Source: Tubiluchus corallicola (lineage: Eukaryota > Priapulida > Priapulimorpha > Priapulimorphida > Tubiluchidae). Taken from it: a DNA stretch of 64,000 bases. A program made the translations under genes and the position numbers. This document shows positions 1-64,000 of the stretch, piece after piece (positions within the stretch are counted from its first letter, which is position 1; each line of letters begins with the position of its first letter). The stretch covers positions 195,001 through 259,000 of the forward strand of contig JAQGDQ010000178.1 of the NCBI GenBank assembly GCA_030141605.1, in the 5' to 3' direction. The notes beneath the pieces are model-generated. The model searched no databases. It saw only the letters and a program-made list of their open reading frames with translations, and was not told where the DNA came from.

Positions 1-2
1 CG

Positions 3-376
3 GTTAGCGTCAACGCCGAGGGAGAGTCAAACGAAGGTACAACCTGGATACAGTACACCGTCAGCGACAACGTAATTTCTAATGCGGCTCACATTTGCAA
101 TCACGCATAATCGAGTTTTTGCCATCAAACATCATTATCCCCACCATTCTCATCATTTACCTGCACATCATTTGCAAAATCTATAAATTCTCAACTGCTC
201 GTAAACAACGAGCTGCACAACAGTATTTAATGGCGTCTGTTAGTGACACTGAAAGCAATAATGGCAAACTCAAAGCCGTGCAGCTAATAAACACAAAAAT
301 AAGAAAGATTAAACTAAATCAAGGTTATTTTCAAATTTATTGGAGTCAAAAAGCTCATGTTACTACAAAGATGTAG
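3..376 (+). CDS. 3' end of an Ig-like membrane protein (partial)
   Basis: The gene enters from the left edge. The frame from base 3 reads VSVNAEGESNEGTTW, which resembles the last strand of an Ig domain (compare ENWIGSGF in the next gene). A second frame ending with TAG at 374-376 gives a hydrophobic stretch (NIIIPTILIIYLHIIC) followed by basic residues and a polar tail, as expected for one membrane helix and a cytoplasmic end. The two frames join in phase if bases 72-115 are a 44-base intron (GT at 72, AG at 114-115). The other explanation is a small indel. The family is unknown beyond Ig-like. The frame switch and the lack of upstream sequence keep confidence low. Confidence 0.4.
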
Positions 377-379
377 CAA

Positions 380-725
380 TTTGGTACGCTTAGACATTTA
401 TTAAATGCATTCCTTTTTTGTGTTCACTTAAAATTACATTATCGTACATGAATAGTGCCTACCTTATAATATTACAACACACATGACAATGTATCAATTA
501 AAACATTATCAGTACTGTCAAATAATCAAACAGTGGTAAAAAAATAAGACAACCTACTTTGCAGAAATTTAGGAGCCCATGAACGCAAAGAAATTAAAAT
601 TTGATAACAATCAATAATTGTAAAAAACATAGTAATCACAGAAGCACAAGTGTGATGCTGGTTAAAACATGAACACACACGCACATCTCGGAAGTACTAA
701 AATTAATTAATCCCACATTTCGCTC
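380..725. other. Intergenic, AT-rich
   Basis: I see no exon, repeat or RNA gene between the stop of the first Ig-like fragment and the TATA element near 728. No clear AATAAA follows the first gene. Confidence 0.5.
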
Positions 726-726
726 T

Positions 727-903
727 GTATATATATAAGAACTTTAGCGAACTTTAGCTTTAATTCACACAAGTGAATTATTCGTTAAAATACACCAAAA
801 TTCAAGACTCAAGATTGTTTTCTTCAAACCAACACAAATACAAAATTATTACATTTAAAGAAAGAAAAAGTTTTCAACAATTCAATTGTTAACAAACATT
901 AAG
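727..903 (+). promoter_or_regulatory. Candidate promoter and 5' non-coding exon
   Basis: A TATA-like element (tatatatataag, about 727-738) is followed by AT-rich sequence without an ORF that ends in a good splice donor, AAG|GTACGTAA, with the exon end at 903. This fits a TATA promoter and a first non-coding exon of about 140 bases on the plus strand. The nearest plus-strand coding exon is that of the Ig gene at 2418. The link between the two is inferred. Confidence 0.35.
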
Positions 904-1388
904 GTACGTAACAAAAAGTTTGAGAAAAATCATTAGCTACCCACGTCGTACACATATATTCCAAAAAACTGAATTCTCCCCACATTAGTCACTCTATAGA
1001 TGAAAAAAAACTTAAGGCGCTGATACTTGACTTGGATAATCAGCAATTAGTTCAGGTTATTTTATTTTTGAAACACTGGAATAAGAAAGCAAAAGTTTCG
1101 CTCAATACAAACAGGCAGGAAAACTGCATGAGAAAGTTGAAAACATCTTTTTCTGTAGGTAAAATATTTACAATAAATTAATAGTTGTAATACGCAATTC
1201 ATTCAAATTTTGTTTATAGCGATAACGGTATTATATTAAAATTGATGTAAAACACAAATTTTCTTCTTGTTTAGGCATTGCTCACTGTTGTGTCTAGGCC
1301 GTTGACTTACTAAAAACACAGATCGCTTTCACCATTTCCTTACAGTTATTTGTCCCATGCTGTGTGTTCTAACACTGCTGAAATGTGA

Positions 1389-2003
1389 TCATTTCTTAAG
1401 AGATTTATCCTCAGCTAATAACAGAGGGCGCTGTACTTTGCCAAATCCAGATCTTGGAAGAACGTCCACAAACTTAGCGCCACCAGCAAGCCATTTTGTC
1501 TCAAGACAGACGCTCTGAAATGATAAAATTCAGGAAAATTCCTCATCATGGTTTCACCAGAAACATCTTTTCACACAAGAGTGTGACTGTTTATCTTAAT
1601 TATCTTTATAGGAGAAATTTTGAAAAATCAATTAATTGCCAGCACATCAACCTATTCTTAAATTCAACTAAGCTCCGTCATAGGCTTAAACATTTTAAGC
1701 AAACCAAAAAGTCAGGAACAACTTGGATGCGTGTATTTTGGTTAAATGTTACAGAGTTCACATATTTGTCCCAACAAAACGAGGGAAAGTAGAAAAGGAA
1801 AAAGAAAAATAGCATTGAAAATATGGAATAATACCTTTTACAAAACGTATCACATCCTCCTCTGACAAACGTGAATTCCTTCTCACAATGTAAGCTCTAG
1901 GAAGATAATAATTAGGAGCATCGGGATCATCAATTCCAACAACGGCAGCATCAGTGACATCTGGGTGTGATATCAGCACAGCCTCAATCTCAGCTGGTAT
2001 GAC
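1389..2003 (-). pseudogene. Acyl-CoA synthetase fragment, copy A (last two exons)
   Basis: Two exons match the last two exons of the intact synthetase at 17305-25736. Exon 1835-2003 (169 nt, the same length as in both other copies) encodes the C-terminal lid domain from VIPAEIEAVL to EEDVIRFVK. Exon 1389-1514 encodes the end, with FVDVLPRSGFGKVQR, where the Lys of GK is the family's adenylation lysine. Compared with the intact copy the last exon has one extra T just after its start (TCTTGAG against TCTGAG), which breaks the frame. No earlier exons lie upstream, so this is a duplicated 3' fragment or a truncated gene. It lies antisense inside the inferred first intron of the Ig gene. Confidence 0.75.
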
Positions 2004-2417
2004 CTAAAATGAGCAACAAGAAAGTTAGGTTTATACTTTTCTGCACTACTCATTCATTACCCTTCTGTTTATCAATAATCCTTCTTAGCTTCTACCTCCC
2101 TTTCGTTCTTTCTTCTCTACTTTGACCACTTTTAAATTAAATTGTAGGACTACATTATTTTTAACATTGTCCCCTTAAATTTGTACACTGGTATTCCAAT
2201 AATCAAAATTAACAAAAAGGTTCTAAAAAAGTATTCGAAAATGCATTATTTTACGTCAGCCTGAATTTTCTTGCCAATTGTCTATTTTTTGTCAATTCCG
2301 TAATCGAGTCATATTTCCGTTTCATTGTTCACTGTCGAATCGTACTGCTTACGGTTATGCATCTAGTCCTATTGTAGCCACAGTGAGACGTAGACATCAC
2401 CTGGAGACTTTTTGAAC

Positions 2418-5400
2418 ATGATAAGTCAATTCACATTTAGGAATTCCTTTAAATGGTTACAGTTTGTATCTGTCAAGACAACATACATCCTTTGTTTCAA
2501 GTTAAAATATCAGATAAATTTCTTTAACTTGCTTGCGGTCGTGATCACAGTGGTAGATTGTCTACCCACACTGAATTACGAGTTCGACTATAGTCGTGAT
2601 GTTAAAATTTTGACATGCACATCGACTGCACAGCATCTTGTTCAAAACGTCAGTACCTTGGTAGATGTTGTATGTAAGTATTTTCCATAAAAAACAGTTC
2701 AAGTGGCTGACATGACTCTTTTTACTTTTACACAAAAGGGCCCACTGAAGTCACGTCAAAACAGCAATTTACATCATTTCATTATCTTGTAATCTATAAT
2801 GAAACAAAATTCATAACCAAATTCAGATGAACATGCATAGGCCTACATATTAGTGTATTCGTGCAAAGGTGCACAACATTGGTGCATTTATGGAGTATAG
2901 GATTAGGAGAAGGATTAGGACAAGCTGTGTGGTTTCCTAACCCAAACCATCATTAAAAGGCGTAAGGTTGGTACGAAAATTGTTAAGTGTTTAGTTGGAA
3001 CTGTAATACGCCTTTTACAGGGTTTTTGGAGTACTCTGTTAGCGTACATGGCAGTGGTGAAACATTTGTACGCGGAGGCCACATGGAACTCATTTGTAAT
3101 GCAAATGCTAATCCTGCACCTAAGTATACATGGTATTATAAAAATATAACTACTTCCAGGGAATATGCTTACAAAACAGAAACTACAATTTGATGACGAA
3201 GGAGTGTACAGATGTGTTGCTGAAAACTGGATTGGCAGTGGTTTCTACAATTATACTCTCTATCTTGATCGTAAGTCTTACAATGTACACTGCGTAATTC
3301 AAAAAGAGTGATACACTTTTAGATATTGTAAAACAAAATCAAGGACGATAAAAATCTGTAAATTTCAGTTTGAAACGTCAATTCGACAGTTTGCTATAAT
3401 TGGCACTTTTTGAAATTAGATTTTTTTTAAATAAGAAAAACCAAAATGCAAATAGGCAGTGTTTAAGTTGATATCAAAGTTGCATGTATTTCCTTATCTA
3501 CTGACCACGAGTTGCAGAAGCAGACTTGTAAGACCGGGCCAGATTTACACCTAATACGTAACTAATAACTTCCCAAGAAAATCGTTTATATTCCAACCAT
3601 TATCGAATAAATTCATTTCTACAATGTACTTGCCGTACAACGTGTGCGAATTCTTAACAACAAAGAAGTCTCACAAGTAACTAGACTCAAAAATGGCTTA
3701 GGTGTAAGTTTTTAATTACGCCATTTATTTATTACTGGCCAATACTAGAAAAACCTGTTTTAAAGCACCCGCTATTCATTACGTTTGTGGAAGAGCCATT
3801 CAACAAAACAATTATAAATCCTAATTAAACATATTAAGACGTTTCATAAAACAGATTCATAAGCGCCATGATAGATAGGTAGATGGTGTCTGTAAGTTTA
3901 GTACACACTTCGCCGAAGTCACACAACTTTGGTGCCAGCAAAATCCTGTCATTTCTTGTTACAAAAGCACAAGTTGCAGCATGAAAATCAGAATAAATAT
4001 ATGCATGAACCCTGCCATTGACTGTATAGCTAACAGTGATAAACTGTAGCAATTAAAACCTATATGTGTTGTAAGTAGCAATACAAAAGTGCATAAGTGG
4101 GTCATGAATATGTAAATTCTTTGGCAGGGATCATACACTTTGAGGGCTTAGATCAAATATGGGTGAATTTATTCCAAGACAATAAGTTCCATGTTCTCTT
4201 CTGTGGTGTGCCAGATTTTGAAGATATTGAGTGGCTGTATGCAAAGCCGGGAAAACCAAAAATGGAAAGCGTGACAGTACATACTGGTGAAGGGACAGTA
4301 ACAAGTGGTCGCTTTGAATCAACGATTACAAAAACACCAAGTGGGGAAGTTTGTTACAAAGTAGAGCTGTCTATACATGTGATGTTGGCTGAAGATATGA
4401 ATGAGCACATCATTAAAATATCTTACAAAAACGGGTTTACGACTTTTAAATTGCACATGTTTTGTAAGTACCTTATGCAATTTGCCAGAACGTATCACTA
4501 AAATAGTAGAATTTTTTTAAATCGGCCTAAAGGAAATTAATGCAAAATAATGGGTTGTGCACTGCAGTCAGTGTGACAATAGTAGATGTGACAATAGTCT
4601 CAAATATAATGACCACGAGTAGCACTAGTTACACGGCAGTTCACTGGACATGTATCAACTTGTAGATCGATTCGGGTTGATTAAATGGGAACAAGCAACG
4701 CCATCATAAAATTTGTCTCATAATTATTTATTAGAAAGAAATTGTAAAAAGTTTTTTTTATAATAGGCAAACCCACATTGACTCCTGGTTCAAAAAGAAC
4801 ACATACTGGCCTGGTTGAAAACCCTTTGCATATATTCTTTATATTTTGTGCTAAACCTGAATACATAAAGATAAAATGGACCAGAGCAAATGACGAGGAA
4901 TTCAACATCAGTCTCACGCCAAATAAAAGGAACAATACCCTTCATGATCGCATCACTGCCTCTGTTTATCTTATTGACAACTTCTGCTACTACACTGATG
5001 TAAATATAGATCCTGCTGAAGAGAAAGACACGGATTTGTACAAAGTGACATTGTACAATAAATGGGAAGGAGTCCAATTTACTATTCAATTGGGTAAGTT
5101 ATTCCTCTAAACTAGTCTCTAGAATAGTCTGTAAAATAGTGAGAAATAGCAGATGCTGTTTTCAGATTTTCAATTCGTAGTCAGACTTATAGTATTGTTC
5201 AGCATCCATGTGCATCCAGCATCCAAAACACTTTTCTGTCGCTGGTTTACTTTTTCAAAAACTTGAAGTTGCTCGACTTTAATTTTTTAGCAGAATACAA
5301 TAAAATTACATTGTTGGTTTAATAATCATATGGCCAAAACTTAATATCCCGTATCTCGTTTCTAGATGTGCTGGACCAGGTTGAGATTGAAAAGACAAAT

Positions 5401-5860
5401 TACAGGACATTGGCACTCATTTTGGTTCCGGTAATTATGACCTGTATGTGCTGCGTGGCAGTAGCCTTCTTTGTTAAAAGGAAACAGAGAAGAAAAAGTA
5501 AGAACATTTTTTAAATTTATTACCTGTAAGAGAATCGAATATACGGCCTAACGGAACATTTAGTGAACATTTAGGCCTTTTTAAAATTATGCAAGGATCT
5601 GCTTGCCATTTTTTTGTTCGAGTCGCTTTTGCAGTTTAGCAAATATTGGGTTGTAGACTTAGATATGGAAATGGGGGAATAGTAACGGTGCAAGTGGCGA
5701 TCAGTGGTCTTAATTAACAGTTTCCAAGTCCTTCACTAAAAGTAAGGAGCATGCCATTTTGGCACAGTTAAATAACTTTTGACTAGTTTGACACAGCCAT
5801 GTGGGGGTGTCGATCTGAGTAGCGAGGTGTCTTCACAGTTTACAAGTCCTTCACAAAAGT

Positions 5861-5927
<67 letters not shown>

Positions 5928-6202
5928 CTGCAGCGAAAACCCTGTTTAGCATCAATTGTACTATACAGCTTTCAGAAAATGACAAATATGCACTGTGATG
6001 GAAACCTGACATAATTTGTAACCTAGGTAGTTCTTAAACAGACAAGCAGACACTTGTTTATTTGGGTTTTGCACTGTTGGTAATTGTCGTGTCATAACAG
6101 ACAGCCTATTTTTTGTTAGTCATGCTATCAATGGAGGAGTACGTTTCCTCTCTGGAAACAAGTGACGTGCTGGAATCAAGTGAAGACAGAAGCTACGAAT
6201 GA
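2418..6202 (+). CDS. Immunoglobulin-superfamily transmembrane protein
   Basis: Six coding exons splice in phase: 2418-2673, 3021-3270, 4128-4463, 4767-5093, 5366-5497 and 6120-6202, about 460 aa. The first holds a hydrophobic stretch (FFNLLAVVITVVDC) that could be a signal, although it lies about 35 residues after the ATG, so the true start may be elsewhere. Exon 2 is a clear Ig domain: MELICNANANPAP, then TWYY, then DDEGVYRCVAENW. Exons 3 and 4 look like two diverged Ig domains with Cys and Trp (VLFCGVP...IEWLY; FIFCAKP...IKWTR). Exon 5 holds the membrane helix (LALILVPVIMTCMCCVAVAFF) followed by KRKQRRK. The last exon is an acidic tail with EEYVSS. Exon 2 carries a 1-nt frameshift between about 3150 and 3190. 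The gene is cell-surface by architecture; ligand and name are unknown. Confidence 0.7.
5864..5927. repeat. (TA)n microsatellite
   Basis: A pure TA dinucleotide run of about 64 bases in the last intron of the Ig gene. Confidence 0.95.
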
Positions 6203-7035
6203 TGAAAACAAAATAATTGTCAATTCTCGGGCTATCGAGGTTGGTCGATCTAACAGAAAGTTGCGTTCATGATTTATATTAACGATTTCGAGATGTAACA
6301 ATTCTGAAAGGTAGGCTCTTCACTACAATTTCTTGTGCTGATTTAATTTGCTGAAACCAAAGAAAGAATTTATAAAAATCGCAGTCTTTGCAAAAAAAGA
6401 ATTAGATATTCTTTTGATAATTATAATTGCTTGTAAAGATTCCGAACACCTAAAAACAAAATTGAAAAGACAATAAGAAAGATTTCAACTGAACCTAACG
6501 AAGTGTGAGCACTCCTCAAATTGTTATTAGTGTTATGGCTTGGAAACTGAAATCTCCTCATACTGTGCAATTGGTAATAAGTTGACCAAAACTGAAAAAT
6601 TGAAAATCCAAGCAAAAAAGTAAAGCTCACACAATTAAGAGAACTACTACACTAATTCGGTGCAAGACTTACTGTGCTAATTTGATCATTCTGTACAAGG
6701 CCAATATTTTGACCTATTTCAAAATACCTTTCTGAAATAAAGATCTGTACAAGTAAAATTACTTCATAATCCAGTTAGGGTTTTCTGTATTGGATAACTT
6801 TGACAGTATTTGCATCAACTTCAATCTACATTTTAAAACCTGTATAATTCAGGTAGCTTCATGTTACATTTGTCTCAAGTAAAAAAACGTACTTTAACAT
6901 TGGCTATGTTAAATTTAAATAAATTCGTCAATCAAGACCAAAAAAAGTGCTGAAAAAATGCTTTTTGTATTTAATAAATTTTTAGTTTTTTGAGAAACTA
7001 AACTGTCCTGGATTGACAAGCATTTATTTTTGCAG

Positions 7036-7128
7036 ATAAACAACAATTATTACGCCAGAAGCAATGCAGAATACAATAACACAAATATAGCCGAAGTTAG
7101 ATCCCCTTTCATGCTGTATGAATCGTGA
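7036..7128 (+). CDS. Possible alternative terminal exon (short cytoplasmic tail)
   Basis: After a good acceptor (tttatttttgcag, AG at 7034-7035) a 31-codon frame reads INNNYYARSNAEY...VRSPFMLYES and stops at 7126-7128. The composition and the Tyr residues resemble a receptor tail, and a poly(A) signal follows at 7508. Its phase (0) does not match the membrane exon ending at 5497 (phase 1), so it would need another exon or belongs to a different transcript. Weakly supported. Confidence 0.25.
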   Translation: MNNNYYARSNAEYNNTNIAEVRSPFMLYES

Positions 7129-7507
7129 GCCATAGTGGAATGAAAATGTCAAAGACTGGAATACGCGAAATGCAAACAAATGGAGAAATATGCGCTGAGC
7201 AATGCAATAGGCGGCAGTATCACAACCTGAACCATTGCTGTTAATTTAACCTGAATAGTCGTGACTGCTTCCTAAGTGACACAAAGTGGCCAAGAAACCG
7301 CTTCCAGAATTCCAGGAGCAGGCTAATTAAAGCCAGTTGGCGATTTGAACCCAGTTGAAATCATATTTGGATGATTGGATTATTATCCCATGCAGTCCTG
7401 AAAAACAGTTATACTTTATTTGTCCATTGATGATAGTGATATTAACATGAGCTTTGTCATTTTCGTTTCAGCGTGTGCCAGTTTTGCCTGAGAAAGTGCA
7501 TACAAAC

Positions 7508-7513
7508 AATAAA
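7508..7513 (+). terminator. Poly(A) signal AATAAA
   Basis: AATAAA followed by gaataattaag, downstream of the two possible tail exons. It is the best 3' end for the Ig transcription unit. Confidence 0.45.
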
Positions 7514-7559
7514 GAATAATTAAGCACATTAATTTCTTTTTGGTTTCTTAATGCCATCT

Positions 7560-7745
7560 TAGCTCATTATCATCGCCATCATCACCACCACCACTACCAT
7601 CATCATCATCATCATCATCATCATCATTAACATCACCAACAACAATAACAACAACAACAACAACAACAAAAATATCATCATCAACAACATCATCGTTGTC
7701 GTCGTCATTATCGTCGTCATCATCAACCTCATCGTCATCAGTTCA
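7560..7745. repeat. Compound trinucleotide microsatellite
   Basis: Runs of CAT/ATC, CAA/AAC and CGT/CAT triplets, partly interrupted. Confidence 0.9.
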
Positions 7746-8561
7746 TCGTACTTATTTAGTTGTCTTGAATAATCTTTGGTTTAAAGCATAATTTAGTTCC
7801 GTCTTGACTTTCCACACTACCTTCCTTTTGGACAAATTTCATTTCAAAATTAAATTGTAGTTTTATTTCATCACTAATAGTTAACTTTGATTTAAAATAA
7901 ATAACTTATTTTGGATATTTTATTGTTTTATTCTTACATCTTTTAGAATTTGATTAAGAATTTTTTCGTAGAAATACTTGTATTTTGAAATTAATTTTCT
8001 TTCAAGATGCTCAATAGACCACCACCAAAATCTAATACAAATATTAGGGGACAAGCCATTTGGGCGCGGCCGTTTGCGCACCAGGCCATTGGGCACTGGT
8101 TTGTTCCTTAAACATCGTGTTGCTGGGACAGGTGCAAGCAATTAGGGTAAGCAAAAAGAATAAACACTGTGTCTCGAAATACACCTCACTTGCGCATTTC
8201 TCAACAGCTACTTCCCCTTCTGGTCTCTGTTCTTAATTATGTCAGCCTTCTTCACAATTCATTTAACTATTTAAAATGCTATACGAACCTATAAAAAAAT
8301 TTATATATGCTATAAAAATGTTAAACACATCAGCCCATCAACCTCACTTTTGCATAAAAGAATTTAATTGTTTTTCTGAGCTTCACATTCATTGTTTTTT
8401 CATTGTTGTGAACTGTGGGAAAACTGCTCGCTCTGAAAAGCTCTACTACTGATTGTGTAAAGGCTACAAAGGCGAAATACAACAAAATGGTCATTCTTTA
8501 TTCTTGTGGTCACATTTACAGACCGTTTACCTTGTAACTCAAACAAAACTTGACTTTGCAG

Positions 8562-10280
8562 TAAGCAAACTATTTTCTTGGAAAATTATACTCAACAGTG
8601 CCACGTCTTGTGTCATCAACAATTTCATGAATCTGTTACAAGAACTGTAATGTCAACTATTGGAGAGATTCTTAATGACCATGGCGACACATTAATAATT
8701 ATAGATTACGACTCGGACACCTTACCAAGTGACTTTTTATCCGGGAAGTTGCTGAAACAGCTGTCTTTAATATCATGTCACGGACTTTTTAGGATTGGAG
8801 CTTACGAAATAGCAGGATATGTGGAAAATCTAGAAATAAGAAAAAGCAGTAATTTAAACTTTATTGACCCACTGGCCTTTTATCATCAGACATACATGAT
8901 CTCTCTAACTTTGGAAGAACTTTACAAACTAACCTATCTTCAGTTGGATCTGAGACATGTTGTTCATATTAAAGAGATAAATATAAGAAGAGGTGACTTA
9001 AAAACCATGACAAACCCATGGATAGATGTATCTGTAGCAAGATCTGTTGCTGTCCGATTAGAGGGTAGGTCTGTTCATTTTATGAACGCGAACACTATAA
9101 CCTTCTATATACAACGAACCATGTAAGATTCTAACCCGAGAACAATAAAAACAGTGTAGCTTAAGGACTCTGTCTAGCAAATAGTGAGTTAACTTATTAA
9201 TTTGTAGAAAAAGATTCATAACATAAAATTCCGTCGTAAACACAAACAGTTGGAATTTTATCACACACGCACAATTATAATACATTCAATATAACAGGGC
9301 GAAACAATCATTCTTATTACTACGTGCAGTGATATCGTATGATATTACGTCATGTATGATCATTACAATAAAACAAAAATAATTGGTAATGCAGTTAGGT
9401 TTTCGAAGCAAAGGCTTAACCCTGACGATTCAGCTAGTCTACTTTCTGCTAGATGCTTTCTGAAATTCAGAAAATTTTCCCTAAGCTTACGATGGAGTTG
9501 GTGAGCCTTAATCGTCAAATTGCTAACATGCTATTTGCTAGACAATGCCCTTAAACTTGCTGTTTTTGCACTTTTCCACATAGTATTCATAATCTGATAT
9601 GGTTTCTGTGCGTGTACTGCTCACATGGTTTTCTTTTGTTACTGCGAACACGTTCCACTCGCATTAAAATTTTACGATTTACAAACAGTTACGACAGTTG
9701 GTATCACCAGACGATGAAAAACACGTTTCTTTCAGTTCTTGTTACCATGAGTTTGAAACTGTCATACATCTTTGCTGAATTCTATCATGACTTCTATCAT
9801 ATTTTGTAACTTTTTTATTTCGATGTCTAAGGCCCAATGATGACTCAAAACGAAATGTGGTCAACAGTAAATTCTTATGATTCCCAATATTTTTAATGCA
9901 GAAATTCCACTGCAATGTGACTGCCAGATAAGATGGTTAATGTTAATACAGTGAAGGGAGCTTCAATTCACATGCTGGAATCCACCATCACTACGAGGAC
10001 GCAATGTTGGCAGCTTGCGCCATTCTGATTTCTGTGAAAACTGCTCAGCAGGATTTGAACCACATTATTGTGAAAAGAGAAATGAATGTGTTTCTAGTCG
10101 CTGCAATCATAATGAAACATGTATCAACCAAAAGGATGGATTCTCCAACGAATAAAGTAATGGACGCTCTGGAAAACCGTTTGTGGTACAGAGAGTGAAG
10201 ATTCCAAAAAACCCAATTTTGTCGTATGTATGAAAGAATGTAATGTACCACAAGGTGGGAAATGCATATTAAGACGATTT
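8562..10280 (+). pseudogene. LRR / LRRCT / EGF-like gene remnant
   Basis: Exon 8562-9064 (503 nt, acceptor TTTGCAG, donor G|GTAGGT) encodes an N-terminal Cys pair (CHVLCHQQF) and leucine-rich-repeat-like segments (LLKQLSLISCHGLFRIG; VENLEIRKSSNLNFID). It joins in phase to an exon starting at 9902 that reads as an LRR C-terminal cap: IPLQCDCQIRWL, then FTCWNPPSLRGRNVGSL, then DFC. EGF-like spacing follows (CENCSAGFEPHYC, then NECVSSRCNHNETC). The cap has an in-frame TGA at 9952-9954 and the EGF frame stops at 10153. A third frame continues with cysteines (VVCMKECNVPQGGKC) to about 10280, where LINE sequence begins. Such proteins are normally extracellular. The two stops and the adjacent LINE suggest a dead gene, or one with sequence errors. 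Earlier exons and a signal peptide were not found. Confidence 0.55.
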
Positions 10281-10284
10281 GGAG

Positions 10285-12392
10285 ATTTCTGGGGGAGGGA
10301 GGTCATACGGCTGCTGGAGTGATACGGCTCATTGGTGTGATGCGGCTCAAGAACATCAAATTTCTAAATATAAATATTCAAAGTCTCGTCAAAAAACACA
10401 GGCTGCTCAAAGATACAATTCACGCCACCGAAAATCTAATTGTAGGCATAACAGAAACTTGGCTACATAAACAAATACTTAGCAACACTATAGAATTACC
10501 TAATCACACATTAATAAGAAGAGATAGATGTAAAAATAAGAAAGGTGGAGGGGTTGCGATGTATAGACGACACCCGAGACCACAAGAAAAGAAAGGCATC
10601 AGAACCAGCAAGATTGAATCTGTTTGATGCAGCATTGAGAACTATGTAATAGGAACCATATATAGACCACCCAATCTCAAACACAAAACATTTTTCAAAT
10701 ACTTCAGTGAAGAATAAGAACGCAGTGTTTTCGAAAGTTCTTATAATCTGCGATTTCAACCTTGATATTTTAGCTACAAACACACTGGCATACAAAACAT
10801 ATACAGAGCTCTTAAAACAGTATGAAAATATCCACAGTAATTGACCATTTCATTTCGAATAGTAACAATAATTTCGTAGCATATGATACTTTCCCGTGTG
10901 ATTATTCAGATCATCATTTCACAATATTAGTAGATAAAGTGACCCCACAGCATAACAATAACCAAAATTCAGTCTGGCATTTAATGAGAGACTACGCCCA
11001 ATACAAAAAACAAAAAAATGAACTGGACCTCCATATATATGACTGATAAAATAGATACACAAGTTAATATTCTGATTAATAATGTCGAATATTGCCTTAA
11101 TGTACATGCACCATAATTATAAAAACGTAAAACAAATCCCACAACAAAGCAAACTCAATAACGAAAGTACCTGGACAACACCTGAACTTGACAAACTAAG
11201 AATAGCGAAAAAAAGTACAATATATGGGAAAAGAACAAAATAAAAACCAATCATAACAATTATAAAAAAAGAGAAATCAGTTTAATAATCTTAATGAATG
11301 CTTGAAAAATGAACATATACAACAACAATGTAAAAACGCAACAAATAATAAAGAAAATGGAAAATTATTAACAATGTAATAAATAAATGCCATAACGAAC
11401 TAACGCGTATTGACGAAATGAAGATCAACAACACTGTTATTACAAAACCTAAAGATATTGCCAATGCGCTAAAAGCAATATTCTTGACTCATAGAAATTT
11501 TAAGGGAGTGGCTTCTCATGTTAGCAATAATATAATTAATAAATTAAAAAACAAATCGTCTATCACAGTATTCTCATCCAAAGGCGCCACAGTAGGAGAA
11601 ATTAACGACATATTAAATAACCTAAGTTCTAACAAAGGGAGTGGGCCATCAGATATTCCTATCAAAATTCTAAAAGATAGTGCATCTGTAATAGCCCCGC
11701 ATATGACTTACACTGCTAATCAGATGATTATGAGAGGCGAATTTCCAACTGTATGTAAAATGGCAAACGTGACACAAATCCATAAAAAAAGATTACAATT
11801 CCCAATCATTAAAGCACACAAAGAATATTTTATTCAGCTTTTTTATATTTAAATACATTAACAACATCAGCAAGCCATTCCAGAATAACAGAATTACCTT
11901 TTTTCCAAATCCTGTCGTTAATTCCAGAACAAGCAATCTAAAACAAATAAGGACAAATACCCACTACGGAACGAACTCTGTAATCAAACAAGCAATTCTA
12001 CTTTGGAATTCTCTAAGATTACATGTTAAACAAATCAAGTCCCTATCAGCATTTAAAACAAAATTAAAATCAATAATATTAACCAGATATGAAATACCAT
12101 CACACCAGTACGACAACATACACACTAATTCAGAATTCATATATCCACGGCCATATTAATTGATTCATAGACTTCTTTCATTTTTTTGTGCATAGTTGTA
12201 AATATGTTTGATTTTATTCGTCGTTACTTTCCATTACTGCACAGTAGTTTAGATTGTTCTAGCGCATTTGCCTTTAGCAGTGTAAGTTTTTATTAATTAA
12301 CACTGATTGATCATCTCTGTAAAGTCTTTATCAGTGATTATCAATGTATTTTCATGGCAAATAAAGATTATATATATATATATATATATAAC
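10285..12392 (+). mobile_element. Degraded LINE, internally deleted
   Basis: Pieces of an APE-type endonuclease appear in several frames: FLNINIQSLVKKH, IVGITETWLH, GGGVAMY, then VIGTIYRPPN near 10650, ICDFN (normally GDFN) near 10750 and YSDHHF near 10905. The reverse transcriptase start follows at 11418-11800, with SSNKGSGPSDIPIKILK and KMANVTQIHKK. The catalytic RT core is missing: the sequence jumps at about 11800 to the C-terminal end (AILLWNSL, then SLSAFKTKLK, near 12000-12080). An AT-rich 3' UTR ends in (TA)n at 12371-12391. This order matches CR1/L2/Jockey-type elements. It is inactive because of stops, frameshifts and the deletion. Confidence 0.8.
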
Positions 12393-13683
12393 TGGTACCG
12401 TTTGTTTTTCCACCAAACACACACGCATTAATTTTGTGAAAAATAATAACATGTGGTATTAGTAAACGGGACCACCAGATCCTTGGAAATTGGTATGTCA
12501 GGTTAACTTGAGCATTAAGCATTACCAATTATCCTTGGGTGAATCCTAAAGAAACCCTAATATTAGCAACATTGTTTATAATTAACTTTATAAACAAAAG
12601 CTGATTAATTTTATTTACGCACTTCACATCAGCATATTACGCCTCTACAAGAAGCTATATAGATGCCACAATTTTAGTGACAAAAAAATACAAAATTAGG
12701 TGATTTGCATGATTTGAGGAAGAGAGTTTGACTATATGGTGAAGCAAATGCGCTAATTAAGTATAAGAAAAATGATTCTGATTCATTTGGGAGGGCGTCT
12801 GATAACGACAAGAACAATCATAATTAAAGCAACACTGGCGATATAATTATGACAATCACTTTGATTTTCTCAGACATTTAGAGTAATGTTTTTTTAGGTT
12901 AAAATTACAATCCGTGTCAATAAAGAAATTATACATTTAGTTTAAATAAGCTTCGACTATGTCTGTATCTGTATGTTTCTATGTAAATGTAATTGTGTCT
13001 GAATCTAACTTCAAATGATTGTATATTACTACTTATTTAATTTGACCCATTTTTGCTCCTTTACCATTTCTTGCTATTTACTGCACTAAACGTATCACAC
13101 GAATATGAATTTCATGGTATTATGGTACAGAAGTTTTTTTGATTTAATATAATTTTAAGTGAAAGATACAATCCGCGTCAATGCAGAAAATACGTTTTTT
13201 GCAATAGGACTAGATGTGTCACTGCTGGTGGCTCTTTGGTGTTTTTTGAATTACCGAGGTAATTGTTCATCAAATTTTGTCAAACACAGCAATTTAACCA
13301 TATTAGTTTGATTAATTAAGAAAAAATAGTTATGACTTTAGCAAAAATCATATAGAATAAAAGTGGTTAAGATCAATACACTAAAAAGGTAAAACAATAC
13401 TGTGCACAACAAAATATCCACGAGTGTGTATACTAACACGACAGCCTTCCGAGTAGGGCCTAATTTAGACCCAGACTGCCAGCTCACCCAAGTCCCATTA
13501 TCAGCATCTGCATGTCGGCTCACGTTATTCCTTGGAGGTCACTGATCCAACGAAATTTTCACAGTTGGCGGAGGTCTGAGCATAGTTGGGCAGTAAAAAT
13601 TTGTTGCCTAGCAACGCCCAAAGATCTAACAATGGCATTTTGCTTTCAGCTTTCGAAATCGATCTACTCAAAAACTGCTGAGC
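12393..13683. other. Intergenic, no gene seen
   Basis: AT-rich sequence. A short motif (tacaatccgtgtcaat) occurs twice in diverged form near 12906 and 13167. No exon-like frame is supported. Confidence 0.4.
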
Positions 13684-13790
13684 ACGAATGTAAGGAAAAA
13701 CGGCACAGGTAAAAATGGCACAAGTAAAAACAGCACAGGTTAAAATGACACGGGTAAAAATGGCACAGAAAACAGTGGCACACTTATTAA
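13684..13790. repeat. Short minisatellite, AAAATGGCACAGGT type
   Basis: Six or so diverged tandem copies of a roughly 17-bp unit around TAAAAATGGCACAGG. The same unit forms the larger block at 14310-14750. Confidence 0.75.
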
Positions 13791-14309
13791 AATATGAGTT
13801 TAGGATAAAGGATAATTATTTTAGTTATTTTTGTATCTGCCAAAGAAGTTTGTCAACACAGTTTGTCCAATAGTTTAGTTGTTTTTTGTCTTTTTAATTA
13901 TAGATGACAAAATTCTTAGACGTAGTCTTGTTTATCCTTACCCCAGAGCAAATGAGCTGAATGGATGACGACTCGATACTACTGGCCAAATGATTTATTA
14001 TTGGGCCGAAACTTGCAAGTTATACTTACAGAGTTGTTCTATATCAAAATAAGTAAAAGAGTTAAGTTAATAAGAAAGAGCTAGCTAAGACGCTCACAGT
14101 TTGATGAAAAACGTGACGAACACACGCTGCAACGCAAAAATGATGCAGTTCAGCTTGGGCAGCAGGTGACTTGGCCTGATCTACATACACTCTTATCTGG
14201 AAGTGCACAGGTCAGTTGTCGCTCTTGTTTGCCTTCTATTGTAAAGGTCACCATGTCTAGTGATTGCTACATTACTGGTTTACGTCTTTAGTTATGTCCA
14301 TTGAGAATG

Positions 14310-14750
14310 TAGGAAGAAATGAGACAGGTAAAATGACACAGGAAAATATGACACAGGAAAAAATGGTACAGGAAAAAGTGGCGCGGTAAAAATGGCACAA
14401 GAAAAATGGCACAAATGGAAAACTGGGTCAAATAGCGCAGGTAAAAATAGTACAGGAAAAATGGCACAGGTAAAAATGACACAGGAAAAAATGACACAGG
14501 AAAAATGGTACAGGAGAAAGTGGCGGTAAAAATGGCACAAGAAACATGGCACAAACGGAAAATTGGGTAAAAATGGCGCAGGCAAAAATAGTGCAGGAAA
14601 AAATGGCACAGGAAAAATGGCATAAATGGAAAACTAGGTAAAAATGGCACAGGAAGAAATGGCACAGTAAAATGGTGTAAAACAAAATGGCACAACAAAA
14701 ATTGCACGGTGAAGATAGCACAGGAAAACACAGTAAAATATCATAGGAAA
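14310..14750. repeat. Minisatellite, AAAATGGCACAGGA type
   Basis: About 25 degenerate copies of a 15-20-bp unit (AAAAATGGCACAGG with variants TGACACAGG, TGGTACAGG and TAGCGCAGG). Long Phe/Cys/His-rich frames on the minus strand are products of this repeat and not genes. Confidence 0.85.
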
Positions 14751-14759
14751 TACAGCATA

Positions 14760-15450
14760 TATATCTTCAGTATGTAGAATGCCATGTATTGGTTTCCATC
14801 ACCTAAAGACTAACAATAAGGATATACCTTAAGACCAACATAAGTGTACATGAACAAATCACAACTGCTGTGGTGAGCGTCAATCCAAACAACGCTCTGA
14901 TCCTGTAGAACTCAGGTGAGTTGCTTTTTTATAGCTTAAAGAGCTCTGGCTGCAGTTCACATGACTACCAACATGACAGACTCCAGCCTGACCACGTCCG
15001 ACCCAGTGAGCTTGAGACCGCGGAGAATTAGCCCTAGCAAGTTCTGACGTTTTTGATTAATCATTTGTATTGAAGTTTTGTCTACAAAGAGGAACACATT
15101 TTGGTTACTGACTTTGCAAGTGGTTCTCCAATATGAACAAAATCATTAGTTTTACTCTATCAGCGCAATAACGTTAACTGCTTAATTTTGAATAACCTGG
15201 AAATTTTTTGTTGTTCGGCTAAAGAAGTAAGAAATAGTAATACATTAAAAAATAAACTAGTGACTAAGGAAAAATGATAAAAAATGTTAATAAATACAAA
15301 GACTAGAAATTATAGCAACGTCAATTTGTCTGTATTTATAATAATATAAATTTAAAAAATGAATGGTCAACAACTGCTCCGTCAGAACCTAATACCCTAA
15401 AGGTGACAGTCATTTGGCAGACATCGATTATCTGCCTTTGGTGGATTCCT
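14760..15450. other. Intergenic, no gene seen
   Basis: No coding exon, RNA gene or clear repeat could be supported here. Confidence 0.35.
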
Positions 15451-15453
15451 TAC

Positions 15454-15658
15454 CAATGAAGTGTCTGTAACATGTTATATTCCATGCTAGTCAAGTACCG
15501 TTCAATCCAGACTCGACCAATGAACTTCTTGCAGCACGTTGGCAGTGTCTGACTCCTTAGCCGTAATCGGGAAGATCCTCCTGTTGACATAATCTCTGCA
15601 CGGACACCATGGAGGCTTGAATACATACGGGAAGCCTTTCGTGCTGCGGAACTTTCAA
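15454..15658 (-). CDS. Isolated candidate coding exon, unknown
   Basis: On the minus strand a 205-nt open segment lies between a good acceptor (TTTTATTCAG, exon from 15658) and a donor (CATTG|GTAAGG, exon end 15454). It is noticeably more GC-rich than its surroundings. The frame reads ESSAARKASRMYSSLHG, later LRLRSQTLPTCCKKFIG and RVWIERYLTSMEYN. I do not recognise a family. No neighbouring exons were found, so it could be a single exon of a longer gene or a transposon fragment. Confidence 0.3.
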
Positions 15659-15829
15659 CTGAATAAAACAGAAATTGCAGAAATCGATTTACTCCTGCCT
15701 CCTTACCTATTGTTAAAATACTGGATTTCTGAAAATTCTTGATGTTAAATTTGAAAGCAGGGATCATAGATTTGGTCAAATCACTACCCGGGGTCTTCTC
15801 TTTTTTAAGAAGCACATGGAATAGCCTTT

Positions 15830-17280
15830 ATTTGATCCTCATTTGTAAACAATAATCATAAAAAAGAAAAACAAAAATGTTACCGATCGTTAATGATTAA
15901 TCAAAGATGTAACGCATTTAGACGGCAAAATATTCTGTTGAGCAAGACATTGATTTTAATTGAAAGGCTAGTTAGATTCAATTATGTACTTTCTAGTGGA
16001 ATTCTATCCTGAAGAATGTCAAAGACAGTAAAGCCAAAACTTCTAACTGCGTGTAACCTGATTTAACACACAATCCGACAGACCTTTGTATTGCTTTATT
16101 TAAACAATCACAGTAGATCCGCCATAATTCTATTGCAGAAAGTCATTTGGCGCAAGTTATATAACCAGTAAAGGTGCTGAAATAGTGGCACCAAGACAAA
16201 AATAAAATGTGCTTAGTATTGTAGATGAAACGTTTGACAACTTTTAGACAGGCATGTGCTGACAAAACATACTTTTTAAAATAACTTTCTGCTTTCGTAC
16301 CCGTTATGCTTTAGCAGGGAAAAATCCTATACGTACGTCCTCTTTAGAAACTTCAGCGACATCAATTAAGTTCGCCTACAAAAACTATTTGTCGGACAAA
16401 TAACTACTAACTGTCGATTATCATAGATTCACATTTAGTAACCTGCCAATTATTATTATTACTGTTATTATAAGGCCAATCTATTTTACGATCATGTACA
16501 AATGAATGATATACAAATATCATGCCTGAATGATCTAATCATTGAAAATGCAGAAATCGAAATTATGATTTAATCACAGCGGCAACTCAATGATTTGCTG
16601 TTCAAATCCAGAAAAGTGCTGATTTTTCCACATTTCCTTCTTCCTAGAACATTTTGTGAGTTTAATTTAATAGAATGCGCATTTATTGTAAGGAACTATA
16701 AGGAATTCCACACTTTTGTGTGCTGATATGTAAAACCTTTTGTTCAATGAAAGTTTTATTTTATTAATAATTATTTACACAGTGTTAAGCATGCTGAATG
16801 ATAATAATTGTACTTTAGCATGCTCTGTAAATGAAGACGTTTATTGCAAGTATTATATGATCCATTGAAATTAATGTAATACCAAACGCTTAAGCAAATT
16901 AGTATTTTATTTCGATATGTTCGAGATGGTACAGCACATTCACGTAAGTTTGACACTTTTTCAAAAAGCTGCAATAGTTAAGAATAACAGTTAAAAACCA
17001 CAGGCGTGTGATACTGAAGCAGACAACACAATGTGGAACAAAAGCAGTTATTGTGATATCTAGAGTTGACCTGCAGTACTATGCTGAGGTATCCCTCTGT
17101 GTCACATCGCACATGAAGGTTTAGGTCAGACGTTGGATAGCTAATAAATACTTATCATATAAAAAAAATCGCCACCAGTAATGATGTAAATTTTTAGACA
17201 TTATTAACTAAAAGATGTATAACAAAATTCTTCTTCTGGCTCTCATTAGCCAGATCTGTTTAAGAGTTCAGGCTGGCCCT
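15830..17280. other. Intergenic, no gene seen
   Basis: AT-rich sequence on the 3' side of the ACS gene at 17305. Nothing supported. Confidence 0.4.
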
Positions 17281-17286
17281 TTTATT
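17281..17286 (-). terminator. Poly(A) signal of ACS copy 2
   Basis: AATAAA on the minus strand, 18 bases after the TAA stop at 17305-17307. The 3' UTR would be very short. Confidence 0.65.
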
Positions 17287-17304
17287 CCTATATCAAGAAT
17301 TACT

Positions 17305-20300
17305 TTAGTTGATGAGAGATTTGTCCTCAGCTAGCAATATATGGCGCTGCACTTTGCCAAGACCGGATCTTGGAAGAATGTCCACAAACTTAACTCCACC
17401 AGTTAACCATTTTATCTCAGACAAACGCTCTGAAAAACAAAATGTCGTGAAAATTTAATAGGCTTCTAAGGTGAAACAGAAAAGTTATTTGTATAAGTAA
17501 TATTAATTTTAGCTGCATTCAAAGTAGGACTACGTTTCTAAAGACAAGTTTAACTCTGACAACTAATGTGTCCTGAAAAAAGAACAGACAAATGTGCAGA
17601 ACAGCATAAAGATGTACAACTAGTAACCCTAATTGTTTTATGGTGTACCTTTGATAAATCTTGTGACATCCTCTTCTGACAAATTTGAATTTTTCCGCAC
17701 TATATAAGCTCTAGGAAGATCGTAGTTAGGAGCATCGGGATCATCAATTCCAACAACGGCAGCATCAGTGACATCTGGGTGTGATATCAGCACAGCTTCA
17801 ATCTCATTTGGAAGGACCTACGTAGTAAAATGATTTGATCAGTATTGTCACCGCTTTTTTACTTTTTTCTTCTCTTTTTTGCTTTTTGACTTTCTTTGCT
17901 TGCCTATTTTTCCCCTTTTTGTATTTTCCCAATTCATTATTTACTACAGAATGTTCCTTCATTGCTCCATTCCTTTACCTCTTTTGCAGTTTTTCATTCT
18001 TTAAAGTACATTTTTCTTATTTATTTTTCGCATTCCTCTCTGTCCTTTAAACCTGTCATTCTGCCCTCCTTTTTTCGCTTATGTCTTGTTCTCTCCAACT
18101 TTCTTCTGCGCTTTATTTTAACTTCTTTGGTTGCTAATAGTTGATGATTTACAATCACATTAGACTGAAACAGATTGCAGTATTCTTCACATGTTGATAT
18201 CGCAGACTGAATAGCTGATATTGATTAATAGTTGCTTGTACCAATTCTGTAAAGCTAATACCAACAAAATGACAAGAAAATTGATGTGCCCACCTGATTA
18301 GAAATTAAGTCTTTGCGGTTGTAAACTTTAATCATGTTCTTTACTCGTTCGATGATCAAAAGATTTCCGTCTTTGTCGAAAGTACCGACATCTCCAGTAC
18401 GAAAAAATCCGTCGTCTGTAAAAGAGCGTGCGAATTCCTCTGGGTTGTTGAGGTAGCTTGTCATTATAGCGGGAGATTTAATCAAAATTTCTCCCTGACA
18501 CCCAGGTCCGAGTTCTTCTCCGCTGTCTCTGTTAACAATCTGAAAACAAGATCACTAAGCTCTATTGTCTGTACGAGTTCGATGTGTGTATATAGCGACT
18601 AAATGTCAAAATTGCTTAGCATTTTCTGCAACCGGACAGCCACACAGCGACCGATATTTCAAAATTATTGTAATCATCCCAAAGTGTAAATCTTCTGGTT
18701 TTTCCTTAGCAGACATACGGTGCAAGATTTCGTAATTTTTGAACCGGAAATACGTTTTACGTTGACCAGTCTGTTCTGGTGTAACGTTCAGGCGACAACA
18801 CCGCTTACGCCTGTTCTACCTGTGTTCAAGCTCCGAGTAGTTCTTTGTATGTGCATTTAATTATGATAAACTGCTTTGCACTTAAACAATTGTGTTTTTC
18901 TTATCGTAAAGGCTAAAATATTGGCAAGATGTAAGTTTTATAACTTTTCGTATAATCTTCTCATGTAGTTACAATGGTTTTTAATTTTCTGAATAGCGCA
19001 ACAAGCCTTTGCACAGTTTACCTATGCGCACGCGCAGTTTTTGTTTTTGTCTGAGTTAGCCAACGCAAAAGACCTAGACTTGGTAAAGGTTGCAACAAGG
19101 AAAGTACCTTAGCTTTGACATTAGGAAGAAGAACTGTTCTACTATCATTGCTACCGCGGTCAACTGGTTGCACTGATATTCCGCCAATTTCTGTCATACC
19201 ATATACTAAATAAAGGAATAATAAAAAGAATAACTGTATGCTGAATAAAAAATGATAAAAACAATGATGATGATGATAACATACTATGACGGTACACGCA
19301 GGCAGACGCAGCAAAGGTATCGTGCATTTCTAAGGCATTGTATTTTACACTAGACACGAACATAGTAAACGCAGAAAGTAGTCTAATATTGTACACTTGC
19401 GCCCTCTCACTCACTTATGCATTTTTGCTTTTTATTCCAGCTTTTCTTGCTCACCCACTCACTCAATCGCTCATTTTCATTCTTTCTTTCAGATCAAATT
19501 TAGCCCTTACGTGAATGAGGAATAACGAAGAGCAAAGAAAGCGAGAAGAAGGGGAGATGAGCAAGAGGGTGAGTGAGTGGATGAGCAAAAAAGCATGAGA
19601 AAAAAATAAATATCACTGAAAGAGTGGGTGAGCAAGTGAACAAATGAATAAAGTTACCATACTAATAAGAAATTGCTACGAAATTCCTATCAGCAGGAAC
19701 AAAGTTACTAACTTCTGCAGTGAAAAAGCGTATAAATATGCAATTTGATCATTTATGTGCTTGGAACTTTGTTAATGCCACACTGTTTTTTAAACAGTAA
19801 CTACAATTTCCGTTTACATTTTTGGAGGATTTTAATGAACGGTGATATAATTAATATTGCTTCCAATTTCAAATTACTTAGGTGTTAATTCTCCACTTAC
19901 ATTTATTGTGCCTACTGAAAAAGGAAACATTCAAAAAAGGGCGTACCAAAAACTCTAATAGTAACATTTTTAACGAGTCTAGAAAGGATGCTACTGCTGA
20001 CTGTTTTAAGTCATTATATTTAAGCTTAACTAACATTTCTATCTTGACAAACCTAAAATATTCTTATCATCTTCAGCATTGACAATTTTGTTTCGTCTTG
20101 CTCTTACCGTTTCTTATTAAAATGTGAGGGAACCTCTCAGCATACTCAGACACAACAGATGGGTGGAGAGCAACACCTCCACAGTAAACATCTGTTAACG
20201 AAGACAACTTTTGAGAACCATGTTTTGTCGTGCTTTGTAGGAATGCCATTAAAACTGCTGGTGAGCACACGAGTTCTTCCACCTATTAAAAAGTAATTCG

Positions 20301-20421
20301 TGACGTCATAACATGTCACCTGCCGTAACTGTATAACTGTATTGCACAGATGTCACTATGGTTCAATATTGGGTAGTGATTGCTAGGGAACTATAATCAG
20401 CGAGAAGCGAGAGGTCAGTTG

Positions 20422-20460
<39 letters not shown>

Positions 20461-22365
20461 AGGAAGAGAATGAGGAAGAAAGAACAAAAGAGAAAGAGAG
20501 ATAATGCGTTGGTATAGAAAATGCTCAGCAAGAAAATGGCAGAGCTGAGACAGCAACCTATGCAAACAACAAGAAATGAATACGTTGTTCAAGAGAATAT
20601 CGCAGAGTGCAGCAGAGGAGATGGTACGAGGTGAGCGAATAGAAAAAGGAGGAGAATGAAGGGAAAAATAAAAAGTGATAGAGAGAGGAAGAGGAAGACA
20701 GATAAGTATAAAAAATGTCCGAGTACAAAAGAGACTAAGCGGAAAATTACTAGAATTGAGACAGTAGCCAACGTGAGAAATAAGATTCACTTCCAGACTT
20801 CCAGACATATTTACAGCATCGTAACAGAACTTGATGTGACTGTTTAAACTTCAGATCAAGTTTTTAGACGAATTTCTTCTGATCGTAGTTGCTGATCACG
20901 TAGCAATATTTTAACGGCAAGATAATTCTTTTAATTTTGTGATCTATATTGATAAAATCTTGAATTAGAAATCTAGCAAAACTAAGGTAAGTCCTGTATG
21001 ACTAAAATAAAGGACATTTGCAATCGCACCTTGTAATACTCCATCATTTGCAATACAACCTCCATTTCATTATAGTTGGGAATGATGATAACTGTTGCAC
21101 CCAAGTAGAGTCCTATTAATCTTATCATCAAAAATGAAGAACTGTGAAAGAATGGCGCCACAGTTAGGGTGACTTTGCTCGGACTATGGATGGCTGCGCT
21201 TGAAAAAAAAATCAACAGTTAATTTCAGGAGGAATGAAAAATGTGAGTCAACCAGGATTCGAACTCATAACCTTTTAGTATCATATACAAAAATATTTCC
21301 CACCGAAACCTCGGCACCTAGGACAACGTTATATTTTTCCAAAGAGCAAGTAGAATGAATAAAATTCAAATGAAAAACTATGTGATAAAATAAAATCACA
21401 ACAAAGAACTCAAATTGCTGGGCTACCTGACCCAGTATTCGGAAAAGAGACCTAACACGAATGTAAAAAAGAAACACTGTTAGGTATTGCAAGCTTTGTT
21501 CAGTGTTTATATTATAAACAAATCCGCGCAGCACCTTTGCTGCATACTCGCAGATGTACTCTACTGCTGAACATTTTCATGAAGCTTGTTTCGACTGACT
21601 GCAGGATCCTCTATATATTAAAGTAAGGTACTTTGCTTCTTTAGCATATTGCGCTTGTATTGTTATGAACTGTGTATTTGAACACACTGAAAGTTGTCCT
21701 TGACAAGATTTTATATTTAGATAGACTATACTAAACAAGAGTTTTAGACAACTCTTTTGCTTTCTTTCTCTCTTCCCTTTCCACTTTCTCCCCGTCTCTC
21801 TCCCTTCCACAGTTTTGACTGATACTGAGTGGTGAAGTTTGACCAGTTTTTTAAGCCGGTTTATTTCAACTAATGATACTATTAACGTCTTTTTTAAACT
21901 TCAAAAGAAAGCAGAGTAATTTCTGCAAAAAATATGCACTATTTTCTCACTTATAGTAGACATTTGGTCTTGCAAACTTAATGTAATAATTTTTAATTAT
22001 AGTTCCATCTCACACATTTGACATTATCTACTTACGTTACAAGAATGGCATTTGAAATGTAAAAGTATTGCGAGCACAGTATTCCCTTTGGTGCCCCAGT
22101 TGTTCCGCTTGAAAAATACAGAGTTGCTGCATCTGTAGCTTTCACCTGAGCAGAAATATGCTCAAATATGTTGACGTCACTTTTCAGAAGGTCCGTAAAT
22201 GGCTTGCATCCCGTAACATCATCAAAGCAGAATACCTACAAAATATAATGATTTTTGACGAGAATATTGACTACATTTTTTAAGGCGTGAACACACATGA
22301 AAAGATTATATATATATTCATGTGCGTTTACGCCTTAAAAAATGTGGTCAATATTTTTATATAGT

Positions 22366-22443
<78 letters not shown>

Positions 22444-25400
22444 TTTTATGCATTTGTGAATACATACATACTTAGAACAATATTTTTATACACTCTTTAT
22501 CACATTAGCATTATAATGATTGGTTCGTGTTACTTTTAGTTTTTTGGGGGGTATAGAGTGTTGATATAACTGCATAACTGTGTACACAGTTTGTTACAGA
22601 ACACAGTATGTAATTTAATCTGGAAAAAACCAAATTCATATTGTTTAGATGAAATAAGCATGTAAATATGCCTAACTCACATATTAACGGAACACGTCTG
22701 AGGTGGTAGTGTAAATCACTTGGGTCACGTTGTCACTTATAATTTAGATCAGTTAGATTAGTTACCATTAAGCGCAGTAAATAAGATTTTGTTACTTCTG
22801 TAAACTCATTACTATGCTTCTTTAGAAATGTTATCGATAAACAGGTACTACTAAAACTATTTTCGAGTTTCTGTATGTCTTACTACAGTGCATCAGTATT
22901 TGATTTAACAAATAAATCTGTTATCAGTTGAATTCAGAAAAAAACATTACGACGACTCTTGGAAATCCCAAGAAGTGCACATCGCAACATGATGATATGT
23001 ATTGCTAATATGAAGCCACCTATGAACTTCTTTGCTAAACGAACGCTAAAGTTATTATAATACGTTGATATGTCTGACAATTCGGTTTTAAACACACTGT
23101 CGATTTTAAACAATCACACCAGTATTACTACGCTCAGAAAAATACCAAATACTTATGTGTAGCAGCCCATATTATATAATATGCCGATTCTCGCCCATAA
23201 GCTACGTAAACGAAATAGAAATCCCGGGGTCACGCTCATGAAATTAAAAATATATTACTAACATTGCAGACTAATTAATTATTTATATATATATATATTA
23301 ACCTATTGTATTGTATTATCAATTGTAATATTATTCTATTATTTGTATTTGCTTGTGACTGCATATATGTAACAATATGTGAATAAAGATAGTACGTATA
23401 ACAGAACAGAAGCAAGGTCTCCAAAATTAAACAAGTTTTCGCAATTTTTGGAGGGGTGGGGTACGGAGCAATTTGGCTGAGTGGTTATGGCACTGGGTTG
23501 CTAATGCAGGGATTCTGGTTCGAATCCGACTTATCTCAGGATTTTTCAAACCACCCGATTGCAACGCGCTAATCGCCTTCGTAGGTCTAACGAGCCACAG
23601 TTGTGCAACAATGTTTTACCGGGGAGGAAAGGCCATGGAGTGAACTTTAGCCACTTGTTCTCTTTGCGAAAATGCTATGAAAATAGACGTCATAATCATC
23701 GTTCCAATGCCAGACCTGTTTGGCATAGACCATTCTTCTTTCGTGTTCTTTTCCTTTTTTTGCAAAAGCAGCGCCTTTATATATTTACTGAACTTGTAAC
23801 ACTAAAACGTAATGTCTGGCAGATGACTTCAAAAATACTACTAGCTTGATAGATAGTCCTACCTGTGCTTCCCCCAAGTCAGCGTCTGTCAAAGATTTCA
23901 CGCATTCGCAACTTTGCTTGTTAGTAAATATGAAACGTACAACACCTTGGCGACGAGCTATTCCCAGAACTTTGTTAAACTCATCTAAAAATAAAAAAAT
24001 CGTCAGACTAAGTGATGATGTAATAATAACATGTCGACTAATTTTATTGTATTGGATACATTTATAAGTAAGAAGATGTAAATTATATAGCTCACCAATA
24101 ATGCAATGTAGAAATATATTCAGCTGAAAACGTTTAATTAATTTTACCAAAACAAAATTGCAGGCAAGCAGATTTTTAACTGTTTAAAAGAATGATTTTT
24201 GCATTACTTCTTATTTTCCTCACATGCTTACTAAACTTACGTTTGGTGATTTTTGGCATGATGCATGACACCACACCACCAATGGCAAGTGTACCCCACT
24301 CCACCAACGAAAATTCCAGACAGTTGTGTGCACTGATAAGTATGACATCACCATGACGCAGTCCATACTGATACAGTCCACAAGCTGTGTGGCGAATAAG
24401 CAGCTTTAACTCTTTGTATGTATATGATTTACCAGTCAAACCTTCAATCTGAAATTTGTGGTATACAGGCTTACTGCAAAGCAGAAACATTATTGGTAAT
24501 CACTCTAAAATACATCAATACATTCAGCAAAAAATATAAATCTTGTAAATCGTACCAGTTAACAAAAAAGTTGCTAGGAGGTTCAAAACCGCAGATGCAC
24601 ATATTCACTGCGGGCTGTTATTCTGACAAACTTTCTGGTAATTATGTAGACCTACTAGGCCTGCAATCACATGATCTAACCCAAGTATGGTGTAGCTTAT
24701 ACACCATACCTTATATAGCTTAAGATTATTGTGGCATTTAGTACAAGGCATAGCTTTTTGCCATTTGTATTGCCATAGCGTTTTGATATTACGTTACCAG
24801 GAATGTACGTTTTCTAGTTACAATAATGTTATAAATGTTATAACTTTTTTCATCATTACATTTTCATTTTGTTTGAAAAATCGTGTTCTAAACATCACAT
24901 GCTCATGCGCACTTTACATTCACTAATACAAGTTTTCCCCTCGATATGGATGGAACCTATGCAGATGGATTATCTTTAACTTTTAGACTTTCACAATTTT
25001 CTCCCATCTATTACGCCAAGGAAAACGACATTACTGAAGCTGCTGGAAATAATATAGAGCAATTTATGACTGATGGTCAACACGAAAATAACAAAAACCA
25101 TGTTTGTGTTGTTGTGTATTGTAATATATGTGTTTTCTTAATACACTTTTTAAATAATATTGAAAATACGAACAGTATCAGATGGTTATACATAATTGTT
25201 TTACTTGTATCACAACTGCAATAAAAGCTTAATTTTTTATTTATATCTAACTTCAGCTACTAAACTACGTTAAATTTTAAGCTTAAAACAAGATGCTAAA
25301 TGCAACGCACAGGCACTATTTAAAAAGTAGGTTGCTGTATTCTTTTGAGAAGAAGAATATATGAGTGAACCACTAATTCTCTGAATGTCTACAGAGTACA

Positions 25401-25736
25401 TATAAACAAAAAACATGCAAATAATTTATCATTTTCATTGTTAAAATGTCGTTTTGACTTTACGAAGATTCAAAAACGAACTATTAAAAAAATCATACTG
25501 ATACAAAGTTATAATTATGCGTTACTTGTGTGGCAGCTAGTAAAACACAAATGGTAATCCTACTTAAGTAGTTATCTTCTTTTGGTATTGCTTTGTTCAT
25601 CAAAAAAAAGGTGGCGTGCGCTTACCACTGCTGTTTTCTCGTCGTGTAAGGTCATTTTGTTCTCAAGAAATTCGTACAAACTTTTGTTGTCTGTCGGTAG
25701 ATCGACATCTGGACTGGGACTCGAGTAAGTCGTCAT
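17305..25736 (-). CDS. Acyl-CoA synthetase, 4-coumarate-CoA ligase/luciferase type (intact copy 2)
   Basis: Ten coding exons on the minus strand: 25626-25736, 24241-24448, 23863-23984, 22036-22235, 21030-21198, 20108-20282, 19108-19205, 18294-18539, 17649-17817 and 17305-17429. All joins are GT-AG and in phase and give 540 aa, the usual length for the family. Family motifs: the ATP-binding loop YFSSGTTGAPKG (about 187-198), VAPFFH, YGMTEIGG (about 330-337), RTGD (Asp near 411), the hinge IIERVKNMIKV and the C-terminal PRSGLGKVQR with the catalytic Lys near 525. Such enzymes adenylate a carboxylic acid and usually transfer it to CoA; the substrate cannot be read from the sequence. The end (KSLIN) is not a classical peroxisomal SKL signal. 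The exon holding the ATG begins at 25739 after an acceptor, so a non-coding first exon lies upstream. Confidence 0.93.
17830..18110. repeat. Polypyrimidine tract in intron 8 of ACS copy 2
   Basis: About 280 bases that are nearly all T and C on the plus strand (purine in the transcript). Similar tracts occupy the same intron of copy 3 (about 30690-30990) and follow the same exon of copy A (about 2040-2130). Confidence 0.7.
20400..20720. repeat. GA-rich tract in intron 5 of ACS copy 2
   Basis: A pure GA run of about 25 bases near 20432-20457 sits in a longer purine-rich region. The same intron of copy 3 has a GA tract of about 470 bases, and both have gagacagtagccaa nearby. Confidence 0.8.
22263..22355. 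repeat. Fold-back repeat
   Basis: Arms 22263-22300 and 22318-22355 (38 bases each, three or four mismatches) are reverse complements around a 17-base loop. They lie in intron 3 of ACS copy 2, 27 bases from exon 4. Confidence 0.85.
22365..22441. repeat. (CT)n(TA)n microsatellite
   Basis: A CT run passing directly into a TA run, next to the fold-back repeat. Confidence 0.95.
22610..23405 (+). mobile_element. Degraded LINE 3' fragment
   Basis: With several stops, the plus strand reads like the region after the reverse transcriptase palm: NLIWKKPNSYCLDEIS, VNHLGHVVTYNLDQLD, then KKTLRRLLEIPRSAHRN and PPMNFFAKRTLKLL. This matches the usual LGh, RRLLgLP and KP...RxLK pattern of RTE/CR1-like LINE C-termini. 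It ends in an AT-rich 3' tail with AATAAAG near 23383. It lies antisense in intron 3 of ACS copy 2 and is absent from that intron of copy 3, so it probably arrived after the duplication. Confidence 0.65.
23451..23760 (+). mobile_element. SINE derived from tRNA-Ser, copy 1
   Basis: It has an A box TGGCTGAGTGG at 23474-23484 and a perfect B box GGTTCGAATCC at 23517-23527. The sequence between them (GGTTATGGC...TTGCTAAT) resembles tRNA-Ser(GCT). A roughly 200-base body follows, ending T-rich. It lies in intron 3 of ACS copy 2, about 100 bases before exon 3 on the plus strand. A second copy sits at 34451. Confidence 0.85.
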
Positions 25737-25789
25737 AGCCTGAAACAAAAACCACAAGAATTTAAATAAAAATAAAGTGCATAAAGGTA

Positions 25790-26192
25790 CGACTCCATAT
25801 GTACGTAATTCGTGATGCGTAATGCGTATGCAACAGTTTGTGTTTAATCATGCATGTAATTACTGAATGTCCATTGTACGCTCATGTAAGAGAGGAATGT
25901 TTTGGTACCCTTTCTGATTTTTGTCCTAACTTTCATTATATGTCTTCTAATGAGTAGTTCGTGTTTTAAGTGCATCACAAAATGTAGAAGATTTGAATGT
26001 AGCCATACTCAGAAAAATGGTTTCCAAAAATTATTTCTTGCAATTTTCACGAACAGCGACTAAACATGGTGGAAAGAGCGCTATGAGCTTTGTTAATACG
26101 CATAGCGTTTACGGGTACATGGAAACAGTCAATACGCGTCACGCATTACGGATCACAGATCACGCGTTACGCATTGCATGCACATGGAGTCC
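25790..26192. mobile_element. MITE-like fold-back element
   Basis: The ends are inverted copies around GACTCCAT (25791 onwards and 26183-26190 as ATGGAGTC). Both arms are rich in CGTAATGCGT-type motifs. A TA dinucleotide flanks each side (25788-25789 and 26193-26194), as for Tc1/mariner-type target sites. It lies in the 5' non-coding intron of ACS copy 2. There is no coding capacity. Confidence 0.45.
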
Positions 26193-26372
26193 TAGCTTGA
26201 GTCTAATATAACAAGCCTACATAATATGCATATTATAACCGTACTTTTTCTAAAACGTTCACAAGAATAAAGTCACTTAGCCTGTTAGTTATTGTCAATT
26301 TATAAATAATTGTAGATAGAATTGATCTATCAAAATAGAGAAAAAGAAGGGAGGGAAATAAATAATACTCAC

Positions 26373-26500
26373 TGTTACGAAAGCTAAAACAGGAAGAACG
26401 AAACACAGGTCTGAAGCACAAAAGCTAATCCCACCCTGGCCACTAACGTCTGAAGTTTTAGCTGGTGGTCCAAAGGTACGCAGTCTCATTGCGCGTGATC
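26373..26500 (-). promoter_or_regulatory. Non-coding first exon and promoter region of ACS copy 2
   Basis: A donor CGTAACA|GTGAGTATTA with exon end at 26373 has a clear counterpart in copy 3 (CCAAACA|GTGAGTATTAC, exon end 36784). Both are preceded by similar sequence and share CTTTGGACCACCAG. Conservation of a donor at the same place in front of the coding exon supports a non-coding first exon. The transcription start is not resolved. Confidence 0.5.
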
Positions 26501-26604
26501 GTTACTTTGCACCAAGTTCATTGTTATCTTTTATTACATCATTACTGTGTACAAGGACCAACAAAGTTCTATAATGCCAATGCTATGCATATTTAATCTA
26601 AACA

Positions 26605-27197
26605 GAAATGTTTAGAAAATGTGTAGACTGTACACGTGCACCATAGAATTTCAACCTCTAAAAGGGGTAGCCTATACACCTGCACGACAGAATTCGGAAC
26701 CTCTAAAGATGGTAGACTATACAGCTGCACTACATAATGCTGAACCTCTAAAAACGGGTAGACTATAAACCAGCACTAGAGAATTCTGAACCCTTAGAAA
26801 AGGATAGACTGTACACCTGCACTGCAGAATTCTGAACTTCTAAAAAGGGTAGACCATATACCTGCAATACAGAATTCTGAACCTGTAAAAAGGGCATACA
26901 TGCACCTGCACTACAGAAGTTTTAACGTCTAAAAAGGTTAGACTATATATCTGCACTACAGAAGCCTCAACGTCTAAAAAAGGGTAGACTATACACCTGC
27001 ACTACAGAAGTTTTAACGTCTAAAAAGGGTAGACTATACACCTGCACTACAGAAGTCTTAGCGTCTAAAAGGGTAGGGTATACACCTGCAGTACAGAATT
27101 CTTAACGTCTCAATAGGGTAGACACACCTGCACTACAGAAATATTAACGTCTCAAAAAGGGTAGACCATACACCCCCAATACAGAATTCTGAACCTG
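26605..27197. repeat. 45-bp tandem repeat upstream of ACS copy 2
   Basis: About 13 copies of a roughly 45-bp unit with the core GTAGACTATACACCTGCACT and ACAGAA. Two subtypes occur: the left half has TTCTGAACCTCTAAAA and the right half mostly TTTTAACGTCTAAAA. Confidence 0.9.
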
Positions 27198-27199
27198 GT

Positions 27200-30100
27200 T
27201 TCGTTTCACTTTTTTTTTGCTAATTTTATACTTAGCCAGCACTCCAGCAACTGGATGAAAGGTACGTTTGCCTGTTATTTATATTCATTTTCATATTCGT
27301 TTTAAGTATCGCTATCCACTAAACCTAATTCGCTGGGTGACCTTGCATTCTAGGTGATTGCACCTAGTTTTTCTTTTCTCAAACGTGCCAGCCAAACATG
27401 TTTGAACGTGGCTAAGACACCGGCTCCGTTGCTTCAGTGATATAAGCTCCTCTCCCTCACAATTGTCTGGCGAACTGTGCCGAAACTCTGACAACCACAA
27501 ACGTGTCAATTTGTGCACTTTTTAAAGCTTTTTGTTCTCACATCTGTGGTACTTCCCGCGAAAGAAAAATAATAATACGAGTGCTTGTTCTTTGAAATGT
27601 TCAACGAGGTAAGCTCAATCTCATAGCACGTATTATAAGATGTCACAAATATTAATTTTGCAAAAAGATCTACGAATAGTTATTTTTCCTGCCCTGCAAC
27701 AATAGGACTATTTTGGTATCAAAGCTAATTAACAAATTACATTATAATATTGTTAAACTAACAAATTAATTTAATCAGTTGGTTGTCACACTTGCGGGAA
27801 TGAGCTGCTCATTAAAATGCTGAAATATCTTATGACCACTTACGATGATCATAAATTGCCTTGACCACAAGCGGTAAATGTAGCTTAGTTAGCGGGGGAG
27901 CGAAGGCCGCGGAGCACCCGTTTTTGTCTAGTGAATTAAAACTGCATTCATCCCGAACAGTAAAATGAAATGATACATTAATGTAATTTTGACGTCACTT
28001 GAGCTATTGCACAAATGATGTAAAATGTCAACTCTTTCGTTCATATTGCACTATCTTGTATGGATGTAATTTGTAGATTAATAATAGACTTCAAACATTG
28101 TTTAAGTTAAAAACTGCCTACTGTTCGGTACTGTGGCATCTCAAGTGTATGTCAGAAACTCTTGTATGCATATAAAGGTCTTTTCACGTAAATGGCTTTA
28201 GTTATTGCTAAGCAACGATTTAGCCTATTCACATAGTGTTTCAATTATCGAATTTGCGGTCTACTTTGTATATAGTTTATTTCAGTCTTAATTATGTAAT
28301 TTCTATGTTTTATGTTTTTGCAGCAGTATTGTTGCAACATATCGTTTTTCTGAGCTTTTCTTTTGTATAAAGGCCACTTTTGTGGGTTAAAAGCTTGTAA
28401 ATTTACATTTCCTCTTTTTGTGTTAAACAGCTTCTTGGTGGTAGTCACTGAATAAAATCAGTACTAGATTCAGTAACTGAAACAGAGCCAAGTTAAGAAC
28501 ATGTTCTTTTTGTCTACGTAGAATTGTAACTTTAGAATTTATGATTTTTGCTTCTAAAATTCTAAGATGAAAATCTGATACTTGTACGTAATTTTGAAAT
28601 TTGAATCATTGTCTGCACATGACTGATTGTTGTGTAGATGCTGGCTATGTCAGGTGTGGCTTGGTCTTGGTTTGTAGCTGAATTACTTTTGCTTTGTCTG
28701 TCTGGTTGAGTTCTAGTGGCTGTGGATTTGGTTCTTATCCACACCGGTATGTGATGTTTCACTCTATCAATCAGTTTTTAATATGTCGTTCTTTGTGTTA
28801 AAAATCGAAGTCACCATTTTTATACTTAGCGTGCAATGTGAATCTGTTTCTCCACAAACTAGTGTTTCAGTATTTTGTCACTTTATCGGTATAATATTAT
28901 TTCCAGGTCGTTTCCTAATACTGCGGTTGAGAAATTTTGCTGTAGAAAAACAAAAGATTTTACTAATGAAAACGCAAGAAAAATAACTTTTCATAATTGT
29001 TCTAGCTATTTTTTTTCACTTCAGACAGCAAGGATTAGATTAATCAGGTACAAGTTTAAGGAAAGGCCAAGCCTTCTGAGAAGTTGCACTTATTTTAATG
29101 TTTGCGCAAAATGTTAGAAGGATTTAGAAATAAAAATGTGACATGCACCTCATGTAATTAGTAAAATTATTTTAAAGTGGCGATCATTTCACTCTTGGGC
29201 GCTCAAATTTTGACACCCTGCGCATTCCGCATTTTTCCACCAATGACGTCGTTCAGAGACTGAAGAAAAGCATTGTCAATTTTCATCAAAAGTGTAATAA
29301 CTTTTTACAAATTAGCTGATTTTGTGATATTTTTGCATGAACATTAGGTAAGTTGTAAAAACTTGAATTAGTTGAAGCAGCACGCTCTTACGGGAAGTCC
29401 ACCAGTTAGGTCATAATTTTCAATTGAACAGCGGCTATATAACGATAGTCTAAATTAACTTTATAGACACCTTTTGTGCAAATTTCTTTGTATACATTTC
29501 TAGGTTTAAGTGATAACAATGAAATATACCCAACATGCTTAATGAATTGCCCTTTTCGTTAAAGCTAAATACTATGGTCTAGCTTTGCTGTGCAGACAAC
29601 GCCACAATCGGTGTGGTTGAATGAATGCATATTCACTATTGGCCCGCAGCAGTATGTTGAGACCAAAGATGCTAATAGTCGTGTTGATAGCAAAATGACC
29701 CCCTATGAGCAAATTACAATAATGTTTTGCACTAGTAGTTTCTATTAGCCCATATTTACAATGTTATCTCAGTATCACATACAGGATATTATTACTGTAA
29801 ACAGTTTGTACTAATATGTGTATATGTATTCTGCTACACAGTAAATATGTAAATATATCTTTAAAAGATTTTCTTGTTTTCTTCCAACTTATTGAACTTT
29901 GTTAAACCCAGAATGACGCCTACTTCTGCTATTTTGACTTTAATGCTGCATTAGCGGCCATTTTGAATTTAAAACCTTATAAGTTTTCCCCCAAAAGTGG
30001 ATTCATGGGAATTTCCAATGTGTTGTTCTAGGTGCCTCTACAAATGTTTTAATGCTGAAGTTGAATGTCTAATCACTGTTGTGTTGCGAGCAACTTTCCT

Positions 30101-30450
30101 ATACAAATGCATAGAAAATAGTCTGGTGCAGTACTCTAAACCAAAGTGAGGGTGATTCTTAGAAAAAATTCAACTATCTTTATCGGATCATGTCGAAAAA
30201 GGAAGTAGGGCTCAGGGACACATTTTTTTGGCTTCATCCACGAAACCAAAAGTATCGATATGATAAAGGTAGGACAGCAAATGCTTTTTTGCCTCGGGCA
30301 CGGCAAGCACTTGGTACTCCACTGTGTTCAGTTGCCTTCAAAGATAACAATAGCATAAAAATGGCCCAACTCTTTCAACAAAAACAGAGAAAAATGCCCA
30401 AGTTATCATATAGTGGCATAATGACTAATCCTCATTATCTGCTGTCTTAC
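27200..30450. other. Intergenic between ACS copies 2 and 3
   Basis: This is where the final exon of ACS copy 3 should lie, and I could not find it on reading the minus strand for PRSGxGKVQR or its surroundings. A frame at 28783 starts MSFFVLKIEVTIFILSVQC, which looks signal-like but has no matching donor. No other gene supported. Confidence 0.4.
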
Positions 30451-32902
30451 CTTTCACAAACCCTGTGACATCTTGCTCTGACAAATTTGGATTTTTTCGC
30501 ACTACGTAAGCTCGGGGAAGATCATAATTAGGAGCACCTGGATCATCAACACCAGCAACAGCAACATCAGCGACGTCTGGATGTGACATCAACACAGTTT
30601 CAATCTCACCTGGAAAGACCTAAAACAGAACAAATGCAATCACAGACTCGTTTGGAGGGCTGCTTTTATTCTGAATCTTTAGAACTGTCGTTCTTTTATT
30701 TTTTTGTTCCTTCTTCCCTTTGTTGATCTATTTTACTTGCTTCCCTTCTTCCACTTTTTAGTCCTTCCCTAATTCACTCACTCTATCTGCTCAAATTTTA
30801 TTCTTTTCTATTTATACATTTCTTTACTCCACTTTTTCTTTCTTCTGTGCTCATTTTTGTGTCTTTTGTCTTTCCTTTTCGAACGTCACCTTTCATTCTC
30901 TCCATCTTCCTTTTCTTCCACCTTGTTTTTCATTGCCTGCTTGTTTTTTTTCTTACTTTCTTTTACTTACTTTCTTCCACATAGTTTTTCTTAGTTTTTG
31001 CTTGCTTAATACTTGTGCGTTGGAATATAATGCGAAACGGAGAATATTAAATTTCATATAAGGCCGTTGCTGCAACGCTACGATAGCCTCTGTTTGCAAC
31101 CCACAAAATAATCGACATATTAGTACTAGTTTGTACCATTCAGAAAAAATTGAAAACGACACTCAGAAAGAATGTAGGCACACCCACCATATTAGACATC
31201 AAGTCTTTGCGAATGTAAACTTTAATCATGTTTTTTATTCGTTCGATGATCAAAAGATTTCCCTGTTCGTCGAATGTACCGGCATCTCCAGTGCGAAAAA
31301 AACCATCGTCAGTAAAAGAGCGAGCAAATTCCTCCGGGTTGTTCAGATAACTGGTCATCACTGAGGGAGTTTTGATCAAAATTTCTCCCTGACATCCGGG
31401 ACCCAGTGTTTCACCGGAGTCTCTGTGAACAATCTGAAACAAGCCATAATGACAGACTTTTAAACCTGGCGGTTGCAAATCTTCCGTTGTGTGAGTTAAT
31501 GGAGATTCTTGTTGTATGAAAGTGAAAGGAACTCCGAAAAGCTCTGTTTTAACCTTAATGAAAATGAAAATGCTAAGATCGCGAGCATGCATGCGAGGCC
31601 ACATTTTCATTTTATCATCATGGCCTGTTTACCCTACATATTAGGACTTTGATATTTTTTATTTGATTTTTGATATTTATTATATGTTAGAATTATTTTT
31701 TAAAAAGTGGGGGTGTTTTCCCTGAGCAAAGCCAACTAGAATAAGAAAAGGGAAACGGGAATGATATTTTCAAAAAAGTTAGACCGGATAATGAGCGCCA
31801 AATTTAATGTGTTTGCGTCTGCTTTTGCCTTGAGTAAGCTTTTGTAAAGTAGAACTGCGAGCTTCAGTGTCCAAACTATAAAAATACCTTCGCTTTGATA
31901 TTAGGAAGTAGAACAGTCTTGCCATCGCTGCTACAACAGCCAATTGGTTCTGCAGATACAGTTCCTAGTTCTGTCAGGCCGTACACTGAATGAAAAATAC
32001 ATTTTGTGAATTTTACTCAGTACTTCTAAAATCAGGATCTATTATACTCATAATGAACGTCTGAACTTATGAACAAATTAACAAGTTTAGCAAATCTGCA
32101 ATGCTGTGAATTGTATGTGAGACTTTTGGGATTTATTTGCTTTGACTTATAGACATGCAATTTTTAATAGCGCATCTGTGTATCACTATCATGTGTTATA
32201 ATTCCATACGTGTACAGCTAAAATACTTGAAATCGAAGCCTTCCTTTATCGCTACTGCATAATGTGAACATTAGATTGAACTTGGGTAAATATTTTTTTA
32301 ATTTTTTTGATATTACTTAGAATTATCCACTTATATTCGGCTTATGAAGAAGAAGAAATTAACTTATAAGCTACGCACAACATGGATAGGCCTTAATTAA
32401 AACATAAACAAACAATAAATGCTGATAAATGAATTAAATGCTTGTCAAATGAAGTGTACAAACGATACTGATGATGTTGTTGATGATGGTGACGGCGATA
32501 GTGATAGCAATGGTGGTGATGATGACACTGATAATCAATTGGTGCTAATGATATCAAGTGATAGCGAGTGAGATTTTCATCCTAGCGAGTAATGGTAATG
32601 TTTTACAAACTAAACGAAATCTTTCGTTTTCTCTTTGTCTTACATTGTCTTATATGAATGTGTGGGAGCTTTTCAGTAAACTCAGAGATGACAGATGGGT
32701 GCAGAGCAGAACCTCCACAGTAAATCACTGTTATGGAAGACAACTTCTGAGCACCATGTTTCTTGATGCTTTGAAGAAGTGCAATTAAAAGCGCTGGCGT
32801 ACAGACGAGCTTTCCACCTGCAAGAATCGACTGCAACGTCAGCTATGGTGTAATTATAGCGCCGATTTTGCTGTAATATGCACTTGTAGAAGAGAGAGCT
32901 AG

Positions 32903-33371
<469 letters not shown>

Positions 33372-34450
33372 TAAAATTAGACAGTAGCCAAATGTCGGCA
33401 TGGTAAAAAAGAGACAGTAGCCAAAAAACAGATAAAAATGCTCTAAAGGAGCAGCGCTCGAAAGACGTGTTCCTCTTTAGATAAACGTTTTCAAATCTTA
33501 CTTTTGCATAATTTGGCAATTCTTTTGTAACAAGAAAATTCTTTTAACAGTGTGACCAAAATAAATAAATGTAAATAATAAATAACTGTGCAAAGTCAAA
33601 GTAGGTTATGCAAACGATATAAGTAAAAATTTGCCCCACCTTGTAATTTTCTATCATTCTTAGGACAACATCCACCTCGTTATAGTTAGGAATGATGACA
33701 ACAGTTGCTCCCAGACAGAGTGTGACCAGATTTACCCATAAGAAGGAATAATTGTGAAAAAATTGCATCACAGCTAAGGTAATCTCACGAGGATCCAAAT
33801 TGGTTGCTCTTGAAAAAAATTCAAACTGAAAGACCGACTTCCATGAAGGTGTTATTTGACATCACAAACAGATACTAGAGCGAGTTAAATTCAAGGGAAA
33901 GTGCAATGAACTCGACATAAATAGAAGAGAGTTGCCCAGTAGATTTTAGAAAAGTGAAAAAAAATAAGACACGCAATATAAAGTAAACTGTTTAAGCACT
34001 CTTTTAAACTTTCAAAGCTTGGATTGTAGCTCTGATTTTTCTAAGTGATAACACTTTCTATTATTAACAATATTATACTTATCGAAGCTCATATCTAATT
34101 GGTATTAACTACTTACATAATAAGAGTGGCATTTGAAAGATAAAATTGCTGTGAAGAAAGTATTCCTTTTGGTGCCCCAGTTGTTCCGCTTGAAAAGTAC
34201 AGAGTTGCTGCATCTGTGGCTTTTACATCATTAGAAATACTTTCAAATATCGTGATGTCACTTCTTGGAATATATGAAAATGGTTTACATCCACTGACGT
34301 CATCAAAACAGAACACCTGCAAAATAGGTATTAAGTTTTATGAAAATATTGGTAAAGCTGCTACTTTTTGTATAATTTCATTTTAATTCTTTTTTCCTAG
34401 TTATTAGTAAATGTGTGACAGAGTACACACAGACACAGCATACACCCTTG

Positions 34451-34757
34451 GAGGGGCGGGGTGACGGAGCATTTTGGCTGAGTGGTTATGGCACTTTGTT
34501 GCAAATGCAGCAATTCTGGTTCAAATCCGACTTATCTCAGGAATTTTTCAAACCACCTGATTGTAAGGCGCTAATCGTCTTCGTAGTTCTAATGAGCCGT
34601 AGTTGTGCAACAATGTTTTACCGGGGAGGAAAGGCCATGGAGTGAACTTTAGCCACTTGTTCCCTTTGTGAAAATGCTATGAAAATAGGCGTCATTATCA
34701 TCGTTCCAATGCCAGACCTGTTTGGCATGGACCATTCTTCTTTCATCTTCTTTTCCA
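34451..34757 (+). mobile_element. SINE derived from tRNA-Ser, copy 2
   Basis: Same family as 23451-23760: A box TGGCTGAGTGG at 34475-34485 and a mutated B box GGTTCAAATCC at 34518-34528. It occupies the same place in intron 3 of ACS copy 3. Sequence beyond its 3' end up to exon 3 matches copy 2, so the two are one ancestral insertion. Confidence 0.85.
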
Positions 34758-35630
34758 TTTACTGAACTTGTAACACTAAAACGTAATGTCTGGCAGATGA
34801 CTTCAAAAACACTACTAGCTTGATAGATAGTAGTCCTACCTGTGCTTTCTCCAAGTCAGCATCTGTCAATGATTTCACGCATTCGCAACTTTGTTTGTTA
34901 GCAAAAATATAATACGTACAACACCTTGTCGACGAGCTATGTCCAAAACTCTGAGCAGTTCGTCTGAAAAGTTTTAAAAACATGCAGGAATTAGTATTAA
35001 AACTTATAATACGCTGTACTATCCAACTGCTTTAGTCCATCATACCTTTGATTATCAAGTACAACTAAATGCAGCAATTGTTAAAAATGTGGAATCTTAG
35101 GCCATCAACTTTCTCAGAAGAGTGTAATCCATTACAAAAGAATTCATTTATGTTCAATGGTTTCTGACAATTTATTTGATATTTTTGTAATGACCAAGGA
35201 TCCACACAGATATGATTTTCATTAAGCTAAAATACACAATTTAAAACCATTTTTAGTCTTATTTCGTACTTAACAAACTTACGTTTGGTATCTTTAGGTG
35301 AAATACATGACACCACACCACCAATAGCAAGTGCACCCCACACCACCAACAAAAATTCCAGACAGTTGTGTGCAGCGATAAGTATGACATCACCATTACG
35401 TAGTCCATGCTGATACAGTCCACACGCTGTATGGCGAATAAGCTTCTTTAAGTCTTGGTATGTGTATGATTTACCAGTTAAACCTTCAACCTGAAATTTA
35501 CAGGAATAGGTTTGCTGCTGCTGCTACCTCTACTACTACTACTACTACTACTACTAAGCAGAATTCCCGAAAAATACAGGTATTATACATTTAGCATAAG
35601 CTGTGAAGGTTACTAGCATATGCAGAAAAA

Positions 35631-35922
35631 GTGTGTTTAGTTTTCTAAACAGAATTAACTTAGTACAGATTTATAGATTTAGTGGATAAGACACAAAAAC
35701 ATAACACAGAAATGATGCACACGGATAGACGTTTGAACATGGGTACTTTATAAGTGTAGTCACACTATTGTAACTGCAGTTAGAGACACACAGACATTGT
35801 AATGAATAAAATTTTTTATAATGATTGTACTAATGGTCTCTGTCTAAAAGGTTAGTAGTGCTCATGTGTAAATGAGGTAATGTAGGCCCACCTTTGGACC
35901 ACCAGTTATCTCAGGCTATCTC
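35631..35922. repeat. Inverted repeat, left arm
   Basis: 292 bases that are the reverse complement of 36885-37177, with roughly 90 percent identity by eye. The arm lies in intron 1 of ACS copy 3. Confidence 0.92.
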
Positions 35923-36783
35923 CTGAGAGTTATTGGTGCAAACACCTAGACTTATTATCAGCAAAAATTCGCTTCACTCGCATATACATATTTCTGTGAC
36001 AATAATAATGCAGTGATGAATAATAAAGTGGCTGAATTCAGATAGGTCAGATAGTAACTGTTCTTATCATGTTCATTGCACACAAAATGTAGAATTGTCT
36101 TCGCAATTCTCAGCAGTTCCAACAGTTTGACTCTTTTCTATTTTCATCGTGTTCACATCTTGTATTCAGTTTTACTGCTATGGTGCCACGCTTATTTATT
36201 TATTTATTTATTTATTCAGTTATTTACTTATTTATTATGCGCAATGTGGATTTGATAAGAACAGCTACTGCTGAATTCAGCCTCTTTATTATTCAGCACT
36301 TGGTGATTATTGCCAAAGAAAAAATGTGCGAGGGAATTAAGCGTGCTACATACTGAATTTCTCTAAACCCGTAGGTATACAAATGAAGTTAAAAAAATGC
36401 AGCTGATTTTATTTCTGTGAACAAAAAGTGCGCACTTGCTTACCACTGCTGTTTTTGTGCCGTGCAAAGTCATTTTTTCTTCAAGAAATTCGTACAAACT
36501 TCTATTGTCTGTCGGTAGGTCGACATCAGGATCAGGACTCGCGTAAATCCACATAACTCGAAACAATAAAGAAAATAAACCAAAATAAGGTCCTTTTTGT
36601 TATTTTTGTCAATAAAAATGGAGTACATATTATAGTCAAAAGAACTTCCACGGTATCTCGTCTTTTCCAAACACATTCAGAATCATAAAATGAACTTGTA
36701 AATTATTGCAAGCTAGTATAGAAACTAAAATAAAAATAGGACCAAAACAAAGAGAAAAAAGACGTAAAGAAAGTAATACTCAC

Positions 36784-36900
36784 TGTTTGGAATGAATGTT
36801 TCTAGAGAAAAAACAAAAAAATCACATGCACACAAGCTTGATCCTACTCTGGTAACCTAATGTTGGAACTTTACGCTGCGATCCGGAGATAGCCTGAGAT
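36784..36900 (-). promoter_or_regulatory. Non-coding first exon / promoter of ACS copy 3
   Basis: Donor CCAAACA|GTGAGTATTAC (exon end 36784) matches the donor in front of copy 2. The upstream limit is uncertain and runs into the right arm of the inverted repeat. Confidence 0.45.
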
Positions 36901-37177
36901 AACTGGTGGTCCAAAGGTGGGCCTACATGACCTTATTTACACATGAGCACTACCAACCTTTTAGACAGAGACTATTAGTACAATCACTATAAAAAAGTTC
37001 ATTCATTACAATGTCTGCGTGTCTCTAACTGTAGTTACAACAGTGTGACTACACTTGCGAAATACCCATGTTCAAACGTCTGTCCGTGTGCATCATTTCT
37101 GGGTTATGTTTTCGTGTCTTATCCACTAAATCTGTAAATCTGTACTATGTTAATTCAGTTTAGAAAACTAAACACAC
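36885..37177. repeat. Inverted repeat, right arm
   Basis: Partner of 35631-35922. It lies between the non-coding first exon of ACS copy 3 (minus) and the TATA element of the small plus-strand gene at 37352, so it is probably the original promoter side of the pair. Confidence 0.92.
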
Positions 37178-37227
37178 GTTTGTCTAGCATAGTAAAAGAC
37201 ATGCAAAAATAGCTGATTATAGACTAC

Positions 37228-37234
37228 TATATAG
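37228..37234 (+). promoter_or_regulatory. TATA element
   Basis: TATATAG, 118 bases before the ATG at 37352. It points away from ACS copy 3, giving a divergent gene pair. Confidence 0.45.
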
Positions 37235-37351
37235 AATTCCGTACGTCTCTTCTTTTTAGCTCAAAACTATTGAAATGAGAAATGAGTGTCTGTTCAGTCT
37301 CCCACTGTTTTATTGAATTAATCTAGAAGAGGCAAAGCCTCACGAATAAAT

Positions 37352-38109
37352 ATGAAGGACCTCGTTTTAAATTTTACAATACAAGTAGTTTTGTGTGTAG
37401 CCACTGCCGAATGTTATTTAGATGAATGTGCTAATGATGAAGGTACCAATACAAAAATAAACTTTGCATAACGAGCAATTACGTGCCATTCTAATGTACT
37501 ATATTTTAAAACTATAACAAGTGTAAAAAACGCTCTTCTTTTCAGAAGAAATTTTGCCCCGGAGTATGTGGTTAGGTCCAAAATTCCTTTGTGAACACTG
37601 AAAGAATTATATGTTATATTTTTGTACTTTGGCTACCATATTAGTCGACCATCTTGGATTTTATAATTTTGCAATCCCTTCAGTATAACTTGAATGGGCA
37701 AACTGGATTCTTTGATCTCCAAAATATGTGATTAGGCACCAAAAAAATGTTCATTACTCTTTATTATTTGTCACTGATAATGGACATCTTTCAATGTCCT
37801 TTCCAGTTGTCAGTTTTTGGTAAACTTTGAATGACTGCGATACGTTACGTCGAACTGATAATTGCTTATTGTAATTACCTAATTAATTAATTATTGTTAA
37901 TCATAGGTTCTGTTCTGCATTGTAAATGTAGGCCTTTTCTCCATACAATTCAACCTGGTGCAAAAACATTTTGCTACGTGCTACTGCTGACCGTCAGGAG
38001 GCACTCAAAACCCAAAGCGATTAGGACCGGCATATTCCGGAAGCTGACTTGTTACCACAAGCATTTTCCGGAAGCTGAGTTGTTACCACAAGCATGTTCC
38101 GGAAGCTGA
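37352..38109 (+). CDS. Small secreted cysteine-containing protein (candidate)
   Basis: Exon 1 (37352-37442) starts with ATG and encodes a signal peptide (MKDLVLNFTIQVVLCVATA) followed by ECYLDECANDE, with donor G|GTACC. Exon 2 starts at 37907 after an acceptor (taatcatag), joins in phase and continues GSVLHCKCRPFLHT, then AKTFCYV, to a stop at 38107-38109. The product is about 97 aa with a C-x4-C...C-x-C...C arrangement. From 38030 the frame runs into a 31-bp tandem repeat, so the real end may be earlier, for example through a donor at 37978 (TAC|GTGC). A TATA element stands in front. I do not recognise the family and assign no function beyond secretion. Confidence 0.5.
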
Positions 38110-38256
38110 GTTGTTACCACAAGCATGTTCCGGAAGCTGAGTTGTTACCACAAGCATGTTCCGGAAGCTGAGTTGTTACCACAAGTATGTTCCAGAAGCT
38201 GAGTTGTTACCATAAGCATGTTCCGGAAGCTGAGTTGTTACCACAAGCATGTTTCA
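38030..38256. repeat. 31-bp tandem repeat
   Basis: About seven copies of a unit with GCATGTTCCGGAAGCTGAG and TTGTTACCACAA. It starts inside the last frame of the small secreted gene. Confidence 0.93.
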
Positions 38257-38259
38257 CCA

Positions 38260-39567
38260 CCCATTCACCAACCGATTACGTTATAATTTTATTTTTCTAT
38301 ATAACAGATCACTAACCCTCGTGCATAATTATATTATTGTCACACGTAACGCTTTTTTGTAAAAGGTGATAAATAACAATTACTTACTTACTATAATGTT
38401 GGCGGTGTTCATATTTTTAATCAGTTTTTGTAACCATCCTAATTAAAACCTAATCTGTAGTTATTTGCAAAGTTAACAATCACAAATTAGACTTTAAATT
38501 TAACACTTGGTTTTATTGTCAAATTTTCACCAGTCCCCTTACTAAAACTTACGGTTAATAGGCACAATTAGTAAAAAAAACAGGCCTACTTAATTGTAAA
38601 ATAATAAAACCAACAATCCACGTGCTTTAATAATAATCTGAATAATGTATTTATAATCAATACATGACTTATAATCAGGTTTTTTCAAGTGTATACATAA
38701 ATTATGCTAATTTATAGTGAGCAACTTCAATGAGATTGGGAATACAGTTTATGTATATGGGAAAACAACTCCAAACACACTATTTAATGAGCTATGAAAA
38801 GACAGAATTCACAATGTGGCATTTACAATTAATCATCAAGCAAATCATTAAGTGTGCCTTCATAATGTTCCAAAATACTAAGTCTTTAAAATAATAATAA
38901 TAATAGACATGATTGTGATTTTTTATATCATACAATCACCCCTGTTCTGTTACATGTTACAATCACCCCGTTCTGTTCCATGTTACAATCACCCCTGTTC
39001 TGTTCCATGTTACAATCACCCCTGTTCTGTTCCATGTTACAATGATAACGTCAACTTAGTAGATAAAAACAATAATAACGTTATAAGACAGACCATGACA
39101 AAACAAGTTCAATCATCACAGGCAGCATCACCAGGTTACTTTTAAAAACTACAACAGTTTGTTTATCTACAGCAATTAATGTTGCCCTAAATCGACAATA
39201 ATGTACACGAACAAGAATGCTAATAAATTATTTGAATAAAATGGTGTGGTTCAGTATGAAGGAAATCAAATACAGTGAACAGACCAAGCAACCCAGTAAG
39301 ATACACACATTTATACATGTTAAGATGGTAGTAAAAAATTATTAAATAGGTATAATTTGTTATCGTTAAACAGAGATACAAATTTTCTAGCTAGTTATTT
39401 ATTTGGCTCAGAGCCTGAAATCTGACTTAAAAATTATTATTATTATTATTACACTACAACGTTCACGAAGCATTACACTAGTATAACAGTCTATTATACA
39501 ATACCAGTATTTGCTAAAGGCTACACAACTTTGGTCCATATGCTTAAATACTTGATCATAATCGATA
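38260..39567. other. Intergenic with a 27-bp tandem repeat
   Basis: Four copies of a 27-bp unit (CACCCCTGTTCTGTTCCATG plus TTACAAT) lie at about 38936-39042. The rest is AT-rich without a supported gene. Confidence 0.5.
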
Positions 39568-39575
39568 GCCTAGTT

Positions 39576-40021
39576 CAGGGGTGTGCAAATTGCGGCCCGC
39601 CGAGAGAATTTGTGCAGCCCAGGCGATTAATTGAGTGTATCCAGCTGAAGTCCGTGCCACGATCCCAAAGATAGTGCGGGTAGTTTTTTCTACTAGATCG
39701 GATGCCATTAACCCTTACGAGACAGTTGTAGCTTAATGTCGCTGTACTACACAGACTGTGTGATACACATTACTAATATGCATTGTAATGAAATTACCAC
39801 TATCTGTCCTGAAAGTAGAAATATATGGTTTGTAATATAAATTCTAATAACTTCTAAAATAGTTTCTTGAGTGTAGTAGTAATGATGCACGCAGGTCGGA
39901 TGCAAAAAAATCGTTATTAGGCCTTTCTGTACTTGTCTCCTTGATCAAACTGCCTGTGGCCAGCAAGAATTGCAGGAAAGTTTAATGTGGCCCGGCTAGT
40001 CAGATAATTTGCACACCCCTG
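39576..40021. mobile_element. Non-autonomous hAT element
   Basis: Perfect 16-bp terminal inverted repeats CAGGGGTGTGCAAATT, followed by GC-rich subterminal sequence. They are flanked by an 8-bp target duplication with one mismatch: gcctagtt (39568-39575) and gtctagtt (40022-40029). The element is 446 bp with no transposase. CAGGGGT ends and 8-bp duplications are typical of hAT elements. Confidence 0.85.
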
Positions 40022-40029
40022 GTCTAGTT

Positions 40030-41575
40030 CCAAACTTTCCAAATAATGTGTCTCGAATTACTTTTATAGTTTATATAATGTATATGAAAGTCATTTTATT
40101 TTTTTAACTGAGAGACAGCAGATCAATTGTTCAAGTCTGGCTATCATAAATTATTTACAAAAATCTGTTTAACTTTTCAATATAAAGTGAGCAAAAACAC
40201 ATTTGGTTTTGTTTCACATATGCTGATGCCACCAACAAACATCTAAATTCCAGAATGCCAGCAAGATAATAAAGTACTTTTCAATATAATGAAAATGTTG
40301 AAAATAAAATATGTATACAGTTCACCATAACACCATTATAATTTTGATGGCTAATTATTACACTATGTAAGCCAGTACAGCTGATTCCAAGTCGTTTCAA
40401 GGTATCGTAGGTAAAATAAAAGTTATCTCGAAAGTTCGTCACATTACATCAGCTAAAGGCTGCACCACACACATGCACAATTATAATCGTCAAAATAGTT
40501 CAATACAGTTCAGTGTTGTATCCTTGAAAATTATCCTTGATAAATTGCTAAGTTTTGGTCCTGCCACACCTGTTATAGGCCAATTTAAATATCGTTACCT
40601 CTTGGGCGTCAGACTCTGATTTGTGGAGTTGAATTGAGTAAAAGATTATTAATAAGTTTATATTTAATGTATGAACAATATATATTTTCTATAACAGGTG
40701 AACATAAAAGTTTATAAGCTACGTTGTACAAAACCTTACTAGAACAGGATCTCGTAAATATCAAAGTTTTATAATAAAGTTTATTCATATTGAGTCCATT
40801 CACGTTCATGTGCATTGTGAAATGCCTGTAACTAGCACTTTCAAAATTCGAAATACAGTTTTATAATTGAACCATAAACAACTATACATTCTCACTTCAA
40901 CCACGACAAGAAAACTGTTGTATTTTGTTTTTTGACTGCATTTACCGGAGTGAAACTTATCGTATTTGAAAACTCTGTGGTGAAGAAAATACGTAGCATC
41001 ATACCTTAAGACGTCAACAAAATAAAACAATTAGCAAGTTCATATCAAATCAAATCGTCAAGAAATTAAAACATTGTTTCTTATACATAATAAAGTTAAA
41101 ACAGCCTTTTGCCTGCACCATTGTAGATGTAGAAATACAAGCTTAATCTGGTTCAGGTTACCTACTTCGAAAATTATCAATTTGATAAAAAAGCACAACA
41201 GCTACACGTGTCTGAAATTCTCACAATCGTTTTTATACATAACGATAACATTCAACTACCTAAATAAGGGCTCTAACACAGGTAATACAGATGCGGTTAT
41301 AGAATGTATATAATTCGTAAATCCTTAACCTCACATTAACATAATGTGACTTTACTATATTTGTATCTAATATTGTATTTCCATACAGCAGTCAAACAGA
41401 TATACTCAAACCCACAGCCTGCCGCATTATCTATAAGAAATTTTAAATAATCTACTGTCTACAACAGAGCAGTCAGGACAGGAACCAAAAGAAGTTCTAC
41501 CGCACCAGTGTTGCCAGCACCACCTGCAGGAGAAAATTATAACTCAGATTCTTCGTGCAACCATATAAGCATGTG
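40030..41575. other. Intergenic, no gene seen
   Basis: Downstream of TRABD (minus strand). Short frames here lack splice or composition support. Confidence 0.4.
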
Positions 41576-41579
41576 AGTA

Positions 41580-41585
41580 TTTATT
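41580..41585 (-). terminator. Poly(A) signal of TRABD
   Basis: AATAAA on the minus strand, 17 bases after the TGA stop at 41603-41605. Confidence 0.65.
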
Positions 41586-41602
41586 AGAGAAATTCCCGCT
41601 TG

Positions 41603-44600
41603 TCATTTCACCCAGGGTATATCGACATTTGGCCAATGAATCTGAATTTCGCCAATGATACCATTTCGGTGTAGGACCTTGTAGACACCATAAGCCGTAA
41701 GGCAGATGACGGTACTCCGGAAACTCCAACGGAGAAAGGACGTCAGTCGAGAACCTCGCGGAATCCTAAAACAAGAACCACAAAAGTAATGTCAAGTATA
41801 AAAAATAAACAGGTAAACAAACAGATATACAATGGTAAAATGATGTTAAAATGAACTTACAAATGAACTGAATACTTATTTTACATACGAGTAACCGAAA
41901 AAATATCTCGAGAAATAACATCTTGGATGCTATTTGACTCTTCTAGAGATATTATTCTATTAAACAGAGGTACATGCAGACCTACATGTAGCTATTTTAA
42001 CAAACACCTGCAAGAAGTGTTGTAAACAAACTTAGTTCATGGAACACATTTCCTGCTATTAGTTCCTTTTTATTTTGCTAGTTTTTTTAAAATTGTTTTT
42101 ATCTGTCTTTATTGATATAATCTTATTGTCATAATTTGAACTAATCAAATTCGTGTTTATCATTTTTGCCTTTATCGTCGCCTCTATTGCACCCTACCTA
42201 TATGTTAGTTTTGTTAGTTTTTGTTTATTTTGTTGTCAATTTACAAGAATTCCAACTAATTTCTGTTAATATCAATATTAATTATTACACATCCTGTTAT
42301 GACAATAAGCTGTTTAAATACTAACGCCACTAACTTATATCTTTATTATAATGTGAGGGGTGGATGCTTGGTGACCATGTGATCTTTCTCCACCACGCCT
42401 CTCTCTCTCTCTTTCTAACTACTTAATAACAGTTACTATTGTACTGTTGCACTTCGCTGTATTAAATTTCAAAATTCAAATTTCAAAAACTTGGAAGCTG
42501 AGCGATATTATTATAACAAAATGGAACTTGGAACTGGAATAAAATTATTAATTCTTTTTTTTAAATCTAATGGAACTGTCACCTTATGATAGTTCCATTT
42601 GTTTCGTTTACCATAAAGCAGCTTGGAACAAAATTAGTTCCATCCAGAGTTAATTTAATGCTATTTTTTCGTCTACAAAAAAGCAAATTTGCTTTGTCAG
42701 GAACATCTAAAAGACATCTCTAATTATTTTAGGTTAATTACCCTGGATTATTATATGAAATAATGGACAGAAAACATCTAAACAATGCAGTGAACTGACA
42801 TTCAAACAACAAGCAAGACTGAACTTAGTTTCTTTTGGTGCAACGGAATTTGACACTGATGATAATTCTTTTTCCAAAAAGTCAGAGGAACTAAGAGCTT
42901 TCATTAGATCTATTTGTGAAGGAAGAATTTGGAAGACAAATTAATTCCTTTTCTTGCCAGAGAACTGGAAGTGGAACAGAAGACGAAGGAACTCTTGCAA
43001 CTCTGGCTACAAGTCACTCAACACAGTAATAGAAAACAGATGCTTAAATGATTCACCAGCAACTGAGGCACATTCTGAAGAAGAGCCAACTTGAAAAACA
43101 CCGAAAAAAGAAACAAGATGCAGCTGCATGTGCAAGCAACTTTCAAACAGGAAAGTAGGTGGTAAATAATATAATTCTCATTCACTGTCTAACAAGCTAA
43201 CACTGTCCTGGACACATTCGCATGACCTAATTTAAATTGTATGTCAACAAATCCTTACTCTAGTAAAGCCTTGATGTCGACATTTTTGTCCCAGTTCTCA
43301 ACAATCCCAGGGACATGACCTATTCCAACAACTCCGACAACTATGGCCGGCATGTAACCTGAAACAACAAAAGGAAAATCTGTAGTATTTCCATAACTTC
43401 AGCCTGGTTGAATGCCAAGTTAATTGGAATGTCAACGACATAATACCGATTCGCAGAATTTTATTTACAGTATTTCTAAGTTGTCTTTATTGATAATATA
43501 CAAAAAAGAAATAACTTAAGAACTACTATGAAGCAAAGCATTTTAGATTACTTATATATTACACAGTAAGTATATTATATATGTTGAAACAAATGCAACA
43601 AAACGCCTAGCCTTTTTTTGATGATACTGCATTTGCTCAAATCAAATAATAAGATACAAATCAAGTATAGCAATAATTTATGTATACCCTACGTAGTAAT
43701 TATACTTTGTATATGTGAGATTTTAACTGGCAAATAAAAATCTTGTTTATCTGTTTATTTCTCTAACTGTTTATTTGTTTGTCTGTTTATTTATCTCCAT
43801 GCGGCACTCTACCACTCTATGATAGAATTGCTTTTGCTGATCAACAGGAAAGATTAATTCTTAAGCTCAACAGCAGTAACGAAACACCAATAGGAAAGAT
43901 TGCTGAAATAACATGATTAAGGTGGTCCTAAAACAAGCTTAGAAACAATCTTTCTTCTTGTTTTACAGCAACACCATGACGTCTGACAATTAGAGGTGGC
44001 GAAACAATGCACCACCAAAAGTCAGACTCCTCAGGAGCACAGTGGCATATACCATCCAACTTCACTTTAAATTTACAGGTGATGATAACCTACAATAACT
44101 ATTCCACATCTTTTGAGGGTAAATAGAATTAAGAGCATCCTTTTTCACGAATATAACTCCTTGGCTAAAGTTTACAATTCCCATATACATACGACAAATT
44201 AGTTCATGAAGCGGATTAGGATTAGGGTTAGGGCGGCTGGGGTTATGGTTAGGGCGGCTGGGGTTAGGGTTAGGGTTAGGGTGAGGGTTAGTGTATTTAA
44301 ATTGTGTGGGGAATTGTAAACTCTTTCCAACTCCTCTAACATGAATCAAACAATATTTCAATATCATTCAATGTAGCACAATAAAATTATGATTAAATTG
44401 GAGATCAGAAAACTCACCTGTCTGTGAATAACAACAAGGAATAGCTAGAGCAGCGTTACGTAATGAGTGAGCGAGGTAGGCATCCCTTTCAGTCACGAAA
44501 ACTCGACTCAGTGCCGGGAACTCTCCCGTCATCTCTTCTAACATCTCCTCTAACAGATCCTTCTGTTTGCACTTCTCTACCTCCTCTTTACTAAAGTAAA

Positions 44601-47600
44601 AAAAACAGGTAGACTTTCACTCATTTGTCAAAAAAAAGTTAAAATGTTATAGTGAACTTGAAAATAAAACAAAATGTTACCTAATAGGATCTCTAGATGT
44701 CAGCACATACCACGCAAGCCGACATTTCTGCCAAAATGAAAGTGATGATAGAGCCCTCTGTAAAGTAATCTGTATCGGACGATCACCTAGGTGCAATTTG
44801 CAAGCAGGAACCTTTTGAGCCTAAACAAGGTAATAAAAAATGCAATAATAATGCACCCAAACAGTAATTTATGATGGCTATTTTCACAGTATGAGATTAT
44901 ACTGTAAATTGGTTTACATTGTCACTTTTCAAAGATGATCCTAGATAATAACATGGTGTTACACTATACTCAGGACAACTAACTACATGCAATAAAATTT
45001 ATCTAGTACAATTACTCCCTTTGTATATGTTCTAGTCACATGTGTTGTGCAGCTTACAAAATAAAGAAATAATAATAGTACTGCTAATAATAAAATATTC
45101 TCAAAAGTAATTTGTTATAGGTAGTAAAAGATTTATCAAATTAATATAATCAAGGATGGGGTTCAAGTTATTGGCACAACCACAGAAGTTTTTAAACAAC
45201 AAAATGATTCATCAACCGTGACAGGGTATGGGTGCTTCAGAAGTCAAAGATAACTTATATATATATATATAATATAATGTGATTTCATATAAAATATGTA
45301 ACAATGTATTACCTACACTCTTCATTATTGCCTATACTGTAACTTCTTCTTGATGAAAATTCCATGTCATTTTATTTTTTTCAATAGCATTTTGGATAGC
45401 AATAACTATAATGTACTATCATAGTACTTTATATATAAGTCTATAACTTTTGGTGTTATTGTGCAGAGATATTTGTGTGCTTGCAAACCAAAACAGTCCA
45501 TAAATCGGCATAGTTAATGCTTCAAAGTAGAATGCACCAAAATTTTGGTCTAATGCTAATTTTTTGTTTTTTATAAGAACAGACATTAGATATAGTGGAC
45601 TTCCATATTCTAGCATCAAATTATCAAGAAAATGTCCAAAAAACTCTAAAAATTAATTCTATAATCCTGTGCCCATTTCTCTGTCTAGAAACTAGTACTG
45701 CAATTGCAAAAAAACACTTGTATTTTCAAAGTCCGATAGGAGCTCATGAAAGCTGACAAGCCCAAATCTTCGTTAGGAAGAGCCATCTACTGGATTTAAA
45801 CATAACTTCAATGTGCTCTTGGCAAAGTCTATAGCAACCAATCTTACATACAGTTGCTAAGAGTTTTGCAGAGACGCGACAAAAATTAATGGCTGACTTT
45901 AACAGCGATTTTCTCAAGATTATGTTTTTCACTTTTTCATAGACTGCACCTCAACTTCAATTTGGATTATCTGAGCTTAGAAATACAGGGATGAGATTGA
46001 AGGGGGCAAAGCCCCTTGGAGTCAACTACAAATTGCAATTTTGTGACCATAGGGAGCCTCTGAGTGAACTTAAAATACCAATTACCTTGTTTCATGAATA
46101 ATTTAAAGTACCCAATTATCAAGGATACATGATACATATGATCGTGAAGCTTTAAAAAATTAACAAATTTTATTTTGTACACATTTTGTTGCCTTATATT
46201 TAATAAATTATAAAATTAAACTTGGTTTTATTCAAATTACGCTTTTGTATTTCGATTGTTTGTGTCTGGAGGCCTCAAAGCTTCACATTTGTCAATAATG
46301 AAGATATGCCGCATTGCCGTAAAAGGCAAGCTACAAATCGTGCAGATCATCAAGTAAACAATATTTACGCTTTATTTGAACAATTTTAGCCAAAATTTTT
46401 CAGCGATTTTTAACATCTAGCAGATAAAAGGTAAGCAGGATAAATACCTCGAAAAAATGCTGCTGAAGGTTTAGGTTATGATTTCAACGAAAACGAGGTT
46501 CAACTCTGAAAAATTTTCTCAACGAATTTACGCGATTTACAAAAATGGCACTACTGGTGTTTCAAAAACTCAGAATTCCAAGTATCCACAGAGAATTCTC
46601 ATCCCTGGAAATAACATAGAGTGATGAACTTGATCAATGATCCACATGAAATGGAGATTCAGGGTATATGAATAACTAGAAAACCTTGATTGCCAACTTG
46701 TGGACGACTTTGCTATGCAAGCAAACATTTAGTTTTACCTCTCTAAACGCTTTCCTAAATTCTCCACCAGGTGCCATGCCAAGCTGCTTTGTGAGATGAG
46801 CAGACATGCTAAGAAGCAACAGGTGCAATATTCCCTGTAAGAGACCACTCTGAAACAGACAAAAAATGCAAATTACTTACTTTTTATTAATTAGATACAA
46901 CACTGATTTTCAGACTGCAAATTAATAATGGCATGAACACACATTACATTACATGGACAAAAATACCACTGGTCAAGCTCACGAAAAAATCTGCTGTGTT
47001 TTCCTATACTAATTTTCAGAGTCTTCCCTCCTTCTATTAATTCTAGCTTATCACAGTTCGATATCTAAAAAAGTGTCATTTTCCCAGATGAACAAACCTA
47101 TTTCTAAATACATACTAAGTGTATTCTAGCTCTTCGGATTTAACTGAATAAGTAGCACTATAAATTAGAAATAATAAACAATTGTGGCAAATGATACATT
47201 TACTTTGATTTCGCTAATCCATTGCAAATTTTAAACATCGAATAAAAAATGTGTATAAATGCAGCAACATTGTCAAACCCTCATTTAACAGTGAGACAAA
47301 TTTAGGAAGAATTCTCTGAAAAATTGGTAGTCAAATAGGATTCAAATCCAGGAACTTGTGGTATCAGGCCACATGCTCTAAGCCATTTAGCCTTTCAAGC
47401 TTCAACCCGCACGGCCAAAACAGATACGAATTTCCATACTAATTAGCAGACAACCAGTCAGAGCTATGCACCTAGCAAAGATGAAGTAATTAAATAATAA
47501 TCTACCATTGGTAATTAGCAATTAATAAGCGAATACTATATGAGAGTGACCAACAAGTGAACGGGATAAAGAATTCAATCCAGACAAGACATACAAACAA

Positions 47601-48823
47601 GAAATGATAACACTTACCTGTTTTATGGCTAATCGCATTTTTTCAATGTTAATGTTTTTTGCCTCTTCTAGTAAAGTTTTCTCATCCAGCTGTAGTATGT
47701 TGACTCGACTCTTACATAATTCAACAACGACCACGTCCGGTTGAACAGTTCTAATTGTCTGCCAATGAAAAACTCCATTAAGAATGTCTACATTTTTTAT
47801 AAAAAAACTCGTGATAGTGATTTAAAGTGAAAAATTTGGCATGGGAATCGTATGCTTTCATCGATAAAAGCCCACGATAAATGTGACTATAATAGCAGTG
47901 ATTATCTTGGAGGAGGATCAAAAATGCCAATTGTAAAAAAATGACAAAAATCACTGTGTGCCAAGCACGTCTTCATACATATTTGTACGGTAAGTAACAG
48001 TATTCAGTTGAAAACTATATACTCCCTCTTCCAAAAACAAATATAATGAAACGGTCATCAAAATATAATGCCATTAAAATATGGTCATCAATTCCGCGTG
48101 AAATGAAAACTCTTAATCTTTTTCAATTCAAAAAAGCATCAAAGAATGACCTACTACAATGGTATAATTAACTCACAATTTTACTCATCCTGATCTTAAG
48201 TTACTAACAAAACTTATTTTGTTCTAATGTACGCTATAACTGATGAAAATGTAATGTTAATTGTCAATTGTTTCACTTATCTGGAGGAGAACTCGAAAAC
48301 TCAATGCTCCTTCCCCCTCCTCACAGTAACTCGCATAGTTTATTTTTTTTCAATGTAATATCAATTTGTATGTATGTCTGAGTTGCTGTGGAATAAATTC
48401 ATAATTCATAAAAAAAAATCATAATTCATAACAGATGAGATAAATGCGTAAGTATACAAGTTTTTGCTTCAATCCCACGTAATATCAAGTACTGCCATGG
48501 AAACCAAAACAGGAGTTCTAAAGACCCGCCACAGAAAAACTAGTGTTTTATTTTTGATGTACAAAAAGGGAACTAATCCTGTCAATTAAAGGAATCCACA
48601 TTCCTGGAATAAATGCGACCAGTAAAGAGTTATACCGTTACTACATCCTGCATGCTGCTTTCACTAAAATGGGCAGTTCCTACGATGAACACCTTGGAAC
48701 CTTGCTCCGTCTTTAGAGCGGTCACCGTCTCCGGAAGATCAAATCCAGACAATCGCCGGCGGTGCTGATGTGGAGTGAACCTCTCATCTTCATTGTCACT
48801 CTCCGATCCACTTGTGCTCTCAT
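41603..48823 (-). CDS. TRABD: TRABD (TraB domain protein) orthologue
   Basis: Seven exons on the minus strand join in phase: 48636-48823, 47618-47758, 46739-46849, 44681-44820, 44418-44590, 43259-43358 and 41603-41765. They encode 338 aa without the N-terminus. Segments typical of animal TRABD: KVFIVGTAHFS, QPDVVVVELCKSRV, LGMAPGGEFRKAF, LGDRPIQITLQRAL, SFWQKCRLAW, KCKQKDLLEEM, VFVTERDAYLAHSLR and VVGVVGIGHVPGIVENW. The GTAHFS and GHVPGI motifs mark the TraB fold. A hydrophobic stretch near the end (STVICLTAYGVYKVL) could be a membrane anchor; vertebrate TRABD is linked to the mitochondrial outer membrane. Exon 48823 begins in mid-codon, so at least one upstream exon exists. I could not identify it; a candidate short frame is at 52920-52964. 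Confidence 0.93.
42000..42485 (+). mobile_element. Possible LINE 3' end fragment
   Basis: A short segment reads KLSSWNTFPAISSF, like the WNxLP motif at LINE C-termini. It is followed by an AT-rich 3' UTR-like region with TGTACTGTTGCACTTCGCTG and ATTAAATTTCAAAATTCAAA at the end. It lies in the last TRABD intron. Weak. Confidence 0.3.
42730..43150 (+). pseudogene. Degenerate coding-like stretch, unknown
   Basis: One frame runs as TFKQQARLNLVSFG, DDNSFSKKSEELRAFI and RSICEGRIWKTN before stopping, and later frames give acidic and basic clusters. The composition looks protein-derived, but it lies antisense in a TRABD intron with no splice support. It may be an old transposon ORF. Confidence 0.2.
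44213..44291. repeat. Interstitial telomere-like (TTAGGG)n
   Basis: About ten TTAGGG or near-TTAGGG units, some spaced by GCGGCTGGGG, in a TRABD intron. Confidence 0.9.
45986..46607. mobile_element. Non-autonomous DNA transposon, hAT-like
   Basis: 11-bp perfect terminal inverted repeats CAGGGATGAGA, with GAAATA directly repeated on each side (45980-45985 and 46608-46613). It is 622 bp with no transposase. The CAGGG ends suggest hAT, but the duplication I can see is 6 bp and not 8. It lies in the TRABD intron between exons 46739 and 44820. Confidence 0.7.
48005..48431 (+). mobile_element. LINE 3' end fragment
   Basis: A plus-strand frame reads KRSSKYNAIKIWSSIP, then LFQFKKASKNDLLQWYN and stop near 48169. 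This is the common iWnslP...FKkxLKxxLL ending of LINE ORF2 proteins. A 3' UTR of about 250 bases ends in repeated CATAATTCATAA. It lies antisense in a TRABD intron. Confidence 0.65.
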
Positions 48824-49424
48824 CTAAAATGAAGAAAATAGTAAATCAGTACTCAGGAAAACACGTTTATGTGACCGAACAAGCATGTTCGATGCACAAA
48901 AAACAAAAAAAAACAGTTGTATTGACATAACAAAATAACGAACCAGTACTAGGAAACCCCATTTTTGACACACAAAAAATAAAAACAGCATTGTATTAAA
49001 AGAAGATTCACATATATCGAAAAAGTGTTTTTATCGATGATACCAAAAATATATAAGCTGCCTCGAGATTAGAGTGAGCGAATCTTAAAGCGTCACCATG
49101 TTCCTTTGAAAATCGCAAATGAAATCTTAGTCCCATGAAGTGTAACGACAAACTGGTCATTTGATTAAATCACAGTCTAGTAGACCTTCACGTATTAACT
49201 GTCAAAATTTGCCTAGAGCCCGAGTGATTAACATGACTTTAACATGACATAACGATAGTAATTAGTATGACGCTGCTAACCATCAAAACGTCACGCAGAC
49301 GACCCACATTACGGGACCAAATTGACACTTTTTTCGCTCTTGAAACTCATTTAAAGGGAAAGATATGGCTATTTTAAAGTAAGTCCCAAAAAGAATCCAA
49401 AACAAAATTATATTACACTGCATT

Positions 49425-50482
49425 GCGCTTACCTGCTCGAAAGACTAAAGTACACTGCATTACGCTTACTGCTTGAAAGACTTTGTACAATGCATTGCGC
49501 TTACCTACTTGAAAGACTTGTGTACAATGCATTGCACTTACCTGCTTGAAAGACTTATGTACAATGCATTGCGCTTACCTGCCTGAAAGACTTATGTACA
49601 CTGCATTACGCTTACCTGCTTGAAAGACTTATGTCTAATGCATTGCGCTTACTTGCTTGAAAGACTTATGTACACTGCATTACGCTTACTGCTTGAAAGA
49701 CTTTGTACAATGCATTGCGCTTACCTACTTGAAAGACTTGTGTACAATGCATTGCACTTACCTGCTTGAAAGACTTATGTACAATGCATTGCGCTTACCT
49801 GCCTGAAAGACTTATGTACACTGCATTACGCTTACCTGCTTGAAAGACTTATGTCTAATGCATTGCGCTTACTTGCTTGAAAGACTTATGTACACTGCAT
49901 TACGCTTACTGCTTGAAAGACTTTGTACAATGCATTGCGCTTACCTACTTGAAAGACTTGTGTACAATGCATTGCACTTACCTGCTTGAAAGACTTATGT
50001 ACAATGCATTGCGCTTACCTGCCTGAAAGACTTATGTACACTGCATTACGCTTACCTGCTTGAAAGACTTATGTCTAATGCATTGCGCTTACTTGCTTGA
50101 AAGACTTATGTACACTGCATTACGCTTACTGCTTGAAAGACTTTGTACAATGCATTGCGCTTACCTGCTTGAAAGACTTGTGTACAATGCATTGCACTTA
50201 CCTGCTTGAAAGACTTATGTACAATGCATTGCGCTTACCTGCTTGAAAGACTTATGTACACTGCATTGCCCTTACCTGCTTGAAAGACTTATGTACACTG
50301 CGTTGTGCTTACCTGCCTGAAAGACTTATGTACACTGCATTACGCTTACCTGCTTGAAAGACTTATGTACACTGCATTGCCCTTACCTGCTTGAAAGACT
50401 TATGTACACTGAGTTGCGCTTACCTGCTTTAAAGACTTATGTACACTGCATTGCGCTTACCTGCTTGAAAGACTTATGTAAC
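49425..50482. repeat. 37-bp minisatellite with 220-bp higher-order repeat
   Basis: About 29 tandem units of 35-37 bp (TACACTGCATTGCGCTTACC plus TGCTTGAAAGACTTATG). Six-unit blocks repeat every 220 bp: the distinctive 35-bp unit starts at 49451, 49671, 49891 and 50111. The last nine units are outside the block pattern. On the minus strand most units contain CAAGCAG|GTAAGC, a strong splice-donor consensus. A single unit remains at about 60767-60797 in paralogous sequence. Confidence 0.95.
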
Positions 50483-52397
50483 TTGAATAATTCTTAATAA
50501 TGTAAAGTATTCACACCATCTAATAAAACGGCACTGTATCGCTATCCCAGTGTGCACCATTGATTGACTAAAACACATTATTGATGTTGCTGATAATGTA
50601 GAGTAATTTAAACTTTTGCTTAGTTAGAAAAGAATGTTACGAATGCTCTGATTATTTTTTCGAACATCACGCTATGTAATCTAAAGTTATTCCAAACGAC
50701 TTATCCTTACAATGCTTGCGCTTAACGGTCATCGTGGGAGTTTAAATCCATAAGTTCACGAGTTTTATACAGTGTTGCTGCTAACGCAACCTCTGTGCGC
50801 AATAAGGTTGCATTTATGACATAAAATTTCAAGGCAAACTTTATAAGCGCCTTTGTTGGTTATTTGCTTCACCCGTGTCATCACTTTTATTATTGCAAGT
50901 CATAATAGATAAAAAAAAATAAGTAAACAGTTTTTTCATTTTGAGTGTGTTAAGGTGACCCGCCCTCGTACATTTAAACAATATCTAAAACTATTCTTGA
51001 ATAAAAACCAAACTCTAGCACTCCTGTAATATCAGGTATATGACTGGGACTCTCCTCTTTCGTAAAGAACAGGCTGTCCTTAGCTGAAACTGACCAGAAA
51101 CACCAAGTTTCAACTGAAGCGTCATAACTTTGTGACTGTCTTCTAAAAATGTTACTTTAAATTCAAATACTTTGTTAATTGAAAACTGTTACTTCCAAAC
51201 TCACTTAGTGACAGCGATTCAGTGTCGCGACAAAAAAACAGGAAATGCCACTGAATTGTCCGTTTGAAACAGAGCAAAACCATCTCCTGTCTAGTTTCAA
51301 AACTTTGCCAGTGACATTCCAAAATGACCACCAAGAACGGGGAGTAACCAAGTGTGCGCTCTACTTTCACTACTTGAAAAAAGTACTGGGCAGTCTAACA
51401 GCAACCGCCATAAGAATTGGGCTACATCCGCCCATTGAGATGAATCTGTTCTGTCATCAACGCTTATTACATGGTTATTGCATTACCTGGTGCATAGCTT
51501 ATTTACAATATAGACAGACAGCAAGAATAATGATAGTATTTACAAAGCACAAATTGCAGTATAAAATCTACCGTTGACATAGAAAACAAATCATTCTGCT
51601 GTCTGGACGCTTGCCGCTAGACAACAGCGAAATAAAAAAACCGCGTAACTCATGCAGTTCTTATTTGTTTACCTATGTTGTTAGTATTGTTTACAGGTCA
51701 AATGTGGTTTACTATGTAGTGAATTATGCTATCTGTAGTGATCCAGCGAAAGTTCAAATGTTTATGTAAACAGAAGGATGCCGGTTGCACGTGAAAATTG
51801 TTCTGGGTAAAAAACTTATTGTACTTTATTAATTATTTAACCATTTTGTCATTAATTAGTCACTTAAACTTAATTGTTGTTAGAAAATTTTTAGTCAAAG
51901 TGTAAATGCCTTAGTACGCCTTACAGTTAAAACGACTAGTTAGTAAAGTTTTGCTTAACTTAAATAGAAGGGGAATTTATGGATGAGATTTCTGATGACG
52001 CAGGTGTAACGCAGTTTTAATGTTGTTCAAATGGTTTTATGGAACAAGTTAAGAGAGAGGAATCATTCTCTCCCTTTGTTTGACTTTCGGCCATTCCATT
52101 CTCTCCTTAAAACACAACTGAAATAATGTCTTTTACGTTTGGAAACAGATATCACCCAAAAGCCACACAATAGGCATTTTCCGCATAATGGACTTTTTGT
52201 TGAGGCGAAAATCTTCCATGTCCCTCTTTTAAATACCTAAACCTTGATTCAATATGTGTTGGGGGAAAGGGCAACCAAAAAAACAAAAGCTAACGAGAAA
52301 AGTTGATGCTAAGAACCTAGAGTCACCAACATATGTCAAAAATCTGATGGCACTTATTGTCGCCACATTGCCAATTATAAAAAAAACTTATCAGCAA
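50483..52397. other. Upstream region of TRABD, no gene seen
   Basis: The part up to about 50760 is paralogous to 60800-61045. Beyond that no exon is supported, although an N-terminal TRABD exon must lie somewhere between here and about 53 kb. Confidence 0.4.
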
Positions 52398-52521
52398 AAG
52401 TTAAAGTAAAGTTAAAGTTAAAGCTAAGTTAAAGTTGAAGTTGAAGTTGAAGTTGAAGTTGAAGTTGAAGTTGAAGTTGAAGTTAAAGTTAAAGTTAAAG
52501 TTAAAGTTAAAGTTAAAGTTA
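52398..52521. repeat. Hexanucleotide repeat (AAGTTA/AAGTTG)n
   Basis: About 19 tandem 6-bp units with an inner AAGTTG block. It ends exactly where sequence matching the end of the coding exon at 62733 begins. Confidence 0.93.
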
Positions 52522-53370
52522 CGATTATAGATGAGACGGTTGTGTAATTTCATAAGGTTCATAATATTTTTTCTACTGCACAATGCATTGGGTTTCTCGA
52601 ATCCTAAACAGGGTAAAGCCACATTATGACAGAGTGCCGTAAGTATTGGTTTTGCAGCTGTATACTGAAATGTAAGTTAAGTCGTCAAACTTAAAAGCAA
52701 ACAATCAAAGAAGGCAACTTCAAAGAACACAGAGTTATTGAAATTCACACTTGCACAGTCACTGTCACTGTGCTTGCATCGTTTGTTTGCTTCAAAAGTT
52801 TTCATACCCAATCTTAAACTGTAGGTCAAAAAAATTTACTTTTTAAAATATTGAAAGCGAATATACTACTTTTTAAAAAATGACTTACGTGAAAGTATTA
52901 TTAACACACAAATACAATTTCACGTTCGCGCAACTAGTTCTTCGCGGTTACTTGCATTCGCCATTGACTAGTTGACGGGCACTAGCGCCTGCATTTCGGA
53001 AACCCATTGCATAAAAAACATGTGCTGTACCTCTCAGTTCAGGTGTGCTAGCTTGTGACGAACTACATACGTTCGACAGTTCATGCATGAGCACAGCGGT
53101 AAATTTGAAATTTAAATTTTTATCTTGAAACTTGCCTAGTTTTAGTACAACACACTGAATATTTTACAGTAGCACAGTACTTCCAATTTTCACTTTCGCA
53201 AACATATGCAACCCACTCGTGGAATATTTTTTCTGTTGAAAATTATGTTAGTTTATCATCGATAGTTGGGCGCGCCCATCGTTAATTAAGTTTTTAATTT
53301 ATAATTTAATTATCAGAAACGCTTTTGCAGTATTAATTGTGTTAAAATGTGTACTTTTTATCGTACTTGA
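52519..53370. repeat. Segmental duplicate of the intron at 62.7-63.6 kb
   Basis: Starts with TACGATTATAG, the last bases of a coding exon like that ending at 62733 (TACAATTATAG), but the donor GT has become AT. The next 270 bases match 62734-63000 almost perfectly and the rest at roughly 90 percent by eye. It carries a 14-codon minus-strand frame at 52920-52964 (MAN.SN.E.LV.RT) that is also open at 63112-63156. Confidence 0.9.
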
Positions 53371-53375
53371 AAATG

Positions 53376-53473
53376 TAGTAGTATATATACTATCTATATA
53401 TACTATACTTTATATATACTAGCTTATACCATCTTAACTATGCCATCTTTCAGGTAGGTGCTGCTACTAAACT
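53376..53473 (+). promoter_or_regulatory. Promoter and 5' UTR of the 1112-aa secreted protein
   Basis: Several TATA-like stretches (tatatatac, tatatatact) lie at 53380-53420, followed by about 50 bases to the ATG at 53474. The exact start is not resolved. Confidence 0.4.
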
Positions 53474-56400
53474 ATGTGGACCTCTTTGCTGTTACCATTG
53501 CTACTAGCCATCTCGTCACTGACAACAACTAGCGGCACCACATTGTCATCAATGTTGTCAGCGTTTCCATCAAGACAAGCATCAGCATACACCTTCAACC
53601 AACCACAACAAGAACAGCAACTACAGCGTGAATACAGTTATGCAGTTTCACAACCACTGATTTACGTTGGAGGTAATAAGTGTATAAATATACTGAAGCT
53701 TTAAAGCACAAGAAAACTCTCTTCGTAAATAAAGCTCAAAAATTTGTTTTGAAATTTTACATCGCTTAAATGCTGTCTTATTGCACACAGAGCTTGGCTG
53801 TATAAAACCTAAAACATTAAACTCCGCGATGACAGCTAGGCGCAGCTATTTTAATGGAAAGTCATTTGAAACATGTTTTACAGTGAGTCAGTGGTGCTCA
53901 CTGGGTAGTGAGTCAGTGGTGCTCACTGGGTAGTGAGGCAGTGGTGCTCACTGGATAGCGAGGCAGTGGTGCTCACTGGATAGTGAGGCAGTGGTGCTCA
54001 CTGGATAGCGAGGTAGTGGTGCTCACTGGATAGTGAGGCAGTGGTGCTCACTGGATAGCGAGGCAGTGGTGCTCACTGGATAGCGAGTCAGTGGTGCTCA
54101 CTGGATAGCGAGTCAGTGGCGCTCACTGGATAGTGAGGCAGTGGTGCTCACTGGATAGCGAGGCAGTGGTACTCACTGGATAGTGAGTCAGTGGTGCTCA
54201 CTGGATAGCGAGGCAGTGGTGCTCACTGGATAGTGAGTCAGTGGTACTCACTGGATAGTGAGTCAGTGGTGCTCACTGGATAGTGAGTCAGTGGTGCTCA
54301 CTGGATAGTGAGGCAGAGGCATTTTACCAGGTGAAGCAAACATTTTAAATTATTAAGAATTTTGTTTTCCAATTATATAACTCAATTCAAGCAAATAAAC
54401 GTAGTTTTGAGTAATATAATTATGCTGGAAACGTTTTTTTCGGGATGTATTTGAAAATTATTATTTCTCCTGCCAAATATCATAAGCTAAAATACTCTTA
54501 CCTTCTCTTTAAAGCTTAGTTCATTAATTTGTCATTCAAATCAGAGATGTCACCGCTTTAAAAGGTAAATCATATTATGTTGGGATATGTACATGTGGTT
54601 TTAATCTTAATCAGTGTGTGTCGTTACGTAGGTTAGGCATTGTAGAGCTATCTTCTGGTGGACATGTGTGCTGTGTTTGAAAATGCTAATTTAAGAAAGT
54701 GCCTCAGTAAATGTTAACTTGCAGTGGAACATTTCAATATAAACTAGATGGTTTTCGAACAAAGATTTTGTGACCCTCAATTGATCTCATCTTCAACTCC
54801 TTTTTCAAAATGGACACTACCCATTAGTTCGAACCTGCCTTATAAAAATGCAAATTCAGCAAAATGAATGTAAATTCAGAAATGAAATCTAGCTACACAT
54901 GAGAACCAGCACAAAAGAGCGCTTGCTTCTTTTTTTGACAGCAATAATAACACACGTTCAATGTTCTTTTCTAGATGGCGCAGATGTACGTGGTGAAGAC
55001 ACATACTTCACTACCACATCTTACGGTCCTATTGCATCTGGGAGCTTGCAAGGTCAAGGCTCAAAATCACAGCGGCAGTCTTACACAAGATCAGGGCAAA
55101 GCAAAGGGAAATTGTACAGTACAGATGTAGCAGCAGCAACACAGCTAGCGAAGAAGTCGAAAGCATACGAGTATAAATACAGGTATGAGACACAGTGAAA
55201 CAAAAGGGTGTAAAACGATTGAAGGAAAACTATTTTAAGCAACGAAAGAACTCATAGACTAGCTTGGACGTTGAAAATTACATCAGTTATGGCACTGAAT
55301 CTGTAACGCACACTATCACTGACTGTCATAAAAATATACTTTCAAGGGTGTGTAGTCCAAAAGGAGGTTTGAAACAACAAACAACAAACTCTTCACACTT
55401 CGCCTCTTCTTATTTTGCCTTACCACTTTCAGTTCTCTTATATATATATATATATATACATAAATTATTATTTCTCCAGTATTTTAGCCACAATGAACTC
55501 TTTAAACGCATAACTTTGTTAATACTGTTATTATCTTATTAAAACTAAGTGGTTTTCTTGTTTCAGGAATGGTCACACCTACTATCAGCCAAGACTTCTT
55601 TACTCATATGATGTAGAGCAACCTATATGGGGTTATGCGGATGCAGCCAGTACTCCATATGGTGCCGACACCAAAACTGCACCACAAAGACAAATTGCTG
55701 GTAGCAATACCAGAGGTCTTGCTGAAATATCACCTTTGTTTGGTGATGCTGCAAGCATTATCATCCGAGAAACACATAAAGACAATCAAGTTCAACATAC
55801 TGGACAAAACATAAACTACCTCAGTGAACGTCCAGCACAATATGACGCAAAGTATTTTGGCAAAGGGACATTCCCACAAATGACAAGGATAAATGCTCAA
55901 CAGCTGCCAATTGTTGAAGCAGTTTCATTGCCGCAAACTAGCAGAAGCAATCTTTCATGGGAGAATCAGCCAGTAATTGAGTACGGTAGCATTAACCTTC
56001 GAAATAACAGAAAGAGTGAAACTGCACAGAGAATATTGTCTTTGGCTGATGCCGAGCCACCAGCCAAAATTAATGTACCAAACACAATCCTAACGGTACC
56101 TCAGCAGCAATCTGCTTTACCAATCCTACTTAATAGTGAAGAAAATCAATTGGAGGCATTGGGTCCATCATTAGTCAAGTTTGTTCGACCTGAAATTTTT
56201 GGAACAATGCAACCAAGGCACACATCTCAGTTAGTTACTGTCCGTGGCAACGTGAACGTAAATGTTGGTGTTAGCACAAGCCCACACACAAGCAGATTAT
56301 ATTTACCAGAAAAACAATATGCTGCTAATACTAAAACAGTTGAATATCCACATAGAGACATAAATTCAGTTTTTCCTTTATCTGCTGGAGTTGTAGGAGA

Positions 56401-58498
56401 CAGTAGAATACAGAAGCTTCCACAACTGCCAAAAACCGAATTTAAAAAGCTAATTATCCCTAGCAGTACAATCCAGCCACAAAGGTTTGATAGTAGCAAA
56501 AACAGCCTTGGAGAATTTGCAAAAAGTTTGTTTCATAGCGGCATTGCAAGTAAGGACATAACTGGTGCATTTATCGACATAATTAGTGGAAAAGTGACAG
56601 ATGAAGAAAAGCGGCTCAATATTCAACGTCCAAGCCAAACTACGAATTCTTTGGGATCTTCAAATAGTAGAATAAACAACATTTTTGGTGCAGTGGACGA
56701 AAAGCTATTGGGGTCACCAAGAACTAGAGCTACAGCCCAAACAGTCGAGCCAGAATTTGAAATACAAGACAGAAGGCTAAGAATTTATAGGATTGATGAC
56801 CAAAATACCACCCATATATTCCAAACTATAGAAGATGATTTTCAGCATAGCAACAGAGATGATCTCCAAATAGAAACAGATAAAGCCCTTGAAGATGTAC
56901 TTCTCCAGTTGGAAATAACGGACAGAAATTCAAATCCCAAACAGACAAAAGCAAATGATGATGACGGCTCCAGACAAATAGGAATCCATTTGCCTAATTC
57001 TCCACAGGAAGTGCCAAGATCAACTCCATTTATAAAAATCCGATTTTCATCTGTTCCAGTTCAAGACCAACAAAACGAAAGTACAACAGACACTGAACGA
57101 ATGCAACCATCCAGCAAGGATCCATTAAGACCTACTGGTAACAGACAGGAGCAGCAGCCACAAATTATGCCAAAATCACAAGAAAGAGAATCACTCAGTT
57201 CATTCAGTGAGAAAAGTGTAAGTTCCAATAATTACAATCTTCACAATGGTGAAATTGATGAATCTCAGGAACGAAATGAGGAAGTAATTACAGATCACGA
57301 GAGATCAGTGCCGTACGCAAATAATATAACATACAGACCATCAATTATAGAAAATAGTCAAAATCTACACTTCCCAACCAGCTACATTCAACCATCAGTA
57401 AACAGAAAGCAATTTAGTACAACTTCTGCTATAGCTTCTTCCAATTATAATCCACAGGGTATTCCCAATAACAAAAATTTCTTCAATGTGCAAGTTGATA
57501 TAGGACATGCACAGGATGGCACTGCACAACAGCAAACAACAACTGACACCCAAAGAAACCTGCAGAGTCTAACAAACAATAACTCTGTAAGACGAACGAA
57601 TGGTGGTCTCGGATCATCAAATTCATTTCTTGATCCAAGTAAGTTAACAAATGGTTTTAACACAGAGAAATTGCAGAGAAATATTGCTAACCTAGGCATC
57701 AGCAATACTGAACTCAATAGTCTGGGGTTTAGGAAGAACTTTTTATCTGGTTTGAGAAACAGTGCTCCAAATGCAAGACAAGTTGTAACAACAAATGCAG
57801 AGGTAGACTTTGGCACACCTTTTATTGCAAGTTCAGCAACACCACCAAGTGTAAAAAACATTGAGGACACAAAAAGAGACATTTTTCACACCATTACTGC
57901 ACCTGGCCAAAATGTCGTTGACAGAAATGGACAACTGATTGTTGGAATAGTGAAAAGAGGTTTTGATAATGGAAATCTTAACCCACAAGCATCAACACTT
58001 TTTGGCAACAAGATTCAGTTAAGACAGAATATTCTGAATAGAGAAACGTTGCCAAACTACAATCTCATCGACAGAAGACAAGCTTCTGAGCCAAACACTG
58101 AATTTCTGGAATCAGCCCAGGCTGTTAACTTAGGAAATGGCATTGTTCGAAATTTCTACACTGTGAGAAACCCAATCAGGCAATCTAATCAGATCAGCAT
58201 ACGGGATACGTTTGATTCCTGGCCAAATATCCAACGAGTAGGTAACAGTCAAGGAGGTCACTACTCAAGCAGTCCTGGTCGCACATTAAACAACCCTTTC
58301 ACAGCTTCAGGTATAGGCAGACTGCCAAATGGCATTAGTGGTAGTTCCAATAACAATAGGGCCGGCAATTTTGGCAACACAATAGTAAGCCACGCATTTA
58401 GTGGGCTGCAAAACTCAGGTGGTATTGGTAGAACATTCAGTAGCAAATACCAAAATATTCCAGTAAGAAATCAAAACAGGTATCACGGTTGGTCTTGA
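53474..58498 (+). CDS. Large secreted Q/N/S-rich protein, 1112 aa (paralogue 1)
   Basis: Three exons join in phase: 53474-53672, 54975-55182 and 55567-58498. The ATG opens a signal peptide (MWTSLLLPLLLAISSL). Exon 2 and the start of exon 3 encode a module of about 90 residues shared with the gene at 62327: DTYFTTTSYGPIASG, SYTRSGQSKGKLYS, YEYKYR, then NGHTYYQPRLLYSYD and QPIWG. After it comes about 920 residues of low-complexity sequence rich in Gln, Asn, Ser, Thr and Arg with almost no Cys, which suggests an extended extracellular structural or matrix protein. The 2.9-kb last exon is open throughout, so the gene is probably functional. Family not recognised; a role in shell, cuticle, tube or glue is inference only. 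Confidence 0.88.
53884..54318. repeat. 25-bp minisatellite in intron 1 of paralogue 1
   Basis: About 17 copies of TAGTGAGGCAGTGGTGCTCA plus CTGGA. Each unit contains AGTGAG and its reverse complement CTCACT and could fold into a small hairpin. Confidence 0.95.
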
Positions 58499-58906
58499 AT
58501 TTCTAACTAGTTGGATAATCTTGATACAATTATTGAGTAAGAAACTAAAAATACTCAAGATTTAGATGATTGTACTTAAATATCATTAAGTGAGGAGGAG
58601 ACAGGCTCACCAAAAAGGCTTATCTTCCATAACACAATGCACAGTAGTCTGCACTGCTGTCACTTGCCAGCAAATTGTCTTATAAAACAAGACAGGAGGG
58701 AGAAACATTAAAAAAATACTTTAGAAACTCAAAATTGTTTAACATTTTTTGTGCTTAATGTAAAAAATGATTGGCAGCAAGTAAATAATTATGTAAATAT
58801 TGTTAATTGTTATAGTTGATAAGATGTTAATAATAATATGAATTCTGTTAGCAATGGTTGCTTTAAATTGGTGTGACGTTTTTTTTATATTTGAAAACCA
58901 AATGTC

Positions 58907-58928
58907 AATAAATGATGTTAGTAATAAA
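58907..58928 (+). terminator. Poly(A) signals of paralogue 1
   Basis: Two AATAAA at 58907-58912 and 58923-58928, about 410 bases after the TGA. Confidence 0.7.
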
Positions 58929-60054
58929 TACACTTATGTCACGTGATTTTGTTTTTATTTACGTATGAAATGCACAAACAAACATATGTAACACACTCTA
59001 TGCACAAACAGAGTGTATATTAACATTGACAAAAGACATGTAAAGGTTAAGGGTGCTTGATAATTAACTAACCCTAACATCTGATCAAGTTTTGATTGAA
59101 CTTACTAAGGGTGAATTTAAGGCCTAAATTTCAGTTTAGCTTTCCTTCTTGCGAAAATATAATAATAAATAAATAAACAATAGATAAATATTATGTATGA
59201 AAAGCAGGTGAAGAAAATAAAGAAAACGCAAAGAGGGAGATGTAGAAAAAAAGAGAGGGAGAGAGAGAGAGAGGGAGAAGAAATAGACAAAAAGAAAAAC
59301 GACAGAAAGAGAAAACGTGGATAATAGGATCAGGATCAAGCAAGGACAAAGAGAATAAGGTACAAGAAACAGTAAGTAAATAAAACAATAAAACCACTGA
59401 AAATGTCGATCGTGCAATAATTTTGAACCGCTCTGTATGTGTAGGGGCCGCACTACAAAAGCTGTGAATTCAGTAGCTTGGGCTGAGAAACAACTCAATC
59501 ATCTTTGCGTGGAGAAAAATAACTGAAGCAAACTTACATTGAGATAACAACTCACAAAACATCTTACTAATGTAAACTATATTTTTATCATATAATAACA
59601 TTTTTAATAAATAAATTAATCTAAAATAGAGACAAGTTTCATAATTTCTAGCAAACCCATTTTGTAAATGTAAATTTTAATTTTTGTAAATTGTAACTAA
59701 TTAGTATTGTAACGTTGATTAATTTTAACGCGGTGCACGATACCAATCACTTTGATTAACACGTGTCAAAGAAAACTACAATCAGACTGACTACTCGTGG
59801 AGAAAGTGACCAGCAGTGGCGTGATTAATTTCACTTTCTAGGATACTAATCAGTTTAGTGAGAAGACAACGGAAGCTGACAGACAAGTGGGTCAATACAG
59901 TCACAAGACAATGCGAATTTAGCGTCTGTCTGATCAGATCTGAAGGTCAAGTACGACCTCGGGTGCACGTTGATCATAATTGCATGCTGACCAGACCGAG
60001 GACATGTTTGTATAAACAAATGGGGAGTGACAAAGGTACAGGGGAGGGAAAACG

Positions 60055-60313
<259 letters not shown>

Positions 60314-60699
60314 ATCATTACGTTACGTCATAAATATTCGAAACGTCCATATCAATGAGAGAAAACTTTTTTGCCACCACTTAATGGATGTTAACAAGGT
60401 ATTTTCATAAAAACAGCTTTAAAGTAACAACCTGACCTTTAATGAGCAAGACATTGCAGACTGCAGAGATGACCGCCCCAATCACACCCAAGTGGATTTA
60501 CGATACGATTTTGTAATATATTAAGTGCGTACAGCTTAAAAGACAAGAAAAGGGGTACCTGAAGTAGGTTTCAGAAAAATTGCCTTAAGAAATTATATCA
60601 CTTTACAGCAATTTTATGTGTATATCATACTCGCATTGAAAGGAAGTTTTGTTTGTTTTCATTTTAAATGTTACGTGACGTCACTACGCAAAAGTAAAT

Positions 60700-61045
60700 C
60701 AGACGGAGAAAAGGCAATGTTAAATTATGTCCCAAAAAATCTCCATGCAAATCTATATTACTTAGCATTTCGCTTACCTGTTTGAAAGACTTATGTAACA
60801 AGAAAAGAAAAGTTTTAATTATTTAAAAAAAATTTACCAATTCACCAATGGTAAAATGGCGCTGACTCACCTTTCAGGGTGCACCACCCAGTAACCAAAA
60901 ATGCATTTTTAATCTTATTCACAAGATACAGTAATTTAAAATTTTAGTCGCTTAGTGAAGTGGGCACTACGAATGCTCTGATTAATTTTTCAAACTTTAC
61001 ACAATGTTATCTAAAGTTGTTTCAAATGCCCTGTCGTCGGGAGTT
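60700..61045. repeat. Paralogous segment matching 49.3-50.76 kb
   Basis: Shares GTCCCAAAAA, one unit of the 37-bp minisatellite (TCGCTTACCTGTTTGAAAGA), ACGAATGCTCTGATTA and GGGAGTTTAAAT in the same order as at 49383-50760, where the single unit has grown to about 29. Confidence 0.8.
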
Positions 61046-61062
61046 TAAATTTACTACTGTTT

Positions 61063-61068
61063 TTGCTG

Positions 61069-61133
<65 letters not shown>

Positions 61134-61167
61134 ACTGCTACTGCTACTGCTACTGCTACTGCTACTG

Positions 61168-61234
<67 letters not shown>

Positions 61235-61247
61235 CACGACTACTATA
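61063..61247. repeat. Compound (CTG)n(CTACTG)n(CTA)n microsatellite
   Basis: CTG triplets, then alternating CTA/CTG, then CTA triplets. The poly-Ala, -Thr, -Leu and -Val frames are artefacts. Confidence 0.97.
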
Positions 61248-62018
61248 ATTTAGACAATTAACAATGAGAAAAAAGACTACCTCCTTACAATAAGAAAAAG
61301 ACTGCCTCCTTGCTTAACTCATAAAATAAGGAGTCTAACTAATCCAGGGTGGTGGAAATCTATTGCTAACTTGAGGAGGTAGCATAATAAAACGCCCTAA
61401 GCTAAACACAACAGGTGACACATTTTCTTATCTCATTCATAACAAAACTAAAAAAATATTCACGCTTTCTAGTGCAAGATACTGGGCATTTCAGCTAAAT
61501 CACACACTAGATATTTCCCAAAGTTGTGCTGCTAGATGAAGACGACCTTCACTCAGCATTCTCGGTCAGCAACAATTTGACCGCAAAATCGTTACTTAAG
61601 TTCATGAATAACCAAACGTAGGCAGATGCCTCAGGTACGCTAGAAGTAGTGAAAGTAGGATAAATGGAACAATCATCAACAGTTGTAATTAACTCCTAAC
61701 TACCCTCACGCAAGTGGACACAAATAGGGCAAAACCACGCAATGTCGTTACATCACTAAACTCCAGCTCAAATGGAACCTATTGCCCGCAGATTTACGAA
61801 ACAGGGTGCGTTCTTGGAAAATAGAATTGAAAAGATGCATACCAAAATTCGAACAGCTGCCTGACAAAAGCAGTAGAACACCATGCTTCTGTTTCTCCTA
61901 ATGGACATGCCACTCCAAAAGAGGCACTAGTACACGACAGAGGAAATCAATTGACAGCCTGTAATTACTGCGGTTCGCTGGAAATTTTTTTCTGGGTCAT
62001 GAGGCAATGGATGACATT

Positions 62019-62113
62019 TATAAAGCAGTGACAGTGACAGTGATGGACGCCACAATAGGTTGAGTATTACACAGTGAAAGTAGCAGGAACAGATTTGACT
62101 ACAATACTGATTT
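62019..62113 (+). promoter_or_regulatory. TATA promoter and 5' non-coding exon of paralogue 2
   Basis: TATAAA at 62019-62024, then a short exon ending at a donor GATTT|GTAAGTT (exon end 62113). The next acceptor (ATATTGCAG, 62319-62321) opens the exon holding the ATG. Confidence 0.5.
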
Positions 62114-62326
62114 GTAAGTTTACTTAGTTAACTTACTGCACACTTACATTACGTTTTATATGTTATAGTATTTTAACTTAGTACTGACTTTACACTAGTT
62201 GCATTTGTCTCAAATGGCTGGTTAGCGATACCGGTGAAATCACGACTTCTATGTTGTGATTCAGTGAAGCACATTCAGTGTACAACACACTTAAACAAGT
62301 TTTTATTATTTAATATTGCAGGCAGG

Positions 62327-64000
62327 ATGAATTCTCACCTGGTAATTCTACTATCTGTCCTTGGTGCAGCGTACAGTACATATGACAGCAGTGGGACAGA
62401 TGGGTACTTAAATGCCCCATCAAACTATGGAACAGCTCAACAGGTGGTAGTGCCTGCACAACAAACTATTTCTGGAAGACAGGTAGACTTGCAAGGTACA
62501 CAAGTAGTTGTGCCTGACAAAGTAGTTGGTGCTGCAAGAACCGTATCACCAGAGTATTTTACTACCACCCGGATAGGGCCAGTAGCCAGTGGAGGATTGA
62601 CGGGATCTGGAACAAGGAGCAGCAGCTTGTCTTACAACAGACAAGGTTCAGCCCAGGGAAGCTTGTATAGTAGGGATCAAGCTGACGCATCTGAAACAGC
62701 ACAGAAAACCAGAGGCTACAGCTACAATTATAGGTGAGACGGTTGTGTAATTTCATAAGGTTCATAATATTTTTTCTACTGCACAATGCATTGGGTTTCT
62801 CGAATCCTAAACAGGGTAAAGCCACATTATGACAGAGTGCCGTAAGTATTGGTTTTGCAGCTGTATACTGAAATGTAAGTTAAGTCGTCAAACTTAAAAG
62901 CAAACAATCAAAGAAAGCAACTTCAAAGAACACAGAGTTATTGAAATTCACACTTGCACAGTCACTGTCACTGTGCTTGCATCGTTTGTTTGCTTCAAGT
63001 GTTTTCATAACTGTAGGTCAAAACAATCCACTCTTTAAAATTTTGAAACGAAATATACTATTTTTAAAAAAATGACTTATGTGAAAGAATTATTGACACA
63101 CAAATACAATTTCACGTTCGCGGGACTAGTTTTTCGCTGTTACTTTCATTCGCCATTTGCTAGTTGACGGGCACTAGCGAATGCATTTCGGAAACCCACT
63201 GCACAAAAACATGTGCTGTACCTCTCAGTTCAGGTGTGTTAGTTTCTGACGAACTACACACGTTCGACAGCTAATGCGTGAGCACAGCGGTAAATTTGAA
63301 ATTTCAATTTTTATCTTAAAACTTACCCAGTTTTAGTACAACACACTCAGTATCCTACAGTAGCACGTAACTTCAATTTTCTCTTTCACAAACACGTGCA
63401 ACACGCTCGTGCAGTACTTTTGCTGTTGAAAATTATGTTAGTGTGTCATCAATAGTTAGGCATGCCCGCCATTAATTAAGATTTCAATCTATAATTTAAT
63501 TATCAGAAACGCTTTTGCAGTATTAATTGTGTTAAAACGAATACTTTTCATCGGACTTGAAAATGGGGTGGTAGTATATGAAAAATCATCCTGTTTTCCT
63601 TTAATGGAGCGTTTTCTTGCAGAGAAGGCCATCAGTATGCACAGCCGAGGACACTCTACAACTACGACCTCCAGGAGCCAGTCTGGGGAGTAGCAACCAA
63701 AGCCGAGGTTTATAGAGGAGATGGTGGGGATGCTGGCCTCACAGTTGACAATTTGGGCAGCAGCAGGAGCACTATTGGCGGCGGTTTGGGAATTGGAGGA
63801 GGTTTTGGCCGTGTCTCAGCTTTGAGTGGAACATTACGTACAGGAACCTCTAGTGCCTTGACTACTGGAAAAGGACTGTCTCTCGGTAGCAAAATCGGTA
63901 CTGGAATAGATCAGCTGAGAAGTGGAACAACCGGACTTCACACTGGAACAGTTCGCGTAACTGGAAGAACAGGCAGCGCTGGATACGGTAGCGGCATCCG
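62327..64000 (+). CDS. Secreted protein with the same module (paralogue 2, partial)
   Basis: Exon 62327-62733 begins with a signal peptide (MNSHLVILLSVLGAAYS) and encodes the shared module (PEYFTTTRIGPVASG, SYNRQGSAQGSLYS, YSYNYR). It joins in phase 2 to an exon from 63623 (EGHQYAQPRTLYNYD, EPVWG) that runs off the window. The part after the module is rich in Gly, Ser and Thr (STIGGGLGIGGGFG; RTGTSSALTTGKGL), unlike the Q/N/S-rich tail of paralogue 1. The module intron is at the identical codon and phase in both genes. An extracellular structural role is inferred from the signal and composition. Confidence 0.88.
62725..63570. repeat. Intron segment duplicated at 52.5-53.4 kb
   Basis: Nearly all of the intron of paralogue 2. 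The first 270 bases are almost identical to 52527-52800; similarity ends near 63580. Confidence 0.9.

What the first reader, a model, noticed from the sequence alone, without database searches (positions are those of the whole stretch)
53474..64000. Two secreted paralogues share an unrecognised module
Genes at 53474 and 62327 both have a signal peptide and a module of about 90 residues with the pattern YFTTTxxGPxASGxLxGxG, then SYxRxGxxxGxLYSxDxA, then YxYxYR, GHxYxQPRxLYxYD and PxWG. A phase-2 intron splits it at the same codon. After the module the proteins diverge completely: one Q/N/S-rich (about 920 aa), the other Gly/Ser/Thr-rich. I know no named domain with this pattern. This looks like a family in which a conserved head is attached to fast-changing structural tails.
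Basis: partly seen in the sequence, partly recalled or inferred. Interest (0 to 1): 0.75.

Follow-up and report, generated by a model that had tools for sequence, protein, structure and literature searches.

The report
Large new family of secreted matrix-like proteins
Two neighbouring genes belong to a family of about 36 in one animal genome that share an undescribed, strongly conserved 89-residue module set among fast-changing repetitive stretches, most likely building blocks of a secreted matrix such as a cuticle, tube, shell or egg case.

Summary
Genes A (53474-58498) and B (62327 to a stop at 64254, outside the window) share a module (67 of 162 identical, E 4e-29) split by a phase-2 intron in the same codon. 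Three queries find the module at the same 36 distinct places in the window's own genome. All 36 were rebuilt, and 36 of 36 have that intron in that codon. The module has no cysteine and about 13 aromatics per copy; dN/dS is below 1 in 33 of 33 usable pairs (of 630). In five close pairs the module is 88-94% identical while N-flanks are 30-74% identical with long gaps. Correction: it is not a 'head'. Repetitive sequence may precede it, follow it or both. No described domain matched in Pfam, NCBIfam or PDB sequences. Best reading, inferred: an anchoring or cross-linking module of a secreted structural matrix, working like insect R&R cuticle proteins but unrelated in sequence. Animal, tissue and fold are unknown; the fold attempt was unusable.

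The parts
53474..53672 (+). Gene A exon 1: start codon, signal-like peptide, Q/Y-rich stretch; ends in a phase-1 donor
   Evidence: acceptor-like TTTCAG 20 bases before the ATG, score 12, under the threshold of 13 used
54975..55182 (+). Gene A exon 2: first 62 and two thirds residues of the module; ends in a phase-2 donor
55567..58498 (+). Gene A exon 3: rest of the module (to 55633), then a 955-residue S/N/Q-rich tail and stop
   Evidence: AATAAA at 58907 and 58923
54995..55633 (+). Module of gene A (split by the intron 55183-55566)
62327..62733 (+). Gene B exon with start codon, signal-like peptide, V/Q-rich spacer and first part of the module; ends in a phase-2 donor
   Evidence: acceptor-like TTGCAG five bases before the ATG (score 10, under the threshold of 13 used); TATAAA at 62019
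63623..64000 (+). Gene B last exon: rest of the module (to 63689) and G/T/S-rich tail; continues past the window to a stop at 64254-64256
62546..63689 (+). Module of gene B (split by the intron 62734-63622)

Best explanation
A and B are members of a multigene family of secreted structural proteins. Each chain enters the secretory path and leaves the cell. The 89-residue, cysteine-free, tyrosine-rich module is the common part by which all members join one extracellular material, either by binding its polysaccharide (probably chitin) through aromatic side chains or by tyrosine-based cross-links made by secreted tyrosinase. The low-complexity flanks, which differ from gene to gene (Gly/Tyr, Gly/Ser, Gln/Tyr, Asn/Ser), set the mechanical properties and the length of each chain. 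Shown: family, shared intron, selection on the module, signal-like starts (by eye), variable flanks, tyrosinase-family and chitin-synthase-like matches in the same genome. Inferred: extracellular structural use, chitin or tyrosine chemistry, tissue.
For: 36 distinct places found by three queries, 36 rebuilt. Signal-like start in the module's own exon in 29 of 36 by my reading. Ten columns invariant in 36. Purifying selection: dN/dS 0.06-0.24 in the five closest pairs, below 1 in 33 of 33 usable pairs of 630. In five close pairs the module is 88-94% identical while N-flanks are 30-74% identical with 54-213 gapped places. Gly/Tyr, Gly/Ser and Gln repeats of the kind seen in structural proteins. 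No cysteine in 3204 module residues, 13.1 aromatics per module. Partly clustered: by my count, 16 of 37 places lie on six contigs with two or more (C1408 four, C2047 three, C2157 three, C466, C485 and C1796 two each); 21 are alone on their contig. Tyrosinase-family matches on four contigs (10 matches, controls 0 of 14) and chitin-synthase-like matches on four contigs (13 matches, three neighbouring loci on C1030).
Against: No expression, proteomic or tissue evidence and no transcript. No signal-peptide predictor was run. The fold is unknown (pTM 0.15 on two sequences). Some flanks are conserved: L036/L041 tails 100% over 49 residues, L013/L017 N-flanks 97% (probably alleles), and the short 11-residue tails of L016/L018, L012/L018 and L014/L018 are 82-91% identical. 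Tyrosinase and chitin-synthase-like genes are common in animals and do not single out this family; the PF03142 search also rang in four bacterial controls. The chitin idea rests on analogy.
Confidence: 0.55

Rival explanations
1. The module is a propeptide or sorting domain: it keeps aggregation-prone repetitive chains soluble in the secretory granule and is cut off on release, much as terminal domains control silk assembly (silk comparison from general knowledge).
For: In several members the module begins within 60 residues of the start, signal included (L010, L021, L029, L031, L036, L039-L041). It is the only part common to all 36 chains.
Against: In L013, L014, L016 and L018 the module lies about 12 residues from the C-terminus, and in L025 it is central. 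No dibasic pair is conserved at the edges of the 89 aligned columns (by eye; flanks beyond were not aligned).
Confidence: 0.17
2. The family makes a reproductive or embryonic covering (egg capsule, cocoon or egg envelope) rather than a body covering; the mechanism is the same but the fast change is driven by reproduction.
For: Many copies with fast-changing Gly/Tyr- and Gln-rich flanks, which also suit tanned egg cases (general knowledge).
Against: Nothing in the sequence points to reproductive use.
Confidence: 0.15
3. A secreted defence or mucus family: the module is a recognition domain and the flanks are mucin-like spacers.
For: Multigene family, partly clustered, with rapid flank change.
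Against: Selection on the module is purifying in 33 of 33 usable pairs. No cysteines, unlike most small secreted recognition domains (general knowledge). Flanks are mostly Gly/Gln/Tyr/Ser-rich, not the Pro/Thr/Ser pattern of mucins.
Confidence: 0.08
4. Artefact: chance motif, pseudogenes or exons carried by a transposon.
For: Module exons are spread over many contigs and a dispersed repeat sits in gene B's intron.
Against: Open frames, a donor at the same base of the module in all 23 genes printed and in A, purifying selection, polyadenylation signals after A. The splice scripts took the nearest in-phase GT and AG, so the presence of these letters alone is partly by construction.
Confidence: 0.02

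Closest known systems
Insect cuticular proteins with the Rebers-Riddiford consensus (CPR family)
   Same: Large secreted family, many genes in tandem arrays, one conserved domain under purifying selection, flanks that diversify in composition; 156 genes and a domain of about 64 residues in Anopheles (abstract of PMC2259329).
   Different: No sequence match: Pfam, which includes the R&R family by my recollection, gave no such hit in the 35 modules scanned. A recalled R&R query has no match in this genome (no positive control). Chitin binding untested here.
KRMP (lysine-rich matrix proteins) of pearl oysters
   Same: Several genes, conserved region plus a glycine/tyrosine-rich C-terminal region linked with quinone tanning (passages of PMC3191542).
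   Different: KRMP's conserved basic region is lysine-rich with six cysteines; this module has none in 36 copies.
Shematrins of pearl oysters
   Same: Glycine-rich shell-matrix protein family (passages of PMC3191542), as the glycine-led tails of L037, L039, L040, L042, L043.
   Different: To my knowledge shematrins lack a separate non-repetitive module of this kind; not tested against shematrin sequences.
Repetitive low-complexity-domain proteins of molluscan mantle secretomes
   Same: Secreted proteins with changing repeats, in novel configurations or joined to older domains (sections 8 and 9 of PMC4897951).
   Different: That is a descriptive class, not a family; here one module and one intron unite 36 genes. 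The source animal is not shown to be a mollusc.

Membership tests
Insect CPR (R&R) cuticular proteins | R&R consensus domain (Pfam Chitin_bind_4; name recalled) | tested here: not met
   24 modules and 11 further modules against Pfam: no such family at E up to 1; the 36th (L037) was not scanned; its first 63 residues equal those of L039, which was.
Insect CPR (R&R) cuticular proteins | Conserved domain amid low-complexity flanks, many genes, tandem arrays | tested here: met
   clustering only in part: 16 of 37 places on six contigs (my count).
Insect CPR (R&R) cuticular proteins | Chitin binding | not testable with these tools
   Needs recombinant protein.
KRMP | Lysine-rich basic region with six cysteines | tested here: not met
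   0 cysteines in 3204 module residues; definition from passages.
KRMP / shematrin | Glycine- or Gly/Tyr-rich tail | tested here: inconclusive
   Gly then Tyr lead the tail in L037, L039, L040, L042 and L043, not in A, B, L025 and many others.
Any described domain | Match above curated cut-off in Pfam-A or NCBIfam, or a PDB sequence relative | tested here: not met
   Pfam: 35 modules, best E 0.0034 (arterivirus peptidase S32, 5 of 24 members) and 0.0096 (Plasmo_rep, 1 of 11), judged chance; gene A last exon 0 families at 0.1. NCBIfam: 24 modules, best 0.11. PDB: single module best 0.16, profile of 24 best 0.027, one PKD domain. UniProt and InterPro were not available.

The most novel reading that the evidence does not exclude
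A previously unnamed protein domain, expanded to about 36 genes in one animal lineage (probably spiralian), that plays the part the R&R domain plays in arthropods: the common anchor of a whole extracellular skeleton's proteins, evolved independently.
Probability: 0.3. Interest if true: 0.75.

Novelty: new variant of a known kind. Interest (0 to 1): 0.52.

Why it matters
Structural proteins of non-arthropod hard or tanned materials are hard to compare because their repeats leave no homology. Here one strongly conserved module ties together Gly-, Gln-, Asn/Ser- and Tyr-rich chains that would otherwise look unrelated. It gives a handle for finding the material's whole protein set, for tracing it between species, and for testing whether chitin anchoring of structural proteins arose more than once.

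Tried and rejected
Described-domain search: Pfam, NCBIfam and PDB gave only chance-level matches. Relatives in prokaryote genomes and viral contigs: none with one family member as query (L018's module). No eukaryote collection other than the own genome was on hand, so how widely the module occurs is unknown. Motif strings in the open-licence paper library: one 5-mer and six strings of 6-8 letters, 0 papers. Topic searches listed no paper that I recognised as this family; for these I saw the listings, and beyond them passages of PMC4094399, PMC3191542 and PMC2932725, abstract and sections 8 and 9 of PMC4897951 and the abstract of PMC2259329.

Naming the animal failed. Lottia gigantea was my guess from size and GC and is dropped for want of support: a recalled haemocyanin fragment and PF14830 gave nothing, PF16915 nothing; the controls of both family searches were empty as well, so these answers do not show absence. 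A recalled COI query and a recalled R&R query found nothing, also without positive control. A neuropeptide query hit tandem repeats; the four loci read were minisatellites. An assembly-size search listed two plant papers only. Hox-type homeodomains (best 97%; flanks, one Lox2/Lox4-like by recollection) point to a bilaterian, probably a spiralian.

Structure: AlphaFold2 on the 63-residue exon part with two rows gave pLDDT 56 and pTM 0.15; no fold search was made on it.

Full report
Observation. The two genes and their shared module are in the sequence as described. Splicing gene A at 53673-54974 (phase 1) and 55183-55566 (phase 2) gives 1112 residues; gene B, spliced at 62734-63622 (phase 2), gives 346 residues with its stop at 64254-64256, just outside the window. 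The two phase-2 introns interrupt the same arginine codon. A and B align over 162 residues with 67 identities, E 4e-29; the module pair scores 264 against at most 60 in 2000 shuffles. AATAAA follows A at 58907 and 58923 and a TATAAA stands at 62019 before B. In 9 of 33 tested starts of the family a strong acceptor-like site lies within 60 bases upstream, against 4% of 2000 random places, which suggests an intron in the 5' untranslated region of some members; A (score 12) and B (score 10, five bases before the ATG) are under the threshold of 13 and not among the nine. No transcript was available for any gene.

Family. The window lies in contig C2157 of a 343.5 Mb assembly. Three module queries against that genome return the same 36 distinct first-part exons, once 13 contigs that carry one and the same gene are counted as one; one search has 49 such rows before that step. 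The three of the 13 copies that I fetched (C2, C457, C2271) are 100% identical over 1.8-2.0 kb. One search adds one very divergent place, C1399 (E 2.8e-4), whose second exon was not found, making 37; one search adds two places at E 0.007 (C448, C593:1363) that I did not look into. The tool scores only its best candidates, so these counts are lower bounds. I rebuilt all 36 (A, B and 34 others). The scripts took the in-phase GT and AG nearest the expected codon; 36 of 36 have the phase-2 intron in the same codon, in the 23 genes with the donor at the same base counted from the module's start. 35 of 36 have no length change in 89 residues; L037 lost a few residues. Some pairs may be alleles: C1382 and C807 are 95% identical over 3.7 kb, C1302 and C195 88-94% in three pieces.

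Selection. Ten of 89 columns are invariant in 36 modules: G11, P12, G20, G22, R32, G34, D44, Y58, G65, P71. Pairwise identity in the 63-residue first part is 27% at least, median 49%. Of 630 pairs, 33 have a synonymous distance between 0.05 and 1.5, and all 33 have dN/dS below 1 (median 0.39; the five closest 0.06-0.24). The module contains no cysteine in 3204 residues and on average 13.1 aromatic residues.

Flanks. I compared nine pairs of my choice. In five (L016/L018, L011/L012, L011/L019, L012/L018, L014/L018) modules are 88-94% identical while the aligned part of the N-flanks is 30-74% identical with 54-213 gapped places. L010/L021 (module 80%, N-flank 41%) and L009/L024 (66%, 41%) go the same way. 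Against the pattern: L013/L017 (N-flank 97%, probably alleles), L036/L041 (tails 100% over 49 residues), and the short 11-residue tails of L016/L018, L012/L018 and L014/L018 (82-91%). Examples of flanks: L025 has a Gln-rich N-flank (479 residues with the signal) and 958 residues after the module with QQQGYGPST repeats; L014 has a long ARFGGGKQPLDTVD repeat before it; L019, L033, L042 and L043 have Gly- or Gly/Tyr-rich tails. The module is therefore an internal cassette, not a head: by the script's rule 11 of 36 have at least 100 residues between signal and module, 9 of 36 a tail of at least 100, 15 neither and 3 no visible start. Starts of L014, L023, L026 and L032 are uncertain. By my reading, 29 of 36 have a signal-like start in the module's own exon; A has it in a separate exon. 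B and L024 (C1209) also share a second conserved stretch at the very C-terminus, CSFYIG..C..(M/L)xLIAxGYGVRRI..IW.

Relationships. A tree of 35 modules (L037 left out) puts B in a group of six with C1209, C1738, two C1408 genes and one C1796 gene (97/92), and A in an unresolved fork; 17 of 32 inner branches are open and the bootstrap had not settled. By my count, 16 of 37 places lie on six contigs with two or more members and 21 are alone on their contig; many contigs are short.

What it is not. No match worth the name in Pfam (35 modules), NCBIfam (24 modules) or PDB sequences, no relative in the prokaryote or viral collections for one member as query, no motif string in the open-licence paper library. 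UniProt and other animal genomes could not be searched, so 'undescribed' means in these libraries only.

The animal. Hox-type homeodomains up to 97% identical to a recalled Antennapedia-type query, three on one contig, and one with a Lox2/Lox4-like form (assignment from recollection) indicate a bilaterian, probably a spiralian. A recalled R&R query rang nowhere, which speaks against an arthropod, and haemocyanin searches were empty, which lends no support to a mollusc; none of these negatives had a positive control. Tyrosinase-family matches lie on four contigs (10 matches, controls 0 of 14) and chitin-synthase-like matches on four contigs (13 matches); the latter family also rang in four bacterial controls, so it is weakly specific.

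How it probably works. Secreted chains with a common cysteine-free aromatic module and dissimilar repetitive flanks follow the plan of insect R&R cuticle proteins (abstract of PMC2259329) and, less closely, of pearl-oyster KRMPs (passages of PMC3191542). I infer that the module anchors each chain in one extracellular material, by binding a polysaccharide or by tyrosine cross-links, and that the flanks set the mechanics. Tyrosines have been proposed for both roles in insect cuticle (passages of PMC2932725). It works like an R&R protein; it is not one. Tissue, chemistry and fold remain open; the one fold made (63 residues, two rows) was unusable.

Noticed in passing
window 52514-53386: An 89% copy of gene B's exon end and intron (62717-63579) lies just upstream of gene A, probably a relic of duplication in this cluster.
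   Followed up: partly
window 63010-63600 (gene B intron); also L010, L012, L017, L050: A dispersed repeat of about 580 bases, 66-81% alike in four other fetched loci, sits in gene B's intron.
   Followed up: partly
C457, C628, C2254 at 308703 and ten other contigs: One family gene appears on 13 contigs, three of them at the same coordinate; the three copies fetched (C2, C457, C2271) are 100% identical over 1.8-2.0 kb, so the assembly seems to hold redundant contigs.
   Followed up: partly
window, about 53880-54320: Minisatellite of about 25 bases (gtgaggcagtggtgctcactggata) in gene A's first intron (by eye).
   Followed up: no
window 10244-12159, + strand: Broken frames that look like a non-LTR retroelement by eye; endonuclease-like match below the cut-off (16.1 bits against 24.5).
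   Followed up: no
window 31140-31628, - strand: Possible exon of an AMP-binding (acyl-CoA-synthetase-like) enzyme, below the curated cut-off (17.4 bits against 29.9).
   Followed up: no
L009 2171-2254 and L024 4313-4402: Second conserved stretch with two cysteines at the C-terminus of gene B and its C1209 relative; found in no other fetched locus.
   Followed up: partly
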